Shown here in pieces: positions 1 through 64,000 of a stretch of 64,000 bases of DNA. A program made the position numbers and the translations under genes. Position 1 is the stretch's first letter. Every line of letters begins with the position of its first letter. Origin of the DNA: Alicyclobacillus pomorum DSM 14955. Its GTDB lineage: Bacteria; Bacillota; Bacilli; Alicyclobacillales; Alicyclobacillaceae. The notes beneath the pieces are model-generated. The model worked only from the letters and a program-made list of their open reading frames with translations, did no database searches and was not told where the DNA came from. The stretch covers positions 1-64,000 of the forward strand of contig NZ_AXAR01000012.1 in assembly GCF_000472905.1 (NCBI RefSeq), in the 5' to 3' direction.

Positions 1-525
1 TTCTTCCGGATGAGGGGCGGTATCGATGCGGCCATCGCACGGGGACTGGCGTACGCGCCGTACGCGGACTTGGTCTGGTGTGAGACCTCCGAACCGAACA
101 TCGAAGAAGCGCGCAAGTTCGCGGAGGCGATTCACGCGGAGTTCCCAGACAAGTTGCTGGCCTACAACTGCTCGCCGTCGTTCAACTGGCGCAAGAAACT
201 GGATGAAAAGACGATTGCGGAGTTCCAGACGATGCTCGGACAAATGGGATACAAGTTCCAGTTCGTCACGCTGGCTGGATTCCACACGTTAAACCACAGC
301 ATGTTCCAATTGGCGTGGGACTACAACCGACGCGGTATGGCAGCCTACTCCGACTTGCAGCAGGCGGAATTCGCAAGCGAACAGTACGGCTACACCGCAA
401 CTCGCCATCAGCGGGAAGTCGGTACGGGCTACTTCGACGAAGTGGCACAGGTGATTGCTGGTGGATTGGCGTCCACGACCGCACTGACCGGCTCCACGGA
501 AGAGGAGCAGTTTGTCGAGGCTTGA
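1..525 (+). CDS. aceA: isocitrate lyase, C-terminal part (5' end outside window)
   Basis: Isocitrate lyase cleaves isocitrate to glyoxylate and succinate in the cytoplasmic glyoxylate shunt. The reading frame is open from base 1, so the gene enters the window from the left; about 174 C-terminal residues are present. The family segment NCSPSFNW and the following [15 protein letters not shown] stretch are clear. The catalytic KKCGH loop lies upstream and is not seen. The gene ends at TGA and is followed by a hairpin (605-645), so it is the last gene of its transcript. The family assignment is firm; the symbol assumes a standard single-domain enzyme. Confidence 0.93.
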
Positions 526-604
526 ACGAATGTTGCGCGCCTGAAGTCATTGGACTTTCGACGTACTCCTGTAGCACGAGCGAAGGTACGCGATACATCA
601 CACG

Positions 605-645
605 GGGCCGCGCCAAAAGCAGCAGGCATGCTTTTGGCACGGCCC
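605..645 (+). terminator. strong hairpin after aceA
   Basis: Arms of about 16 bases (GGGCCG then GCCAAAAGCA against TGCTTTTGGC then CGGCCC) pair with one C-A mismatch and a 7-base loop. There is no T-run behind it, so it is either a weak intrinsic terminator or an mRNA 3' end stabiliser. Confidence 0.55.
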
Positions 646-669
646 TACTGTCCATAAGCAGGGGTTGCG

Positions 670-706
670 TTGCTCATTGAAGGCGGAACCTTTACAATGA
701 TTGAAG
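670..706 (+). promoter_or_regulatory. promoter of the PerR-like gene with a PerR-box-like palindrome
   Basis: A -35 TTGCTC (670-675) and -10 TACAAT (693-698) are 17 bp apart. The 15-mer TTACAATGATTGAAG (692-706) overlaps the -10. It has the 7-1-7 layout of the PerR box (TTATAATNATTATAA) and matches 10 of 14 defined positions. Negative autoregulation is an inference. Confidence 0.5.
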
Positions 707-735
707 TATCATTTCGAGCGGAGAGGTGGAGAATC

Positions 736-1122
736 ATGGCGAATCTCACAAAGCAGCGACGAGCCGTTCTGGAAGTCGTGAAGGCATCGCATGACCATCC
801 GACCGCCGCTGACATCATGGATAGACTTCGTGAAAAGCAGTACAAATTCGCATACGCGACAGTATACAATTCCCTGAAGTACTTGGTTGAGCAGGGATTG
901 ATCAAGGAGCTACATATCACGGGTGGTGTCTCCAGGTACGACGGACGGATGGAGGAGCATCACCACGCGGTCTGTGACAAGTGCGGCAAGATGGTGGAAG
1001 TTCTCACCGAATTGCCTGGAGATTTCCTGGAAGAGGTGGCTCGGGAAACAGGTTTTTTGATTCAACGCCACCACCTGATTTTCCACGGTTTGTGTAAGGA
1101 ATGTCAGGATGCAGCACGTTAA
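736..1122 (+). CDS. perR: Fur-family regulator, PerR-like
   Basis: Metal-dependent DNA-binding repressor of the Fur family. The N-terminal winged helix (about residues 1-75, with HPTAADIMDRL and ATVYNSLKYL) is followed by a dimerisation domain with the HHHAVCDKCG motif and a C-terminal CKEC pair. These are the two CXXC structural zinc sites of PerR and Fur. I call PerR rather than Fur or Zur from the overall pattern and the PerR-box-like site in its promoter; the regulatory metal ligands cannot be settled by eye. The ATG at 736 follows GGAGAGGTGGAGA; an in-frame codon at 670 lies inside the -35 box and is excluded. At 128 aa it is about 15 aa shorter than usual. Confidence 0.8.
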   Translation: MANLTKQRRAVLEVVKASHDHPTAADIMDRLREKQYKFAYATVYNSLKYLVEQGLIKELHITGGVSRYDGRMEEHHHAVCDKCGKMVEVLTELPGDFLEEVARETGFLIQRHHLIFHGLCKECQDAAR

Positions 1123-1164
1123 GGGTGTGCTGCCCAGGCAGGAAGCCGGGCCTCATTGACACAT

Positions 1165-1222
1165 GCGATGGGGCTGTCTGACCAAAGGTGACAACGCTTA
1201 CCTCACTGGGCAGCCCCATTGC
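1165..1222. terminator. hairpin between convergent perR and hprK
   Basis: GCGATGGGGCTG (1165-1176) pairs with CAGCCCCATTGC (1211-1222), one G-T wobble, across a 34-base loop. It overlaps the last codons of hprK. There is no clear T-run, so its role as a shared terminator is tentative. Confidence 0.4.
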
Positions 1223-2165
1223 TGTTCGACTTCTGGGAATCTGACGTTGAATCTGTCATCCAAATCCGCTCCTGATATACTTTCAGGGCATCATATCCTG
1301 CGAGCTTTAAACGCCAGTTCTTGCACGCGACCTCCACCAATGATGCGATGTCTCGACCGGGACGTACCGGAATGTCAATTTGGGGAATCGAGACACCCAG
1401 GTATTCCACGTCTTCCGCTTCTGACCCGAGCACCAGCAACTCCGTATCTACATGGTCATCCCAATGGATGAGCTGAATTTCCAGATCTACATGCGTTTCG
1501 TCTTGGAACGCACCGGATCCAAACAGTCGGGTCACATCGATGAATCCAATCCCGCGAAGGTGCAATAGTTCGCGGTTGTTTACGTTGTGTGTGCCGATTA
1601 ACGTTTCGGGCCCGATTTGCTTGACGATGACAATGTCGTCTGAGATGAGGCGATGCCCACGCTCGATGAGCGTCAGTGCCAACTCGCTCTTACCAATCCC
1701 GCTGACCCCTCGCAAGATGACGCCGACACCAAAAATATTCATGCAGACGCCGTGGATGGAGGCCTCTTCTGCAAGTTCACGCTCCAGAAAGTTGCTGAGC
1801 AAGCTAATAAACCGCGTAGATTTACTCGTTGTGCGAAGAAGCGGTATGTGACGCTGGTCACAGTGCTTCGAGAAAAAGTCGAGCCCCTGCTGACCACGGG
1901 TGATGATGAAGCAAGGGGGTTCTCGTGCCACAACCTGACCAATGCGCAAGTCTCGTTCGGCGAGGGGCAGAGAATGGAGGTATGTAATTTCGGTTCTCCC
2001 CAAGATCTGAATTCGTTCCTGTGGGAAATATTCGAGATACCCCGTGAACTCCAATCCAGGCCGATGGATATCGTCACTCTCAATGTGTCGACGTAATCCT
2101 GTTCCCCCTGCAACCACTTCTAGATCGAACTTGTCCACGATTTGCTGAACCGCGATGTGTTTCAC
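1203..2165 (-). CDS. hprK: HPr kinase/phosphorylase
   Basis: Bifunctional enzyme that phosphorylates Ser46 of HPr with ATP or PPi, and removes the phosphate. It is the sensor of carbon catabolite repression in Bacillota. The 320-aa length is normal. The P-loop GVSGIGKS is at residues 153-160, the preceding conserved HG at 138-139, and the C-terminal signature region LRGIGFIDVTRLFG follows. The start is GTG at 2165 with GGAGG seven bases upstream; no better ATG exists. Its substrate is encoded at 19334-19600 with Ser46 intact, but hprK is not next to lgt as in Bacillus. It is 81 bp downstream of the UDG-like gene on the same strand and could share its transcript. Confidence 0.95.
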   Translation of the reverse strand: MKHIAVQQIVDKFDLEVVAGGTGLRRHIESDDIHRPGLEFTGYLEYFPQERIQILGRTEITYLHSLPLAERDLRIGQVVAREPPCFIITRGQQGLDFFSKHCDQRHIPLLRTTSKSTRFISLLSNFLERELAEEASIHGVCMNIFGVGVILRGVSGIGKSELALTLIERGHRLISDDIVIVKQIGPETLIGTHNVNNRELLHLRGIGFIDVTRLFGSGAFQDETHVDLEIQLIHWDDHVDTELLVLGSEAEDVEYLGVSIPQIDIPVRPGRDIASLVEVACKNWRLKLAGYDALKVYQERIWMTDSTSDSQKSNSNGAAQ

Positions 2166-2219
2166 TGAGATCCTCCGTATACCGTTCCGATTCTATATCC
2201 TTCGTCGGTTAGTATCGAG

Positions 2220-2232
2220 TATCACAGTGATA
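2220..2232. promoter_or_regulatory. 13-bp perfect palindrome upstream of hprK
   Basis: TATCAC-A-GTGATA sits in the 81-bp gap between the UDG-like gene and hprK, about 55 bp before the hprK start. It could be an operator; the protein is unknown. Confidence 0.25.
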
Positions 2233-2246
2233 TCTATACCGGTAGC

Positions 2247-2921
2247 TCAGGAACTTGCCTGTTGGTAGATAACCGACGTCTCAAGAGCACGTTGGACTTG
2301 CGAAACAACCTCCCTGTACCGAGGCCTATCCCACGAATTGTAGGAAGGGTGCGGGACACCATCGATGACGGTCCAATTCGCTGACGATACTTGGGCCAGG
2401 CGAAAGAATTTTTGTGCAAACCGGCCACACGGAATCATGAAGGCTGGGCGGTCCTGCAAAAGCTGTAACTTGTGCCGCAGTGAAGCGACCAACGTGCTTT
2501 GAACTGCGTTTAATAGGTCGTCGCGGAGGTCGTCTTTGTGGTTTGCGGTTCGAACTTGCTCCATGGCTCGCAACCATTGCAGGTATTGTTGTCTATCCGC
2601 GGGTGCGTAGGCGCTGGATTGCATTGGGATGTTGCAGACGTTCACTAGGCCGATGCGGCTCAGTCGAGGCCGGTTCAGGTGGTCATCCGCGTTCTTTTTC
2701 ACGAGCCGCCCCAGAGGGAACTTCGCGAATTCCTCGCCAAACAAGTGACGGGTCATCGTCTGTCCGGAAGTACCAGAAACCGGGGCGCCGAACTTCAATT
2801 CCTGGACGTGCGGTGACTCGAGGAGAAAGATGCAGTTGGATGTCGGGAGCAGAATATCTTTTACTTCATACTTTGTGGAAAGTCGTTCTATCACGTGTCG
2901 AAATTGATCTTCATATGTCAT
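2247..2921 (-). CDS. uracil-DNA-glycosylase-superfamily-like protein
   Basis: 224-aa soluble protein that I place tentatively in the uracil-DNA glycosylase fold superfamily. Near the N-terminus it has a hydrophobic strand followed by LLESPHVQEL and GAPVSGTSG, and near the C-terminus VPHPSYNSW. The latter resembles the HPS motif that contacts the minor groove in UDG enzymes. The classic GQDPYH water-activating motif is missing, so catalytic activity is not assured. The chosen ATG at 2921 has GAGGAGGG eight bases upstream; an upstream in-frame start at 2951 has no ribosome binding site. It is divergent from the corA leader and upstream of hprK on the same strand. Confidence 0.5.
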   Translation of the reverse strand: MTYEDQFRHVIERLSTKYEVKDILLPTSNCIFLLESPHVQELKFGAPVSGTSGQTMTRHLFGEEFAKFPLGRLVKKNADDHLNRPRLSRIGLVNVCNIPMQSSAYAPADRQQYLQWLRAMEQVRTANHKDDLRDDLLNAVQSTLVASLRHKLQLLQDRPAFMIPCGRFAQKFFRLAQVSSANWTVIDGVPHPSYNSWDRPRYREVVSQVQRALETSVIYQQASS

Positions 2922-2960
2922 AAGCAGCCCTCCTCGCGGACATTGTAACACTGAGTTGTC

Positions 2961-2988
2961 TTGATTGTTCTAGGAAAGCCGCTATTAT
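2961..2988 (+). promoter_or_regulatory. promoter for M-box/corA transcript
   Basis: TTGATT (2961-2966) and TATTAT (2983-2988) with a 16-bp spacer, about 40 bp before the first conserved M-box base. Confidence 0.55.
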
Positions 2989-3024
2989 ATAGATGTAGCT
3001 TGAAATCGTGGAATTGCATATGGG

Positions 3025-3231
3025 GTTCTTCGTTAGGTGAGGCTTCTGCATAGATCACACGCCACTGCCCGGAAACGTCGAGAGACGCCAACTGGGTTAA
3101 CAGGCATTACCGGATTAAGGTTTTGCCTAATGTGGCTGAGCCAACAGGCTCTAGCTATGTACGTGCTAAAACTTCGACGAGTGGGGAAGGCAATAGAGGA
3201 TGGCGCCTTCACTTCGGTGAAGGCTTTTTTT
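3025..3231 (+). promoter_or_regulatory. M-box (ykoK-type) magnesium riboswitch
   Basis: The leader contains in order the conserved M-box blocks CGTTAGGTGAGGCTTCTG, ACTGCCCGGAAACGTCGA, GAGACGCCAACTGGGTTAAC and GTGCTAAAACTTCGACGAG, the layout of the ykoK leader family (Rfam RF00380). It is followed at once by an intrinsic terminator, so the expression platform is transcriptional. At high magnesium the folded aptamer should free the terminator and shut off the downstream corA, closing a feedback loop. The identification rests on recognised sequence blocks. Confidence 0.9.
3205..3231 (+). terminator. M-box expression-platform terminator
   Basis: GCCTTCAC-TTCG-GTGAAGGC (3205-3224) followed by seven T. 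It ends 38 bp before the corA start, so it can only act as an attenuator of that gene. Confidence 0.9.
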
Positions 3232-3269
3232 ATGATGGCGATTGGGCCGCAAGAAAGGGGATGTGCGGT

Positions 3270-4241
3270 ATGATCAAAACCTACTTTTATGACGACGAAC
3301 TCAAGCAGACGTTTCACGATGTGGATCTGACCAAGCGTGACGAACTGCTGGCCAACGAGCGAAATCTCTTATGGATTGATCTGTTTAACTGGTCGCCTCA
3401 GGAGGTCAAGTTTGTCGGTGAAACGTTTGGCTTCCATCCCCTTACTATCGAAGACTGTATGCACGACTCACCGCGTGCCAAAGTGGACTCGTATGATGGG
3501 TATTACTTTTTTGAACTGCACGCCTTGAAGTACGATGAGGAAAGTGAGCGAGAGATCACCAGCGAAGAACTCAACGTGTTCCTCGGGCAGAACTACATCG
3601 TGACGGTGCACAAGCACCCCATTCAGTCAGTCGGGCGAATTGCGAGCCGTTCCATTCGCGAACCGCAATACATGAACAAGGGCGCTGACTTTTTGTTGTA
3701 CTCGATTGTGGACGGCATCGTCGACACGTACTTTCCGATTATGGATAGGCTTGGCGTTCGTATTGATGAGCTCGAGGATGAGATGTACGAGCATCCTGCC
3801 ATGGAAATCACCGAAGAGTTCCTCGCGCTCAAGCGGACCATCGTTACGATTCGGCGGGTGATTCAACCCAAGCGTAGAATTTTTGCGTCGGTCGGATCTC
3901 CCTATTCGTTTGAAGTGAAGGAAGAAAACATTCCGTACTACATGGACTTAACGGACCACCTGGAGCGGATTGCCGACACGCTCGAAGTGTACCGCGACCT
4001 CGTGTCTGGTGCACTGGACACGTACTCTTCCTTGGGAACCGCGAAAACAAACGAAACCATGCGGGTCCTGACCGTCATCACCACGCTGACGGCTACACTG
4101 ACGCTGATTACAGGGATATTCGGTATGAACGTACCTCTTCCGTTGCAGCACTACTGGATCTCCTCCATTCTCGTCATGGTTCTGATGGGCGTTGTCACGT
4201 GGTGGATGGTATGGTTTTTCAAACGGAAAAAGTGGCTGTAA
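3270..4241 (+). CDS. corA: CorA-type magnesium transporter
   Basis: Pentameric membrane channel for magnesium (and cobalt). The 323-aa protein has a long acidic cytoplasmic N-terminal domain, a stalk helix, and two C-terminal transmembrane segments. The invariant GMN selectivity motif (about residue 285, in GIFGMNVPL) ends the first segment, and a basic KRKKWL tail closes the protein. The ATG at 3270 has AAGGGG nine bases upstream; the ATG at 3261 abuts the ribosome site and upstream codons lie inside the riboswitch. The M-box in front of it makes magnesium the likely physiological substrate. Confidence 0.95.
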   Translation: MIKTYFYDDELKQTFHDVDLTKRDELLANERNLLWIDLFNWSPQEVKFVGETFGFHPLTIEDCMHDSPRAKVDSYDGYYFFELHALKYDEESEREITSEELNVFLGQNYIVTVHKHPIQSVGRIASRSIREPQYMNKGADFLLYSIVDGIVDTYFPIMDRLGVRIDELEDEMYEHPAMEITEEFLALKRTIVTIRRVIQPKRRIFASVGSPYSFEVKEENIPYYMDLTDHLERIADTLEVYRDLVSGALDTYSSLGTAKTNETMRVLTVITTLTATLTLITGIFGMNVPLPLQHYWISSILVMVLMGVVTWWMVWFFKRKKWL

Positions 4242-4322
4242 GGACGCGTTTTCGACACACTCGGCATGCGCAGCACCACGACGGACGAATCTGGTGAAAG
4301 TTTACAAATCGCGCGATGGAGA

Positions 4323-4347
4323 GCCCGCCGACCGGCGGGCTTTGCTT
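4323..4347 (+). terminator. terminator after corA
   Basis: GCCCGCC-GACC-GGCGGGC (4323-4340) followed by TTTGCTT. Confidence 0.75.
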
Positions 4348-4374
4348 GGATTGCGCGATTCCGTCGCGTATACT
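4346..4374 (+). promoter_or_regulatory. promoter of queD-queE
   Basis: TTGGAT (4346-4351) and TATACT (4369-4374), 17-bp spacer, directly behind the corA terminator and 57 bp before queD. No preQ1 riboswitch pattern was found in the leader. Confidence 0.7.
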
Positions 4375-4431
4375 ACCATTTCAATGTTGACAAATCGCTC
4401 GGTTCTACGATGGAGGAAAGGAGGGCTGTGA

Positions 4432-4869
4432 ATGTTGCAACAATTCTACCCGCAGGTGCAACATGACTTTCGCTACGAATTGAACAAGGACATGCATTTG
4501 TCCACTGCACACTATATCCCCGATGAAGGGGCGGGTGTCTGCCAGCGCGTCCACGGCCACACCTACTTTATCAACGTGACCGTCGCTGGTGACGAACTGG
4601 ATAGTTCCGGATTTCTTATCAACTTCAAACTGCTCAAAGAGCTTGTGCATGAGCGCTGGGATCACCGACTGCTGAATGACGATCCGCTCTTTTCCGCCAC
4701 CGATGGCAACCACTTTCCGACCACGGAAGTGGTCGCGCGCAAGGTTTGGGAAATCGTGCAGGAGGTCTTGGACAGCAAGCCCAATAAGCCGGTTTGCGTT
4801 CAGGTGGTCGTCCGGGAAACGCCCACGAGCTACGTGGTCTTTCGCCCGAAAAAGGGAGTCGACTACTAA
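4432..4869 (+). CDS. queD: 6-carboxytetrahydropterin synthase
   Basis: Converts dihydroneopterin triphosphate to 6-carboxy-5,6,7,8-tetrahydropterin, the second step of queuosine precursor (preQ0) synthesis. The 145-aa protein carries the zinc ligands His27 (STAHYIP), His41 and His43 (VHGHTYF) and the catalytic Cys37 (GVCQRVHG), plus the conserved DHRLLND block. Its stop codon overlaps the queE start by one base (TAATG), which implies translational coupling. A strong AGGAGGG site precedes the ATG. Confidence 0.95.
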   Translation: MLQQFYPQVQHDFRYELNKDMHLSTAHYIPDEGAGVCQRVHGHTYFINVTVAGDELDSSGFLINFKLLKELVHERWDHRLLNDDPLFSATDGNHFPTTEVVARKVWEIVQEVLDSKPNKPVCVQVVVRETPTSYVVFRPKKGVDY

Positions 4870-5582
4870 TGGCCAAGTTGCCAGTGATGGAGATTTTCGG
4901 CCCGACCATCCAAGGGGAAGGTATGGCGATTGGCCGCAAGACGATGTTTGTTCGAACCGCAGGGTGTGATTACCACTGTCGCTGGTGTGATTCGAAGTTT
5001 ACGTGGGACGGTTCCTCCAAGGCGAAGCCCATGACGCCGCAAGAGGTCTGGCAGGAACTGAACCGCCTCGCTCGCGGGAACTTCGATTATGTGACTATCT
5101 CGGGCGGAAATCCAGCGCTGCTGAAGGATGCGATGGCGGAGTTTCTGGAACTGTTGCAGAACAACGGAATTCGGACCGGGTTGGAGACCCAGGGAAGTAT
5201 CTGGAGGGACTGGTTTTCTGCGATTGACGACTTGACAATTAGCCCCAAGCCACCGAGTTCTGGCATGGAGACAGACTGGCATGTGCTGGCGGACCTTCTT
5301 CGTAGGGTGGAGGCGGACCACATTCACGCGTCTTTAAAAGTGGTTGTGTTTGACGACGTGGATTACGAATACGCAAAGGAAGTCCATCGGCGGTGGCCGG
5401 CCGTCCCGTTCTACCTCTCGGTGGGTAACGACGATACCACGTCAGAAGGAGATGTATCGGGACGTTTGCTGCAGAAGTTGGCGTGGCTGACGGACAAAAT
5501 CATTGCGGATCCAGAGATGAACGATGTTCGCGTATTGCCACAACTGCACGTATTGTTGTGGGGGAACAAGCGAGGCGTGTAA
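4869..5582 (+). CDS. queE: 7-carboxy-7-deazaguanine synthase
   Basis: Radical SAM enzyme that contracts 6-carboxytetrahydropterin to 7-carboxy-7-deazaguanine. The 237-aa sequence has the N-terminal substrate motif IFGPTIQGEG and the CxxxCxxC iron-sulfur motif at Cys33, Cys37 and Cys40 (CDYHCRWC), followed by TISGGNPAL. The ATG at 4869 overlaps the queD stop; an upstream in-frame ATG at 4794 lies inside queD. The gene ends at a bidirectional terminator shared with queC. Confidence 0.95.
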   Translation: MAKLPVMEIFGPTIQGEGMAIGRKTMFVRTAGCDYHCRWCDSKFTWDGSSKAKPMTPQEVWQELNRLARGNFDYVTISGGNPALLKDAMAEFLELLQNNGIRTGLETQGSIWRDWFSAIDDLTISPKPPSSGMETDWHVLADLLRRVEADHIHASLKVVVFDDVDYEYAKEVHRRWPAVPFYLSVGNDDTTSEGDVSGRLLQKLAWLTDKIIADPEMNDVRVLPQLHVLLWGNKRGV

Positions 5583-5596
5583 ACTGGCACTGATGG

Positions 5597-5640
5597 AAAC
5601 AGCCGCCGATGTGGTGTGACTCGCCACGGGCGGCTGTTTT
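5597..5640. terminator. bidirectional terminator between queE and queC
   Basis: AAACAGCCGCC (5597-5607) pairs with GGCGGCTGTTT (5629-5639). An inner GTGG/CCAC pair extends the stem, and there are T or A runs on both sides, as expected between convergent genes. Confidence 0.85.
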
Positions 5641-5664
5641 CAATCCAGCGGATGACTTGCACTT

Positions 5665-6330
5665 TCAGTCGATGGTGTTGCGTTCCATGAGATACGCTTG
5701 CAATCCGTTGTTGCGGAGCACGCAAGCTGGGCACTTTCCACATCCGTCTCCGATAATCCCTTCGTAGCAGGTCAGGGTCTCCTCGCGGACGAGGTCAAAA
5801 CACCCGAGTTCATCGGCAAGGGCCCACGTCTGCTTCTTGTCCAGCCACATGAGCGGTGTGTGAATGACAAATTCCGCATTCATGGCCAAGTTGAGCGTCA
5901 CGTTGAGCGATTTGATGAACACATCCCGGCAATCTGGATAACCGCTGAAGTCGGTCTGGCAGACGCCCGTCACGATGTGCTTTGCCCCGACCTGGCTGGC
6001 GAGGATACCGGCAAATGCAAGGAATACCAGGTTTCTGCCGGGAACAAAGGTAGACGGTAAAGCTCCGTCCTTCCCGGCTTCAACGGGGATGTCCGCGCGC
6101 GTCAGTGCGCTGGGGGCCAGCTGGTTCAGCAAGGCCATGTCCAACACGTGATGGCGGACACCGAACTTGTTGGCAATGTTTTTCGCACATTCAATTTCTT
6201 TTTCGTGGCGCTGGTTGTAATGAAATGTGACCGCCTCAACTTCCCGAAATGTACGAAGCGCCCACGCAAGACAGGTCGTGCTGTCCTGTCCGCCGCTGAA
6301 TACAACCACCGCTTTTTCTTGACTCAGCAT
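5665..6330 (-). CDS. queC: 7-cyano-7-deazaguanine (preQ0) synthase
   Basis: ATP-dependent enzyme that turns 7-carboxy-7-deazaguanine into preQ0. The 221-aa protein has the PP-loop SGGQDST at residues 12-18 and four C-terminal zinc cysteines (Cys188, 197, 200 and 203, in [16 protein letters not shown]). The ATG at 6330 has GGGGGAG just upstream; the in-frame codon 69 bp further out adds an unrelated N-terminus. It is convergent with queDE instead of cotranscribed with them, and queF is not in the window. Confidence 0.95.
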
Positions 6331-6437
6331 GTTCACTCCCCCGGTTTCATTGGACTTCTTTGTTTCCATGTTACCGCAACGCCTAGACACGGGCGCCAAG
6401 CCAGCCGCACGCGAGGACCGATGACGGAATCGGCCGG

Positions 6438-7100
6438 CTACTCCTGTGCCAGATTCGCCACTTGCTGCAGCGATTCCGCCGGTCCTACCAGGACGAGGAT
6501 GTCCTCCGGCTGAATCACGTCGTTTGCGGTCACGGGGAACACTGTGGTCTTTCCACGGATAATCATCACCACTTGTACGCCGAAACGTTTCGGTAAGTTC
6601 AGCTTCACCAGAGATTTGTTCAGCAACTCCCCGGACGCTGCCAATTCCATCATGAACACTTCTTCGTAGAGTTCAATCATTTCCAAGACGGACGAGCGGG
6701 TTAACAAGCGGGCCAGGCGGACGCCGGAGTCGTGTTCTGGATACACAATTCTGTCCGCCCCCAGACGGTCGAGGATCTTCCCGTGCGTTGCATGCATGGC
6801 TTTGGCAACGACGTACAGCCCAAAATCTTTGCAGTTGATGGTGGCGTGGTTTGACGCCGTCTCGTCGTCGCCGATGGCGATGATGACGGCATCAACATCC
6901 TTGATGCCAACTTCCGCCAGGAATTCGATGTCTTCCGCGTTGCCGATGGCGGTGTGACACATCGGAGCCAAGGGTTCGAGACAGGCTGGGTCTCGGTCAA
7001 TCAAGAGGACGTGGTGCCCGTGCCGAATTAGCTCCCGCGCAGCCCCTGTGCCGAACCGCCCAGCGCCGATAATGCCAAACGTCATTTTCTTTCTCGCCAT
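6438..7100 (-). CDS. ktrA: KtrA/KtrC-type potassium uptake regulatory subunit
   Basis: Cytoplasmic RCK gating subunit of a Ktr potassium transporter. The 220-aa protein has an N-terminal Rossmann domain with GIIGAGRFG at residues 9-17 and acidic LLIDRDP at the end of the second strand, typical of NAD(H)/ATP/ADP binding. A C-terminal RCK_C domain covers about residues 140-215. AGGAGG precedes the ATG. It lies 48 bp downstream of the membrane subunit on the same strand, an operon. KtrA and KtrC cannot be separated by eye. Confidence 0.88.
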
Positions 7101-7148
7101 TCAGCGTCCTCCTACCCAGATAAAAATGTTGCTCTGCGTCACGTCCAT

Positions 7149-8462
7149 CTAGCCAATCAGAATTTTTTCTTCTACGTAACGCACCTTCGACTGACGCTTT
7201 TGCACGATGCTCATTAAGAATGTAAAGATGCCAATTCGCCCGAGGTACATTGTAAAGATAATGACCCATTTCATCGGGACCCCGACAATGCCTGTAATCC
7301 CAGTGGTCAAGCCGACAGTGCCAAACGCGGAGACTTCCTCAAACAAAATACGCAGCAACGAGATCCCAGGCTCAAGGACGGCGCCAATCAGCGTGCCGGT
7401 CACGACCACCCCCATACCGAGCAGAAAAATGACCAGCGACTTGTGCGCGATGTGCCACGGAATGGTTCGGCGCGATGCGGTGATGTCGGCACTGCCGCGG
7501 ATGGTTGCCATCGCCGTTTTGATGAGCATGAAGAACGTGGTCGTCTTGATCCCGCCACCGGTTGAACTCGGAGACGCGCCGATGAACATGAGAATAATCA
7601 GCACCATCCAGGTCACCTCGTGCATGTTGCCAATCGGCACCGAATCAAATCCGGCGGTGCGCGTTGTGACGGAGGTGAACCAGGCGTTGAGTACTTTGCT
7701 CGGCCAACTCAGGTGCGCCATGGACCCATGCGCTTCAAAGACCAGTGTAAGCAACGTCCCTACCACAAGCAGGAGGCCCGTCATTTTCAAGACAATTTTT
7801 GTGTGCAATGACAGTTGATGATTGCGTCGATAGTTGTACAACTCCACAAGGACGAGAAAGCCGATACCACCGAGGATAATCAGCAGGCTGGTCAGAAGTA
7901 GGACGAACGCGTCGTTTTGGAATCCTTCCAAGTTATTACCCCAGACATCGAACCCTGCGTTATTGAATGCGGACACCGAGTGAAACGCGCTGATGGCCAA
8001 CGCTTTCAGCCAAGAGTAGTGGTAGACGAAGTGGAAATACAGTGCAAACAGCACTGTCGCTGTGCCTTCAATGGCGAAACTGAAGTAGAGAATGCTCTTC
8101 ATCAGCCGGACGATGCCGCGCAATTGAAAATTTTTGTCCTCTGCGATGAACATTCTATCGCCCAGAGTAATTTTACGGCCCGTGACGAGGTAAATCGATG
8201 TGGTGACCAGTGTGATACCCGCCCCCCCAATTTGAATCAGGAGTGCGATGACAAAGTCGCCCACAGGTGTCCACGTCGTCTTTGTCACGACAGAGGACAG
8301 TCCCGTTACGTACAATGCACTCGCTGACGTGAAGCAGGCGTCGGTAAAGCTGACTTCCGTCTGTCTACAGATAGGCAGCATGAGAAATAGCGCGCCGAGC
8401 AGCGCCACGACCAAGTAACTGAGGGCAATGCGTTGCGAAGGGCTCATGCGCGTCCAGGTCAA
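7149..8462 (-). CDS. ktrB: KtrB/KtrD-type potassium channel subunit (TrkH family)
   Basis: Membrane subunit of a sodium-dependent potassium uptake system. The 437-aa protein has four repeated M1-P-M2 units. Selectivity-filter glycines are visible in TSASALYVTGL, FNNAGFDVWG, TRTAGFDSV and SAFGTVGLT. The best start is TTG at 8462 with GAGGAG nine bases upstream; an ATG five codons inside is the alternative. A TATAAT on the minus strand (8503-8498) may be its -10, leaving a leader far too short for a c-di-AMP riboswitch. It is cotranscribed with the gating subunit. Confidence 0.9.
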   Translation of the reverse strand: MTWTRMSPSQRIALSYLVVALLGALFLMLPICRQTEVSFTDACFTSASALYVTGLSSVVTKTTWTPVGDFVIALLIQIGGAGITLVTTSIYLVTGRKITLGDRMFIAEDKNFQLRGIVRLMKSILYFSFAIEGTATVLFALYFHFVYHYSWLKALAISAFHSVSAFNNAGFDVWGNNLEGFQNDAFVLLLTSLLIILGGIGFLVLVELYNYRRNHQLSLHTKIVLKMTGLLLVVGTLLTLVFEAHGSMAHLSWPSKVLNAWFTSVTTRTAGFDSVPIGNMHEVTWMVLIILMFIGASPSSTGGGIKTTTFFMLIKTAMATIRGSADITASRRTIPWHIAHKSLVIFLLGMGVVVTGTLIGAVLEPGISLLRILFEEVSAFGTVGLTTGITGIVGVPMKWVIIFTMYLGRIGIFTFLMSIVQKRQSKVRYVEEKILIG

Positions 8463-8544
8463 ACCAAACGTCTCCTCATGGATGAAATATACTTGGGATT
8501 ATACACGAATTTGGTAGACGTAGCAGTGTGCGCCTATTTAAATG

Positions 8545-8662
8545 AGCGATTTGCAAAATTCCTCTTGAGCGGTTCAGCACACATAGATGATGTGTTTCAT
8601 TACTGCCTGAAATACTTCGTATTGTGCTGAACCAGGTGTTCGTCGTTATTTTGCAAATCGCT
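8545..8662. repeat. intergenic palindromic repeat, full copy A (118 bp)
   Basis: Bounded by 15-bp perfect terminal inverted repeats AGCGATTTGCAAAAT (8545-8559) and ATTTTGCAAATCGCT (8648-8662). Inside is a second perfect pair, GGTTCAGCAC (8571-8580) and GTGCTGAACC (8624-8633), and a third nested stem GTGTTTCA/TGAAATAC (8592-8599 and 8608-8615). It has the same length and layout as copy B at 15270-15387. No coding capacity. Confidence 0.9.
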
Positions 8663-8726
8663 GACACGGATGTCCGAGGTGGAAATGGCTATCCTAACCT
8701 CAGAGGTTGACGTAGTGTGTGAATTT

Positions 8727-8797
8727 CTCACACATTTTTTACGTATTCTTTACACAATGAATACGATGTGTTTACAAACTGAAAGTATGTTTAATAT
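8727..8797 (+). promoter_or_regulatory. Pho-box array and promoter of the DUF47-pit operon
   Basis: TTTACA-like hexamers recur at exact 11-bp phase: CTCACA 8727, TTTACG 8738, TTTACA 8749, a degenerate AATACG 8760 and TTTACA 8771. A -10 TAATAT follows at 8792-8797. This is the arrangement of PhoP-binding direct repeats in Bacillus Pho promoters. The phoPR genes lie at 15427-17902. Confidence 0.72.
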
Positions 8798-8848
8798 TGG
8801 ACACGGTCAGTCCCGAACTGGGAGACAAGACTGAAGGGAGATGCTTTT

Positions 8849-9463
8849 GTGTCAAAGCGGAACCGACAACTGTTTAACCTGCTGGTTCAAATTGCGATCA
8901 ATCTGGAGGAGGCTAGCTTGTTCTTCATGCAGGGTCTGAAAGAAGATATCTCGAACCCTGCACAATTCGCGGCGTCCATCAAACAATATGAAACACGTGG
9001 CGACGAATTGACGGGCGAATTGGTGACATTGCTCAATGCTACATATATTACACCGCTCGAACGCGAAGACTTTTTGGAACTTGCCATCAAAATGGACGAT
9101 ATCGTGGATGGACTTGAAGCTTGCTCTGTGCGGTTTGACTTGTTCGGCATTCACGAAGCGACACCTGTGATGGTGGAGTTTGCGCGCAATATCGCTGAGA
9201 GTTCTCGAGAAGTGCTCACGGCCATGAAAAAGCTCGAAGCTCGTAAACTGCTCGACCTGCGCCAGCACACACAGCGCCTAAACGAATTGGAAAAGGGCGG
9301 AGACAGTTTGTTGCGGACAGCGTTACGGAACCTGTTTTCACAGGAGACGGATGTTTTGCATGTCATCAAGTTCAAGGAGATTTACGAAATCCTCGAAAGC
9401 GTTACGGACAAATGCGAGGATGTCGCAGACGTGCTAGACTCCGTCATAGTGAAAAACGCGTAA
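8849..9463 (+). CDS. DUF47 / PhoU-like phosphate transport accessory protein
   Basis: 204-aa all-helical, cytoplasmic protein of the DUF47 family (YkaA in B. subtilis), related to PhoU. It typically sits directly upstream of Pit phosphate permeases and is thought to modulate them. Helical segments with conserved acidic residues (IKMDDIVDGLEAC, ESVTDKCEDVADVLDSV) match the PhoU-type metal-binding pattern. The start is GTG at 8849 with AAGGGAG nine bases upstream. The pit gene begins 12 bp after its stop. The Pho-box array upstream suggests induction under phosphate limitation. Confidence 0.88.
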   Translation: MSKRNRQLFNLLVQIAINLEEASLFFMQGLKEDISNPAQFAASIKQYETRGDELTGELVTLLNATYITPLEREDFLELAIKMDDIVDGLEACSVRFDLFGIHEATPVMVEFARNIAESSREVLTAMKKLEARKLLDLRQHTQRLNELEKGGDSLLRTALRNLFSQETDVLHVIKFKEIYEILESVTDKCEDVADVLDSVIVKNA

Positions 9464-9475
9464 AGAAGGTGCCGT

Positions 9476-10462
9476 ATGACCGTCCTGATTGTACTCGTTG
9501 TAACCTTGGCCCTGGCGTTTGATTTCACGAACGGATTTCATGACACCGCGAATGCCATCGCCACGACCGTGTCGACACGGGCGCTGTCACCGCGCAAGGC
9601 TGTGCTGATGGCGGGGGTACTGAACTTTCTCGGAGCACTGACGTTTACGGGTGTCGCCAAGACGATTGGCGGAAAAATCGCGGATCCGTCTAAAATTCAG
9701 CATGGTACGGTGATTGTACTAGCAGCCCTCGTGGCAGCTATTACATGGAACCTCATCACCTGGTACTTTGGTATTCCTTCTTCTTCATCACACGCCCTGA
9801 TTGGTTCACTGGCCGGAGCCGTGGTCGGAGCGGCAGGGATCCATGGTGTCAATTACGCAGGTTTCACAAGCATTGTACAAGGACTTATTATGTCCCCGAT
9901 TGCGGCACTCATTGTGGGGTATTTGCTGATGACGGTCCTGAAGCTCTTGTTTGCTGGGACGTCTCCACATAAAGCCAATCGGGTGTTCAGATTTCTGCAA
10001 ATCTTAACTGCCGCCTATCAGTCGTTTATGCACGGTACCAATGACGCACAGAAGACGATGGGTATCATCACGTTCGCGCTCATCGCGGGAAACTATCAGA
10101 GTACGATGGACATTCCGTTCTGGGTCAAACTCATCTGCGCTACAGCCATGGGATTAGGTACTGCCTCCGGGGGATGGCGCATTATTAAAACGGTCGGATC
10201 GAAAATCATTAAGTTGGAGCCGATTAACGGGTTTGCATCCGATTTGACGTCGGCCACTGTCATTTTGACGGCAACGCTTATGAAACTTCCTGTCAGTTCC
10301 ACCCATGTTATCTCGTCGGCCATCATGGGCACCGGTGCAGCCAAGCGGTTCCATCAAGTGAACTGGGGGGTTGCCGGCCGAATCGTGGCGGCCTGGATTA
10401 TCACCATTCCCGTCAGTGGCCTGTTAGCAGCGCTGGTTGTAAACATCTTTCTGAGAATGTAG
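9476..10462 (+). CDS. pit: PiT-family low-affinity inorganic phosphate transporter
   Basis: Integral membrane phosphate transporter, 328 aa with about ten hydrophobic segments. Both halves carry the PiT signature: DFTNGFHDTANAIATTVSTR near residue 20 and FMHGTNDAQKTMGI in the second half. PSSSSHALIGSLAG and PVSSTHVISSAIMG are the paired serine motifs. The ATG at 9476 has AAGAAGG upstream and is 12 bp from the DUF47 stop, so the two form an operon that ends at a terminator (10480-10507). Confidence 0.95.
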   Translation: MTVLIVLVVTLALAFDFTNGFHDTANAIATTVSTRALSPRKAVLMAGVLNFLGALTFTGVAKTIGGKIADPSKIQHGTVIVLAALVAAITWNLITWYFGIPSSSSHALIGSLAGAVVGAAGIHGVNYAGFTSIVQGLIMSPIAALIVGYLLMTVLKLLFAGTSPHKANRVFRFLQILTAAYQSFMHGTNDAQKTMGIITFALIAGNYQSTMDIPFWVKLICATAMGLGTASGGWRIIKTVGSKIIKLEPINGFASDLTSATVILTATLMKLPVSSTHVISSAIMGTGAAKRFHQVNWGVAGRIVAAWIITIPVSGLLAALVVNIFLRM

Positions 10463-10479
10463 TCATACACGTTGTATCG

Positions 10480-10507
10480 AACCCCACCGAAGCCATTGGT
10501 GGGGTTT
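10480..10507 (+). terminator. terminator after pit
   Basis: AACCCCACC (10480-10488) and GGTGGGGTT (10498-10506), 9-base loop, short T tail. Confidence 0.8.
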
Positions 10508-10697
10508 CGCATGGTACATACCTGCTCTTGTCCTCTGTTCACATCCCATCACTTTGGCACACTCCACGAGCCTCCTGTTGCTCATATCCTGTGGGTATAC
10601 AGAAATCAGAAAATTTTCGACGTCGGCCGTATCTACTGAACCGCGTATTACGTTGTTCTCAGCAGAGTGGCCATACAGCGCGTCGTGAGGAGGAGAA

Positions 10698-11317
10698 GTG
10701 GTGCTTCATACTGTGCAACCTACCGAGCACGGCAGTGAGCACGTCGTTGACCAGGCATTTTGCCATGAGATCCAGTTGCAGTTATCGGCACTGTCCCGGT
10801 TTTGCAAGTCGCTCGCTCACCGAAAACACCGGGTCACCACAATGCCACTGGAAGACTTCGACGCAGAGGCACCTCAAAACGCAGATCCGATGGAATTACG
10901 CGACGCGGTGCAGACCCTAGTACGTCACCTCTCGTTACGGCAGCAGTGGATCTTCCTGTTGCGCGAAGTTTTCCAGTACACTTCCGCTGATATTGCAGAG
11001 TGCACGGGATAAAAGCTGCCCTGTACCGCGCTCGGCAGAAGCTGCAGTCCATTCGGAACGATGCTCCAGGGGATACTCCGGTGGGGCAGCGGGACGTTCA
11101 GCACGAAGAGAACACCGTCGCTGCGTACCTGGCGGCCATTGCCAACGACAATCCACAGCTGTTCCTGCAGTTGCTTGCACGAGTCCAGATGCAATCCGAT
11201 GTGCACGCAGGCGACATCTGCAGGAATCACATGGAAATTTGCCAACGGCGGGACACACAGGATACGCCTGCGATTTCCCTCCACACGACACGAAGCAGCC
11301 TGGCCCTCGCCGCATAA
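10698..11317 (+). pseudogene. frameshifted sigma-70-family (ECF-like) factor
   Basis: Two overlapping frames together encode one sigma factor. The first frame (10698-11012) ends in a region-4 helix-turn-helix, with LSLRQQWIFLLREVF and SADIAECTG. The second (from about 11000) continues it with GIKAALYRARQKL. Adding a single G in the GGG at 11006-11008 restores the reading frame (ECTG-IKAALYRA), so this is a one-base deletion, a sequencing error, or less likely a recoding site. A conserved region 2 is not recognisable before it, so the gene may also be N-terminally shortened. GGAGGAG precedes a GTG start at 10698. The remnant ends 24 bp before clpP. Confidence 0.7.
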
Positions 11318-11341
11318 TGAATCCTGCGAGGAGGTTCTCGA

Positions 11342-11914
11342 ATGAACCTGACGCCGTACGTGATTGAACAGACCAGCAAAGGCGAGCGCTCGTACGACAT
11401 CTACTCACGCTTGCTTAAGGACCGGATTCTCTTTCTCGGAACGGAAATCAACGATGAGGTAGCCAACTCCGCTGTTGCGCAGTTGCTCTTCTTGGCTGCA
11501 GATGATGCAGACAAAGACATTCAAATCTACATCAACAGCCCGGGGGGGTCTGTTACGGCAGGCCTCGCCATTTACGACACCATGCAGCACATCAAACCGG
11601 ACGTGTCCACGATGTGCGTGGGGCTCGCCGCAAGCATGACCGCGGTTTTGCTCGCAGGCGGTGCGAAAGGCAAGCGCTACGCTCTTTCAAACAGCGAAGT
11701 GATGATTCACCAGCCATGGGGCGGTGCGCGTGGGCAAGCCTCCGACATCCAGATTCAGGCGGAGAAAATATTGAAGGACAAACGCCGATTGACGAAAATG
11801 CTTGCGGATGCTTGCTGCAAGTCGTACGAGAAGCTGGAGCGGGACATGGACCGAGACTTCTTTATGGACGCCGCTGCCGCGAAGGAATACGGTTTGATTG
11901 ACGATGTGATTTGA
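11342..11914 (+). CDS. clpP: ATP-dependent Clp protease proteolytic subunit
   Basis: Serine protease that forms the two-ring ClpP barrel with Clp ATPases. The 190-aa sequence has the catalytic triad Ser98 (GLAASMTAV), His123 (VMIHQPWG) and Asp172 (RDFFMDA), and the conserved [19 protein letters not shown] stretch. The residue after the nucleophile motif Ser-Met is Thr rather than the usual Gly (SMTAV against SMGAF), a small departure. GAGGAGG sits seven bases before the ATG. No CtsR or CIRCE site is evident in the 24 bp after the sigma remnant. It could be a second ClpP paralogue of the genome. Confidence 0.93.
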
Positions 11915-11991
11915 AGCGTTGTGGCAGTCAGTCCGTTCCTCGTTCGAGGTTGTCGGACTGGCTGTCTGTGTATTTCGAGACCACGCCAATC

Positions 11992-12945
11992 TTACTGCAA
12001 GTGTACGAGCGTCCCGTAGTGGATGTATGTCCACGCCACTTTGGCGTTGTTCACAGGTAATTCGACGCAGCCGAGGCTTTGTGGATATCCGTAGTGCGCG
12101 CGGACAAACCCGTGAATCGCCTCGCCTTTGTAGAAGTAGCTGACGTAGGGTACGCCTGGATCGTCATAGTGATGACCCCAGGGATCTGTCCCAGACATGC
12201 GTTGTGAACTGAACTGCAGGTAGACAGCGTAGGTTCCGGCCACAGTGGGTGACTGCGGAATGCCTGTATTGACCAGCGTCTGCAATACCTGTTTGCCGTT
12301 CCACCAGACGGTCAGCGTTTGCGGTTGCTTCAGGGTGACTTGAACGTAGGTCAGTCCGTACGGATTTTGGCTCTTTCCTGCGTTGGCAAGGAGGGAGGTC
12401 CAGACTTGTGGGCCTGCCACGCCGTCCACAGGCAGGTGGTGCGCCTGTTGATAGGTCATCACGGCACCTTGCACGAGGACCGTGTAACTGCCGGGCTTCC
12501 ACTGAGGCCGCACCCAGGAAGGCACGTTGGAATACCGCCACGTCCACGTGCCGTCCGGCGGCAACTGGAGTGTGGACAAAGCGTCCGACGAGACGCGGCC
12601 TGTGTTTTTCGAGTGCCACACCAACGGCAGGTATCCTTCCATGGCCAACAGTTGTTGTAGCCGCAGCACGTTTGCTCCGCTGTTTCCCACGTTGAGAACC
12701 GGATACTTGGGAGGTACTGGCTTTGGCGCCGACGGAGACACATTCGCTGGGGGTGAGCTGGTGTTCTTACTTGTCTGGGATGGAGACCCACTCGCGTGGC
12801 CCGGTGCTCCAGGTTGGGGCGTCGCAGTTGTCGGCTGCACCGAATTTGCGTGCTCGCCTGAACCGTGCGAAAGTCCGGGAGCGCATCCCCATGCAAACGT
12901 GGCCGAAAGGAGTAAAGTGAGGACGATTCTTCGCAAGCGCCACAT
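11992..12945 (-). CDS. L,D-transpeptidase lipoprotein with peptidoglycan-binding domain
   Basis: Exported cell-wall enzyme of the YkuD family, 317 aa. A basic N-terminus and hydrophobic stretch end in a lipobox-like FAWGC with Cys21. Next comes a Pro/Ser/Thr-rich spacer (about 25-78), then a PG_binding_1 fold (LRLQQLLAMEGY through DGVAGPQVW). The C-terminal YkuD domain has the catalytic HGFVRAH and SLGCVELP motif. It would make or edit 3-3 cross-links, or anchor proteins, on the outer face of the membrane. The ATG at 12945 has AGAAGGTG ten bases upstream. A minus-strand terminator-like hairpin lies at 13070-13106 in its leader direction. Confidence 0.9.
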   Translation of the reverse strand: MWRLRRIVLTLLLSATFAWGCAPGLSHGSGEHANSVQPTTATPQPGAPGHASGSPSQTSKNTSSPPANVSPSAPKPVPPKYPVLNVGNSGANVLRLQQLLAMEGYLPLVWHSKNTGRVSSDALSTLQLPPDGTWTWRYSNVPSWVRPQWKPGSYTVLVQGAVMTYQQAHHLPVDGVAGPQVWTSLLANAGKSQNPYGLTYVQVTLKQPQTLTVWWNGKQVLQTLVNTGIPQSPTVAGTYAVYLQFSSQRMSGTDPWGHHYDDPGVPYVSYFYKGEAIHGFVRAHYGYPQSLGCVELPVNNAKVAWTYIHYGTLVHLQ

Positions 12946-13069
12946 GTCAGCTCAGCACCTTCTCTTGTCGGAGTACATTTGCTAGAAACGTTCCTACAGT
13001 ATTATGAGGGGCCTGAAGATATGACTGGGCGCATTCCGTCTACGCGCCAAAAATCAGTGGGGACAGGAG

Positions 13070-13106
13070 AAAAACGGCGCTCGGGTCTGCCTGCACTCGA
13101 GCGCCG
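13070..13106 (-). terminator. minus-strand intrinsic terminator upstream of the L,D-transpeptidase
   Basis: Read on the minus strand, CGGCGCTCG (13106-13098) pairs with CGAGCGCCG (13083-13075) and is followed by TTTTT. It faces the L,D-transpeptidase 125 bp downstream, so it is either an attenuator or a block on repeat-borne transcription. No gene ends here. Confidence 0.6.
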
Positions 13107-13147
13107 TGGTGCGTCCAAATGAGACGAGGTGAAGGGTATCTAGCTTG

Positions 13148-13192
13148 AGCGATTTGCATCTAGAGCGGTTCTTCGTGATTTTGCAAATCGCT
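13148..13192. repeat. intergenic palindromic repeat, internally deleted copy C
   Basis: AGCGATTTGCA (13148-13158) faces ATTTTGCAAATCGCT (13178-13192), with GAGCGGTT and TTCGTGA between them as in copies A and B. The central nested stems are missing. Outer bases AGCT on both sides extend the palindrome. Confidence 0.8.
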
Positions 13193-13216
13193 GAGCTTTA
13201 GTGGAATAAAGTGCCG

Positions 13217-13252
13217 TTGACGTCATTGGATGAAAGATTGCATAATTATGCA
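13217..13252 (+). promoter_or_regulatory. permease promoter with ARG-box-like palindrome
   Basis: TTGACG (13217-13222) and CATAAT (13241-13246), 18-bp spacer. The perfect 14-mer TGCATAATTATGCA (13239-13252) covers the -10. It resembles half-sites of the arginine repressor box (TGAATAATTATTCA), with one change per arm. Confidence 0.5.
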
Positions 13253-13272
13253 GTCGAAAGGAGATGTATTCA

Positions 13273-14640
13273 GTGGAACAACAGCGCCTGAAGAAAGGCA
13301 TCGGGTTGTTTATTGCAACGGCCCTTGTGACTGGAAATATGATGGGTTCTGGAATATTTATGCTACCTGCAACTTTGGCACAGAAATCAGGTCCAGGAGC
13401 CATACTTCTCGCTTGGATTATGACAGGGATTGGTTCCATTTTCTTGGCCCTATCCTTTGCGAAACTCGGGGCGAAGTACCCACGGACCGGTGGACCTTAT
13501 GAATTTTCAAGACGCGCTTTTGGGAACTTCACGGGTTTCCTCAACGCGTGGCTGTATTGGAATGGTTCATGGATAGGAAATGTTGCGGTCATTATCGCCA
13601 TTGCCAGTTATGCAGGTGCGCTATTTCCCATCTTGACGAATAATCATTTGGTCGCTTTTCTCTTTACGAGCTGCATTCTCTGGATTTTTACTGCCATTAA
13701 CATTTTAGGTGTTCGGTTAGCTGGCAAAGTCCAAACAACCATCACTGTCTTCGAAATCCTGCTGTTTTTAGGATTTATTGCGATTTCGGCGATGCATTTT
13801 AATGCTGGAAACATTACGCCTCTGTTCCCCGCTGACAAGGGAATGAGTACGATGTCTCTCGCTGCATCCTCTACGCTTTGGGCGTTTATTGGATTGGAAA
13901 CGGCTACGGTTGCTGGTGGGGAGATTCGCAATCCTGAAAAGAACATTCCGCGTAGCACGATTCTCGGTATCTCCATTGCGACCGTGATGTATATTGCCAT
14001 TGACTTCTTCGCGATGGGTGCGATGAGCCCCAGTCATTTAGCGAACAGTACCGCACCGATTTCGGATATCCTGAGCAGTTTTCTCGGAAGTGGCATTGGG
14101 AAGTTGATTACGATGGGTGCCGTCATTAGTATTCTGGGGACAACCGTGGGGTGGTTGCTATCTACTGCCCGCATTGCATTTGCTGCTGGTGAGGATGGTG
14201 TGTTTCCAAAAGCCTTTGCGAAGGTACATCCGAAGTATCAAACACCCTATATGGCGTTGATTATTGGATCCGTTCTTGCCAACATTCTTCTCTTGATGAA
14301 TTACACGAAGAGCTTTAACGCAGCGTTTAACTTTGTGACACAACTTGCAACGCTATCGTACTTGCCCGTGTACGCGATGACTGCCGCATCTGAGATTCTG
14401 TTGATGAAGAAGATGGACAAAAAAATCAATGTGTTGCAGTTCATCAAGATGTCGTTTGTTCCACTCCTTGGCTTTCTCTACGCATGTTGGACGATTTACG
14501 GTTCAGGTGCGCAAACGGTGATGTACGGTTTCTTACTCATGCTTGCAGGTGTTCCGTTTTATCTGTACATGAATCACAAACAAAGCGATGTGAGGGACCA
14601 AATTCGCCCGGAATACAAGGTACGGGAAGTCTCGCAATGA
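13273..14640 (+). CDS. APC-superfamily amino acid permease (APA-like)
   Basis: Twelve-segment amino acid permease or antiporter of 455 aa. The first helix contains the unwound GSGIFMLP motif (TGNMMGSGIFMLPATLA) and the third segment block GGPYEFSRRAFG is intact, both typical of the APC superfamily. The general look is that of the basic amino acid/polyamine antiporter group (APA), but the substrate is not proven. The start is GTG at 13273 with AAAGGAG nine bases upstream; the ATG at 13264 touches the ribosome site. Its third-position use is more A/T-rich than that of its neighbours. The ARG-box-like operator favours a link to arginine or other basic amino acids. Confidence 0.82.
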   Translation: MEQQRLKKGIGLFIATALVTGNMMGSGIFMLPATLAQKSGPGAILLAWIMTGIGSIFLALSFAKLGAKYPRTGGPYEFSRRAFGNFTGFLNAWLYWNGSWIGNVAVIIAIASYAGALFPILTNNHLVAFLFTSCILWIFTAINILGVRLAGKVQTTITVFEILLFLGFIAISAMHFNAGNITPLFPADKGMSTMSLAASSTLWAFIGLETATVAGGEIRNPEKNIPRSTILGISIATVMYIAIDFFAMGAMSPSHLANSTAPISDILSSFLGSGIGKLITMGAVISILGTTVGWLLSTARIAFAAGEDGVFPKAFAKVHPKYQTPYMALIIGSVLANILLLMNYTKSFNAAFNFVTQLATLSYLPVYAMTAASEILLMKKMDKKINVLQFIKMSFVPLLGFLYACWTIYGSGAQTVMYGFLLMLAGVPFYLYMNHKQSDVRDQIRPEYKVREVSQ

Positions 14641-14700
14641 TGTCCGCATGTTGTTAGGGTTGACGACCACGACATGTTCCTGAGAGCCATCTGTACACCG

Positions 14701-14751
14701 AAGGGGGGTGGCCCACGGGTACCTTACGTACCCTGTTGGGACACCCCCCTT
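14701..14751. terminator. long nested hairpin between convergent permease and HxlR genes
   Basis: AAGGGGGGTG (14701-14710) pairs perfectly with CACCCCCCTT (14742-14751). Inside, CCCA/TGGG and GGGTAC/GTACCC continue the stem to a five-base loop. There is no long T-run. Confidence 0.7.
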
Positions 14752-14858
14752 ACATACATCATCACGCTGTGATTCTAGATGATTCAACTCGGGATGGTTT
14801 ATTCTTACTCTTTTTACGAGAGCACAAGCAATGTCGCAACCACGCGGCGACGATGGGA

Positions 14859-15179
14859 TCAGACATTGACCCACTCGTCTGCCCACGCTTGCAGCGCGTC
14901 CATCACTGGACCCAGCGCCCGTCCTTTCGGTGTTAATTCATACTCAATGCGGACTGGCGTTTCTGGGTACACGTGGCGGACGACAATACCGGCTGCTTCC
15001 AGTTCCCGAAAGCGTTCCGCAAGCATGCGGTCGCTCATGTTTGGAATCAGCTCGGAGATGTCTTTAAACCGCATCGGACCATGCATCAGACAGCGAATAA
15101 TCAATCCGGTCCAACGCTTGCCTAGAATTTGAAAAGCCGTTTCAAACTTTGGACAAAGGTGCAATTCGTCCATGTTCAT
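14859..15179 (-). CDS. HxlR-family transcriptional regulator
   Basis: Small winged-helix regulator of about 106 aa. It has the family's N-terminal cysteine (LCPKFETAF), the helix block ILGKRWTGLIIRCLMHGPMR, then FKDISELIPNMSDRMLAERFRELE and a wing ending in YELTPKGRAL. HxlR proteins often sense electrophiles or aldehydes through that cysteine; that is family knowledge, not shown here. The start is uncertain between codons at 15185, 15179 and 15173, none with a strong ribosome site. It sits beside repeat copy B and has no obvious target gene next to it. Confidence 0.88.
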   Translation of the reverse strand: MNMDELHLCPKFETAFQILGKRWTGLIIRCLMHGPMRFKDISELIPNMSDRMLAERFRELEAAGIVVRHVYPETPVRIEYELTPKGRALGPVMDALQAWADEWVNV

Positions 15180-15221
15180 CACCACTCTGATAGTAACATA
15201 GTTGCTTCATTTTTGTAAGTT

Positions 15222-15239
15222 AGCGATTTGCAAAATTCC
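15222..15239. repeat. solitary half-repeat next to copy B
   Basis: AGCGATTTGCAAAATTCC duplicates the left end of copy B, 48 bp away and in the same orientation; no matching right end lies between them. Confidence 0.75.
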
Positions 15240-15269
15240 ACTGTAGTCGTTTATCGCTATTTTAGTACG

Positions 15270-15387
15270 AGCGATTTGCAAAATTCCTTCAGAGCGGTTC
15301 AGCACGACTAGATGCAGTGTTTCCGTAATGCCGGAAACACTACATATTGTGCTGAACCAGGTGTTCGTCGTTATTTTGCAAATCGCT
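15270..15387. repeat. intergenic palindromic repeat, full copy B (118 bp)
   Basis: The same 15-bp terminal inverted repeats as copy A (15270-15284 and 15373-15387), the same GGTTCAGCAC/GTGCTGAACC pair (15296-15305 and 15349-15358), and an inner stem AGTGTTTCCG/CGGAAACACT (15316-15325 and 15332-15341) that is perfect here. Length equals copy A. The base pair A8599-T8608 of copy A is C15324-G15333 here. Confidence 0.92.
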
Positions 15388-15426
15388 GAGTACAACTCCT
15401 TGCAACGGTTGGACGGCGCTTTCACA

Positions 15427-17205
15427 TCATGGGTTACTGTTCGACGGGCCATCCGGATTGCGTTCGGGCTGGCGCTTGGGCAGTGTAAACGAGAAGGTCG
15501 ATCCGCGTCCAACCTCACTCGTGACCTTGATGGTGCCACGATGGGCTTCCAGAATATGCTTGACAATCGCCAACCCCAGCCCTGTGCCGCCAGTATTGCG
15601 GCTCCTGTCCTTGTCGACTCGATAAAAGCGTTCGAAAATACGTGGTATGTCCGCTTTCGGGATACCGATGCCTGTATCCGCCACCTCTACGGTCACTTCC
15701 TCATCTGCATCCAGTACTGAGACGTCAATGCGCCCTGGAGCAGGGGTGTATGCAATGGCGTTGCCAATCAGATTGATCAAGACCTGCGTGATGCGCTCAG
15801 GGGCAACGTCGGCGAACACAGGAGACTCCGGTGTATGGACAAACAGATCAATGCCGCTTTGCGTCGCCTGATTTTGTAGGCGCGCTGCGGCCGTGTCGAC
15901 CAGTTCCGAGATATTTACACGAGTAAAGCGGAACACGGAGTGGCCAGACTCCATTTTTGACAATTCCAGCAAATCCAAAACAAGGTGGCTGAGTCGTTCG
16001 GACTCGTCGTAAATAATTTGGACAAATTGTCGGCACAAATCCGGATTTTCTAAGGCACCGTCCAACAACGTTTCCGCGAATCCTTTCACAGCTGTAATCG
16101 GAGTGCGCAGCTCGTGGGACACGTTGGCGACGAATTCCGTGCGCATCCGCTCTACGCGGCGGAACTGTGTGACGTCGTGCAGGACGGCGACGGCGCCTAC
16201 GACTTCCTCATTGGCCCCGAAGATGGGTGTGACAAACAACTCCACGTTGATGTCATTGTTCACAACCACCTCTTTACGCAGTGGATGGCCCTTCAGCAAT
16301 ACGGTGTCAATCAGTTCAGAAATGCGCAGCGATGTTGTCGCCACCCAGTGTGTCTGGCCGACCAACTGCGTTTGGGACCCGCCTAGCATGGCAGTGGCCG
16401 TTTCATTGGCGACCAGGATGACACCAGAGCGGTCGACCACCAACACGCCAGAACCCATGTGCTTAATGATGCCTTCCACCTTGCTTTTCTCTTGCGATAA
16501 GTCGTCCATCTGTTCCAGTAGTCTACCCGTCAACGAATTGATGGCCGAGCTGATTCTGCCGTATTCATCCTGGCCCCAGTAAGGCACCCGCTTGCGTACG
16601 TCGCCGGCGGCAATCTGCTCGGTTGTCGCTGCAATGTGTTCAAGCGGAGAAGCGATTCGCCGCGCCCAAAGGTAGCCGATGAGGATGAATAGGACACCGA
16701 CACCTGCAAATTCCACCGCAAGCCAGCGCCAGTCCGTTAATAAACGGGCGTATTCAGGTTCCAGCGGCGTGGCGATAACCACCGTGTGTACTGCAGGGTT
16801 GCCCGACACCGGGGCGGCCGCGAGGACCATGTCTTGTCCGTGCAGAGCGGCCTGGAAATCGTGAGCTTGTCCCACAGTGGGCGCCGGATGGTCAAATGGC
16901 CATGGAATGTCTCGTTCCACGTGTCCTGTAGGGGTGGCGGAAACCAGCACGCGACTGTCGCGGGAGAGAAGGAAGACCGCGCGCCCTAACGTGACTGCCG
17001 ACTGACGCGCCATTTGAGGTTGCGCCTCGGAGGCAGTCGTCGTCAGCTCCGTAGCTATCAGTCGAGCTTCCCCGAGCAGGCTGTCGCGGAGGTGCTGCAT
17101 TTGGTTGTTTTCCATGAATTGTAATGCCAGTAGGGCAGCACAGAACAGCGCGGCAGTGATGACTACCACCACCGTGAGGGTGATGCGATTACGAATCCGC
17201 GCCAC
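15427..17205 (-). CDS. phoR: phosphate-type sensor histidine kinase
   Basis: Membrane sensor kinase of the PhoR/WalK type, 592 aa. TM1 is at about 8-28, an extracytoplasmic sensor domain at 29-157 and TM2 at 159-181. HAMP follows (182-235), a PAS domain (about 245-345), and HisKA with His364 in [16 protein letters not shown]. The HATPase has [18 protein letters not shown] and [12 protein letters not shown]. The start is GTG at 17205 with GGGGGAGG six bases upstream, overlapping the phoP stop by 17 bp; a longer frame back to 17244 lacks a ribosome site. The partner and the Pho boxes at 8727 support PhoR over WalK, though WalK also has a PAS domain. Confidence 0.85.
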
Positions 17206-17902
17206 GGTTTGCCTCCCCCTTGACCAACTTGTACCCGACCCCACGTACCGTTTTAATGTACTCAGGGGCTTTTGGGTTTTTTTCGATTTTTTCTCTCAGG
17301 TGCGAGATGTGGACATCCACAATGCGGGTGTCCCCCGCAAATTCGTAGCCCCAAACGTTTTCCAAGAGTTGGTCTCGGGTGAGCACCCGGTTGGCGTTTT
17401 GACAGAGGTACGCGAGCAGTTCAAACTCCCTCGTTGTCAAATCTACCGGCGTGCCGTTGATGGTCAATTCATACTTGGTGACGTCGATGCGCATATTTCC
17501 AATCTGATACACATCGCCCCCTGCGGATTCGGACCCAGAGGTCGTTCGTCGCAACACAGCCCGAATACGGGCAATCAATTCACGAGGGGAAAACGGCTTT
17601 GTGATATAGTCGTCAGCCCCCATCTCCAGTCCGAGAATCCGATCAATCTCATCGTCTCGTGCGGTGAGCATAATGACGGGCGTCGTGATGCCTTCCCGCC
17701 GCAGTTGTTGGCATACTTCCATCCCTGACATTCCGGGAAGCATGAGGTCGAGAACGAGTATATCCGGGTGCTTGTCCCGAACCAGATGCAATACTTGGTT
17801 GCCAGATTCGCCGGTCACCACGTCGAACCCGGCTTGGGTTAGGTTGTACTGAACCAATTGACGGATGGACGGTTCATCGTCCACAACCAAAACGCGGTGC
17901 AT
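17189..17902 (-). CDS. phoP: OmpR-family response regulator
   Basis: 237-aa DNA-binding response regulator. The receiver domain has the acidic pair DDE (8-10), the phosphoacceptor Asp52 (LVLDLMLPG), Thr in MLTARDDE, and Lys in [10 protein letters not shown]. The C-terminal winged helix ends with [14 protein letters not shown] and TVRGVGYKL. It is the first gene of a two-gene operon with the kinase. It should bind direct repeats of TTTACA type, matching the array ahead of the phosphate transport operon in this window. GAGGAGGC precedes the ATG. Direct evidence for phosphate sensing is not available, so PhoP is a well-supported inference. Confidence 0.87.
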
Positions 17903-17948
17903 AACGAGCCTCCTCGGCTACAGTCTACAATAAAGGACTTTTGTTCGT

Positions 17949-17996
17949 TATTTACATGAGTGTATACCACTCTGCAATAGTGTACCACTACGCAAT
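17949..17996 (-). promoter_or_regulatory. phoP promoter with tandem direct repeat
   Basis: On the minus strand, TTGCAG (17977-17972) and TAAATA (17954-17949) are 17 bp apart. Two near-identical units, ATTGCGTAGTGGTACACT (17996-17979) and ATTGCAGAGTGGTATACACT (17978-17959), abut each other and the second covers the -35. Confidence 0.5.
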
Positions 17997-18059
17997 ACGT
18001 TCAGTGCACGCGACTACAACACTGACGCGATGCACGATACATGGTTTCCACGGCATTGG

Positions 18060-18083
18060 TTTGTCGTGATTTTGCAAATCGCT
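18060..18083. repeat. intergenic palindromic repeat, right end only (copy D)
   Basis: TTGTCGTG then ATTTTGCAAATCGCT (18069-18083), matching the right end of copies A and B. No left terminal repeat is found. It lies in the 315-bp gap between phoP and glcT. Confidence 0.7.
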
Positions 18084-18217
18084 GAAGTTGAGGTAAGTTC
18101 CTGGAAATGGAGAGGATTTGCAGCCGCGCTGTCGAACAGCGATATGCAGGGGAGTAAGGAGCCGGCAGGTTCACGGCTGATTTGAATAGGTCACTATAGA
18201 TGGTGAGGGCACGCGTC

Positions 18218-19087
18218 ATGACGGACAGGAGATACATCGTCGAACGCACGTTGAACAACAACGTATTGATTGTTCGCACCGATGACGGACGAGAGCAGAT
18301 TCTCGTCGGCAGGGGGCTTGGCTTTGGTGTGCGGCCTGGCGCGAGCATTCACTCGGATGACGAGCGGATTGAAAAGCGCTTTACGCTCGTAGCAGAGGAG
18401 AATCAGGAAAAATTTCGCAAACTGTACTTGCAGGTGAGCCCGGAAGTCATCGGCGTATCCGAGGAGATCATTGCTGCAGCGGTAAAGGGACTTGGAACAT
18501 CTCTTCACGAACACATTCACGTGGCACTCGCCGACCACATCGGGTTCGCGTTGACCCGCCTTCAAGGTGGTCTGGAAATCGAGAATCCGTTTCTGGAGGA
18601 AATTCGCACGCTGTATCCGAAAGCCTGGGCGTTAGCCGAAGCGGGAGCCCAGTTAATTGAGAAGCGTTTCCAGGTTGTCATGCCTGAGTCGGAGATTGGA
18701 TTCTTAACGCTGCACCTTCAAGCCGCCGCGCACCGAGATGGGTTGTCCGAGGCAGCTCGCGTTACGGATGCAATTCGGGTTGCGGTCGATGTGCTGGAGC
18801 GGGAGACGGGCCGTCCGATATCCAAGGATTCACTGGATTATGCGAGGTTGGTTACGCACCTGCGCTTTGCCATCCAGCGCGTGTTGAAAGAGGAGTGCAT
18901 CGTCAATCCGTTGGCATCCGCGATTCGAGAACGTCTTCCGAAGAGTTATGCCTACGCCGCGGCCGTGACAGATGCGTTGGAAGAGCGATTGAAGACGACG
19001 TTTCCAAGAGATGAAGTTGCCGACTTGGCGCTGCACGTAGCGCGCTTCATTGGTGAGCGGGATTTGCATGACGACGTTGAGCTGTGA
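18218..19087 (+). CDS. glcT: BglG/GlcT-family transcription antiterminator
   Basis: 289-aa RNA-binding antiterminator regulated by PTS phosphorylation. The N-terminal CAT domain (about 1-60, with RYIVERTLNNNVLIV) binds a RAT hairpin. Two PRD domains follow, with the conserved histidines in HEHIHVALADHI and FLTLHLQAAAHR, and in VTHLRFAIQRV and ADLALHVARFIGE. The ATG at 18218 has GGTGAGGG upstream. The downstream leader (19117-19188) contains a GlcT-type RAT and terminator just before ptsH. This fixes the family member as GlcT and the target as the local PTS operon instead of a ptsG gene, which is absent. Confidence 0.9.
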   Translation: MTDRRYIVERTLNNNVLIVRTDDGREQILVGRGLGFGVRPGASIHSDDERIEKRFTLVAEENQEKFRKLYLQVSPEVIGVSEEIIAAAVKGLGTSLHEHIHVALADHIGFALTRLQGGLEIENPFLEEIRTLYPKAWALAEAGAQLIEKRFQVVMPESEIGFLTLHLQAAAHRDGLSEAARVTDAIRVAVDVLERETGRPISKDSLDYARLVTHLRFAIQRVLKEECIVNPLASAIRERLPKSYAYAAAVTDALEERLKTTFPRDEVADLALHVARFIGERDLHDDVEL

Positions 19088-19105
19088 CAGGGGAAATGAT
19101 ATCAT
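19077..19105 (+). promoter_or_regulatory. promoter for RAT-ptsH leader
   Basis: TTGAGC (19077-19082) and TATCAT (19100-19105), 17-bp spacer, overlapping the end of glcT. Confidence 0.6.
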
Positions 19106-19116
19106 TTACGCGATAA

Positions 19117-19188
19117 GCGTGTTACTACCGTGTTGACCGTATTGGCACCGGCAGGCATGAGCTTAATAGGGCTCGTGTCTGCCTTTTT
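19117..19188 (+). promoter_or_regulatory. RAT antiterminator and overlapping terminator ahead of ptsH
   Basis: GCGTGTTACT (19117-19126) and GGCAGGCATGAG (19150-19161) match the two arms I recall for the B. subtilis ptsG RAT (GTGTTACT and CAGGCATGAG). Between them is a longer upper stem (CCGTG/CACCGG) than in that model. The 3' arm is shared with a terminator: GGCAGGCATGAGC (19150-19162) pairs with GCTCGTGTCTGCC (19171-19183), then TTTTT. The two structures are mutually exclusive, as required for GlcT control. Confidence 0.82.
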
Positions 19189-19333
19189 CTGGTTTTCACT
19201 GTGGTGGCGCAAGCGCTTGCAACCTCATCACAAACCGCGAGTTGTGGTTCGGGACATAGAAACCGCTATGTTCAGGGTATTGTAGGGTTGCAAGCAAACG
19301 AGTTGCGTTGAAATGACGGAGGTTGGAGTATTC

Positions 19334-19600
19334 ATGGTAGAAAAAAGCATTACCATCCAGAACAAGAGTGGACTTCACGCACGACCGGCGGCGTTGCTGG
19401 TGCAGGAAGCGGGTAAGCATCCTTGCAACATTTGGGTGCGTAAAGGAGACAAGGAAGTAGACGCGAAGAGTATCCTCGGTATCATGTCGCTGGCTGTGGC
19501 GTGTGGAGACACCATTACCGTCAAGACCGATGGACAAGGCGAGGCGGAAGCACTGGCTGCCATCGTCCAGTTGATTGAGAGCGGCCTTGGCGAAGCGTGA
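19334..19600 (+). CDS. ptsH: phosphocarrier protein HPr
   Basis: 88-aa phosphocarrier of the sugar phosphotransferase system. His15 (SGLHARPAA) accepts phosphate from EI and Ser46 (AKSILGIMSLAV) is the HprK regulatory site, so it is HPr and not Crh, which lacks His15. TTGGAG precedes the ATG at 19334; the 7-residue upstream extension of the frame has no ribosome site. It is the first gene after the RAT/terminator, and ptsI follows after 114 bp. Confidence 0.96.
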   Translation: MVEKSITIQNKSGLHARPAALLVQEAGKHPCNIWVRKGDKEVDAKSILGIMSLAVACGDTITVKTDGQGEAEALAAIVQLIESGLGEA

Positions 19601-19631
19601 GTCAGGGAGGTTCACTGGAAGCGCGTGTCTG

Positions 19632-19682
19632 AAGAGGGGATTGTACAGGCAGCGTGCCTGAACCTTCTTCGGACAACCTCTT
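19632..19682 (+). repeat. nested hairpin in the ptsH-ptsI spacer
   Basis: AAGAGG plus TTGT (19632-19644) faces ACAACCTCTT (19673-19682), enclosing a perfect CAGGCA-GCG-TGCCTG stem (19646-19660). There is no T tail, so processing or differential stability is more likely than termination. Confidence 0.45.
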
Positions 19683-19714
19683 GAAGTGCACGAAGTAGAA
19701 GCGAGGGATATAGA

Positions 19715-21454
19715 ATGGGTCAACACAACAACGCAGCTCCGGAAACGTTCCAAGGTATTGGCGTTTCCCCGGGGATAGCGGCTGGTGTACCAAAGTGGCT
19801 GCGCAAGGAGGCCGCAGCGGTCATCGAACGACGTGAGATTGACAGCAGCGAGGTTGCTGCTGAAGTAAATCGGTTCCAGGCGGCTGTCGCTGAAACGAAG
19901 CGGCAAATTGAGCAGGTGCGCGCATCGGTTGAACGCGACATCGGCGAAGAAGAGGCCAAGGTGTTTGACGCGCACCTATCGTTCCTGGCGGATCCCGCGT
20001 ACGTGGGTGAGATTGAGCGAAAGATTCAATCCGAGCGCCTCAACGCGGAAGCGGCTTGTCAGGACGTCACCGACCAGACCCGAGAGATGTTGGCCTCACT
20101 GCCCAACGAGTACTTGCAAGCGAGGGCGGACGACATTCGCGACGTCGGCCAACGTCTGGTGCAATGCCTGATGGGAGGAACAGGTCAGACGGATGTCTCT
20201 GGATGGGACACGCACACCATTCTCGTCGCCGACGAGTTGATGCCTTCCGATTTGTCTGCGTTGCCGAAGAATGTGGTCGGCCTGATCACCGCCAAGGGCA
20301 GCAAAACGGCACACACTGCCATTATGGCGCGCACCCTCGGATTGCCTGCGGTGTACGGGCTGGGGGATGCCATCCATGAGATTTCCGAAGACGAGGCTGT
20401 CATCTTGAACGGCGACGCTGGAACCGTGGTCGTTCATCCCATGGAAGAGGATGTTCAGGCGGCCATGGAGGCAGCGGCCCGCAGAGGAGAAGAACTGAGG
20501 CGTGCCCGTGAGGCAGCGCAGCAACCTGCGGAAACGACCGACGGTGTGCGGATTGACGTATTTGCGAACATCGGCGGCCTACAGGACCTTGACGCGGCCC
20601 TCGCCAATGGGGCAGACGGCGTTGGGTTATTCCGCACCGAATTTCTCTACTTGGAGAATGACCACTGGCCGACGGAAGAGGAACAGTACGAGGTCTATCG
20701 CAAGGCGCTGGAGGCGTTCGGGACTCGACCAGTGGTGATTCGGACGCTCGACATTGGCGGCGACAAGGCATTGCCCTACGCCGCGCTACCAAGTGAAGAA
20801 AATCCGTTCCTTGGTCTGCGCGCCATCCGCTACTGCCTGCAGCAAGTGGACGTCTTTCGCACGCAACTGCGCGCGTTACTTCGCGCCAGTGCACACGGTA
20901 CCCTGTGGATTATGTTCCCCATGGTTGAGACGTTGGATGAACTGCGCGCGGCGCGGAAGCACTTGGAAGAGTGCCGTCAGCAATTGGCCAATGAAGGATA
21001 TGCTATGGCTGAGCATATTCCAGTCGGCATCATGGTGGAAACCCCAGCAGCTGCAGTTACGGCGGACATTCTGGCGAAAGAGGCAGATTTCTTCAGCATC
21101 GGCACCAACGACCTGACGCAGTATACGCTGGCTGCCGACCGAGGGAACGCTGACGTGGCCAATCTTTATCAGCCGTCCCATCCCGCGGTACTCCGCCTCA
21201 TTCACCAAACTTGCAAAGCTGCCCAGGCCGCAGGTATTCCGGTAGGGATGTGTGGGGAGTTCGCTGGAGATCCGGAGTTCACCGAATTGCTTGTGGGACT
21301 AGGGCTTCAGGAACTGTCCATGTCCGCGTCCTTCATCCCGTCCGTGAAGGGGAAAGTCAAGGCCACCGAACGAGCCGCAGCAGCTCGACTTGCAGACGAA
21401 GTGGTGAAGTTGAGCAGTCCAGAAGAAGTGCGTGCGTATCTGCAACAGCGTTGA
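19715..21454 (+). CDS. ptsI: PTS enzyme I (PEP-protein phosphotransferase)
   Basis: 579-aa cytoplasmic enzyme that transfers phosphate from PEP to HPr. The N-terminal HPr-binding and swivel domains carry the active His200 in KTAHTAIMAR. The C-terminal PEP-binding barrel has GVGLFRTEFLY, IRTLDIGGDKALPY, MFPMVETLDEL, GTNDLTQYTLAADR and the catalytic Cys in VGMCGEFAGD. The loop before His200 reads KGSKTAH instead of the common GGRTSH, a mild variant. Its spacing from ptsH is unusually large and structured. crr follows after 64 bp. Confidence 0.95.
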   Translation: MGQHNNAAPETFQGIGVSPGIAAGVPKWLRKEAAAVIERREIDSSEVAAEVNRFQAAVAETKRQIEQVRASVERDIGEEEAKVFDAHLSFLADPAYVGEIERKIQSERLNAEAACQDVTDQTREMLASLPNEYLQARADDIRDVGQRLVQCLMGGTGQTDVSGWDTHTILVADELMPSDLSALPKNVVGLITAKGSKTAHTAIMARTLGLPAVYGLGDAIHEISEDEAVILNGDAGTVVVHPMEEDVQAAMEAAARRGEELRRAREAAQQPAETTDGVRIDVFANIGGLQDLDAALANGADGVGLFRTEFLYLENDHWPTEEEQYEVYRKALEAFGTRPVVIRTLDIGGDKALPYAALPSEENPFLGLRAIRYCLQQVDVFRTQLRALLRASAHGTLWIMFPMVETLDELRAARKHLEECRQQLANEGYAMAEHIPVGIMVETPAAAVTADILAKEADFFSIGTNDLTQYTLAADRGNADVANLYQPSHPAVLRLIHQTCKAAQAAGIPVGMCGEFAGDPEFTELLVGLGLQELSMSASFIPSVKGKVKATERAAAARLADEVVKLSSPEEVRAYLQQR

Positions 21455-21518
21455 AAGTAGCCCGATTGCGAAACGCGCAATTTGACATCGTTGTGAGTTT
21501 GGTGGAGAAGGTGTATAC

Positions 21519-22031
21519 ATGGCATTTTGGAACCGCAGATCCGCAAAGCAAACGGAAGAGCAAGCGTGGCTCACTGTCCTTGCGCCAGTCAGCGGCGACG
21601 TCGTGCGGCTGAACGACGTACCGGATCCTGTGTTTGCGCAGCGAATGGTGGGTGACGGTGCGGCAGTCAATCCAACGTCCGATACGTTGGTTGCGCCGGT
21701 GGATGGAACGTTGACCAATCTGTTCCCGACGGGCCACGCTGCTGGCATCACGACAGACCAAGGGATGGAAGTTCTGATTCACATCGGCATGGACACCGTC
21801 GAACTCAAGGGCCAAGGGTTTGAAAAACTGACAGAGCAGGGTCAGCGCGTAACCACTGGGACTGCGCTGATTCGCATGGACCTGGAAACCCTGAGAACGA
21901 CGGCGAAATCCGTGGTGACACCGGTGGTCGTGACCAACATGGCGCAAATTGAGGAGTTGGTCATCACCGACCAGCCGCATGTGGAAGCTGGAAAAGACTG
22001 GCTGTTCAAGGTGAAGATCAAGCGCGGGTAG
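21519..22031 (+). CDS. crr: PTS glucose-type EIIA component
   Basis: 170-aa single-domain EIIA of the glucose/N-acetylglucosamine family. The phosphoacceptor His88 (EVLIHIGMDTVEL) and the supporting His73 (GHAAGITT) are present, as is the LNDVPDPVFA block. It is free-standing, without IIB or IIC in this window. With nagA 19 bp downstream it probably feeds a separately encoded glucose or GlcNAc permease. GGAGAAGG precedes the ATG. Confidence 0.93.
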   Translation: MAFWNRRSAKQTEEQAWLTVLAPVSGDVVRLNDVPDPVFAQRMVGDGAAVNPTSDTLVAPVDGTLTNLFPTGHAAGITTDQGMEVLIHIGMDTVELKGQGFEKLTEQGQRVTTGTALIRMDLETLRTTAKSVVTPVVVTNMAQIEELVITDQPHVEAGKDWLFKVKIKRG

Positions 22032-22050
22032 AAAGTGCGGTGGAAAGAAG

Positions 22051-23229
22051 ATGGGCGAGTTTTACCTCGGAAACGTCAGGCTTGTCAATGCCGACGGAAT
22101 CCGTGAAGCGGTCTGGATTCGAGTTGTGGGTGGCGTAATCCAGGAAATCGGGCTGGGCGAAGTGCCGCCAGCGGTGCAAACACAGTCCACCGCTGTGGAG
22201 TATATTGACGGCCTCGGGCAGTGGCTATTGCCAGGCTTCATTGATATCCATATTCACGGCGGCGACGGCGCTGAAGTGATGGATGGCACCGTGCGCGCGC
22301 TGCAAACCATTGCTCAATTTCACGCTGCACACGGTACGACGGGCTGGCTGCCGACCACGTTGACGGCGCCCATCGACCGCATTGCCAAAGCCGTTCGGGC
22401 GGTCGACGCCTTCCGCAAGGACGCTTCCACGGGGGCCAAAGCGTTGGGCGTTCACCTGGAAGGACCGTTTCTCTCCATCAAACGCATCGGTGCGCAGAAC
22501 CCAGCGTTTGTGGCTGAACCGTCTATCGCGTCGTTTCAGCAAATGACGGGTGGAGTTGAAGACATCATTCGTAAGATGACCATCGCGCCAGAGGTGCCTG
22601 GCGCGCTTGAGGTCATCGAGTGGATGCAGCGTCGTGGCATCATCCCCTCGCTCGGTCACACGGACGCCACATTGGCCGAGGCGAATGCCGCGATTGCACT
22701 CGGGCACTGCCACGCGACGCACCTGTTCAACGGGATGCGCGGACTTCACCATCGGGAAGCCGGCGTGCTCGGCGCTGCCTTGCTGTCAGACGACGTCACT
22801 GTGGAGTTGATTGTCGACCTGATTCACCTGGAGCCTGAAATTGTGCAGCTGGTGCTAAAAATGAAAGGTGCCGAACGGGTCTGCTTGATTACAGATGCCA
22901 TGGCCGCCGCAGGGCGCCCAGACGGACACTACACGCTCGGCGATCTCGATGTCACTGTTGAAAACGGAAAGGCTTTTCTCACCGAGGGCCACAACATTGC
23001 CGGCAGTACGCTGACCATGGATGTGGCGGTGCGCAACATGATTCAGAAAGTGGGCGTAACGCTTCCGGACGCGGTTCGCATGGCGAGTACAAACCCAGCG
23101 CGGGAACTCGGATTGGCTGACAAAAAAGGTTCCATTGCCGTAGGCATGGACGCCGATTTGGTGCTGTTGGACGAATCTTTTTCCGTAGTCCGCACCTGGG
23201 TGGAAGGACGCCCCGTCTATCAGCGCTAG
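22051..23229 (+). CDS. nagA: N-acetylglucosamine-6-phosphate deacetylase
   Basis: Amidohydrolase that deacetylates GlcNAc-6-phosphate, linking cell-wall amino sugar recycling to glycolysis. The 392-aa protein has the metal-binding HIHGGDG (His67 and His69), LGVHLEGPF, SLGHTDA, HLFNGMRGLHHREAG and the catalytic LITDAMAA aspartate. It is the last gene of the ptsH-ptsI-crr-nagA run. No nagB is present. The end is marked by a hairpin shared with the convergent alcohol dehydrogenase gene. Confidence 0.95.
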   Translation: MGEFYLGNVRLVNADGIREAVWIRVVGGVIQEIGLGEVPPAVQTQSTAVEYIDGLGQWLLPGFIDIHIHGGDGAEVMDGTVRALQTIAQFHAAHGTTGWLPTTLTAPIDRIAKAVRAVDAFRKDASTGAKALGVHLEGPFLSIKRIGAQNPAFVAEPSIASFQQMTGGVEDIIRKMTIAPEVPGALEVIEWMQRRGIIPSLGHTDATLAEANAAIALGHCHATHLFNGMRGLHHREAGVLGAALLSDDVTVELIVDLIHLEPEIVQLVLKMKGAERVCLITDAMAAAGRPDGHYTLGDLDVTVENGKAFLTEGHNIAGSTLTMDVAVRNMIQKVGVTLPDAVRMASTNPARELGLADKKGSIAVGMDADLVLLDESFSVVRTWVEGRPVYQR

Positions 23230-23239
23230 AAAGATGATG

Positions 23240-23278
23240 GGCTGTCCCACAAGTGTTCCAACGGACAACGGGGCAGCC
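23240..23278. terminator. hairpin between nagA and the iron alcohol dehydrogenase
   Basis: GGCTGTCCC (23240-23248) pairs with GGGGCAGCC (23270-23278) with one wobble; loop 21 bases; no T-run. Confidence 0.5.
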
Positions 23279-23300
23279 ACATATCGTTTGGCTCACATCT

Positions 23301-24458
23301 TCACTGGTCGTTCCACGCGTTCTCCAGAATGGTTCGATATTCGGATTTCCCGATGGGACGGACGTTGCTTGGATTAGATCCGTTGGCGAACGCCAACTCC
23401 ACGAGCTGGTCGAAATCCTCCCGGCGAACGTCTTTGAGCGCACGCAGCGTGGGAATGCCAAGTTTCCTCGTCCAAGTCGCAACGCCATTCACCAGTTTCA
23501 ACACCGCTTCTTCATCAGAATCCTCCTCGGTGGCGAATTTCATGAGACGCGCCAAGTGGGCGTGTAACCGTGGTTCTCCTTCAGCGTTATACCGCAATAC
23601 ATATGGCAAGAAGACCGCATTTGCGACACCGTGGGGGGTATCGTACAACCCGCCGAGTGCTTCCGCCAGGCAGTGGACTGCGGCGACGTCGGCATTTCCA
23701 AAACACAAGCCTGCGAGCAGGCTGCCCAGCAACATGTCTTCACGTGCAGCAAGGTTGTTTCCATCTGACACGGCTGTGGGAAGTGCGGCGACAATCTTCG
23801 GCATGGCAGCCTGCCCGAACGCCTTCGAGATAGGGGTGGATACCGTACAGGTATACCCTTCAATGGCGTGTACCAGGGCGTCGACGCCAGTGGCAGCTGT
23901 CACGGACGGGGGAACCGTGAGGGTCAGTTGGGGATCGAGAATCGCGAGTCGTGGACGAAGACGGGCGTGTTTAAGGGTCATTTTCCGGTGGGTGCTGGAT
24001 TCTGTGATGACGGCGGAGCGGGTCACTTCTGAACCTGTACCTGCGGTGGTGGGAATGCACACTACGGGGTGGACAGCGGCATATGAGAGATGACCATCGG
24101 CGTATTGTGCGGGAGTTCCACCGGATGCCGCCAGCAGGGCAATCGTCTTGGCGGTGTCCATGGCGCTTCCGCCACCAATGGCCAAAATCGCGGCAGCCCC
24201 GGTTTCTGCGAACTGGCGCGCTCCGAGCATGCAGTCTTCATCTCGTGGATTGGGTTGTACATGAGTGAACAGCGTGCAGGTATAGCCTTCAGTGGATAGG
24301 TTATCGAGGATGGGCTGAACCAGGCCCGCGTGGACCACGCCTGAATCGGTCACCACCAGCAACCTTGGTGGAATGTCGTGGTGTCTCAAAATGTCGGCCA
24401 GTTCACGGACCTTTCCAGTCCCAAATTCGATGTGCGTATCCATGTGGTAGGTAAACAA
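23301..24458 (-). CDS. iron-containing alcohol dehydrogenase
   Basis: 385-aa NAD(P)-dependent dehydrogenase of the Fe-ADH family. The glycine-rich cofactor motif is IGGGSAMDTAKTIALL. Metal ligands are in the DALVHAIEGY and CLAEALGGLYDTPHGVANAVFLP regions. The N-terminus MFTYHMDTHIEFG is the usual beginning of the family, so TTG at 24458, with AAAGGGTGA upstream, is the natural start. The substrate (primary alcohol, lactaldehyde or a similar compound) cannot be told from the sequence. It is convergent to nagA. Confidence 0.92.
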   Translation of the reverse strand: MFTYHMDTHIEFGTGKVRELADILRHHDIPPRLLVVTDSGVVHAGLVQPILDNLSTEGYTCTLFTHVQPNPRDEDCMLGARQFAETGAAAILAIGGGSAMDTAKTIALLAASGGTPAQYADGHLSYAAVHPVVCIPTTAGTGSEVTRSAVITESSTHRKMTLKHARLRPRLAILDPQLTLTVPPSVTAATGVDALVHAIEGYTCTVSTPISKAFGQAAMPKIVAALPTAVSDGNNLAAREDMLLGSLLAGLCFGNADVAAVHCLAEALGGLYDTPHGVANAVFLPYVLRYNAEGEPRLHAHLARLMKFATEEDSDEEAVLKLVNGVATWTRKLGIPTLRALKDVRREDFDQLVELAFANGSNPSNVRPIGKSEYRTILENAWNDQ

Positions 24459-24559
24459 GAAATGTCACCCTTTCCAAACATGTGCGGACTTTTGTAAATT
24501 GCTTGTTGTATTCAATTCCCTGCGTGATGGTCCATTCCTCCGTGCTTATGGCGTATTCA

Positions 24560-24591
24560 CCATCCGCGGATGGATACGGCGGTGATATACT
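24560..24591 (+). promoter_or_regulatory. O-methyltransferase promoter region with 14-bp palindrome
   Basis: CCATCCGCGGATGG (24560-24573) is a perfect palindrome that occupies the expected -35 position relative to a TATACT -10 (24586-24591). It may be an operator; no canonical -35 is seen. Confidence 0.4.
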
Positions 24592-24652
24592 GCAGGGAAC
24601 CTTCGGTCGTTTGAGGTGAACCGAGTACACAATGGTGAGGGAGGGTGAGCCC

Positions 24653-25285
24653 ATGACGACACGGGAAGAGTACGTTCTCAACTTTATTCAAGAAGATGAA
24701 GTGCTACGAGAGGTACGGCGCAAGATAGTGGAGCGCGACATGCCTTCCATTTCGGTAGCGCCAGAGCTTGGCAAGTTGCTCACATTGTTGGTGAAAACCC
24801 AAGGTGCTACATCCATACTGGAGATTGGAGCGCTTGGGGGGTACAGTGGCATCTGTTTAGCTCGGGGGTTACAACGTGGTGGAAAACTGGTGTCCCTGGA
24901 ATTAAACGAAACGTTTGCCGAATTTGCCCGCAGTAATCTCGTGGCCGCCGGATTGGGAGATAAAGTGGAGTACCGTGTGGGGCCGGCTGCGGAGAGCCTG
25001 GAGCAACTCGAAAGAGAAGGAGCGAAGTTTGATCTGTTCTTCATTGACGCGGACAAGCCAAACTATCCGACGTATCTGGATTACGCCCTTCGCTTGGCGA
25101 ACCCGGGGGCGCTGATTGTGGCGGATAACGTGTTACTGGGGGATAGGGTGTTAGATCCAGACAATCCCCATCCAAGTCCGTCTGCCATGCGGGAATTTAA
25201 TCGCCGCTTGCAGACAGACCCTCGCCTCGAGGCGACCTTGCTGCCGGTACACGATGGGTTTGCGATTGCCAGGGTCACGGCATAG
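24653..25285 (+). CDS. class I SAM-dependent O-methyltransferase
   Basis: 210-aa protein of the caffeoyl-CoA/catechol O-methyltransferase family. It shows the SAM motif ILEIGALGGYSGICLARGL, the acidic LVSLELNETFAEFA strand end, the metal-binding FIDADKPNYPTYLDYAL and the VADNVLLGDRV motif. The ATG at 24653 follows GAGGGTGAG; the ATG at 24632 has no ribosome site. These small bacterial enzymes act on catechol-like compounds or modified nucleosides (TrmR-like in B. subtilis), so the substrate is open. Monocistronic, with its own terminator. Confidence 0.88.
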   Translation: MTTREEYVLNFIQEDEVLREVRRKIVERDMPSISVAPELGKLLTLLVKTQGATSILEIGALGGYSGICLARGLQRGGKLVSLELNETFAEFARSNLVAAGLGDKVEYRVGPAAESLEQLEREGAKFDLFFIDADKPNYPTYLDYALRLANPGALIVADNVLLGDRVLDPDNPHPSPSAMREFNRRLQTDPRLEATLLPVHDGFAIARVTA

Positions 25286-25353
25286 GCCGATTGTGCCGTG
25301 CATTTTCACGCAGTGTCAGCTTTCGCAGCGTATGTATCTTTGCGTTTCAACAT

Positions 25354-25390
25354 GAAATCCCGGCGACATGACCGTTCGCCGGGGTTTCTT
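25354..25390 (+). terminator. terminator after the O-methyltransferase
   Basis: GAAATCCCGGCGA (25354-25366) with TTCGCCGGGGTTTC (25375-25388), then TT. Confidence 0.75.
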
Positions 25391-25582
25391 CAGGGTACAG
25401 TCCATTAGGACAAGTCTGCCGATGGAGTTTCAGCAGTCACCGGTTGTGTGAGCGCAGGGTTGAGCACTTCACAAAACACTCCTCCGCTCAAAACTTCCAT
25501 AACCCTTGGGGCCCCTGTCTGCATACGTTTCGATATATACCAAGAAAATCCTGCTGAGTTTCCACAATTGAACAACAGAATT

Positions 25583-25611
25583 TTCTGATAGACTACACCC
25601 GGTGGTATACT
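25583..25611 (+). promoter_or_regulatory. promoter of the gamma-glutamyltransferase-like gene
   Basis: TTCTGA (25583-25588) and TATACT (25606-25611), 17-bp spacer. Its position rules out translation from the in-frame codon at 25602. Confidence 0.45.
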
Positions 25612-25673
25612 CGTCACTAGACGAAGGTGGACTACCATTCTATCGCTCAACCAAAGAAGAGGAGATGCTTCGG

Positions 25674-27287
25674 GTGCCGCGCATGTACGACGACGTATAC
25701 CTTCCTTTTCCGTCTCGCAGAATGACCGTCTACGCCCGAAACGGCATGGTGGCCACGTCACAGCCACTGGCTGCGCAGGCAGGACTGGATAATTTGAAGC
25801 AAGGTGGCAACGCAGTGGATGCCGCGATTGCCACGGCAGCTGCGCTGACGGTGGTGGAGCCGACGTCCAACGGTATCGGTGGTGATGCCTTTGCGCTGGT
25901 CTGGACCGACGGTCGATTGCACGGTCTCAACGCGAGTGGGCCGGCGCCACAGGCACTGTCCATTGACGTGTTGCGACAAGCAGGCATCACCGAAATGCCT
26001 CGCTTCGGCTGGGCTCCGGTCACCGTCCCTGGCGCGCCAGCGGCTTGGGCTGAGCTGTCCAGGAAGTTCGGCAAGCTGCCACTCACCACTGTCCTAGAAC
26101 CAGCCATCCAGTACGCGGAAGACGGGTATCCACTGTCTCCTGTGCTTGCGAAGAATTGGGCGAACGCCGTACGTATCTTCACCGAGCACTTGCACGGTCC
26201 CATGTACGCTCACTGGTTTGACACGTTTGCCCCTGGGGGAAAGGCACCTCTGGCAGGACAAATGTGGAGATCCAAAGGACACGCGGACACGCTTCGCGCC
26301 ATTGCTGAAAGCCGAGCGGAGGCGTTCTACCGTGGGGAATTGGCAGACAAGATGGATGCGTTTTCCCGGAAACACGGTGGATATCTGCGCAAGGCTGACT
26401 TGGCCGCATTCACGCCGGAATGGGTGCAACCCGTGAGTGTGAACTATCGAGGCTACGATGTCTGGGAAATCCCACCCAATGGGCAGGGGATTGTCGCCCT
26501 CATGGCACTGAACATAGTCCAAGGGTTTACGTTTGCCGAGTACGACAGCGTCGACCGCTACCACAAGCAGATTGAGGCCGTCAAGTTAGCGTTTGCGGAT
26601 GGCAAACAGTACATTACGGATTCGCAACACATGTCTGTGTCGGTTCAGGAGCTGCTGTCCGACGACTACGCGACGCAGCGCCGACGCAGCATTGGAGATA
26701 CGGCCATCACACCGGAATCAGGAAAACCTCAGCGAGGCGGCACCGTGTATCTGGCGACCGCAGACAGAGAGGGAAACATGGTGTCCTTCATACAAAGCAA
26801 CTACATGGGGTTCGGCTCCGGTCTCGTGGTACCGGGGACAGGGATTGCATTGCAAAACCGGGGTCATACGTTTTCTCTCAATCCAACCGATGCGAACTCG
26901 CTGCAGCCTGGAAAGCGCACGTATCACACCATCATCCCAGGGTTCCTGACCAAGGATGGTGAGGCAGTCGGGCCGTTCGGCGTGATGGGCGGATTCATGC
27001 AGCCACAAGGGCACGTTCAGGTCATTATGAATGCGGTTGATTTTCACCTGAATCCGCAGGCATGCTTGGACGCGCCGCGCTGGCGGTGGACAGAAGGGAA
27101 GACCGTAGAAGTTGAACCATCCGTTCCGGAACACGTCGTTTCCGCACTGGTGAAGAGGGGCCATGACATTCGCGTAGCGGTGGACAGCGGTGGTTTCGGT
27201 CGTGGCCAGATCATTTGGCGGAACCAAGAGGGCGTCCTCGCCGGTGGGACGGAACCGCGAACGGACGGTTCTATCGCCGCTTGGTAG
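25674..27287 (+). CDS. gamma-glutamyltransferase-family protein, YwrD-like
   Basis: Ntn-hydrolase of the gamma-glutamyltranspeptidase family, 537 aa. It should self-cleave before Thr357 (QRGGTVYLATAD) into large and small subunits. NAVDAAIATA, EPTSNGIGGDAFAL, and the small-subunit NYMGFGSG and GGFMQPQGHVQ stretches follow the family. There is no signal peptide, unlike secreted Ggt, so it resembles the intracellular YwrD branch and may act on other gamma-glutamyl or cephalosporin-acylase-type substrates. The chosen GTG has GAGGAG nine bases upstream; the ATG at 25665 abuts that site. Confidence 0.85.
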   Translation: MPRMYDDVYLPFPSRRMTVYARNGMVATSQPLAAQAGLDNLKQGGNAVDAAIATAAALTVVEPTSNGIGGDAFALVWTDGRLHGLNASGPAPQALSIDVLRQAGITEMPRFGWAPVTVPGAPAAWAELSRKFGKLPLTTVLEPAIQYAEDGYPLSPVLAKNWANAVRIFTEHLHGPMYAHWFDTFAPGGKAPLAGQMWRSKGHADTLRAIAESRAEAFYRGELADKMDAFSRKHGGYLRKADLAAFTPEWVQPVSVNYRGYDVWEIPPNGQGIVALMALNIVQGFTFAEYDSVDRYHKQIEAVKLAFADGKQYITDSQHMSVSVQELLSDDYATQRRRSIGDTAITPESGKPQRGGTVYLATADREGNMVSFIQSNYMGFGSGLVVPGTGIALQNRGHTFSLNPTDANSLQPGKRTYHTIIPGFLTKDGEAVGPFGVMGGFMQPQGHVQVIMNAVDFHLNPQACLDAPRWRWTEGKTVEVEPSVPEHVVSALVKRGHDIRVAVDSGGFGRGQIIWRNQEGVLAGGTEPRTDGSIAAW

Positions 27288-27299
27288 CGTAATCGGAAA

Positions 27300-27340
27300 A
27301 CACAGGGGGCACCGTTGTGATGACCGGCGCCCCCTCTGTG
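27300..27340. terminator. bidirectional terminator between the GGT-like and DUF420 genes
   Basis: ACACAGGGGGCACCG faces CCGGCGCCCCCTCTGTG with one bulge. On the minus strand it is followed by TTTT. Confidence 0.7.
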
Positions 27341-27349
27341 ATTCTCCCT

Positions 27350-27808
27350 TTAGTGTCCAATCCAGGCGCGGAACACATTGGTTGTCGGGCCTGGCGGGAA
27401 CACGACGTACAACATAAGGAATACGGCCAACCCCGTAGCGGCCGTGACGAACCAAGTCGACGCCGTCCACGGACCGATTTTCCTGTGTTTTCTAAAATTC
27501 GCTTTGAAGGCAAAAACAAGGGTAATGACTCCGAGGACAGCAGCGACGGTCGCGAGGATGGAATGTGCTTGCAGGAAGATTTGGTACGGAAGCTTGTACT
27601 GGGCCGGCCCTCCGAATGCGGTGTCGCCGTAAACGAACGTCTTCAACACATAACTGATAAAGAACAGCGCGGCGAGCACAGAGCCCGTGAGCATGAAGCG
27701 TTTGTGCGCTTCCACTCTGCGTTGGCGGATCAGGTACCAGCCAATGGCCATGGAAATTGCACTCAGAATAATGAATGCCTCATTGATATATGGCAAGGTT
27801 TGTGCCAA
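27350..27808 (-). CDS. DUF420 membrane protein (CtaM/YozB-like)
   Basis: 152-aa integral membrane protein with four hydrophobic helices (AFIILSAISMAIGWYLI, VLAALFFISYVLKTFVY, AHSILATVAAVLGVITLVFAF, WFVTAATGLAVFLMLYVVF). It shows the family histidines in VEAHKRFML and FLQAHSIL. Proteins of this family are implicated in heme-copper oxidase maturation (CtaM); that role is inferred here. The start is TTG at 27808 with AAAGGGGGG five bases upstream, because the longer frame adds a non-hydrophobic tail across the ribosome site. No cta genes are nearby. Confidence 0.8.
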   Translation of the reverse strand: MAQTLPYINEAFIILSAISMAIGWYLIRQRRVEAHKRFMLTGSVLAALFFISYVLKTFVYGDTAFGGPAQYKLPYQIFLQAHSILATVAAVLGVITLVFAFKANFRKHRKIGPWTASTWFVTAATGLAVFLMLYVVFPPGPTTNVFRAWIGH

Positions 27809-27980
27809 ATTGACCCCCCCTTTCCCGGCCGAGACCAACTACTATTCTCTCGCATTCTACCAGCAGCCCACTGGAAACCGCAAACCAATGCGAACAAGCC
27901 GCCCGTGAAAAGTCGGTCGGCTTGACAAGGGTTCATCAACTTGTCACAGACACGTGTTTCTGTGTGTCTCTACATAGGGG

Positions 27981-28024
27981 AAGTGATTTGCAAATCACTT
28001 GTTCGTCGTGATTTTGCAAATCAC
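27981..28024. repeat. intergenic palindromic repeat, variant copy E
   Basis: AAGTGATTTGCAAATCACTT (27981-28000) is a perfect 20-bp palindrome, followed by GTTCGTCGTG and ATTTTGCAAATCAC (28011-28024). It uses GTG in place of GCG next to the core. It abuts the stop codon of the CoA-binding protein. Confidence 0.8.
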
Positions 28025-28025
28025 A

Positions 28026-28448
28026 TCACTGGGGGGACTCTGACAGCAACCGTTGGTGTTCGCGCATAAAACATTTGTTGGAAACCACAGTCAACCCCGC
28101 GGCCCTGGCCGTTTGCACTGCTTCCGGGCTGTCGACACCAGGCTGTAGCCACAACGCCTTGGCGCCGGCACGAACGGCCGCTTGAGCGATGGCAGGAGCC
28201 GACCGGCCATGTACAAACACGTTGACGACATCAATCGGTTCTTCAATCTGGCTGACGGTATCCACCGCCTTGTGTCCAAGGACAGAGTCCTCGTTTGGGT
28301 TGACAGGAATGACTTTGTACCCCTGGGACTGTTGGTATTTGGCGACTTCGTAGCTCGGTCGACTTGGGTCGTTAACGAGCCCCACCGATGCAATCAGTCG
28401 AGTGTGGGACAGAAGATCCGCCATGGCTTCGTCAGACATCATCGCCAC
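28026..28448 (-). CDS. CoA-binding domain protein (YccU/YneT-like)
   Basis: 140-aa stand-alone CoA-binding (Rossmann-type) protein. LIASVGLVNDPSRPSYEVAKY is the nucleotide-binding turn, and KVIPVNPNED, VVNVFVHGRSAPAIA and ALWLQPGVDSPEAV are family motifs. It would bind CoA or acyl-CoA in the cytoplasm; no catalytic domain is attached. The start is GTG at 28448 with AAAGGGG nine bases upstream. It lies 87 bp downstream of the acyl-CoA synthetase/coiled-coil operon on the same strand, which may be functional or accidental. Confidence 0.88.
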   Translation of the reverse strand: MAMMSDEAMADLLSHTRLIASVGLVNDPSRPSYEVAKYQQSQGYKVIPVNPNEDSVLGHKAVDTVSQIEEPIDVVNVFVHGRSAPAIAQAAVRAGAKALWLQPGVDSPEAVQTARAAGLTVVSNKCFMREHQRLLSESPQ

Positions 28449-28535
28449 AGTGCATTACCCCTTTATCGCTGCTCCATGAAGAGCGTAGTCGAGGGTAGTA
28501 TGTTCGAAACCGTAGGGAACTACACGTGGCAGCTG

Positions 28536-29078
28536 CTACGGAAGCAGGCGCAGCACACTCAACTTTCCGTTTAATTGGTGCATTTCCTGGATGGAGGTGC
28601 TTGTCATGCCATTGAGATCCGCGACACCTGCCGTCTCCTGATTTGCTTGTGCTACGGATTGTCGACTCTGCGACAACAGTTGTGCGTTTACGTTTTGCAT
28701 ACCGGACAGCTGTGCATTGATCTGGCTTGTACTGGCGTTCAGCGAATCCAGCCTGTCTATGATGGATGATTCAATGTTTCCAATTTGGCGCAAGTGGTTG
28801 TTCATGGACATCAGGTGAGACGTTGTGTCTTTTTGGTTCTGTTCAATCGCCAGCAGAGCCTGCGTTGTCTTTGTGAGTGGTTGCAGTGCTTTGGAAGTCT
28901 GTCCGACCAATTGGCTGGTGGTACCCACCGAAGTCCGGATGGCCTCCATTGTCTGATCCATCTGCGCCTGGATGGCAGTCAGCTGGAGCAGGCTGTAGAC
29001 AAACGCCGCAAGGCCCGCGACCGACAACAAAGTGACCGCGATGGTACTGATCTTCCATGGAATACGTATCGAGTTCAC
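28536..29078 (-). CDS. single-pass membrane coiled-coil protein (operon gene 5)
   Basis: 180 aa, no enzyme domain. One N-terminal transmembrane helix (about residues 10-32, ISTIAVTLLSVAGLAAFVYSLL) follows a short basic start. The rest, placed outside the cell by the positive-inside rule, is a Gln/Ser/Thr/Asn-rich helix with heptad-like hydrophobic spacing. It contains IESSIIDRLDSLNAS, close to IESSIIEKNQALQS in gene 2 of the operon, so the two are probably paralogous. It superficially resembles the helical parts of chemoreceptors, but there is no HAMP or signalling tip. It is the last of five cotranscribed genes, 37 bp after gene 4. Confidence 0.8.
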   Translation of the reverse strand: MNSIRIPWKISTIAVTLLSVAGLAAFVYSLLQLTAIQAQMDQTMEAIRTSVGTTSQLVGQTSKALQPLTKTTQALLAIEQNQKDTTSHLMSMNNHLRQIGNIESSIIDRLDSLNASTSQINAQLSGMQNVNAQLLSQSRQSVAQANQETAGVADLNGMTSTSIQEMHQLNGKLSVLRLLP

Positions 29079-29115
29079 GTTGTAGCCTCCTTCATCGAGG
29101 GGTTGCTCGGGAGGG

Positions 29116-29880
29116 TTAATGGGGCAGCAGGTTTGTGACGGAACCGAGCAAATTTCCTGCAGCTCCAGTTACTGGATTGGAACCGAGCAATTGGGAAGGG
29201 GCGCCCGACAGGGTGGCTCCAGAAGATTTGGCTCCGCTGCCAGATACGGGCGCTTTCCCGAACAGGGTGCCCAGCAGTTGCTGCAACACGTTGCTCGGTA
29301 GAGATAACAGTTTTTTCACATGACCGAAGAACTTGAATTCGTCTTCCGACACGGACATTTCGTTGAGAAGGCTTCCCATTTGGTTGTGCAGTTGGAGGGA
29401 CTGGTTCAGACTTCCTTGCATTGCCCCTTGGAGCTCGCCCAACGTTTCAGCACTTTGCTGCACAGTACCTTGCAGCTGAGTCGAATTGGAAGCCAGCGTT
29501 CTCGTCAACGACTCCGTTTGAATTTGTCGTTGCAAGATCTGTTGCATCAGAGAGACACCGTGATTCGTCAGCTGCACTTGCGTGTTCAGCTGACTTGTCA
29601 AGTCGTCGCTGGTTTGCAATTGCTGTTGCAGGATGTTGGACTGTGTATTCAGCTCTGCCAACTGGTTGGCGACGCCATTGACTTGTTTGTGCAGGGCAGA
29701 AGTATTGTTGAGCACTTGGCTGGTGGTTGTGTTCAGGTTTCCAATGAGTGAAAACAGATTGCCCCTTGGTACCGTCCATCCGCTCGCGTTTTGTACAGCA
29801 GCGTATCCACCGCCCACCAGGACCACCGCGAACGCCGCCAAGATAGCGATTCGCTTCCGCGACTCGAGTCCCAGATGCAT
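29116..29880 (-). CDS. single-pass membrane coiled-coil protein with Gly/Ser tail (operon gene 4)
   Basis: 254 aa. A basic start (LESRKRI) precedes a transmembrane helix at about residues 10-28 (IAILAAFAVVLVGGGYAAV). A long predicted coiled coil (about 45-175) is very rich in Gln, Asn, Leu and Thr. The C-terminal third differs from its siblings: a leucine-rich helix (KKLLSLPSNVLQQLLGTLF) and a Gly/Ser/Ala-rich tail ending NLLGSVTNLLPH that could insert in or lie along a membrane or partner. No family is recognised. The gene starts 19 bp after gene 3. Confidence 0.8.
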   Translation of the reverse strand: MHLGLESRKRIAILAAFAVVLVGGGYAAVQNASGWTVPRGNLFSLIGNLNTTTSQVLNNTSALHKQVNGVANQLAELNTQSNILQQQLQTSDDLTSQLNTQVQLTNHGVSLMQQILQRQIQTESLTRTLASNSTQLQGTVQQSAETLGELQGAMQGSLNQSLQLHNQMGSLLNEMSVSEDEFKFFGHVKKLLSLPSNVLQQLLGTLFGKAPVSGSGAKSSGATLSGAPSQLLGSNPVTGAAGNLLGSVTNLLPH

Positions 29881-29899
29881 AGGGTTCCCTCCCTTGTTT

Positions 29900-30418
29900 T
29901 TATGGAACCAATGCCATTTTCTGATTCATCGCATGCAAATCTGCGTTGATAGCCTGCTGGTCTGATTCCATCTGATTCAAGTTCGCGAGTACGCCGGTAT
30001 TTGTGCTCTGAATGGATTGCAGAGTCGACAGCAGCGCTTGCGCAGCGCGCGACGCCTGCGTCAGGGAGGTGCTGCTCGCGGAAGTGCTCCCTCCAAGCGA
30101 TTGAATTGCATTCGCGATACCTTGCACCGTCTGCTGCAGGATGGCCAAACCATGATCCATATCTGCCGTCTGGGAAGACAGTTGTTGGAGCGTCGAAGCC
30201 ATGTTTTCGCTCTGATGTTCGACCACTGGCAGGCCCGACAGGCTATCGGTCATTTTGCCACTCAGCGATTGCGCTTGCCGTACCTGTGAGGCCAGAACGG
30301 TTGTCTTGTCTCGCATATCCCGTTGCAGCGTGACTTGAACCAATCCGTTGATTCCGAGCCCGACGAGGCCGGCAACAAAGATCCACTTGCGCCATGGAAT
30401 CGACTTCAGGATGTTCAC
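29900..30418 (-). CDS. single-pass membrane coiled-coil protein (operon gene 3)
   Basis: 172 aa with an N-terminal anchor (about residues 12-30, WIFVAGLVGLGINGLVQV) after a basic PWRKW. A Gln/Ser/Thr-rich coiled coil runs from about 33 to the end, interrupted by a glycine/serine patch (LGGSTSASSTSL). Its ATG overlaps the stop of gene 2 by four bases (ATGA), which implies coupled translation. No enzyme or binding motif is recognised. The shared architecture with genes 2, 4 and 5 and with the tail of gene 1 suggests a common assembly. Confidence 0.8.
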   Translation of the reverse strand: MNILKSIPWRKWIFVAGLVGLGINGLVQVTLQRDMRDKTTVLASQVRQAQSLSGKMTDSLSGLPVVEHQSENMASTLQQLSSQTADMDHGLAILQQTVQGIANAIQSLGGSTSASSTSLTQASRAAQALLSTLQSIQSTNTGVLANLNQMESDQQAINADLHAMNQKMALVP

Positions 30419-30924
30419 TGTGTCACCCCCGGGACTTTCGAGTTCATTTGGTCTGTTTGCGCTTTCATATCGTGCAGCGTGGAGGCGTCGAGTTGAATCG
30501 TTTCCTTGAGTTGGCCGAGCTGGCCGCCCACCTGACCGATGGAACTGTTCAATTGACCGAGTTGACTGGCGATGGACGCGAGATTGACCTGACTCTGCTT
30601 ACCCAGTCCCACGAGGGTTTGGTTGACGTCGAGCGTCGACTGGTTCAGCGCATCAATCGCGTGGATGTTCTTGTTGATGGCCATGGTCACTTGCAATGTC
30701 AAACGCAGTTGGTCACTCATGGATTGGGTCGTTGACGCCATGCTTTGCAGTGCCTGGTTTTTTTCGATAATGGATGACTCGATGCTGGCCAATTGCTTGG
30801 TGGATTGAAGGCTCGAGTGAAGTCCATAGTCGATTTTGGCCAAATAGGTCGTCGTCATCACCTGCTGTACCAGTACGCCAACAACTACCACGTTGGCAAT
30901 GTACAGTACCCACTTTTTCCACAT
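30415..30924 (-). CDS. single-pass membrane coiled-coil protein (operon gene 2)
   Basis: 169 aa. The anchor is at residues 5-24 (WVLYIANVVVVGVLVQQVM), after MWKK. The external part is one continuous Gln/Ser/Leu-rich helix with heptad spacing, including SIESSIIEKNQALQS (shared with gene 5) and regular LGQL repeats near the C-terminus (SQLGQLNSS, GGQLGQLKET). It starts 17 bp after the acyl-CoA synthetase gene and overlaps gene 3. Function unknown; the position argues that it partners the coiled-coil tail of the synthetase. Confidence 0.8.
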   Translation of the reverse strand: MWKKWVLYIANVVVVGVLVQQVMTTTYLAKIDYGLHSSLQSTKQLASIESSIIEKNQALQSMASTTQSMSDQLRLTLQVTMAINKNIHAIDALNQSTLDVNQTLVGLGKQSQVNLASIASQLGQLNSSIGQVGGQLGQLKETIQLDASTLHDMKAQTDQMNSKVPGVTQ

Positions 30925-30941
30925 CTACAAACCCTCCCCCG

Positions 30942-33320
30942 TTACGGCATTTCATCCGCAATGACCCTGGCTTTACTGTCTGCGGTCTGTAGTTGACCCG
31001 AGATTTGACGGTTGACGTTGGTCAGTTGCGAGAGTGTTGATGAAATGCTCTGTGCAGACGTGTTCATGGTTTTGGTGCTTTGGTTTTGCTTCCCAGATGA
31101 CTCGCCTATGGAAGCCAGGTCAGTGTGCAACTTCTGCGCCAGTCCGTAGAACTGCTGGCTGAGGTCGACTTCCTGTCGACTCAGCTCTTGTAACTGAGAC
31201 AGCATGGCTTTATCCGTACCGACGCCAGCGGACAGTGTCTGCAAATCCCCTGACATTGTTTTTGTAGAACCTGCCAACTGGTCGATGTGCTGCAGGCTCG
31301 ACACAATTTGATTGTTTTCGTTGCTGATCTTGCTGTTCGTATTGTGGATGCCTTTCACCATGCTCAGGATGTCTAAGTTTTTAGGTAGATGAGGGGAATT
31401 GAGAACCGTCATGCTCGCTAGCACCACGACCGCCACGCCTCCAACGAGGAAATACAGACCGCGGCGCCGCGTTCGTCTCGGTGGTGAAGTTGTGGGTCCT
31501 TCCCTGGAGGGTATGGACGGTGACGACGGTGTATCCTCGTGTGTGGTGCTGTCGTCGCCATCGTGACCGGTGCTGAGCAACGGAATAAAGTCGGCACCTT
31601 CATACATGGCTTCAATTTGGCGTGCGTACTTTGCCATGACAATCTTGTTTCGAACTTTGAGACTCGGCGTCAAATCCCCAGACTCGACGGACAGTTCTTC
31701 TGCAATCAGAATCGCCCGCTTCGGCTGCTCAAACGGTGCAAAGCTGCGGATCCTCCGTTCTACTTCGCGTGCGTACAAATTGCGAATTTCTGGGTGAGTA
31801 ACCCAGGATTCTGGATGGTCCGGGAGATCCAATTTGGCGGCCACCGGGCGCAGTTCTTGGATGTTGGGTGACAATAGACAGGTTACGTACTTGCGGCCAT
31901 CTCCAATGAGAATGGCGGACGAGACGTAAGAACTCGTCATGATGGCAGCTTCAATGGGAGCGGGGGCGACATTTTTGCCAGTCGCAAGGACCAGGATGTG
32001 CTTTTTCCGATCCACAATCTTCACGTACTCGTCCTCAATCTCCGCAATGTCACCGGTGTGCAGCCATCCATCTTCCAACGCTTCCTGGGTTGCCTCTTCA
32101 TTTCGGTAGTAGCCGACCATGACATTCGGGCCTTGGACGAGGAGCTCTCCGTCTTCAGCAAGTCGCACAGTGACGCCTTCCACCGGTTTCCCCACGGTGC
32201 CGGGGCGGATGTCGTGCGGTGGATTCACGCAAATGACCGGAGCAGATTCCGTCATTCCGTAGCCTTCGACCACAGGGATGCCGGCGCGGAGAAAAAAATG
32301 GGCTACTTCTGCAGACAGCGCGGCGCCTCCAGAGACCACCAGGCGCATTCTGCCACCGAGTCCACGGCGGATTTTCTGGTAGACCAACCTGTCGACCAGT
32401 CGGTAGGTCAAGCCCGAGGATTTACCTTCACGAATTCCAGACTGCAGCAAGGAACGGATGGGGGATGGCAAATGAGCCACCGTGTCCATGACTTTTCCGT
32501 AGACTTTCTCCAACAGTCGAGGTACGGTAACGAGAATGGTTGGGCGAACTTCCAGGATGTTTTTCGGGATGGACTCGATGTTTTCTGCATACGCAATGCA
32601 ACTGCCTGCCGACAGTGCGGCGAATTGACCGACGGTCCGTTCAAAGATGTGCGACAGCGGGAGGTAGGACAGCCCAACGTCGGTGGGGTACACAGGCGTC
32701 ACGTCGAGGCACGCTTTGACGTTGGAAACGAGGTTTCGATGGGTCAGCATGACGCCTTTCGGCTGGCCGGACGTCCCGGAGGTGTGAACGATGGTGGCGA
32801 GTGCACCTGCATCGATATCTGCCGGGGACTTCTTCGACCATGGGACTTCGTGACCGAGTGTGATCAGTTCATCGAATCGATGCCAAGGCAAGCCGGAGGT
32901 CTCCACATCATGCATGTTTTCGTGCCGGATGACCACGGCCAGCTCGAGGTTTGGAGGACGTCGGGAGTGAATTTTCGCGTACTGCTGTTCATCCTCCACA
33001 ATACAGACGGACACTTCCGCGTTTGTCAGAATGTACTCTACCTGATCTGCGGGCAGCGTCGGATACACAGGAACCACCACGGCGCCTATAGCCAGGACGG
33101 CGTAGTCGGACACGGCCCATTGCGGGCAATTGTTTGCCATAATGCCAACCTTGTCACCCGCCTTGACGCCAATCTGACGAAGACCGCCAACACACGCCAG
33201 GATGGACTTCCAGAATTCGTCGTACGTCATGGAGACGTAAACGTCCCCCTGTTTGTAGCGGAGACACTCCTTCCCTCCGTGCGCACGGACACTGTGTTCC
33301 AAAAGGTCTATCAGGTTCAC
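30942..33320 (-). CDS. long-chain acyl-CoA synthetase with C-terminal membrane anchor and coiled coil (operon gene 1)
   Basis: 792 aa. Residues 1 to about 590 are a complete AMP-forming fatty acyl-CoA ligase of the long-chain type. Motifs are the P-loop TSGTSGQPKGV (180-190), VVEGYGMTESAP, DGWLHTGDIAEI, IVDRKKHILVLATGKN and the C-terminal LTPSLKVRNK with the catalytic-type lysine. A Ser/Thr/Pro linker and the basic RRTRRR follow. Then come one transmembrane helix (about 619-641) and about 150 residues of Gln/Ser-rich coiled coil, predicted outside the cell. FadD-type enzymes normally end near residue 600, so the anchor and tail are additions. The start is GTG at 33320 with GAGGGGGG seven bases upstream. 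The enzyme would activate fatty acids at the inner membrane face. Confidence 0.9.
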   Translation of the reverse strand: MNLIDLLEHSVRAHGGKECLRYKQGDVYVSMTYDEFWKSILACVGGLRQIGVKAGDKVGIMANNCPQWAVSDYAVLAIGAVVVPVYPTLPADQVEYILTNAEVSVCIVEDEQQYAKIHSRRPPNLELAVVIRHENMHDVETSGLPWHRFDELITLGHEVPWSKKSPADIDAGALATIVHTSGTSGQPKGVMLTHRNLVSNVKACLDVTPVYPTDVGLSYLPLSHIFERTVGQFAALSAGSCIAYAENIESIPKNILEVRPTILVTVPRLLEKVYGKVMDTVAHLPSPIRSLLQSGIREGKSSGLTYRLVDRLVYQKIRRGLGGRMRLVVSGGAALSAEVAHFFLRAGIPVVEGYGMTESAPVICVNPPHDIRPGTVGKPVEGVTVRLAEDGELLVQGPNVMVGYYRNEEATQEALEDGWLHTGDIAEIEDEYVKIVDRKKHILVLATGKNVAPAPIEAAIMTSSYVSSAILIGDGRKYVTCLLSPNIQELRPVAAKLDLPDHPESWVTHPEIRNLYAREVERRIRSFAPFEQPKRAILIAEELSVESGDLTPSLKVRNKIVMAKYARQIEAMYEGADFIPLLSTGHDGDDSTTHEDTPSSPSIPSREGPTTSPPRRTRRRGLYFLVGGVAVVVLASMTVLNSPHLPKNLDILSMVKGIHNTNSKISNENNQIVSSLQHIDQLAGSTKTMSGDLQTLSAGVGTDKAMLSQLQELSRQEVDLSQQFYGLAQKLHTDLASIGESSGKQNQSTKTMNTSAQSISSTLSQLTNVNRQISGQLQTADSKARVIADEMP

Positions 33321-33439
33321 ACGGATACCCCCCTCGAGTGACGACAACATCATCTATAAGCTTCGTGGGAATGTTCAGTTTTTTGTCACTCTTTTTATAC
33401 TTTTTGGAACCTACATAGAACGAAAAGCATGGGCATTTC

Positions 33440-33488
33440 AGCGGTTTTCGTCGTGCTGAGCCATCCGCTTCGGATTTTGCAAATCACT
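33440..33488. repeat. intergenic palindromic repeat, variant copy F
   Basis: GCGGTTTTCGTCGTGCTGAG then GGATTTTGCAAATCACT ending at 33488. A GCGG/CCGC pair brackets the middle. It carries the GTG-type arm (read on the minus strand) like copy E, and abuts the stop of the DUF2512-like gene. Confidence 0.65.
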
Positions 33489-33490
33489 TG

Positions 33491-33877
33491 TTATGAACCG
33501 TCCGGAAATAACCAGCGCAAGACATATCGATGGAGGGCAAATTCTAAGGGAGCCATGCAGAGCGCCAACACGATGGCTCTTGTGAGCGTCACGGTGGATC
33601 CAGGCCACAGCAGAGGTGTCACGTAGAGAATCAGCACAAATCCCTGGGCCCCAATCAGAAGGGATAGCACATTTCCGAGCAGGGGGAGGATGACAAGATC
33701 CGCGATGACCCCCACGCCGGTAAGAACCAGGACTGTCGCAAACAGTGGGACGAGGGATGAGTACAAGCCGGGCACCAGAACATCGGCAATCAACAGAACA
33801 CTCGCATATCCCGCGAGCTTGTACAGCGCGTTGGTGACGATGACCATCTTGCCCTGTGGCGTGTTCTGAACGTGCAT
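33491..33877 (-). CDS. small membrane protein, DUF2512 (YndM)-like
   Basis: 128 aa with four hydrophobic segments (ALYKLAGYASVLLIADVL, LVPLFATVLVLTGVGVIADLVIL, VLSLLIGAQGFVLILYVTPL, LTRAIVLALCMAPLEFAL). The second segment ends ADLVILPLLGN, which recalls the DUF2512 family of sporulating bacilli. Function unknown. The ATG at 33877 has GAGGTGAAG just upstream and removes seven non-conserved residues from the longer frame. It is upstream of and on the same strand as the acyl-CoA synthetase operon, but a repeat and a gap of about 170 bp separate them. Confidence 0.65.
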   Translation of the reverse strand: MHVQNTPQGKMVIVTNALYKLAGYASVLLIADVLVPGLYSSLVPLFATVLVLTGVGVIADLVILPLLGNVLSLLIGAQGFVLILYVTPLLWPGSTVTLTRAIVLALCMAPLEFALHRYVLRWLFPDGS

Positions 33878-34083
33878 GACTTCACCTCGTATTGTCACTC
33901 TCGCATCTGTGGCGTTTGGTTAGTGTACGCACCAAGTTGCTTCGTCATGTCAGTGTTGGTGAAGTTCCCGTGTAGAAATGGTCTGGAAACGCCTTGCATG
34001 GCAAAAATCACTTGAATGGACTGGGGCGAAAATGGTGACGCTGACAACCGTCTCGCATCAACCTTTCGAAGGAGGCGTTGTGG

Positions 34084-34638
34084 ATGCCGCTCTTAACCCA
34101 TGAAGCCTGTGAACTGAATGAACTGCTCATGAGTTGTGTCAACAGCATCAATTCCATGGGGTTATTTCTCAGCCAAGTGAAGGACCCTGAGTTGAAGGGG
34201 ATCATTCAGAAGCACATGGCTGCGCACATTCAAGACTACAACATGAAAGTGGAATGGGCGACGAAAGGCACCAGTACGCAGCAGCTTCAAGTACCGTCAA
34301 TGCCTTCGCAAACGGCGGGCGGGACAAACAAATTACCACAGGCGGTGACACCGAATCCGGACATGACTGCGCTCGATGACCGGTCCGTCGCTACGTCGTA
34401 TCTACTGACGTTGAAGCGTGCAGGTCGCGATTACGCATGGGCCACATTCGAATGTTCCGATCCGCAGCTGCGAACATTTCTCGAGGATGCCTTTACGATG
34501 TGTTCGCGGCACGCGTTCGAAGTCGCCGAGTACATGGTGAAGCACGGATGGTATCCTTCGGAGCCGGCTTCGAGTACTTTGCTGCAGAAGATGCACCAAA
34601 CGTACCAATCGGTTCCAGAACCCGTAGCTGTGCACTAG
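34084..34638 (+). CDS. CotF-family spore coat protein
   Basis: 184 aa, two related helical halves joined by a Pro/Thr-rich linker (about 65-100). The first half has LNELLMSCVNSINSMGLFLS and IQKHMAAHIQDYN; the second has ALDDRSVATSYLLTLKRAGRDYAWATFECSDP and AFEVAEYMVKHGWYP. Both patterns belong to the CotF-like coat family. It would be made in the mother cell during sporulation and is good evidence that the organism sporulates. The ATG at 34084 has GGAGG eight bases upstream. Monocistronic, with a strong terminator. Confidence 0.85.
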   Translation: MPLLTHEACELNELLMSCVNSINSMGLFLSQVKDPELKGIIQKHMAAHIQDYNMKVEWATKGTSTQQLQVPSMPSQTAGGTNKLPQAVTPNPDMTALDDRSVATSYLLTLKRAGRDYAWATFECSDPQLRTFLEDAFTMCSRHAFEVAEYMVKHGWYPSEPASSTLLQKMHQTYQSVPEPVAVH

Positions 34639-34678
34639 TCAGCGGACAAGTCGTTGCCATACGGCAGAGGCTTCCACG

Positions 34679-34703
34679 CCCCCGCACCATGCGGGGGTTT
34701 TTT
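34679..34703 (+). terminator. terminator after the CotF-like gene
   Basis: CCCCCGCA (34679-34686) and TGCGGGGG (34690-34697), followed by six T. Confidence 0.95.
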
Positions 34704-34797
34704 GTATCTTGCGCTTGACAAAATGAGCAATATAATCGTTGAAAATCAAGTATATTTATCAGATGATACGCTAGATCCATGAGGAGGACTGTTTTCG

Positions 34798-35127
34798 ATG
34801 ATAGTGGTCACGACGGAATCCATTCCTGGATACAAAGTGGAAAAGGTGCTCGGCAGTGCGTTCGGTGTGGTGGTGCGCAGTCGCGGCATTGGTGGCAATA
34901 TCACAGCTGCGCTTCGCAGTATCAAGGGCGGAGAAGTTGTGGAGTACACGGAAATGCTGGAAGACGCCCGGAAATCCGCGATTGACCGCTTGGTACAGAA
35001 CGCGCACGCGATGGGGGCAAATGCTGTCATCATGATGCGGTTTGACTCCAGTGAAATCGGGCAGTCGATGTCCGAAATTGTCGCGTACGGTACAGCTGTC
35101 GTCGTTTGTGAGGATGAACGTGCCTAA
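34798..35127 (+). CDS. YbjQ/UPF0145 (DUF74) family protein
   Basis: 109-aa cytoplasmic protein of the YbjQ family, which forms pentamers or decamers. MIVVTTESIPGYKVEKVLGSAFG, VRSRGIGGNITAALRSIKGGE and ANAVIMMRFDSSEIG are its hallmark stretches. The molecular role is unknown although it is widespread. GAGGAGG precedes the ATG. The next gene starts inside its last codons. Confidence 0.93.
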   Translation: MIVVTTESIPGYKVEKVLGSAFGVVVRSRGIGGNITAALRSIKGGEVVEYTEMLEDARKSAIDRLVQNAHAMGANAVIMMRFDSSEIGQSMSEIVAYGTAVVVCEDERA

Positions 35128-35353
35128 GTTTATCGCCTCCTATGTTGCTTTTGAAGTCTTGATTGTGGTTCTTGCGGTTATCGCAACGCTATGGGTTCGT
35201 TATCACCGCCGAACGCGACAAAGTGGGAAGCCGCCGATTGGATTTGTCAGGACAGATGAAGTGTTTGTTGATCCCACAACCGGTGTCACACAGCGCGTCT
35301 GGTTCAACCCACAAACAGGAGAGCGGTTCTACGAAACTGTAGGCAAAAGATAG
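35120..35353 (+). CDS. small single-pass membrane protein
   Basis: 77 aa with one transmembrane helix (about residues 6-26, SYVAFEVLIVVLAVIATLW) followed by a basic YHRRTRQ stop-transfer and a soluble C-terminal tail. The tail reads DEVFVDPTTGVTQRVWFNPQTGERFYET, which looks like a short beta-hairpin repeat. The GTG at 35120 overlaps the end of the YbjQ-family gene by eight bases and has GAGG six bases upstream; an ATG at 35114 is the alternative. Not recognised as a named family. The overlap suggests cotranslation with the YbjQ-family protein. Confidence 0.7.
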   Translation: MPKFIASYVAFEVLIVVLAVIATLWVRYHRRTRQSGKPPIGFVRTDEVFVDPTTGVTQRVWFNPQTGERFYETVGKR

Positions 35354-35385
35354 CCCCCAAGGTGAGAGGAATTCAATCCCATGCA

Positions 35386-35434
35386 TTGACTTTCGCCATG
35401 TATGGGTGTACTTTGTTCGTGACCACATGGTCAC
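35386..35434 (+). promoter_or_regulatory. TetR gene promoter and likely operator
   Basis: TTGACT (35386-35391) and TACTTT (35409-35414), 17-bp spacer. GTGACCA-CA-TGGTCAC (35419-35434) covers the predicted transcription start and fits a TetR-type operator. Confidence 0.65.
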
Positions 35435-35479
35435 AGGAGCGTGGTAAACCGTCAGTACACTGGCTGAGGAGGCGTCCAT

Positions 35480-36130
35480 ATGCCATCGGAGCAGTTTTGG
35501 AACTTGCCGCCTGAGAAGCGAAGCGAAATCATTCAAGCTTGTCTGGCGGAATTCGCTGAGTATGGGTATGACGCGGCGTCGACAAACCGCATGGTGGAAC
35601 GGGCCGGCATATCGAAAGGTGTACTGTTCAAATACTTCAAAGACAAAGAAAACCTGTTCCACTACGTCTGTCATGAAACCATCCAGTTTTGGCTGGATGA
35701 GCTGCGTATACCCGATACCGAGTCCTATTCAGATTTATTTGCGTTACTCAAGAAGGTGGCCATCCGAAAGATTGAAATGAGCAAAAGGTATCCCGCGGCG
35801 TATCGGCTGCTTCTCCGAATAACGCAAAATCCAGAGCATCCGGTCTACGCAAAAATCGTGCACACGTTTGACGACATTACGCAGAAGTACATGGCTGATG
35901 TGACGAGGTTGCTGCCGCAAGACAAACTTCGGCCTGGCGTGGACTGGTCGCAAGCGATTACGCTGGTCCTCTGGATCTCCGAGGGGATTCAGGACAAGTA
36001 CCTTGGGACAGCGCCTGAAACCACCGATGGCGAGTCGTTTGACGCCTTTTGTGCGCAGCTACTCGAAGAGATGGACCAATATTTCGCCATCCTCAAGCAC
36101 GGCATTTACCGGGAGGAGCAGGAGCCATGA
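35480..36130 (+). CDS. TetR-family transcriptional regulator
   Basis: 216-aa repressor. The N-terminal helix-turn-helix (about 10-55) reads IIQACLAEFAEYGYDAASTNRMVERAGISKGVLFKYFKDKENLF, shown here in overlapping pieces as LAEFAEYGYDAAST, AGISKGVLFKYF and KDKENLF. The C-terminal ligand domain is large and variable. GAGGAGG precedes the ATG. It overlaps the start of the ABC ATPase remnant by four bases, the usual layout of a regulator cotranscribed with a drug-type exporter. Since that exporter is broken, the regulator may now be orphaned. Confidence 0.9.
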   Translation: MPSEQFWNLPPEKRSEIIQACLAEFAEYGYDAASTNRMVERAGISKGVLFKYFKDKENLFHYVCHETIQFWLDELRIPDTESYSDLFALLKKVAIRKIEMSKRYPAAYRLLLRITQNPEHPVYAKIVHTFDDITQKYMADVTRLLPQDKLRPGVDWSQAITLVLWISEGIQDKYLGTAPETTDGESFDAFCAQLLEEMDQYFAILKHGIYREEQEP

Positions 36131-36608
36131 TTCGGATTGAGGGATTGACAAAGGTTTTTCGCAATGGAAGAGGCATTTTTGACTTGTCGTTTACGGTGGG
36201 AGAAGGTGAGGTGTTTGGCTACCTCGGGCCAAACGGCGCCGGAAAATCCACCACCATCCGCCACTTGATGGGGTTCCTTCGGCCAGACAAGGGTGTAGCG
36301 GAAATCGCCGGGTTATCATCAAGGATGGGCGACTTATCGCGGTGGAGGACATGTCCACACTTCGCGCAAACCAACGCAAGGTGTTTTCCGTACAAGTCTC
36401 TGACGAGGACGATGTACAGCGCATACTCTCCTCGGGATGTACCGTCATCCGCCGAGAGGGGCTTCGTGTGGACGTCGAAGTGCACGGAGACTACAACCGA
36501 TTTATTCGAGCGTTGTCCGAATGTCAGGTGACCAGTCTTGACACGCACGCGCTCAGTCTCGAAGAAATTTTTATGCATTACTACGACCGAACGGAGGTAG
36601 CCGAATGA
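36127..36608 (+). pseudogene. ABC transporter ATPase, internally deleted
   Basis: The N-terminal piece has a good Walker A (YLGPNGAGKSTTIRHLMGFLRP) and stops matching near position 36310. The sequence then resumes, in another frame, with the C-terminal part of the same family (IIKDGRLIAVEDMSTLRANQ to EEIFMHYYDR). The Q-loop, the LSGG signature and Walker B, roughly 130 residues, are missing. The protein cannot hydrolyse ATP. It starts inside the TetR stop and ends inside the permease start, so the operon order is preserved despite the deletion. Confidence 0.88.
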
Positions 36609-37194
36609 TGAATGCCGCATTGTTGCGATGCATGCTGAAGACCAATGCACAAACCATCTTCAGTTACGCCATCGGAATGGTGTTCTACTTGTGGATGTTG
36701 CTCTGGGTGTATCCGTCCATCGCGTCTTCTTCCGCATTGAACACTGTGCTGAAGGCAATGCCTCAAAGTATGCTGAGGTTGTTTGGAATGCAGGCGGGGA
36801 TGCAGCAACTCGGTGACTACCTGGCGGGGGAATTTTACGGACTCATCTTCATCATCATTATGGCTGTATACACGCTGCCGACTGCAAGTAAATGATGGCG
36901 CGTTTGGTGGACCGCGGGCCGATGGCGTATTTGCTGGCGAGTCCTGTGTCTCGCGTGCGAATCGCCTGTACACAAGCCACCGTACTGTTCGTAGGGTTGT
37001 TCACCATCGGCGCATTCACGACCATTGGAGGTTTGATTGGCGCGGCTTGGATTGTAAAGAACGCGCACTTAGATACAGGTCGCTTTGTACAGCTAAATCT
37101 CATCGGATGTCTCCTGTTTGCGGTCATTGCGGGGTATTCCTTCCTCTGCTCGTGTGCGGTCAATGATGAGAAGAAGGCGCTCAGTTCGTCATGA
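36605..37194 (+). pseudogene. ABC-2 type permease, frameshifted and truncated
   Basis: The first frame (36605-36895) starts well (MMNAALLRCMLK, then a hydrophobic segment) but stops after YTLPTASK. The second frame (from 36892) continues with LMARLVDRGPMAYLLASPVSR. One missing base in AAATGATGG at about 36890 explains the break, since ASKLMARLVDRG is the family reading. The second frame ends after about 100 residues, when three or more transmembrane segments are still expected. Together with the deleted ATPase this makes a dead exporter. Confidence 0.85.
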
Positions 37195-37311
37195 TTCTAG
37201 CCGTCGGCACAATCAAATCAACAAACAAGTGCACAAAACACGACATCAAATGCATCACAGGGTTCCGGAACACTGATAAAATTTGTCCCAACGGCTTCGA
37301 AGGATCAGAAA

Positions 37312-37780
37312 GTGCAATCATTTCAATTCACGGATCAGGACGGAAAACCGTTTGGATCTGCCGACCTGAAGGGGAAGGTCTGGATAGCGAATTTCATGTT
37401 TACCCATTGCAAACACGTCCGTCCACTGACCACCCCCAATATCATAAAGCTGGAACAGATGTTTAAGCAGCAGGGGTTGGATGTACAGTTCGTTTACTGT
37501 CAATCCCCAGCGTGACACACCGTCGGTATTAACAAAGTACGGCCAAAAATACCATGATGATTTTCGTGTTCACCATTATTTGACCGGCTATGATTTTAGT
37601 GAAATCCAGAATTTTGCCTCCAAAAACTTCAACCTTCATTTAATGCAGATGGGCAACAATGATATCATGCATGGACGCAGTTTCTACCTAATAAACCGCG
37701 AAGGACAGATTCAAAACGAATACGATTGCGTTACGCCGAACTTTGATCAAATCATCCGTGACGTCAAGGCTTTGCAATAA
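37312..37780 (+). pseudogene. SCO1/SenC-family protein, frameshifted, active-site cysteine lost
   Basis: Two frames join into one SCO (copper chaperone for cytochrome oxidase) domain. The first is FQFTDQDGKPFGSADLKGKVWIANFMFTHC (37318 onward, given here only as KGKVWIANFMFTHC), the second TVNPQRDTPSVLTKYGQKY to IMHGRSFYLINREG. The break is at about 37490. The metal-binding CxxxC is altered: CKHVR replaces the usual CxxxC, so the second cysteine is Arg. The conserved His (MHGRSF) remains. No signal peptide or lipobox is present upstream. Confidence 0.82.
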
Positions 37781-37898
37781 CCTGTAGCCGCTCACACTGC
37801 GAGTGCAGCACTTTGTTCGCGTCGGTGGACAAATCTTCCGCCGGCGCGAATTTCCTTTGAAGAAGATGCTCAAGCAACGTGCAGCAATCGCCACCAAC

Positions 37899-37948
37899 AA
37901 AAAACCACTTGCCTTCCGTACTTTACGTACGAGATGCAAGTGGTTTTT
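37899..37948 (-). terminator. terminator of the tRNA-Pro transcript
   Basis: CCACTTGC (37905-37912) and GCAAGTGG (37936-37943), with an inner CGTAC/GTACG pair. On the minus strand it is followed by six T; T also follows on the plus strand. Confidence 0.85.
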
Positions 37949-37959
37949 CGTGTCAACGT

Positions 37960-38035
37960 TGGTCGGAATGACAGGACTCGAACCTGCGGCCTCACGGTCC
38001 CGAACCGTGCGCTCTACCACCTGAGCTACATTCCG
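37960..38035 (-). tRNA. tRNA-Pro (anticodon CGG)
   Basis: On the minus strand the acceptor CGGAATG pairs with CATTCCG. The D arm reads GCTCAGGTGGTAGAGC. The anticodon stem is CACGG/CCGTG around loop TTCGGGA, giving anticodon CGG, which reads the proline codon CCG. The T arm is GCAGGTTCGAGTCCTGT, followed by discriminator A and an encoded CCA. All four arms pair cleanly. Confidence 0.96.
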
Positions 38036-38199
38036 TCAGGCGAAGTCGACAGGAGGTAATATACCACGTCCCTAAACCCTTCGTCAACCGCTCTATACCT
38101 GGAAATGTTTGCTTGTCTCATTTTGTGAAGTTCACTCATTTTCGACTCAGGAAAGCGAACGTATGTACTATAATGAAGTGGACGTTTGAGAAAGGTGGA

Positions 38200-40455
38200 A
38201 TGGACGTGTTTTCTGTAACGCCCGAGATGGAGCGCATAGTGTCTGGTCTGAACCCAGAACAGCGCACGGCGGTGGAGACAACGGAGGGCCCGTTGCTGAT
38301 CATCGCTGGGGCAGGGAGCGGCAAGACCAGTGTGCTGACGCGGCGCATCGCCTGGTTGATGGCCACACGGCGTGTGCCGCCATGGAGTATCTTGGCCATC
38401 ACGTTTACCAATAAGGCGGCGCGGGAGATGCGGGAGCGGATTGAGCAACTGGTCGGTCCGGCGGCCAACGACATTTGGGCGATGACGTTCCACTCGATGT
38501 GTGTACGGATTTTGCGCAGGGATATCGAGCAACTCGGTTATCAGCGCGGGTTTACCATCCTTGACGACGGAGATCAACTGGCGACCATCAAGCGGATTCT
38601 GTCCGACTTAAATATTGATTCCAAACGCTTTGAACCGCGGGCGATTCAGTCTGCCATCAGTTCGGCGAAAAACGAATTGAAGACGGCAGGGAAAGTTCGC
38701 GACATGGCCGGGAATCCATGGCAAGTGACGGTTGGCGACGTGTATTTGGAGTACGAGCGGCGCCTGAAGACCAACAACGCGCTGGACTTCGACGACCTGA
38801 TTATGAAGACGGTGCAGTTGTTTGAAAAACATCCGGATGTGCTGCAGTTTTATCACAACAAGTTCCACTACATTCACGTGGACGAGTATCAGGATACCAA
38901 CCACGCGCAGTACCGACTTGTGAAGCTGTTGGCAGAGAAACGGAAGAACGTGTGCGTAGTTGGGGATTCGGATCAGTCCATTTATAGTTGGCGCGGAGCG
39001 GACATCCGAAACTTTCTCGAGTTTGAGCGAGATTATCCGGATGCGAAAGTCATCCGCTTGGAACAGAATTACCGGTCCACCAAGACCATTCTCAACATTG
39101 CCAACCACGTCATCAAGAACAATGTACAGCGCAAAGAAAAGACGCTGTGGACGGAAAATCCAGAAGGGGACAAAGCGGTCCTGTTTCAGGCGATGGATGA
39201 GAAAGTGGAGGCGCGGTATATTGTCGAGCGGATTCAGGAGCATGTGAAAAACGGAGGCCGCTACGATGATTGCGCAGTGTTGTATCGCGTCAACGCGCAG
39301 TCTCGTGTGATTGAAGAAGTGTTTCTGCAGGCAGGTATCCCATATCGCATCTTTGGTGGACTGAAGTTCTATGACCGTAAGGAAATCAAAGATATCCTGG
39401 CGTACTTACGGCTCATGGTGAATCCGCACGACGACATCAGCCTGGAACGCATCATCAATGTGCCGAAGCGCGGGATTGGTGCTGGTACGGTTGAGAAGTT
39501 GCAGACTTTGGCTAACCAATATGGATTATCTTTGTACCAGGCGTTGGAGCGCGCGAGTCAAGCCGGCATCAGCGGTCGGGCGCTCGGCGCCCTCAGCGGC
39601 TTTCTTCAGATGATGGACAACCTGCTGAACATGAAGGAATTCCTCAGTGTCACGGAATTGACTGAGGAAATTTTGAAGCATACCGGGTATATTGAATCGT
39701 TGAGATTGGAGCGTTCGCTTGAAGCGGATGCCCGCATTGAAAACTTGCAGGAGTTCCTGTCGGTGACACGGGAGTACGATGCCCGTTGGCAAACCAGTGA
39801 CGACGAGGATGAACTGACCGCGTTCCTCACGGAAGTGGCTTTGGTCGCAGATACGGATATGAACGGTGGGAAGCCGGAAGAAATTGCGCCATCCGGAGAG
39901 GAGAACCAGGTTGTCCTGATGACGTTGCACAGCGCCAAGGGTCTGGAGTTTCCAATCGTGTTTCTTCCCGGTTTTGAAGAAGGTTTGTTTCCACACAGCC
40001 GGTCACTGGATTCGGATTCGGAAATGGAAGAAGAGCGCAGGTTATGCTATGTCGGGATCACCCGTGCAAAGCAGAAATTGTATGTGACCACGTGCACCGC
40101 GAGGACCATCTTCGGGCAATTTCGGCATTCCATGCCGTCGCGTTTCTTGGCTGAAATGCCTCCGGAGTACTTGAAACGCGATGACGGGATGAGTCGCCCG
40201 CGGACAGCGTGGGCGCCTCGCATCGATTCTGCGGGACGCGCGCCCATTTCCAACATTCCGCCGTCTTTCGGCGCGGATCTCAGTGTGGAGTACGGCGTCG
40301 GTGACAAGGTGGAACACCGTAAATGGGGTATTGGCACGATTGTTGAAAAGAAGGGCGACGGCGAGGATATGGAACTCACCATCGCGTTTCCTGCGCCGAT
40401 AGGTGTGAAGAAATTGCTGGCGAAATTTGCGCCGATAAAAAAAGTCAGTGCGTAA
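38200..40455 (+). CDS. pcrA: ATP-dependent DNA helicase PcrA (UvrD family)
   Basis: 751-aa superfamily 1A helicase needed for repair and plasmid replication in Bacillota. Walker A is IIAGAGSGKTS (34-44), motif Ia ITFTNKAAREMRER, motif II HVDEYQDTNHAQ, motif III VVGDSDQSIYSWRGAD, motif IV LEQNYRST, motif V LMTLHSAKGLEFP and motif VI RLCYVGITRAK. The C-terminal tail ends in a small Tudor-like RNA polymerase-binding segment (VGDKVEHRKWGIGTIV). The ATG at 38200 is close to AAAGGTGG; a GTG two codons later has better spacing. ligA follows after 60 bp, an arrangement common in this group. Confidence 0.96.
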   Translation: MDVFSVTPEMERIVSGLNPEQRTAVETTEGPLLIIAGAGSGKTSVLTRRIAWLMATRRVPPWSILAITFTNKAAREMRERIEQLVGPAANDIWAMTFHSMCVRILRRDIEQLGYQRGFTILDDGDQLATIKRILSDLNIDSKRFEPRAIQSAISSAKNELKTAGKVRDMAGNPWQVTVGDVYLEYERRLKTNNALDFDDLIMKTVQLFEKHPDVLQFYHNKFHYIHVDEYQDTNHAQYRLVKLLAEKRKNVCVVGDSDQSIYSWRGADIRNFLEFERDYPDAKVIRLEQNYRSTKTILNIANHVIKNNVQRKEKTLWTENPEGDKAVLFQAMDEKVEARYIVERIQEHVKNGGRYDDCAVLYRVNAQSRVIEEVFLQAGIPYRIFGGLKFYDRKEIKDILAYLRLMVNPHDDISLERIINVPKRGIGAGTVEKLQTLANQYGLSLYQALERASQAGISGRALGALSGFLQMMDNLLNMKEFLSVTELTEEILKHTGYIESLRLERSLEADARIENLQEFLSVTREYDARWQTSDDEDELTAFLTEVALVADTDMNGGKPEEIAPSGEENQVVLMTLHSAKGLEFPIVFLPGFEEGLFPHSRSLDSDSEMEEERRLCYVGITRAKQKLYVTTCTARTIFGQFRHSMPSRFLAEMPPEYLKRDDGMSRPRTAWAPRIDSAGRAPISNIPPSFGADLSVEYGVGDKVEHRKWGIGTIVEKKGDGEDMELTIAFPAPIGVKKLLAKFAPIKKVSA

Positions 40456-42561
<2,106 letters not shown>

Positions 42562-42571
42562 ACGACAGGGT

Positions 42572-42598
42572 GAGAGCTTGGCGATGCGCCAAGCTCTC
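42572..42598. terminator. hairpin between ligA and a convergent small gene
   Basis: GAGAGCTTGGCG (42572-42583), loop ATG, CGCCAAGCTCTC (42587-42598). Perfect 12-bp stem without a T-run. Confidence 0.7.
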
Positions 42599-42605
42599 GC
42601 GAAGG

Positions 42606-42758
42606 CTATTGGCGGCCGCGAATGAATTCCTGAACCGTGTACTTTTCTTCTGATTTCGCGTGAAACCAAGCGACGCGTGTGGATAGCCTACCCAGTGCAA
42701 AGATGGCGGGAACCGCAACAATACAAGCGAGTATGATTTCGTTTTGCGTCAACGTCAT
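42606..42758 (-). CDS. small single-pass membrane protein (50 aa)
   Basis: Short gene convergent with ligA. The protein starts MTLTQNEII, has one hydrophobic helix (IILACIVAVPAIFALGRL, about residues 8-25) and a soluble, charged C-terminus (SEEKYTVQEFIRGRQ). Upstream on the minus strand GGAGGGG sits two bases before the ATG and eight bases before an in-frame TTG at 42752, which may be the real start. Support comes from the ribosome site, the membrane helix, and the terminator hairpin placed exactly between it and ligA. No family recognised. Confidence 0.6.
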   Translation of the reverse strand: MTLTQNEIILACIVAVPAIFALGRLSTRVAWFHAKSEEKYTVQEFIRGRQ

Positions 42759-42993
42759 CCCCTCCGTTTCTACGTGGTTGTGACGGATGTCGAGTACCTA
42801 GTTCATGGGTATGTGACAAGACTGACAAACATGCACTGTCCGTTTTGTGTGACCTTGTCGTTGTGCTGACCCTATCCCATGTTGGGGACTGTTGCTATAA
42901 TGGTACAGTGTGCGACAGACAGAAATCGACACGGTCGCATCGAATCGTATGACTATGATGCTGACTCCGTATTGGTCAGGAAGGATGTCGGGT

Positions 42994-43953
42994 ATGCATT
43001 CATCTTGGTATTACATCCTCAGCTTTGTCGTTGCGTTTGTCTTCGTGTATGGGTCCGTCCCGTATATTCGCAAGGTGGCGATGAGGCTGGGATTTGTCGA
43101 TAGGCCGAATCCTCGCAAGATCCATAAGGAACCCATTCCGTTGCTCGGTGGATTGCCGTTGTACGCAGGCTTTGTACTCACTGCGGGAATTTTCGGGGAC
43201 GGTGGTAAAACCTTCTGGGGCATTGCTGCTGGTGGCCTGCTCATTTTCAGTATTGGCGTGATTGACGACTACTACAAGACGCGCGGGAAGGACTTTAAAG
43301 CGTGGCCGAAGTTCATCATGCAGATATTGGCCGCCATCATCTTGGTTGCGTTTGGTGTCAGTATCGGCGGCATCAGTCTGCCGTTTCACCACACGTTCTA
43401 CACATTCCCGCTCTGGCTGTCCGCGCTGACCACGATTTTGTGGGTTGTCGCCATTACCAACATGATGAACTTTCTGGACGGCGTGGATGGTCTTGCGTCG
43501 GGATTGGCCGCCATCTCCGCGACAACGCTGTTTTTTATTGCGCTGCTCAAAGGGCAACCTTCGATGGCCGTGTTTGCCGTGGTGCTCATCGGGTGTGCGC
43601 TCGGTTTTCTCCGTCACAATTTCCACCCAGCCCGCATCTTTATGGGCGATGCCGGCGCTACGTTTTTAGGCTACGTTCTGGCCGCCATTGCGGTTGGCGG
43701 TGCCTTTAAGAGTGCAACCTTGGTGTCTCTGGTCGTCCCCGTACTGGCGCTTGGTGTTCCCATCCTCGACACGACTTGGGTCATCATCCGCAGATTCCGC
43801 GAGAACCGTCCGATTTACGTCGCAGACAAAGGCCACACGTTTCACATGCTCATGAAATCCGGCCTTAGCCAGGTACAAACGGTTGCGTTTCTGTATTTGC
43901 TTGGCATCTGCTTTTCGTTGGCCTCCATCGTGGTGCTGCTGGTGGTGCGTTGA
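42994..43953 (+). CDS. tagO: polyprenyl-phosphate N-acetylhexosamine-1-phosphate transferase (TagO/WecA/MraY family)
   Basis: 319-aa multi-spanning enzyme that moves GlcNAc-1-phosphate (or a similar sugar phosphate) from UDP-sugar to undecaprenyl phosphate, starting teichoic acid or other wall polymers. Signature loops are DRPNPRKIHKEPIPLLGG, IGVIDDYYKTRGKDF, NMMNFLDGVDGLASG, FMGDAGATFLGYVLA and the C-terminal DKGHTFHMLM. These distinguish the TagO/WecA branch from MraY, which has a different final motif. The ATG at 42994 has AGGAAGG nine bases upstream. It is a single gene with its own terminator; no tag cluster is in the window. Confidence 0.88.
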   Translation: MHSSWYYILSFVVAFVFVYGSVPYIRKVAMRLGFVDRPNPRKIHKEPIPLLGGLPLYAGFVLTAGIFGDGGKTFWGIAAGGLLIFSIGVIDDYYKTRGKDFKAWPKFIMQILAAIILVAFGVSIGGISLPFHHTFYTFPLWLSALTTILWVVAITNMMNFLDGVDGLASGLAAISATTLFFIALLKGQPSMAVFAVVLIGCALGFLRHNFHPARIFMGDAGATFLGYVLAAIAVGGAFKSATLVSLVVPVLALGVPILDTTWVIIRRFRENRPIYVADKGHTFHMLMKSGLSQVQTVAFLYLLGICFSLASIVVLLVVR

Positions 43954-44020
43954 ACCGATTTGACAGTGCCGAAAAGGCCCGATACTCCATCCGTGTCAGG
44001 AAACGGTGAGTACTTCCGCG

Positions 44021-44052
44021 ACTGGGACTGTGTTGTACAGCCCCAGTTTTTT
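44021..44052 (+). terminator. terminator after the TagO-like gene
   Basis: ACTGGGACTG (44021-44030) pairs with CAGCCCCAGT (44038-44047), one A-C mismatch, followed by five T. Confidence 0.85.
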
Positions 44053-44116
44053 CGCGTATGCGGCTCACCGAAAGTCTGCGCATCGACGGATCAGCGCTCC
44101 ACGAGCGCGGAATATG

Positions 44117-44145
44117 TGCGACCTCCCCTTTCCATATGCTATAAT
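44117..44145 (+). promoter_or_regulatory. promoter of gatCAB
   Basis: Perfect -10 TATAAT (44140-44145) with a weak -35 TGCGAC (44117-44122), 17-bp spacer, about 70 bp before gatC. No T-box pattern was seen. Confidence 0.55.
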
Positions 44146-44213
44146 CCCCGAAGAGCGTTATTGAGTGTGCGTCAACAAAATTGACATGACATAGTCAGTG
44201 AGGAGGAAATGGT

Positions 44214-44504
44214 GTGAAGATTACCGAGGACACCATTCGTCACGTGGCGAAACTGGCTCGATTGGCGGTCAGCGACGAAGACGTCGCGAAGTTGGCCCCA
44301 CAGTTGAGCGACATCATGGATTACAACGAACAACTGCAATCCGTCGCCCTGGACGACGTGCCGCCAACCAGTCATCCGTTTGAACTGTACAATGCGCTTC
44401 GAGAGGATGAACCCCGGCCGAGTTTGCCGCGAGAGAAAGCCCTCGCGAACGCCCCAGATACAGATGGAGAACAAGTCCGCGTACCCGCGGTGTTGGAAGG
44501 TTGA
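44214..44504 (+). CDS. gatC: Asp-tRNA(Asn)/Glu-tRNA(Gln) amidotransferase subunit C
   Basis: 96-aa small subunit that stabilises GatA in the transamidosome. It has the typical [21 protein letters not shown] start and a C-terminal region with [20 protein letters not shown]. The start is GTG at 44214 with GAGGAGG upstream. First gene of gatCAB; gatA begins seven bases after its stop. Confidence 0.95.
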
Positions 44505-44511
44505 GTCGAAT

Positions 44512-45954
44512 ATGCCGATACATACTGTAAAGGAAATTGTCGAGTCCCTGAAACGGCGTGAAACAACCCCTGTCGATTGGACAAGCGCCAGCCTGAAGGA
44601 AATCAGCCAGCATGACTCCAAGGTTCAAGCGTTCTTGCACGTGGATGAAGAAGGCGCGATGAACCGCGCGAAGTCGTTGAGCGAGAACGGCAACGCCTCT
44701 TTGTTCGGCGTACCCTACGCGCTGAAGGACAACCTGTGCACGGAGGGCATTCGCACGACGGCTGCCAGCCGCATCTTGGAAAATTACATCCCACCGTACT
44801 CTGCAACGGTCGTCAAGAAACTCGAGGCGGCCGGCGGCGTATTGGTCGGGAAAACCAATATGGACGAATTCGCTATGGGCTCGTCCACGGAGAACTCCGC
44901 GTTCCAGAAGACCAAGAATCCGTATGATTTGAACTGTGTACCGGGCGGATCGAGCGGCGGGTCAGCGGCCGCTGTAGCAGCGGGAATGGTGCCGTTTGCC
45001 CTCGGATCTGACACCGGCGGATCCATTCGGCAGCCCGCAGCGTTCTGCGGCGTCGTAGGACTCAAACCGACATATGGCCGGGTCTCCCGTTTTGGATTGA
45101 TTGCTTTTGCATCGTCACTGGATCAAATTGGACCGTTTACGCGTACGGTGGAAGATGCAGCGTACGTGATGCAAGCCATCAGTGGACACGATCCACTCGA
45201 TTCCACGTCGGCACCGGTCGACGTCGATGACTTCATTTCCGGACTCAGTGCAGACGTGAAAGGCTTGAAGATTGGCGTCGTCACGGACATCGATTCGGAA
45301 GGACTGCACCCGGATGTTCGGGCCGCCGTCGACAAGGCCGTCGAGACATTGAGGAGTGCCGGCGCTGAGGTCGTCGAAGTGCAGCTGCCGCACAGTCAGT
45401 ACGCGGTCGCCACGTACTACCTGATTGCTCCAGCCGAAGCCTCGTCGAACCTGGCGCGGTACGACGGTGTGCGGTACGGTAAGCGAGCCGTCGGAGAGAC
45501 GTTGCTCGAGATGTACGAGCGCACGCGCAGTGAAGGTTTTGGCATGGAAGTGAAGCGACGCATCATGATTGGCACCTACGCGCTGTCTTCCGGCTACTAC
45601 GACGCGTTCTACCTGCGTGCGCAAAAGATGCGGACGTTGATTCGCCAAGATTACGAGGCAGCGTTTGAACAGTGCGACGTGATTGTCACGCCGACAGCAC
45701 CGACTCCGGCATTCCGATTTGGCGAGAAAGTAGATAATCCGCTGCAGATGTACTTGAACGACATGTACACCATTCCGGCTAACCTCGCGGGATTGCCTGG
45801 CATCAGCGTGCCCTGCGGCGTGTCTGCAGACGGTTTGCCGATTGGGCTGCAGATGGTCGGACGAGCGTTCGACGAACGCACGCTGCTCCGGGCTGCATAC
45901 GCGTACGAACAACTGCGCGGCTTCGCTATGCCGGCGCCGAAGGTGGAGGGATAA
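44512..45954 (+). CDS. gatA: Asp/Glu-tRNA amidotransferase subunit A (amidase)
   Basis: 480-aa glutaminase subunit that releases ammonia for conversion of Glu-tRNA(Gln) and Asp-tRNA(Asn). The Ser-cisSer-Lys triad lies in [11 protein letters not shown] (Lys), [15 protein letters not shown] (cisSer) and [17 protein letters not shown] (Ser). The ATG at 44512 has GGAAGG upstream; the frame continues further upstream inside gatC. gatB follows one base after its stop. Confidence 0.96.
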
Positions 45955-45955
45955 C

Positions 45956-47386
45956 ATGGCGTTCGAAACGGTCATCGGGCTGGAAGTGCACGTTGAGCTG
46001 AAGACGAAGAGCAAGATTTTCTGCGGATGTCAGACGGACTTCGGCGCGCCGCCGAACACCAACGTCTGCCCCATCTGCCTTGGGCATCCTGGTACGCTCC
46101 CGGTGCTCAACAAGGAAGCCGTGGAGCTGGCGCTCCGCGCAGCGACAGCGCTCAATTGCAAAATCAACCAGGACTGCAAGTTTGATCGGAAAAACTACTT
46201 TTATCCGGATCTGCCGAAGGGCTACCAAATTTCACAATATGACCAACCCATCGGCGAACACGGCTACATCGAAATCGACGTTAATGGCGAACGCAAGCGC
46301 ATTGGCATCGTGCGCGTTCACCTAGAAGAAGACGCCGGGAAGTCCATGCACGCTGCGGACGGCAGCCATACGCTCGTCGACTACAACCGGACTGGCGTGC
46401 CGCTCATTGAAATCGTGTCAGAACCGGACATTCGCTCTCCGGAAGAAGCGCGGCTGTATCTGGAAGGCATTAAGTCCATCATGCAGTATTGCGGTATTTC
46501 CGACTGCCGGATGGAGGAAGGCTCACTTCGCTGTGACGCCAACATCTCGCTTCGGCCGGTCGGGCAACAGGAGTTTGGGCAAAAGGCCGAGTTGAAAAAC
46601 ATGAACTCCTTCCGCAACGTGCAAAAAGGTCTGGAGTACGAAGTCCAGCGCCAGGCCGAAATCTTGAGTAGCGGAGGCACCGTCGTACAAGAAACGCGGC
46701 GCTTTGACGAAGCGACACAGACCACCGTCTCCATGCGCTCCAAGGAAGAAGCCCACGATTACCGTTACTTCCCAGAGCCAGACTTAGTGCGTCTGCGCGT
46801 GGACGACGAATGGCTGGACAGGGTGCGCGCTTCGTTGCCTGAGTTGCCGTTGGAGAAGCGGGATCGGTACATGAAAGAGCTGCAACTCCCGGTGTACGAC
46901 GCGGGTGTGCTTACCAGCGATATCGACATCGCGAATTACTTTGAGGCGGTTGTTGAAGCCGGGGTGGATCCGAAATCCGCTTCCAACTGGGTGATGAGCG
47001 ACGTCCTCGGCTACGTCAACGCCGAGGGGCTGACGATTCAACAGTTCCCGGTGAAGGCGGAGCAACTGGCTGGGCTGATTCAGGAGATTGCGTCCGGCAA
47101 GATTTCTATCAAACAGGGCCGCGAAGTGTTCAAGATCATGTGTGAGACGGGCAAAGACGCTACAGTCGTCATCCGTGAGAAAGGCTTTGAGCAGATCAGC
47201 GACGAAGGCGCACTTGTGGCCATTGTCGAAGAAGCGATTGCAAAGAACCCCAAGTCGGTGGAAGACTACCGGGCTGGCAAGGAAAAAGCGCTAGGCGCAC
47301 TGGTCGGGCAAGTGATGAAAGCGACCAAGGGCAAAGCCAACCCGGCTGTCGTGAACAAGATGATTTTGGAACGGATTCGCGGTTAA
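45956..47386 (+). CDS. gatB: Asp/Glu-tRNA amidotransferase subunit B
   Basis: 476-aa kinase and tRNA-binding subunit. The N-terminal [12 protein letters not shown] and [15 protein letters not shown] with the paired zinc cysteines (FCGCQTD, CPICLG), the [15 protein letters not shown] block, and the C-terminal YqeY-like domain ([20 protein letters not shown] region) are all present. The ATG at 45956 follows GGAGGG directly after gatA. The presence of GatCAB implies no GlnRS, as usual in Bacillota. A T-less hairpin follows. Confidence 0.96.
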
Positions 47387-47397
47387 CACATAGTACG

Positions 47398-47424
47398 ACC
47401 AGGCCAGCGGCGAACTGGCCTGGT
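47398..47424 (+). terminator. hairpin between gatB and the rRNA methyltransferase
   Basis: ACCAGGCCAG (47398-47407) and CTGGCCTGGT (47415-47424), perfect 10-bp stem, no T-run. Confidence 0.5.
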
Positions 47425-47443
47425 GGCGCATTGGAGGTACGAC

Positions 47444-48802
47444 ATGCAATCCCAAGTTCCCGTTCAAGTCGGACAAACCTACGAAGTAGAGGCGACGCGT
47501 CTCAACGACGACGGGGAAGGGGTTGCTACTGTCGACGGCTTCACCGTGTTTGTACCGCAACTCTTGCCAGGGGAGCGGGCGAATATCGTCATCTCGGCCG
47601 TCGAAAAGCGGTTTGCACGCGGCAAAGTGACAGGGGAACTTCGCCGGACGGAGCATGTCCGGGAGGTTCCCCGTTGTCACGTCTTCGGTGCGTGTGGCGG
47701 TTGTCAGTTCCAGCACGTGACGTATTCGGAGCAGCTCCGACACAAGCGGGAGATGGTGGTTCAGGCGCTGGCGCGGTTTGCGAAACTGCCTGACGTGCCC
47801 GTTCTGCCGACTCTCGGCATGGAACATCCGTGGGCGTACCGCAACCAGGTTCAGGTTCCGCTGTCCTACGATGAATCATCCGGTCGCCTCGTGCAGGGGT
47901 TCTTCGGTCCGGCCAGTCACCGAGTCATCGCCACCGAATCATGCCACCTCGAACCGCCGGAGATGGAAGAGACCATTCGCCAAGTGGTTCGCTCGCTGGA
48001 ATCAACCCTGGGTCACAGATCATCTGCCCTCCACCACGTCATTGTGCGCCAGTCGTTCACCAACGGCGAACAGATGGTCATCTTGTGCGTGCGAGACAAC
48101 GCCGTAGTGACTTCCCCCGTCGTTGATGCCATTGCTGCGTTGCCGCGGGTGGTATGTGTTGCCGTGACGGTGCAACCGCGCCCACACGGGCCCGTGTGGG
48201 GCAAGAACGTCCGCGTCTTGCACGGGAAGCCGCACTTGGTGGAGCGGATGGGCGACCTCGAATTTCTCATTTCCCCTCGCTCGTTCTTTCAAGTCAACAC
48301 GGTGCAGGCGGAAGTCCTGTACAACCAGGCACTGGCATTTGCCGACGTCGGGCCGAACGACCGCGTCCTTGACGCATACTGCGGAACAGGCACGATGTCT
48401 CTGTTATTCGCCAGGCAGGCAGAACGCGTGCTCGGCATTGAGGTCATTGACGCTGCCGTGCGGGATGCGCGAGCCAACGCGGATCATAACCACGTCCAGA
48501 ACGTCGAGTTTACCGTAGGGGAAGTGGAGCGTGTGCTGCCACGCCGCATTGCCGCAGGGGAACGCTTCGACGTCGCCGTGGTGGATCCGCCCCGCAAAGG
48601 CTGCCACCCCGACGTCCTCAAGGCCTTGGCTGAGGCCCAGCCCCGGCGCATTGTCTACGTGTCCTGCAACCACATCACCCTCGCCCGGGACCTGCGGTAT
48701 CTCGCGGACGCCGGCTATGCGGTGGAGAAGGTACAGCCTGTGGATATGTTCCCACAGACGAGCCATGTGGAGTGCGTAGCGTCGACACGTTTTACCAAAT
48801 AA
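47444..48802 (+). CDS. rlmCD: 23S rRNA (uracil-C5)-methyltransferase, RlmCD/RumA type
   Basis: 452-aa enzyme with an N-terminal TRAM domain (about 1-65, EATRLNDDGEGVATVDGF). An iron-sulfur cluster motif (CHVFGACGGCQFQHV) and the C-terminal SAM fold (DRVLDAYCGTGTMSLLFA, VVDPPRKGCHPDVL) follow. The catalytic Cys is in IVYVSCNHITLARDL. Bacillus RlmCD methylates U747 and U1939; the exact site here is inferred. The ATG at 47444 has GGAGG upstream; the frame's earlier codon falls in the gatB hairpin. A terminator follows. Confidence 0.92.
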   Translation: MQSQVPVQVGQTYEVEATRLNDDGEGVATVDGFTVFVPQLLPGERANIVISAVEKRFARGKVTGELRRTEHVREVPRCHVFGACGGCQFQHVTYSEQLRHKREMVVQALARFAKLPDVPVLPTLGMEHPWAYRNQVQVPLSYDESSGRLVQGFFGPASHRVIATESCHLEPPEMEETIRQVVRSLESTLGHRSSALHHVIVRQSFTNGEQMVILCVRDNAVVTSPVVDAIAALPRVVCVAVTVQPRPHGPVWGKNVRVLHGKPHLVERMGDLEFLISPRSFFQVNTVQAEVLYNQALAFADVGPNDRVLDAYCGTGTMSLLFARQAERVLGIEVIDAAVRDARANADHNHVQNVEFTVGEVERVLPRRIAAGERFDVAVVDPPRKGCHPDVLKALAEAQPRRIVYVSCNHITLARDLRYLADAGYAVEKVQPVDMFPQTSHVECVASTRFTK

Positions 48803-48825
48803 CAGGAAACTGTCAACCCCACTCT

Positions 48826-48853
48826 GGCCCACTTGCTTCGGTGGGCCTATCCC
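48826..48853 (+). terminator. terminator after the rRNA methyltransferase
   Basis: GGCCCAC (48826-48832) and GTGGGCC (48841-48847), followed by TATCCCTTT. Confidence 0.6.
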
Positions 48854-48890
48854 TTTCCAATCGCATTACCTTAATTCTGAATTTTGCATC

Positions 48891-48896
48891 TATAAT
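48891..48896 (+). promoter_or_regulatory. -10 element ahead of the GH-A-like gene
   Basis: Perfect TATAAT 82 bp before the start codon; the -35 region is weak. Confidence 0.4.
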
Positions 48897-48977
48897 GGGT
48901 GGTATTAGCGAAGGTGCCACTACGAGTCGAACAGGATTCGGTCTCATGAAACCGTTCCGAAAGGATGTAGGCAGGAC

Positions 48978-50039
48978 ATGACACTGAAAACGAGAGGTGT
49001 CACCTACGATGTTGGAACACCGACTATCAACGGTGGATTGACCCGTGAGACCCTGCCGTTGCATCTGGTAGAACAGGAGATGCAGGCTATTGCGGGTGAG
49101 TTGCATTGTAATGCCGTCCGTGTTATCGGTCAGGACATGGGACGCCTGAAGATGGCAGCCCGAGTAGCGTCCAGTCAGGGATTGGACGTTTGGCTCTCAC
49201 CGACACTGCACGATGCCGATGAGCGAGAGACGTTCGACCAAATCATGGAGGCGGCTTGCGCAGCGGAGGAAATACGTAAAATGGGTACACAGGTCGTGCT
49301 GGTCATTGGATGCGAACTTAGCGTATTCATGTCCGGCATCATTCCGGGGAACAGCGGACTTGAGCGCCTGGCCACGCTGTCAGATCCCTCGCGATGGACC
49401 GAGGACTTTTTCGCACACGGATTGCCATTGGAGCGTTTGAACACGTTTTTAGCGCGTACCGCGACGGAGGCGAGACGTCATTTCGCTGGTCCAATCACCT
49501 ACGCATCAGGGCTATGGGAGGATATCGACTGGGACAATTTCGACTTCGTTGGCGTGGATGCCTACCGAGACGCGAGCAATGCGAGTCGGTGCCGCGATGT
49601 TGTCCGTAACTACCAAATCTATGGCAAACCGATAGTTGTGACTGAGTTTGGATGCTGCACTTACGTCGGCGCAGAGGATCAAGGCAGTATGGGCTGGATG
49701 GTCATCAATCGCAATTCCACAGCATGGTGCCTCAGCAAGCCACTGATACGGGACGAGGGCGTACAAGCACGGTACCTGACTGAGATGCTCACTCTATTCG
49801 AGGCAGAAGGCGTCGACGGCTGCTTCGTCTTCACATTTGTCAGCCCTAGCTATCCTTCCAGTCTCGATCCCCGTTATGACTTGGACACCGCCAGCTACAG
49901 TCTCGTACGTACCTGGCCCGAGGGACATGGTACAACTCGGTTACAGCTGCCGTGGGAACCGAAGGAAGCGTTTCACGCGGTGGCTCGCTTTTATGGAAAA
50001 TACGTGAATACACAAAGGATAGAAGAACGACAGGGTTGA
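48978..50039 (+). CDS. TIM-barrel protein, glycoside hydrolase clan GH-A-like
   Basis: 353 aa, no signal peptide, so predicted cytoplasmic. The N-terminus TRGVTYDVGTP, the barrel strands, WEDIDWDNFDFVGVDAYRD and especially IVVTEFGCCTYVGAEDQG fit a clan GH-A fold with the nucleophile Glu after strand 7. A possible acid/base Glu lies in VIGCELSVFM. The usual Asn before the acid/base residue is replaced by Cys, so activity is uncertain. Its closest family and substrate are not known to me. The coding sequence has a typical chromosomal codon pattern, and the gene marks the left border of the decayed region that follows. Confidence 0.6.
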   Translation: MTLKTRGVTYDVGTPTINGGLTRETLPLHLVEQEMQAIAGELHCNAVRVIGQDMGRLKMAARVASSQGLDVWLSPTLHDADERETFDQIMEAACAAEEIRKMGTQVVLVIGCELSVFMSGIIPGNSGLERLATLSDPSRWTEDFFAHGLPLERLNTFLARTATEARRHFAGPITYASGLWEDIDWDNFDFVGVDAYRDASNASRCRDVVRNYQIYGKPIVVTEFGCCTYVGAEDQGSMGWMVINRNSTAWCLSKPLIRDEGVQARYLTEMLTLFEAEGVDGCFVFTFVSPSYPSSLDPRYDLDTASYSLVRTWPEGHGTTRLQLPWEPKEAFHAVARFYGKYVNTQRIEERQG

Positions 50040-50185
50040 CGACATTCCAGAGGATGGCGGGTTCACTCAAGCTTTAATTCTCCTATCGGAGCGTCGACGA
50101 TTGAGTTTGTGGTTGGGATGCAGTAAGTGGAAGGTTTTATGAGATGTTTGACGAGTTGTAAAGACCTCATGCGAGGGGGAGTAGC

Positions 50186-50266
50186 GTGAACATTCGGAAC
50201 GTCAAAGAACGAGACTACGCTCCGATTGTGAGTGTGATGGATGAGTGGTGGGGCTCTCGGAGCTCT
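50186..50266 (+). pseudogene. GNAT acetyltransferase, N-terminal fragment
   Basis: MNIRNVKERDYAPIVSVMDE is a standard GNAT start, and the match stops after DEWWGSRSS, about 27 residues in. The acetyl-CoA-binding motif is missing. The open frame continues to 50410 with unrelated sequence. GAGGGGGAG precedes the ATG. Confidence 0.7.
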
Positions 50267-50360
50267 CGGAGGTTTAGCTATTTTTGCAACTCCAAATGGC
50301 ATCGGATATCCAAGTTCTTGCTCAGACACAATCGGCGTCCTGAAACTAAGCTGCGTGCTT

Positions 50361-50580
50361 GGGGGCTAGGGGAAACCTCGTCCCCCGTTTGTGCGAGGTC
50401 CAGAACCTGACGCACGTTGCTAGTCCGAGGCAGCCCCATGACGGAGGTACGAAATGTGGTAACCAACCCACGGATATCAGTGTGCCAACCGTCGACGAGC
50501 CTTGCCTTCGGTCCGGGCCTTTAACCTCATCACGACACGGGGCTTGACGGGGGCATATACCCCATAAGCCTAGCACTTAC
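50361..50580 (+). other. possible group IIC intron remnant behind a terminator hairpin
   Basis: A terminator-like hairpin (GGGGG to CCCCC, 50361-50386) ending in GTTT is followed directly by GTGCGAGG (50391). GTGYG is the group II 5' consensus, and class C introns insert just after terminator stems. The next 190 bases are G/C-rich, non-coding and stem-rich. No domain V, reverse transcriptase or 3' end was found. Low confidence. Confidence 0.3.
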
Positions 50581-50617
50581 TGCAGTTTGCCTATGCAACA
50601 GTTTTGCATGAACATGC

Positions 50618-50683
50618 AGATTCACGGCTGACTCATATGGCGCTTATGGACAGGTATGTGACATAACGCCCCACCGTGAATCT
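50618..50683. repeat. 10-bp inverted repeat with 46-bp spacer
   Basis: AGATTCACGG (50618-50627) and CCGTGAATCT (50674-50683), perfect. Could be the end of a small mobile element or a hairpin. The surrounding 50580-50797 stretch has no gene that I can support. Confidence 0.5.
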
Positions 50684-50797
50684 ACTACCGACATTTTTAA
50701 TTAATCCTATTTTTTGTAGGTGTCTGAGATATGCCTTTGCGATGATTTCCATGTCTTTCTTAGAAATGCCGAATATATATATCCGTCACTTGATTGC

Positions 50798-51028
50798 CTA
50801 TTGAGTTGTATAGACATCCAGCTCGTTTCCTCTCTGAGATGAATCGGGGATAAAGAGTCCAAGATTCTCACCGAGTTGTATCTTCTGACTGTTCGCAGGA
50901 AAATCTATGGTTGGACGCATGAAGAGAATATGATTCGCTGCAGTTATAACGGCGTTCAGACATTCATTAATATCGCGGCGCAGCTCCTCCGAATGAAGGT
51001 AGTCATACAGGGAGATATTAACAAACAC
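50798..51028 (-). CDS. uncertain small ORF divergent from the ArsR-SRPBCC gene
   Basis: 76 codons from a GTG at 51028, with plausible amino acid composition (SEELRRDINECLNAVITAAN, FPANSQKIQLGENLGLFIPD). After its stop the same frame has further protein-like sequence (ISKKDMEIIAKAYLRHLQKI), so it may be a broken longer gene. No ribosome site and no family recognised. The ArsR operator lies in its upstream region. Confidence 0.35.
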   Translation of the reverse strand: MFVNISLYDYLHSEELRRDINECLNAVITAANHILFMRPTIDFPANSQKIQLGENLGLFIPDSSQRGNELDVYTTQ

Positions 51029-51035
51029 CTAACGA

Positions 51036-51085
51036 TTGACAGGACACTGATTAGTGTCCTAAAATAGGACACTGACCAGTGTCGT
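51036..51085 (+). promoter_or_regulatory. ArsR-SRPBCC promoter with two tandem operators
   Basis: TTGACA (51036-51041) and TAAAAT (51060-51065), 18-bp spacer. AGGACACT-GATT-AGTGTCCT (51041-51060) fills the spacer, and a second copy AGGACACTGACCAGTGTCGT (51066-51085) follows immediately. Both share the GACACTG/AGTGTC core, so a dimeric repressor could bind twice. Confidence 0.78.
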
Positions 51086-51110
51086 TTTGGAAATTGTGGT
51101 TTAGGGGCGG

Positions 51111-51845
51111 GTGATGTTGTCAGATAAAAGTCAAATGCGGGATGTTTATCACGCCATTGCCGATCCAACTCGGCGCAAATTGCTTCGTCTCTTGGCAGAT
51201 GCAGAAGAATTGCCTCTGCATGCGTTAACGGTTCACTTTCATATGGGGCGTACAGCGGTTTCCAAGCATTTGGCGGTCCTTAAAGATGCCGGTCTCGTAA
51301 CCGACCGAAGAGTCGGCAGGGAAACGCTGTATCGGCTGAATGCTGCTCCGTTAAGGCAAATTCAAGATTGGGTATCTTATTACGAGAAATTCTGGAAAGA
51401 AAGAATGATCGTTTTAAATCATTTACTACAGGAGGAACAAAAAATGAAATCCATTTCACTAGATTTTCACTTTAAGAGTCCAATCGAGAAGGTGTGGTTC
51501 GCTTTAACGGATTCGAATACTCTTTCGAAATGGATGTTTTTCAAAGAGAATGATTTTAAACCGGTCGTTGGACATAAATTTCAGTTTCGGACGGAGCCGA
51601 CAGAATGGTGGGATGGAATTGTAAATTGTGAAGTACTCGAAGTGGACGAGCCTCATCGGTTATCGTACACATGGGTAAGCGGCGGAGAAAGCAATAAGGT
51701 TACTTGGACGTTGAAACAGAATGAGGATGGAACTACTCATGTGCATCTCGATCAAACCGATATCAGTTCGGAGCAAGCACTCCAAGGCGCTAAGTATGGC
51801 TGGACTAACATGTGCGGACAGCTTGAAAAGCTGTTGGAACAATGA
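51111..51845 (+). CDS. ArsR-family regulator fused to an AHSA1/SRPBCC domain
   Basis: 244 aa. Residues about 8-95 form an ArsR-type winged helix (HAIADPTRRKLLRLLADAEE, GRTAVSKHLAVLKDAGLV, GRETLYRLN) without the metal-binding ELCVCDL motif. Residues about 112-244 form an SRPBCC/AHSA1 ligand-binding fold (SPIEKVWFALTDSNTLSKWMF, EVDEPHRLSYTW, LEKLLEQ). In many genomes these are two genes; here they are one protein with a short linker, so a hydrophobic ligand could act directly on the DNA-binding part. The start is GTG 51111 or ATG 51114. The tandem operator in its promoter indicates autoregulation. Confidence 0.85.
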   Translation: MMLSDKSQMRDVYHAIADPTRRKLLRLLADAEELPLHALTVHFHMGRTAVSKHLAVLKDAGLVTDRRVGRETLYRLNAAPLRQIQDWVSYYEKFWKERMIVLNHLLQEEQKMKSISLDFHFKSPIEKVWFALTDSNTLSKWMFFKENDFKPVVGHKFQFRTEPTEWWDGIVNCEVLEVDEPHRLSYTWVSGGESNKVTWTLKQNEDGTTHVHLDQTDISSEQALQGAKYGWTNMCGQLEKLLEQ

Positions 51846-51859
51846 GCGAATCTAATCAG

Positions 51860-52345
51860 TAGTATATCGTGGTCTCGGGCGCGAGGGAAAACAATCCGTC
51901 CGCACCTTTCTGCCGCGTATTCCGCAACCGGTGCAGACGCGATCGAAAATCTTAGCATGGCTGTTATTGTGGATCAGAAGAGGCTGGGCGGCGGTTCCCA
52001 TTCCACGTTGGGCACGATTACCGATATCTCGCCTCTTCTCTCCGCCTTCTCTCTCCCGAGTGGGTCAGCCTTATGTCGGACCAGCAAACATGTTTTCTTT
52101 TAACGATCCACAAGGCATGTGTCCGGAGTGCAACGGGACCGGTCGCAGCATGTGCGTCGACATGAGTAAGGCACTGGACAAGTGAAAGTTGTTGAATGAA
52201 GGGGCAATCATGCTGCCGGGGTATACGGTGAACAGCATGGATTGGAACATGCTCGTGCAGTCGGGTCCCTTCGATCCCTACAAGAGGCTGAGTGATTATT
52301 CGGAGGAATAACTGGAACAGCTGCTTTCAGGAAGCAGCGACAGCA
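51860..52345 (+). pseudogene. UvrA-like protein fragment
   Basis: Pieces in different frames match one UvrA-type ABC protein: IRPHLSAAYSATGADAIEN, MAVIVDQKRLGGGSHSTLGT, then SRVGQPYVG and NMFSFNDPQGMCPECNGTGR, then KLLNEGAIMLPGYT and FDPYKRLSDYSEE. At least one frameshift (about 52020) and stops at about 52183 and 52309 interrupt it. The ATPase halves are absent on both sides. The QKRLGGGSHS form recalls short UvrA paralogues linked to drug tolerance. Confidence 0.85.
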
Positions 52346-52398
52346 AGAAATGTGGATTCCTGTTGTTAGGAAATAAAGAGATAAAAGGAGCCGTGGAA

Positions 52399-52863
52399 AT
52401 GTCCTATATCGTTGATTTTAAAAATGTGTCTACGGTTGGTTTAGAGTCTTCACCTGTAGCAGAAGCGCTTGCTGGTTTACGTGCTAATGAAGCCCGTTAC
52501 TTTATGAACAAATACAAGCATGAATTTACGGTTGTACCAGCTGGCGAAAGCCGGGAGACACTTGATTATGTAAACCGAATTTTGAAAGAAGAACGTGATA
52601 TTGAGTTTGCGGCTAAACCTTTAGAAACATCGCGTTTTCAAGTGGAAAATATCAAATGGGCCTACGTCTTTTATGAGGATGGTCTTGAGGTCAACGTCAT
52701 GTATTCGGTTGATGACCCTAAGAAGCGGGCCGTTGGTTTTAAGCTTTCTGAGGGGATGGAGGTACCAAAGGAATTAGAAGGGAAGTTTAAGTTTGCTAGG
52801 CAGAAGTCTAAACTAGCTGGAACAATTCGTGGCTCATTTTTTGTAATTAAGGGAGAATATTAA
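52399..52863 (+). CDS. unrecognised 154-aa protein
   Basis: Intact soluble protein with AAAGGAG eight bases before the ATG. It begins MSYIVDFKNVSTVGLESSPV, has a charged helix-rich centre (SRETLDYVNRILKEERDIEF) and a beta-rich end (WAYVFYEDGLEVNVMYSV, LAGTIRGSFFVIKGEY). I do not recognise the family. Base composition is clearly more A/T-rich than in the flanking core genes, which fits its place in an acquired region. A bidirectional terminator lies 220 bp downstream. Confidence 0.75.
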   Translation: MSYIVDFKNVSTVGLESSPVAEALAGLRANEARYFMNKYKHEFTVVPAGESRETLDYVNRILKEERDIEFAAKPLETSRFQVENIKWAYVFYEDGLEVNVMYSVDDPKKRAVGFKLSEGMEVPKELEGKFKFARQKSKLAGTIRGSFFVIKGEY

Positions 52864-53082
52864 AGTAAGCAAGAGCGCAAATTGGAGGAATCGAACCAAA
52901 CAGGGCTTCCCCATCGTTATCTCGTCGGAACGGCATGTTCTGCCAGTTCCATTTTTCCATAGGCGTCATTGCTCGGTGGCTTTCAAATTAAGATCTATAG
53001 TACAAATGTTAGAAGGCATCATATTGGACAAACGGGGGCTTAAGCGCAACAAGAGGACCTCCAACAAACTGCATAAATACTG

Positions 53083-53112
53083 AAAATGCGGTATGTACAA
53101 TACCGCATTTTT
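53083..53112. terminator. bidirectional terminator
   Basis: AAAATGCGGTA (53083-53093) and TACCGCATTTT (53101-53111), with T on one side and A on the other. Confidence 0.85.
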
Positions 53113-53214
53113 GTTCATTTAGTAGTTGCAAAAATCACGTCATGAACTACGTGAAACTCTCTGTATCGAAGGATACATATATACATTGATATAGCACGTA
53201 TAATTCGTGAAATT

Positions 53215-53440
53215 AATACATCTTGGTAGTGATAAACGCGGGAGAATCACGGGCATCCAGTCATGGAGTGTCGTCATAAACATGTTTGCCCTACATGTGA
53301 TGATGGTGAACGTGCTGATCTTCTTCTTTCCGTCTGGTGATCTCCAGGTGTCGTATAGTCCCGCGAATGCAAATACCTCCCGTTTATTCAAACGGATCCG
53401 GTAAGGCTTCTTGGTATGCCTATGCCACTATGTTATGTGG
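53215..53440 (-). pseudogene. SRAP (YedK/HMCES) peptidase fragment
   Basis: Minus-strand frame reads KKPYRIRLNKREVFAFAGLY, then DTWRSPDGKK, STFTIITCRAN and LHDWMPVILPRL. These are the middle motifs of the SOS-response-associated peptidase family, which shields abasic sites. The N-terminus with the catalytic Cys2 and the C-terminal third are missing. The remaining 52864-53640 sequence holds only the terminator at 53083 and no other gene that I can support. Confidence 0.8.
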
Positions 53441-53640
53441 ACATTATTTTAAGTGGGGATTGAAGAATAAGCAGATGACATGATATCCTAGAGATTATGC
53501 AGGAGGGTGACTCAATAGTTTATATAATAACTCAATTATATTTTATCTCGGATTAGCCTCGTTGTCAACACCATCTATAAGATTGACTAGTCGCTTAGTG
53601 ACAAATTATTCTCGGGCAGAATGTGAGGCGAATTCGTCGG

Positions 53641-55995
53641 ATGGTAAATGAAGAATGGGAAGCGGAACAGAAATACGTCCAACACGTCACGACACGCATC
53701 CATGAACGCGTTGAAACCTTAAAGCGTGAATTAGGTGGTATCAAAAAAGAAGTCGTGGAGATGCGACGCAACTTTTGGGATGATGTAACGGTTAACCTTG
53801 AAAACATCTACGAAATTTGGGAAACACATTTCGCCATTCGACAACAGGCGGAAATGCTCTCAGAAAGAGAACGTCGGTACTCGCACTCGACGGGTGTTCT
53901 AAAAACACTTGAACGATTGATGAGTTCGCCATTTTTCGGCCGGATCGACTTTGTAGAACAAGGGTCAAACGAAACAGAACGAATTTATATCGGAATTGGC
54001 TCGTTTCGCGACGAGGAAACGGACGAATTTCTCGTCTATGACTGGCGGGCACCGATTTCCAGCCTCTACTACGACCATATTCCGGGTCCTGTTTCTTTCG
54101 AAGCGTCTACCGGCAAAATTGTCGGGGAGATGACTAGAAAGCGACAATACGTGATTCGAGATGGGCAGATTGAAGTGATGTTTGATGCCGCTGTCACAAT
54201 TCGAGACGAGTTGCTCATGCAGGTACTTGGACGTCATGCCGACACGCAGATGAAGAGTATTGTCGCCACAATTCAGAGGGAACAGAACGAAGTTATTCGC
54301 GACGACACATCGAGTATGCTCATCGTTCAAGGGGCAGCTGGGAGCGGCAAGACGTCTGCCGCGTTGCAGCGTGTTGCGTACCTTTTATATAAACATCGGG
54401 GGATGCTAGAAGCCAATCAAATGATCCTGTTTTCGCCCAACCCGATGTTCAACAGCTATGTCTCTACCGTGTTGCCGGAGCTTGGCGAGGAGAACATGCA
54501 GCAAACCACCTTTCAGGATTATTTACAGCATAGACTAGGCCGGACATTCGAGTTGGAGGACCCGTTTGACCATTTGGAATATCTATTGACACAACAAGGA
54601 ACACCGGCTTACGAGGCCAGACTGGAAGGTATTCGCTTCAAGTCCACCCTGACCTTTTCGGACGCGCTGCGGCGCTACGCACAACTGCTGACGACAGACG
54701 GTATGTTGTTCAAGTCCGTGCGATTTCGGGATAAGGTCGTCGTATCTCGTCAGCAAATTCGCGATCAGTTCTATGCGTGTGATCCATCTTTGAGTATGCA
54801 CTTGCGAATGGAATATCTTCGAGAGTGGCTTCTGGAACAAGTTGATATATTTGTGGATCGAGAGATTCACGAGCCTTGGGTCGAGGAAGAGATAGAATTG
54901 CTCGATCCCGAAGACTATGAACGAGCCTACGATCAGGTTTGCCGCATGAAGAGGGTCACTGACGCGTCGTTCAACGATTTCGACAAAGAGAAAGAGATAC
55001 TGTCGAGAATGGTGGTAAATCGATATGTGGCAAAACTGCGACGCGGCATCAAACGGTTGGAGTTTGTCGACGTGCGCGGCATTTACCGTCAGTTTTTCGC
55101 AGACGAAACACTGTTTGACAAGGTTTTTCAAGGCGTTCAGATGCCATTTTTTTGGCGTGACATTTGTCAGCAAACCATCAAGCAATTGGACGAACGCAAG
55201 CTCGCCTTCGAGGACGCGACACCGTTTCTATATCTGAATGAACTGATTCAAGGAGTGACCATCAACACGGCGGTTAAACACGTTATCATTGATGAAGCAC
55301 AGGATTACTCTTTACTGCAAATGGAGGTTCTACGCCGGTTATTTCCTCGTAGTCGTATGACCGCGCTGGGTGATCTAAATCAATCCGTGTTTGCACATGT
55401 TTCGGGACTCGGCAATACGAGTGGGCTTGAGACGCTCTATGGAGCAGAGAAAACGCGAGTGGTCAAGTTGCGGAGGAGTTATCGGTCCACCGAGGAAATC
55501 GTCCGCTTTACACGTGGGATGATAGATGGTGGAGAAGAGATTATTCCATTTGAGCGTCAGGGACCGAAACCGAGTGTCGTTGTGCTTGACGGGGACACGC
55601 CACACGCAGAGCAAGTGTTGAATGAAGTGAGGTCTCTAGAGGCGTGTGGCTATTCCTCGATTGCTATCATCTGCAAGACCGCGCGTGAAAGCAAACTTGC
55701 ATTTGACGAGCTGGGTGACAGGCTGGCCGCATCTCTGGTGAGCAAGGAAACGGTCATGTTTAAGCAAGGGATAGTCATTATCCCGGCCTACTTAGCGAAA
55801 GGTGTGGAGTTTGACGCTGTTGTCATATATGACGGGGCGGATCACGTCTATAACAGCGAAATCGAACGACAATTATTCTATACTGCATGCACGCGCGCGA
55901 TGCACGAGCTTAGAATTGTCGTGAGAGGTAAGCCTAATCGATTTATCACTTCACAAAATCCCGACACCTATACGGTCCAAATGATCAAAGAGTAG
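53641..55995 (+). CDS. helD: HelD-type UvrD-like ATPase (RNA polymerase recycling factor)
   Basis: 784-aa SF1 helicase-like protein. An N-terminal coiled coil (about 1-70, EWEAEQKYVQHVTTRIHERV) would reach into the RNA polymerase secondary channel. Then come a domain with DEFLVYDWRAPISSLYYD, Walker A LIVQGAAGSGKTSAALQRVAYLL, Walker B VIIDEAQDYSLLQ, LGDLNQSVF, VVKLRRSYRSTEEI and a C-terminal FYTACTRAMHELRIV. This is the HelD plan, which releases stalled RNA polymerase. ATG 53641 gives the family N-terminus; a GTG at 53623 is in frame. It is intact although flanked by pseudogenes. HelD paralogues are sometimes tied to rifampicin tolerance. Confidence 0.9.
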   Translation: MVNEEWEAEQKYVQHVTTRIHERVETLKRELGGIKKEVVEMRRNFWDDVTVNLENIYEIWETHFAIRQQAEMLSERERRYSHSTGVLKTLERLMSSPFFGRIDFVEQGSNETERIYIGIGSFRDEETDEFLVYDWRAPISSLYYDHIPGPVSFEASTGKIVGEMTRKRQYVIRDGQIEVMFDAAVTIRDELLMQVLGRHADTQMKSIVATIQREQNEVIRDDTSSMLIVQGAAGSGKTSAALQRVAYLLYKHRGMLEANQMILFSPNPMFNSYVSTVLPELGEENMQQTTFQDYLQHRLGRTFELEDPFDHLEYLLTQQGTPAYEARLEGIRFKSTLTFSDALRRYAQLLTTDGMLFKSVRFRDKVVVSRQQIRDQFYACDPSLSMHLRMEYLREWLLEQVDIFVDREIHEPWVEEEIELLDPEDYERAYDQVCRMKRVTDASFNDFDKEKEILSRMVVNRYVAKLRRGIKRLEFVDVRGIYRQFFADETLFDKVFQGVQMPFFWRDICQQTIKQLDERKLAFEDATPFLYLNELIQGVTINTAVKHVIIDEAQDYSLLQMEVLRRLFPRSRMTALGDLNQSVFAHVSGLGNTSGLETLYGAEKTRVVKLRRSYRSTEEIVRFTRGMIDGGEEIIPFERQGPKPSVVVLDGDTPHAEQVLNEVRSLEACGYSSIAIICKTARESKLAFDELGDRLAASLVSKETVMFKQGIVIIPAYLAKGVEFDAVVIYDGADHVYNSEIERQLFYTACTRAMHELRIVVRGKPNRFITSQNPDTYTVQMIKE

Positions 55996-56046
55996 AAATA
56001 CTATTTAACAAATATCATTTAGCTGAAGGACTAGCTATGGTCATCG

Positions 56047-56214
56047 TGGCCGGAAGAACTCGCCCGGGAGTTGAGAGCCAGCGGCGTACGAGTCGGTCAT
56101 CTGGAAGTAGACTTAGCAGAGTTGGATGCGCCCGCTCGAATTTTGGACGAGGCAAGCTTAGTTCTTGGTTGACCATCGATTCTTGTCAACAACGCAACCT
56201 ACTCGGAAGGATAG
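56047..56214 (+). pseudogene. short-chain dehydrogenase/reductase fragment
   Basis: In one frame: EELARELRASGVRVGHLEVD, LAELDAPARILDEASLVLG, a TGA stop, then PSILVNNATYSEG. This is the strand-3 to NNA region of an SDR. The GxxxGxG start and the YxxxK catalytic part are missing. A hairpin follows directly. Confidence 0.8.
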
Positions 56215-56261
56215 GGGCTGTCCACTCAACCTCATCTTGCGATAGGCTTTGAGACAGCCCC
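56214..56261 (+). terminator. hairpin after the SDR fragment
   Basis: GGGGCTGTC (56214-56222) and GACAGCCCC (56253-56261), perfect 9-bp arms with a 30-base loop, no T-run. Confidence 0.45.
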
Positions 56262-56358
56262 GCTGCTCTTTGGTATATATAGTGACGTGTATACATCCAT
56301 CCCTCACTTGTCAAGACTTGTAGTGAATCGAAGTAGTAGTCTTGAGAGGGTGTTGAGG

Positions 56359-56529
56359 ATGGGGATCTTCGGCCGTAAGTCAAAGGAAAAAAGCGGATCT
56401 AGAATCGTGTCTCAGCACGAAATTCAGTTAAGGACCGGTGAGAAACTTTATACAGGCAAGGTTCGGTTCAAAAACCGAATTCCCGATACGGAACCACGTT
56501 TGCCGTCAAGTCAGAAGAATCACTCATAG
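56359..56529 (+). CDS. tiny basic protein A of a three-gene cassette
   Basis: 56 aa. Starts MGIFGRKSKEKSG and ends with a polar tail. The middle segment LRTGEKLYTGKVRFKNRIP aligns with MNKYYAGTVRLNFEIP of the second tiny protein at 57318: both fit Y-x-G-x-V-R-[FL]-x-x-x-I-P. GAGAGGG lies eight bases before the ATG. The membrane-protein gene follows after 51 bp. No known family. Confidence 0.6.
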   Translation: MGIFGRKSKEKSGSRIVSQHEIQLRTGEKLYTGKVRFKNRIPDTEPRLPSSQKNHS

Positions 56530-56580
56530 ATTGTCAAATAGACTGACAGCCTGTACCATGATCTTGGTGGCTAGGAGGTC

Positions 56581-57321
56581 ATGGGGGCTGTGAAACGACT
56601 TTTTGTTTGGCTACTCCGAGTGATGGTATTCATTGTGAGTGCATTCATCGTTCCTGGCATTGTGAACGCCTTGTCGGGCGGTTCACTCTCCAAAACCATC
56701 TCTGTGATTGCTTGGCCATTGTCCGAGTACCTTCATCTGATGCCTGGACCAAACGTATGGGACGGATGGAAATGGGCATACGCCGGTGTCACGGTCATCA
56801 TTGAAATGTTGTTCCTCGCTGGAATGGTCGCACTGATTATCGAGCTGGTTCGTCTCGGACGTTCTCGGTTCTCAGAGCCTGTCATGCGTTCCATTGCATA
56901 TATGCTCTCGCAAATCGAGATGGGGATCCGCAATGCCTGGGGGCTGGAACCACATGAGTGCAGGTTCTACTGGTTGGCGGGTCATGAGCGGGAGTACGAT
57001 TATTTCACGGGTAGTCATCAGCATTTGAATGACTTGGACAAGAGGGTTATCGAGGCGGCATTTCTACGTCGAAAAGAATTGATTGCTGAAACGAATCTTC
57101 GTCAACACTATCCCACGCATTCTGCATATGAGTACGCGTTTATACGAAATGCAGGTGCTTTCAGCATGGGAATGATGGTTTTCATTAATAAACAAGGCAT
57201 TCTTACAAACCCATCGAATGTGGACGCGTTTGTATCGTTGGTTGAGCCTATCATTTCTGTGGATGGATCCAAGGAAATCATGGTAGAATTGATTAAGAAG
57301 AGAGGAGTGATTGTTGTATGA
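56581..57321 (+). CDS. membrane protein of a three-gene cassette
   Basis: 246 aa. Two hydrophobic segments (about 7-31, FVWLLRVMVFIVSAFIVPGIV, and about 68-91, VTVIIEMLFLAGMVALIIELV) are followed by a basic RLGRSRF and a soluble C-terminal domain of about 150 residues. That domain has MRSIAYMLSQIEMGIRNAWG, EREYDYFTGSHQHLNDLDK and a final beta/alpha region. No family recognised. AGGAGG lies two bases before the ATG. Its stop overlaps the next start by four bases (ATGA), so translation is coupled to the second tiny protein. Confidence 0.72.
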   Translation: MGAVKRLFVWLLRVMVFIVSAFIVPGIVNALSGGSLSKTISVIAWPLSEYLHLMPGPNVWDGWKWAYAGVTVIIEMLFLAGMVALIIELVRLGRSRFSEPVMRSIAYMLSQIEMGIRNAWGLEPHECRFYWLAGHEREYDYFTGSHQHLNDLDKRVIEAAFLRRKELIAETNLRQHYPTHSAYEYAFIRNAGAFSMGMMVFINKQGILTNPSNVDAFVSLVEPIISVDGSKEIMVELIKKRGVIVV

Positions 57322-57473
57322 AGAATACGTTAAAGACAATCGCTGAAGTTGTCCGTACGGCAGTCACGTTTTCCGATCTTCGCCCCACGAAAAAGGCTAC
57401 CAAAAAAATGAACAAGTACTACGCAGGAACCGTTCGGTTAAACTTCGAGATTCCTGTAATTCGCAAGGACTGA
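57318..57473 (+). CDS. tiny basic protein B of a three-gene cassette
   Basis: 51 aa beginning MKNTLKTIAEVVRTAVTFSD, with a lysine-rich centre (RPTKKATKKMNK) and YYAGTVRLNFEIPVIRKD at the end. The final motif is shared with tiny protein A. The start overlaps the membrane-protein stop, with AGAGGAG 11 bases upstream. A terminator follows seven bases after the stop, which closes the cassette. Confidence 0.7.
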   Translation: MKNTLKTIAEVVRTAVTFSDLRPTKKATKKMNKYYAGTVRLNFEIPVIRKD

Positions 57474-57479
57474 GTGGAC

Positions 57480-57506
57480 AAGCCCCTGGCACTGTGGGCT
57501 TTTTTT
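57480..57506 (+). terminator. terminator of the three-gene cassette
   Basis: AAGCCC (57480-57485) and GGGCTT (57496-57501) followed by a run of seven T. Confidence 0.8.
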
Positions 57507-57518
57507 GTGTCACAAGGA

Positions 57519-57560
57519 GAGAGGACTCCGATGGAAGATGGAGTCCCCTCTCATTTTATT
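57519..57560. terminator. hairpin at the 3' end of the lipoprotein gene
   Basis: GAGAGGACTCC (57519-57529) and GGAGTCC-C-CTCTC (57540-57552), then ATTTTATTT on the plus strand; it serves the minus-strand lipoprotein gene that ends at 57564. Confidence 0.65.
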
Positions 57561-57563
57561 TCT

Positions 57564-58496
57564 TCACTGATACTTCTTCATGGAGATGGCCAGGGCTAGG
57601 GCCGTCTCCATCGGTTGCTTCGCTGCTTCTCCCGTGGAAACCGCAAACACTCGATTCCCTACCTGCCACGTCATCATGACCGTGGATATCCCAGCATTGG
57701 TCGTCACGGAAATTTCGCCCAATGTGTTCGGTACCGGAAGGAAATGCGTATGGAGGTATGCAACAGCCTCATTCGCTGTGGTCACCGGGGGCTTCGTCGT
57801 GCCGACAGCACTGACGTTGATTTTCCAACGACCTTCACGCCACAAAATGTGTGATTCGTTGTTTGCTGCATCGACCACAGCCGTTCCCGAAATCCCAGTG
57901 TTCAGGTTGATAACAGATTTCTGTCCGTTCACGCCAAACACATCTCCGAATCCACCAAGGGTTGCACTGTTCGCGTGCGCTGCGGTGTCAAACTGAGTGC
58001 CCTGGAATTGTGACACCATCTTTCCTCGCTTGTCGTTGAGCCAGACATTGTACACGACTTCCCGGCCGGGGAATGACATGGAAAACGATGTATCGACCAT
58101 CGTGCGGTAAAACAGCGTATCCCCAGGCAAGACAGTGTGGGGAAACATGGTGGGTGCATACGCCCAGCTGCGCACGTCACTCGGGAGGCGGTTCATTGCC
58201 ATTTGAATAATGGTCGGAAAGCTGGATGTGTGTGACGTCTTGGGAGGTCCATTCTGCTCCGCGGTCGTCGGATATTGATTGCCCATTCCCACAGTTGAGC
58301 CAGAATCGGTGTTCGTTGAACCACGGTCAGTGTTCCCTGTGTCATTTTCCGCGGAGGACACGCTGTTGGATTGTCCAGGGGGTGAACTCGGGCGATTCAC
58401 CGTGTTATTTGGAGCGGTTGATGTTGTTCCTGTGGAGCAGCCAACGAGGGATAAAATCGATGCCAATGCCACAGTTGATAGGGCTATCCGTTTCAT
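57564..58496 (-). CDS. secreted lipoprotein of unknown function
   Basis: 310 aa. The signal sequence MKRIALSTVALASILSLVGC has a clean lipobox with Cys20. A disordered Asn/Ser/Thr/Gly-rich spacer (about 21-85) precedes a folded beta-rich domain. Recognisable stretches are SWAYAPTMFP, YRTMVDTSFSMSFPGREVVY, ILWREGRWKINVSA and a final GISTVMMTWQVGNRVFAV. AGGAGG lies seven bases before the ATG at 58496; the longer frame has no ribosome site. I do not recognise the domain. It would be anchored on the outer face of the membrane. Confidence 0.75.
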   Translation of the reverse strand: MKRIALSTVALASILSLVGCSTGTTSTAPNNTVNRPSSPPGQSNSVSSAENDTGNTDRGSTNTDSGSTVGMGNQYPTTAEQNGPPKTSHTSSFPTIIQMAMNRLPSDVRSWAYAPTMFPHTVLPGDTLFYRTMVDTSFSMSFPGREVVYNVWLNDKRGKMVSQFQGTQFDTAAHANSATLGGFGDVFGVNGQKSVINLNTGISGTAVVDAANNESHILWREGRWKINVSAVGTTKPPVTTANEAVAYLHTHFLPVPNTLGEISVTTNAGISTVMMTWQVGNRVFAVSTGEAAKQPMETALALAISMKKYQ

Positions 58497-58603
58497 CGAG
58501 AAGCCTCCTGAAATGCAGCGCGACAACCGGTTAGTGGGGAACCCGAGGAGCAGCGCTGTCATGGTTCGTTCAGGGATCTTGACGTTGCAGCGCTGCTTTC
58601 GTG

Positions 58604-60103
58604 TCAAGGCTTACGACTCAATTTTTCGCTTTTCATGTGCTGGCTGAACCACTCGCGCAGTTCTCGACGCGCCACTTTTCCCGCGGCGTTGCGGGGCAAT
58701 TTGTCGAGACTCCACACGCGACGGGGGCGCTTATACCCGGCCAAGTGCTGACTTAGGTATTGGCGCAATCCCAATTCCGCGTTGGCTGCGTCGATGCCTT
58801 GTTTCCATACGATGACACACACTGGCACCTCACCGAGCCTATCATCTGGAATGCCAAACGCGCATACTTCTCGGACGCCTTCATATTGAAGGACAACCTG
58901 TTCAATTTCCGCAGGATATACGTTTACGCCACCGCAAATGATGAGGTCCGCTGCTCGGCCCGTGACGTGGAGGTACCCTTGTTCGTCCAGATAGCCCAGA
59001 TCCCCCGGTGCAAGGAAGCCGTCACGGCGTCGGATGTTCTGTTCAAGCAACTTTGCATCGCCGGCGTATCCTGCGAAGCCCATGCCGCTCTTGACCTGAA
59101 TTTCATCGTTCACAATGCGAATGCGGGCGGGGAAGAACGGACGGCCTACGGACTCGTACACGCTGGGATTATCGGACGGTGGACAGACGGAAACAAACCC
59201 GACCTCCGAGGAACCAAAATACTCGTACATGCGGGCGTTCGGGTACACCGATTGCCATGTGCGGCGGGTCTGCACGGGCATCTTGTCCCCAGCTGTCACG
59301 CACGTGAGCGGCTTGTCCGTCGCCCACTGTGGATTCTCCTCACACACGTCCAGTACCGAGCGGTACATGGCGGGGACCATGAAGATGGCGTTCACGTCCG
59401 ACTCGTTGAGCCGCTTTGCGGTGAGCGGAGGATTGAAACGGTGCTGAAGTTCTACTGTGCCTCCGATGAATAGCACGTGAAGCGCCGCGATGAGGGAGGC
59501 AGAGTAGCAGAGCGGTCCTGGGACGAGCAGGACGGTCGACTCGTTCATATGAAATTCCAGCGTCATACCGAAAAAGCTCTCTGTCCAGGAGCGGTGCGTG
59601 CGGAGCAACCCTTTCGGTGTACCCGTTGTGCCGGACGAGTAGCCGAGATAAAACACATCGTCGTCCGACAAACCCTCGTCGAGGGAGCGCGCTTCAGTAC
59701 CTGTGTGGCAAAGACTGCGAATTTCCTCGAGCGAGATGCCGTCCGAGTCTGGCGAGAGACTGCTCGTTACCCACAGGCCGTCGTCGCGATGCACAATCAC
59801 TCGCCAGGGACGCATCTGCTGCAGGATAGCGTCGTTCTCCTCCACAGTGAGTCGTGGGTTCATGGGTGCCACCACAAACCCCGCGTGAGCCAGGCCGAGG
59901 AACAATTCCAAGTAGGTGACGCTATTCTCCAGGTGAAGTGCGACGACGTCGCCGGGTCTGCCACCCAGCGCGCGGAATGCCTGGCCAACATTGTGAATGC
60001 CCGCAGCCAACTCGCCATACGTCAATGCCTCATCGGTGGTTCGGACGGCCACCTTGCCTGGATCATATCCTGCTTTCCACAAGACACCGTCTGCAATGCG
60101 CAT
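58604..60103 (-). CDS. acyl-CoA ligase (AMP-forming)
   Basis: 499-aa cytoplasmic ANL-family ligase. Motifs are the P-loop YLGYSSGTTGTPKGLLRTH, YEYFGSSEVGFV, APGDLGYLDEQGYLHVTGR, ADLIICGGVNVYPAEIE and the C-terminal catalytic Lys in LPRNAAGKVARRELR. It would activate a carboxylic acid to acyl-CoA; the substrate is unknown. The ATG at 60103 lies two bases after the thiolase stop; a GTG at 60127 overlaps it. It is the last gene of the nitronate monooxygenase-thiolase-ligase operon. A CTTGAC/GTCAAG hairpin follows. Confidence 0.9.
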   Translation of the reverse strand: MRIADGVLWKAGYDPGKVAVRTTDEALTYGELAAGIHNVGQAFRALGGRPGDVVALHLENSVTYLELFLGLAHAGFVVAPMNPRLTVEENDAILQQMRPWRVIVHRDDGLWVTSSLSPDSDGISLEEIRSLCHTGTEARSLDEGLSDDDVFYLGYSSGTTGTPKGLLRTHRSWTESFFGMTLEFHMNESTVLLVPGPLCYSASLIAALHVLFIGGTVELQHRFNPPLTAKRLNESDVNAIFMVPAMYRSVLDVCEENPQWATDKPLTCVTAGDKMPVQTRRTWQSVYPNARMYEYFGSSEVGFVSVCPPSDNPSVYESVGRPFFPARIRIVNDEIQVKSGMGFAGYAGDAKLLEQNIRRRDGFLAPGDLGYLDEQGYLHVTGRAADLIICGGVNVYPAEIEQVVLQYEGVREVCAFGIPDDRLGEVPVCVIVWKQGIDAANAELGLRQYLSQHLAGYKRPRRVWSLDKLPRNAAGKVARRELREWFSQHMKSEKLSRKP

Positions 60104-60105
60104 GG

Positions 60106-61274
60106 CTACAGCTTCACCTGCTCCCACAGTGTTGCAATGCCGAGCCCGCCACCCACCCCCATGGTGGTGAGACCCAACAATCCGTTTCGACGCATCATGT
60201 CGTGAACGAGATGTGTGACCAAAACGGCACCGGAGGCTCCGTATGGATGGCCCAATGCGATGGCGCCTCCGTTTACGTTGAGTTTGTCCAACGGGATGCG
60301 AAGCTCGTCCACACAGGCCAGCACCTGTGCAGCAAACGCTTCGTTGAATTCCACCAGATCAACGTCATGGCGAGGCCGTTCCGTTCAAGCAATTTTTGCA
60401 CCGCAGGCACCGGGCCGATGCCAAGGTAGTTGGGATCCACACCGACGACGACTGAATCCACGTAGCGCAGGCCCGTCGTAAACCCCATCTCGCGCGCTTT
60501 GGCGGCAGAGACCATCAGACAGACACAGGCGCCGTCGCTGATGCCACAGGCGTTTCCGGCCGTGACTGTGCCATCTTGTACAAACACGGGAGGTAGACTG
60601 CCCAGCTTCTCGAGACTTGTGTCAGGGCGTGGCCCTTCGTCTGCCGTCACCGTGGTTCCATCCGTTCGTTGCACCGGTGCAATCTCGGCAGCCAGCAGAC
60701 CAGACTGTTGTGCCGCAACGGCTTTTTCGTGGCTGGCGAGGGCGAGTCTATCTTGCGCCTCCCGAGTGATACCGTACTTTCGCGCGACATTCTCGGCTGC
60801 CATGCCCATGTCTGGATCGCCAATGTGTTCCGGAGAAAAACGGGCGCGCTGGTAGACCCGAGGGCTGTCTCGGTAGAGGTTCATCGGCTTTTCCAGTTTC
60901 CACGGTGCGCGGCTGGAGCTTTCCACCCCACCCGCGAGATACACATGGCCGTGCCCGGACCGAATTTCTTGCGCGGCAAGGTGGATGGCTTGAAGTCCCG
61001 AGCCGCACTGCATGTCCACGGTGTAGCCAGGAACGTGGATGGGCAAACCAGCTTGCAGCAGAGACAGCCGCGCTACATTCCCTCCGGGACCGACGACATT
61101 GCCGAGGACCACGTTGTCCACGTGCGCTGGATTGAGAGCCGTCTCCTCGAGCAGGTTGCGTAACACGGTCGCCGCGAGATCCTCGACGGCGACGTCAGAC
61201 AAGGCGCCGCCTACCTTGCCGATGGGCGTCCGCTTCGCCCATACCACGACAGCCTCGTGTTCAGCGAGACGCAT
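60106..61274 (-). pseudogene. thiolase with one frameshift and altered active site
   Basis: Thiolase (acetyl-CoA acyltransferase). The first frame (61274 to about 60370) has the nucleophile Cys90 in VDMQCGSGLQAIHLAAQ and CGISDGACVCLMVSA. It then shifts, and the second frame continues [47 protein letters not shown]. One missing base near 60365 (GCCATGACGTTG) accounts for the break. The second catalytic cysteine, expected in the form CxGGG, is Gly in MGVGGG. The frameshift may be a sequencing error; if real, the operon lacks an active thiolase. Start and stop overlap or touch both neighbours. Confidence 0.8.
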
Positions 61275-62230
61275 TACAACCCCATCCGCCCAATTTTGTC
61301 TAACATCGTGCGCGCGGTCGTGATCATCTCGTCAAACAACTCAGCAACGGTCGGCACATTCCTGATGAGCCCCATCGATTGACCGGCCCAGGCAAACCCT
61401 TCGTCCATTCGCCCTTCAATGGCGGCGTGGCGATTTCGTTCACCGGAAATGAATGGCCTCAGTTTCTCCGCGGTGGTGCCTCTCCGTTCTTCTTCGAGAA
61501 TTTTTTCCACCCATTCTGACGGTAACACGCGGCCTGGAGCGCCGATGGTCCGTTTAATCACGATCGTATCGGTCTCCTGTCCGCGCACCAATGCTTCCTT
61601 GTAAGCAGAATGCGCGATACATTCCTTTGTGGCGACAAACCGAGTTCCCATTTCAATGCCTTCGGCCCCGAGCGCCAACGCCGCCAGAAAACCGCGCCCA
61701 TCGGCAATGCCGCCGCTCGCAATCACGGGAATCTGCACGGACTCCACGACGCGGGGAATGAGGACAATGGTTCCTGTATCAACTCGGCCGATGTGACCAC
61801 CACCTTCTTGGCCCACTGCCATCACAGCGTCTGCGCCCAAAGATTCCGCCTTTTGCGCTTGACGAACAGTGCCAACGAGAACGAGTTTTTTCACGGGACT
61901 GTTCTCGAGCCTCCGAAGGATGGGTTCCGGATTGCCGCCTGTCAACGAGATGGCCGATACGCCTTCTTCCAGCACCACATCGATAAAGTCGTCCACCGAT
62001 TTGTGCTGGCTAATGGCGATATTCACGCCGAATGGACGGTCGGTTAGAGATTTCGTCTTGCGAATTTCCTCCCGCAAGTGTTCAGGAGAGGGGAGTGAGG
62101 TTGCCGTGATTTGGCCCAAACCTCCAGCGTTCGAGACCGCCGATGCGAGTTCAGAATACGCCAGATTGGCGAGGCCACCTTGGATGATTGGATATGTAAT
62201 GCCCAACAATTCGGTCACACGCGTTTTCAT
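61274..62230 (-). CDS. nitronate monooxygenase / FabK-like FMN oxidoreductase
   Basis: 318-aa FMN-binding TIM barrel. PIIQGGLANLAYSELASAVS, GGLGQITATSL, SLTGGNPEPILRRL, AVGQEGGGHIGRV with the conserved His, VIASGGIADGRGFLAALALGAEGIEMGTRF are the family motifs. Nitronate monooxygenases detoxify alkyl nitronates; FabK enoyl-ACP reductases share these motifs and cannot be excluded. With acyl-CoA ligase and thiolase downstream, a role in acyl metabolism is attractive. ATG 62230 has GAAGGATGGG upstream. Its stop overlaps the thiolase start by one base. Confidence 0.85.
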   Translation of the reverse strand: MKTRVTELLGITYPIIQGGLANLAYSELASAVSNAGGLGQITATSLPSPEHLREEIRKTKSLTDRPFGVNIAISQHKSVDDFIDVVLEEGVSAISLTGGNPEPILRRLENSPVKKLVLVGTVRQAQKAESLGADAVMAVGQEGGGHIGRVDTGTIVLIPRVVESVQIPVIASGGIADGRGFLAALALGAEGIEMGTRFVATKECIAHSAYKEALVRGQETDTIVIKRTIGAPGRVLPSEWVEKILEEERRGTTAEKLRPFISGERNRHAAIEGRMDEGFAWAGQSMGLIRNVPTVAELFDEMITTARTMLDKIGRMGL

Positions 62231-62566
62231 GTTGTTTCCCATCCTTCTACGTCCGCTATGAAAAACGGACTTGTAATTGTGAACTTACAGTCAATACAGA
62301 GTTAACATACGTTGCGCCTCAGCGCAACCCATGGCAGTTGAACATCCGTGCCTATTTGATGGTCTGAGAGGGAAAATACAAGTAGATTGGGGTCATCATC
62401 GCGCGCGAAGCCGGTGGACGCGGATGCTTGCGAATGGACAGGGTAATCCTTGTGGAGAAAGCGCTGTGCCGCGAGTTCCGGAGACGCTAGAGTGGTCTCC
62501 GGATCCACTTCGCGACGTGCGATTGCACATTCGATTCCTTGTTCTTAGAAGAAATATCCATTAGAC
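62231..62566. other. intergenic stretch without a supported gene
   Basis: Several short frames exist on both strands but none has a ribosome site plus recognisable protein character. The stretch should hold the promoter of the minus-strand nitronate monooxygenase operon; I could not define it. Confidence 0.5.
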
Positions 62567-62597
62567 TGGGCCGTCCGCTGCCACTGCGGCCGGCCCA
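62567..62597. terminator. hairpin at the 3' end of the drug exporter
   Basis: TGGGCCG (62567-62573) and CGGCCCA (62591-62597), with an inner CCGC/GCGG stem; loop TGCCACT. It sits just downstream of the exporter's stop on the minus strand. Confidence 0.6.
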
Positions 62598-62615
62598 CAT
62601 TCAACTCGCGAACAA

Positions 62616-64000
62616 TCACTGGTTCATCTTGGCCGGCGCAGGCAACGCATGAATGGCCGTCTGCCTTTCCTTGCTCGCGGCCTTCTTAGCCCTTCTTAGG
62701 AACAGGGACATGATAAACGACACACAGGCGATGCCGGTGGCCACCAGAAAGGCGTCGTCGATTCCCTGTACCGTCGCCCGCTGCATGGCCATCCCGTATA
62801 GCATCTGCTGTGCTATCGCCATACCGGTTTGTAATGGCTGCCCGAGCTGCGCCGCCAGGCCTTGCGCCATGCTGTGCATCGTATAGTACATCTGGGGGTT
62901 CGTCGACGAGACGTTGTTCACGTACTGCGCGTAATGCAGAGTGGTACGGTTTGACATGACAGTGATGAGCAGCGACGTCCCGAGCGACGCGGCGACCATG
63001 CGCACAGTGTTCGCCGCCGCCGTGCCGTGGCTGTTCAGATGCCGCGGCAGGTGGTTCAATCCTGCCGTCATGATGGTCATCATCAAGAACGACATGCCGA
63101 ACATCCGGAACGTGTATACAATCATAACGTGCATGTATGTCGTATCCATGGTCAGATGGCCCAGTTCCCACGTCGTAGCGATGGTGATGAGCAGGCCGAA
63201 AATCGCCAACGGCCGTACCCCGATTTTGTCCAGCAAGGCGCCGGAAATCGGGGACATGATGCCCATCACAATGGCGCCCGGCAACAACAGTAAACCGGAA
63301 TCCAGCGGCGAATAGCCGCGGACGTTCTGGATGTAGATGGGCGTGAGAAGCGCCCCGCCGAACATGGCCATGTTGAGGACCGAGCTGACGCCGGCGGAGA
63401 GCGAGTACATGCCGTATTTGAATACGCGTAGGTTGAGCAACGGGTTTTCCGACGTCAGCTCCCGCCACACGAAAGCGGCGACGAAAATCACGCCGACGAT
63501 AAGGCTCACTCGTACCTCCGAACTGCCCCAGCCATTGTTCCCGGCTTCGCTGAATCCGTACAGCAGTGAACCCAAGCCGATGGTCGAGAAGAGAAAACTC
63601 CAAATTTCGAACTTCGGCTTCGTCACGTCCGTGACATTCCTCAGAAAGATGGCAGAGACGATGAGCGCGATGACGGCAATCGGGATCACGATGTAGAACA
63701 GCAACCGCCAGGAGTAATTTTGGATGATCCAGCCGGACAGGGTCGGTCCCACGGCGGGAGCGAAGAACATCGCGATACCGATAGTTCCCATCGCTTTGCC
63801 GCGCGTCTCCGGTGGGAACAAATTCAGGATGACCGTCATCATGAGCGGCATCATGGTGCCAGCCCCGGCGGCCTGTACAATGCGTCCGATGAGCATGACA
63901 CTGAATCCGGGCGACACTGCGCAGATGATGGATCCGACGGTAAAACACGACAGGGCGCCGAGAAACATTTGGCGCGTTGTGAACGTCGCCATCAGCCAGG
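62616..64000 (-). CDS. DHA2-family (EmrB/QacA) drug transporter, 5' end outside window
   Basis: Major facilitator superfamily exporter with 14 predicted segments; about 461 residues are visible. The frame stays open at the right edge of the window (...WLMATFTTRQMFLG), so the true start is upstream. The motif C region QAAGAGTMMPLMM and the antiporter stretch FAPAVGPTLSGWIIQNYSWRLLFYI are typical of DHA2 proteins. It ends in a basic cytoplasmic tail (RRAKKAASKERQ). Such exporters often pair with an upstream EmrA or TetR gene, which would lie outside the window. Confidence 0.9.
   Translation of the reverse strand, partial: WLMATFTTRQMFLGALSCFTVGSIICAVSPGFSVMLIGRIVQAAGAGTMMPLMMTVILNLFPPETRGKAMGTIGIAMFFAPAVGPTLSGWIIQNYSWRLLFYIVIPIAVIALIVSAIFLRNVTDVTKPKFEIWSFLFSTIGLGSLLYGFSEAGNNGWGSSEVRVSLIVGVIFVAAFVWRELTSENPLLNLRVFKYGMYSLSAGVSSVLNMAMFGGALLTPIYIQNVRGYSPLDSGLLLLPGAIVMGIMSPISGALLDKIGVRPLAIFGLLITIATTWELGHLTMDTTYMHVMIVYTFRMFGMSFLMMTIMTAGLNHLPRHLNSHGTAAANTVRMVAASLGTSLLITVMSNRTTLHYAQYVNNVSSTNPQMYYTMHSMAQGLAAQLGQPLQTGMAIAQQMLYGMAMQRATVQGIDDAFLVATGIACVSFIMSLFLRRAKKAASKERQTAIHALPAPAKMNQ

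What the first reader, a model, noticed from the sequence alone, without database searches (positions are those of the whole stretch)
28536..33320. Operon of a membrane-anchored acyl-CoA synthetase with an external coiled-coil tail and four matching coiled-coil membrane proteins
Seen directly: five tightly spaced or overlapping minus-strand genes (gaps 17, -4, 19 and 37 bp). The first is a complete long-chain acyl-CoA synthetase extended by a basic linker, one transmembrane helix and about 150 residues of Gln/Ser/Thr-rich coiled coil. The other four are each one N-terminal helix plus a similar coiled coil. Known: FadD-type enzymes normally end near 600 residues and are soluble or peripheral. 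Inference: the five proteins form a bundled membrane complex, perhaps channelling incoming fatty acids to CoA activation at the inner face, or building a surface structure with the synthetase docked to it. I know of no described system with this layout.
Basis: partly seen in the sequence, partly recalled or inferred. Interest (0 to 1): 0.88.

Follow-up and report, generated by a model that had tools for sequence, protein, structure and literature searches.

The report
Fatty-acid enzyme on a five-protein stalk
A fatty-acid-activating enzyme is built into, or anchored beside, a set of five matching rod-shaped membrane proteins whose length hardly ever changes, an undescribed bacterial assembly that may feed outside fatty acids to the enzyme.

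Summary
Five minus-strand genes encode a long-chain acyl-CoA synthetase (ACS) with basic linker, transmembrane helix and coiled-coil tail, then four small proteins (C1-C4), each a membrane helix plus coiled coil. In the order, tail and C4 occur together in 19 of 59 genomes. Elsewhere in the class the tail is its own gene, C0: 21 of 22 further loci carry C0-C1-C2-C3-C4 in that order, and the 22nd is decayed. An ACS gene directly precedes C0 in 12 of 22; the 11 intact ones end in a hydrophobic segment, 9 of them over the membrane-helix threshold, whereas seven family ACSs encoded elsewhere have none. The window's protein is the fused form. The coils are length-locked: 0, 1, 1, 0, 0 of 33 rows per chain show an indel, at coil identities down to 20%. 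FadR-like regulators and wall-binding proteins recur beside it. Best reading: a hetero-oligomeric, probably five-chain, parallel stalk holds the ACS at its base to capture and activate fatty acids. Joint assembly is well supported indirectly; transport is inference. No known family matches.

The parts
30942..33320 (-). Long-chain acyl-CoA synthetase fused to coiled-coil chain C0 (792 aa from GTG 33320; 803-aa frame from ATG 33353)
   Evidence: start by comparison with relatives
31584..33320 (-). ACS catalytic part (AMP-binding + AMP-binding_C_3)
   Evidence: invariant TSGTSG-PKG, YGMTE, TGD, Lys566
31458..31583 (-). Variable basic linker between enzyme and TM helix
   Evidence: many gaps fall here; net charge of the 15 residues before the TM +3.3 on average
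31401..31457 (-). Transmembrane helix of ACS/C0 (residues 633-651)
30945..31391 (-). Coiled-coil tail (C0 chain), 20 heptads, ends in E-M-P
30415..30924 (-). C1, 169 aa, TM + coiled coil ending MN-x-K-x-P...
29900..30418 (-). C2, 172 aa, TM (nearly invariant Asn24 in it) + coiled coil ending MN-x-K...P
29116..29880 (-). C3, 254 aa, TM + coiled coil + Gly/Ser-rich extension with a terminal Leu-rich motif
28536..29078 (-). C4, 180 aa, TM + coiled coil ending LN-x-K...LLP
28026..28448 (-). CoA-binding protein (CoA_binding_2) downstream on the same strand; neighbour in several relatives, possibly in the same transcript

Best explanation
C0 (here the tail of the ACS) and C1-C4 are five distinct chains that assemble in parallel, side by side, into one hetero-oligomeric (most simply hetero-pentameric) coiled-coil stalk. 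Each chain is rooted in the membrane by one N-terminal helix and projects outward for about 20 heptads (about 21 nm by arithmetic), enough to enter or cross the cell wall; C3 adds a flexible tip. The ACS sits on the cytoplasmic side at the base of the stalk, either as a fusion to C0 (this order) or by its own C-terminal helix (other families). Most likely job: capture long-chain fatty acids outside the membrane and hand them to the synthetase, which traps them as acyl-CoA (vectorial acylation). Shown: gene content and order, fused versus separate-gene forms, length-locked coils, intact catalytic motifs, a hydrophobic C-terminal anchor when the ACS gene is adjacent, FadR-like regulator and wall-binding neighbours. 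Inferred: parallel assembly, stoichiometry, outward orientation of C1-C4, contact between the ACS and the stalk, fatty acids as cargo.
For: Order: the C4 profile finds 19 of 59 genomes intact, plus a remnant in G038; the tail profile finds the same 19 plus G027, whose contig ends in the tail (three more hits are weak). All 19, window included, carry C1-C4 in order, G011 with an apparent frameshift in tail/C1 and G001 with a broken ACS. Class: C0 and C1 profiles hit the same 34 of 398 genomes at E<=1e-15; of the 22 outside the order, 21 have C0-C4 in order and G496 only broken pieces of ACS, C0, C1 and C2. ACS directly upstream in 12 of 22; in the 11 intact ones the best 19-residue hydropathy within the last 60 residues is 1.31-2.62 (9 of 11 over 1.6), against 0.04-0.65 in seven family ACSs encoded elsewhere. 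Coil indels against the window: 0, 1, 1, 0, 0 of 33 rows for C0-C4. Tail and C4 are both missing where the ACS is short (3 genomes of one genus; C1 too) although the flanking genes are kept. A TetR gene stands upstream in 6 loci; its best NCBIfam match is FadR in 6 of 6, below cut-off. More acyl-CoA dehydrogenase matches with the operon: median 12 (19 genomes) against 6.5 (40).
Against: 10 of 22 class loci lack an adjacent ACS, and G607 and G524 lack this ACS family at E<=1e-60 (one query), so the stalk can exist without it. A core-only register test on class-wide profiles puts the in-register frame 36th of 729, though an earlier all-position test within the order put it 1st of 125; C3 was in neither. 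a/d positions are hydrophobic but e/g mostly polar, which does not point to a wide barrel. Positive-inside support for C1-C4 is weak (6 of 15, 10 of 16, 9 of 16, 11 of 16 rows). The window's own nearby TetR gene matches RutR better than FadR (54.2 against 33.4 bits). The dehydrogenase association is not corrected for phylogeny. Structure models without deep alignments were poor (pLDDT 37.8 and 66.6). No direct evidence of fatty-acid transport.
Confidence: 0.45

Rival explanations
1. The five chains form a wall-spanning tether or scaffold that ties the membrane to the S-layer or secondary wall polymer; the ACS is merely docked there to act locally on lipids, and nothing passes along the stalk.
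For: S-layer-homology proteins directly precede C0 in L106 and L107 and follow C4 in L103; the two genomes with the SLH gene before C0 have no ACS of this family at E<=1e-60; C3 carries an extension that looks flexible. SLH plus coiled-coil connectors are described in other bacteria (PMC9388160, PMC10628300: search listing and abstract starts only).
Against: SLH neighbours in only 3 of the 16 loci whose flanks were partly scanned; fusion or anchoring of an ACS and FadR-like regulators are unexplained by a pure tether; a tether needs no five distinct chains.
Confidence: 0.25
2. A sensor or regulator: an outside signal (fatty acid, pH, wall state) changes the stalk and thereby the activity or position of the ACS.
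For: Long coiled coils next to a TM helix are typical of signal transmission (recalled); conserved buried polar residues could act as switches.
Against: C1-C4 have almost no cytoplasmic part; no chemoreceptor, HAMP or kinase domain over cut-off in the five (Pfam; NCBIfam, whose list for the ACS shows 25 of 103 families).
Confidence: 0.12
3. Each chain forms its own homo-oligomer; the operon only co-expresses five envelope rods, and the ACS fusion is a membrane anchor without further meaning.
For: Coiled coils often homo-oligomerise (recalled); stoichiometry is untested; the core-only register test is not decisive.
Against: Fixed five-part set and order in 19 order genomes and 21 of 22 class loci, equal and length-locked coils, and joint absence in three genomes plus a block loss in G038.
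Confidence: 0.13

Closest known systems
Mce1 fatty-acid importer of mycobacteria (six MCE chains; FadD5 encoded in the mce1 operon)
   Same: Several distinct chains with a TM helix and long helical parts, encoded together with an acyl-CoA synthetase gene; Mce1 forms a hetero-hexameric needle with a hydrophobic tunnel (PMC9882608, passages read). TIGR00996 (MCE family) matches 2 of 25 C1 members weakly, best 5e-4.
   Different: No MCE domain found here, no YrbE permease or MceG ATPase in the operon; continuous heptads rather than kinked modules; the ACS is fused or anchored, whereas FadD5 was absent from the purified Mce1 complex.
COMP pentameric coiled coil, which binds fatty acids in its channel
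   Same: Heptad coiled coil with Met, Thr/Asn and Gln core residues as key parts (PMC3487892, abstract and discussion read); here conserved polar core residues recur. Five chains in both, if the pentamer holds.
   Different: COMP's coil is short and a homo-pentamer of animal matrix (partly recalled); here about 20 heptads, five different membrane-rooted chains, oligomeric state untested.
FadL/FadD vectorial acylation (E. coli; recalled)
   Same: Activation by ACS as the trap that drives uptake.
   Different: No outer-membrane FadL is expected in this single-membrane group; FadD is not fused or tail-anchored (recalled).
LcfA/FadR fatty-acid regulon of Bacillus (recalled)
   Same: ACS gene with a TetR-type FadR nearby; six TetR neighbours here have FadR (NF053878) as best match, below cut-off.
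   Different: No such coiled-coil genes in that regulon (recalled).
SLH-coiled-coil tethers SlpA and OmpM
   Same: Coiled coil and SLH wall binding in one system (listing and abstract starts).
   Different: There SLH and coil share a polypeptide tied to an outer-membrane barrel (recalled); here SLH proteins are separate neighbours in 3 loci.

Membership tests
ACSL/FadD long-chain acyl-CoA synthetase | AMP-binding domain with C-terminal domain | tested here: met
   PF00501 273.9 bits, PF23562 42.3 bits, both over cut-off
ACSL/FadD long-chain acyl-CoA synthetase | Catalytic motifs intact | tested here: met
   TSGTSG-PKG, YGMTE, TGD and Lys566 invariant in 18 of 18 rows; that these are the catalytic motifs is recalled
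ACSL/FadD long-chain acyl-CoA synthetase | Activity on long-chain fatty acids | not testable with these tools
   needs an assay
MCE lipid transporter | MCE (MlaD) domain | tested here: not met
   no MCE domain listed for the five proteins in the Pfam scan at E<=0.1; TIGR00996 only 13.7 bits against 140.5 for C4 and weak in 2 of 25 C1 members
MCE lipid transporter | YrbE-type permease in the operon | tested here: not met
   C1-C4 each have one TM; no YrbE family among 30 flanking proteins scanned
MCE lipid transporter | Several distinct TM-helical chains forming one needle | tested here: inconclusive
   five distinct chains with length-locked coils; assembly untested
Fatty-acid-binding pentameric coiled coil (COMP-like) | Five helices around a hydrophobic channel | not testable with these tools
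   no multimer prediction on hand
Fatty-acid-binding pentameric coiled coil (COMP-like) | Heptads with conserved polar core residues | tested here: met
Chemoreceptor-like signalling | Cytoplasmic signalling domain | tested here: not met
   none over cut-off in Pfam or in the NCBIfam lists shown
SLH wall tether | SLH domain in the coiled-coil chain | tested here: not met
   none in the window proteins; separate SLH proteins beside 3 loci

The most novel reading that the evidence does not exclude
C0-C4 build a hetero-pentameric alpha-helical barrel about 21 nm long whose bore carries fatty acids through the thick wall straight to a synthetase fused to one of its own chains: a single-membrane counterpart of Mce and FadL import that evolved on its own from coiled coils.
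Probability: 0.2. Interest if true: 0.95.

Novelty: categorically new. Interest (0 to 1): 0.82.

Why it matters
How single-membrane bacteria bring water-insoluble fatty acids across a thick wall to CoA activation is, to my knowledge (recalled), poorly understood; this gives a compact, testable candidate. The fused form in one order and the separately anchored form elsewhere tie an unnamed coiled-coil complex to a named reaction. The near absence of indels in five chains across distant families is a striking case of length-locked evolution and offers natural parts for designing obligate hetero-coiled-coils.

Tried and rejected
Chemoreceptor or signalling relatives: no domain over cut-off; scans of C4, C0 and C1 members gave only scattered weak coiled-coil matches. 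Phage origin: no PHROG match for the four small proteins at E<=0.001. Solved relatives of C4: one weak coiled-coil match. FakB/DegV as a linked system: presence follows lineage, not the operon (by eye). Promoter and terminator scans: no excess over shuffles. Loss or late gain of the tail in the short-ACS genus: the tree nests it inside the long group, but a test does not reject the long rows as one clade (p 0.49); shared flanks favour loss. A first tree held two wrong rows (L068, L069, taken from another ligase) and an outlier; it was replaced. Structure: single-sequence ACS model useless (pLDDT 37.8); C2 with two window paralogues gives mostly helix at pLDDT 66.6; no fold search was run on them. 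Core-only register test: in-register frame 36th of 729, against the first test's 1st of 125. Rows left out of the 33-row alignments: L040, L057, L067-L069 of the order; L108, L140, L141 of the class. Papers: eight searches showed no paper that by title and abstract start describes such a system; some searches showed 10 of 11, 8 of 18 and 6 of 19 papers, and most subscription papers are not held.
Full report
What is there. Five minus-strand genes lie at 28536-33353 with gaps of 17, -4, 19 and 37 bp. The first encodes a long-chain acyl-CoA synthetase (ACS) with both Pfam domains over cut-off and known motifs invariant in 18 of 18 aligned rows. It continues into a variable basic linker, one transmembrane helix (633-651) and a coiled-coil tail. 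By my script's start choice 10 of 17 aligned relatives start exactly where the window has GTG 33320 and 5 within two residues, so that start is preferred. The next four genes (C1-C4) each encode one N-terminal membrane helix and a coiled coil; C3 also has a Gly/Ser-rich extension with a terminal Leu-rich motif. Coil hydropathy has a 3.48-residue period in all five chains, reached by 0 of 500 shuffles in each. No Pfam or NCBIfam family matches the small proteins over a cut-off, and no PHROG at E<=0.001.

Where it occurs in its own order. G026, of the window's family, carries a squalene-hopene cyclase whose 631 aligned residues show no difference from the solved enzyme (that this is the Alicyclobacillus acidocaldarius enzyme is recalled), so the family is Alicyclobacillaceae (inference). 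G026 itself lacks the operon. Of the 59 genomes held for the order, 19 have C4 intact. G038 keeps only a scar: an ACS start with frameshift and stop, followed within 50 bases by the end of C4. The tail profile finds the same 19 plus G027, whose contig ends inside the tail; three further hits are weak. All 19, window included, carry C1-C4 in the same order on one strand, G011 with an apparent frameshift in tail and C1 and G001 with an ACS broken over two contigs. Three genomes of one genus (G004, G019, G025) have a 603-605 aa ACS without tail. None of C1-C4 was found in their loci, and C4, tail and C1 are missing genome-wide, yet they keep the window's flanking genes (DUF420, CoA-binding, DUF2512, Coat_F). 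Tail and small genes thus come and go together. The tree nests these three inside the long group, but a topology test does not reject the long rows as one clade (p 0.49).

The tail is a gene of its own elsewhere. A profile of the tail hits 34 of 398 genomes of the class at E<=1e-15 (57 at E<=0.001); a C1 profile hits the same 34 (61 at E<=1e-4). At most 8 or 9 candidates per genome were scored in these two searches, so these are lower bounds. Twelve of the 34 belong to the order. In the other 22 the tail is a separate frame of 163-227 aa, here called C0. I fetched all 22 loci. In 21 of 22, C0-C1-C2-C3-C4 stand in that order; in G496 (L108) broken pieces of ACS, C0, C1 and C2 remain and C3 and C4 were not found. 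In a phylum sample of 398 genomes only the window's own genome matched C1 at E<=1e-15; 13 others were weak matches at 4e-6 to 9e-5, most of them inside long frames. The C4 profile of the order gave the same picture.

The ACS link. In 12 of the 22 loci an ACS gene lies directly before C0 (L101, L103, L105, L108 decayed, L112-L115, L117, L119, L120, L140). The 11 intact ones end in a hydrophobic segment followed by a few residues: the best 19-residue mean hydropathy within the last 60 residues is 1.31 to 2.62, over the 1.6 threshold in 9 of 11 (L101 and L103 lie at 1.31 and 1.42). In the ten other loci no ACS directly precedes C0. I searched nine of those ten genomes (not G582) with one ACS: seven have an ACS of the family elsewhere, and the best copy of each scores 0.04-0.65 on the same measure (the G746 copy, some 3 kb from its operon, is frameshifted). 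The two without one at E<=1e-60 are G607 and G524, the two in which an S-layer-homology (SLH) protein precedes C0. So the enzyme is membrane-anchored when its gene stands with the stalk genes, and in the window's order C0 itself is the anchor: fused there, encoded apart elsewhere.

Other neighbours. I chose 30 flanking proteins from 16 of the 17 loci listed and scanned them. Six are TetR regulators upstream of the operon (L106, L109, L110, L116, L119, L120); for all six the best NCBIfam match is the Bacillus fatty-acid regulator FadR, at 42-74 bits against a cut-off of 200. The TetR gene 2 kb from the window's operon matches RutR better (54.2 against 33.4 bits). Three are SLH proteins (L103, L106, L107). 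The FUR, DUF2614 and adenylosuccinate synthetase neighbours look like plain lineage synteny. In the order, genomes with the operon have more acyl-CoA dehydrogenase matches (median 12 in 19 genomes against 6.5 in 40; p 9e-6; per megabase p 0.01), not corrected for phylogeny. DegV/FakB shows no link.

Length-locked coils. In alignments of 33 rows per chain (window, 13 order and 19 class loci; the rows left out are named under Tried and rejected), 0, 1, 1, 0 and 0 rows (C0 to C4) have any indel in the coil against the window; the two are the shortened C1 of L111 and the shortened C2 of L110. Coil identity to the window falls to 20-24%. C0, C1, C2 and C4 each span 20 heptads from the membrane to a Lys-containing C-terminal motif; end patterns that I wrote for them fit 33, 33, 31 and 28 of 33 rows. 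Twenty heptads make about 21 nm at 0.15 nm per residue. In the order-level profiles the frame set by that motif ranks first of 125 in residual correlation. A stricter core-only test on class-wide profiles ranks it 36th of 729, so register is suggested, not proved; C3 was in neither. Core a and d positions are less hydrophobic in even than in odd layers in all four chains, clearly so at the a positions of C0 and C2 only (173 and 36 of 5000 permutations as extreme; C1 1759, C4 930). Conserved polar residues sit in the core, for instance Asn, Glu and Ser/Thr in layer 10 and Asn, Gln and Thr in layer 18. Profile comparison relates C1, C2 and C4 to each other (91-96% probability), and the C4 profile finds the window's own C2 at 8e-9, so these chains are probably paralogues, with the caution that coiled coils resemble each other.

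How it probably works. The simplest assembly that explains a fixed set of five chains of locked length is one parallel hetero-oligomeric stalk with all five membrane helices at its base and the ACS on the inner face. Positive charge before the membrane helix supports this topology for the ACS (13 of 14 rows) and only weakly for C1-C4. The coils carry few charges in the order (12-16%) and more elsewhere (20-24%), which fits outward exposure in acid-loving bacteria (inference; acid growth recalled). Cargo is inferred from the ACS, the FadR-like regulators and the dehydrogenase counts. The COMP pentamer shows that a five-helix coiled coil can hold fatty acids, with Met, Thr/Asn and Gln core positions as key parts (PMC3487892, abstract and discussion read). 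Mce1 shows several distinct chains forming a fatty-acid tunnel, encoded with a synthetase gene (PMC9882608, passages read). Both are analogies, not relatives.

Limits. Oligomeric state, contact with the ACS and transport are untested. No multimer prediction was possible, and the two models are poor. The stalk exists without this ACS family in two genomes, so either the cargo is shared with other enzymes or the stalk has a wider, perhaps structural, role; the wall-tether rival keeps a quarter of my belief.

Noticed in passing
L070 (G038:C69) 8871-9224: Scar of the operon in a species of the same genus as G039: start of the ACS with frameshift and stop followed within 50 bases by the end of C4 with stops; the operon seems lost as a block.
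   Followed up: yes
L057 and L058 (G001): In the other species of the window's genus the ACS gene is split over two contigs and several frames; one piece lies near a frame that looks like a transposase (by eye) at a contig end.
   Followed up: partly
L040 (G011) 8960-9300: Apparent frameshift at the end of the ACS tail and a shortened C1 frame in an otherwise complete operon; decay or sequencing error.
   Followed up: no
L087, L088 (G000:C12:45764-46709): Squalene-hopene cyclase of the window's genome matches in two overlapping pieces, one with a stop, so the gene may be broken.
   Followed up: no
L106 7708-9030 and L107 9723-11219: SLH proteins before C0 have Leu/Pro/Gly-rich segments at both ends that resemble (by eye) the Leu-rich C-terminal motif of C3.
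   Followed up: partly
window 27350-28448: DUF420 membrane protein and CoA-binding protein downstream of the operon are kept in several genomes, including those without tail and C1-C4.
   Followed up: yes
alignments: Coils of the window's order have 12-16% charged residues against 20-24% in other families; possible adaptation to acid surroundings.
   Followed up: partly
window 34078-34638: Coat_F spore-coat-like protein upstream, a neighbour of the operon in several relatives.
   Followed up: partly
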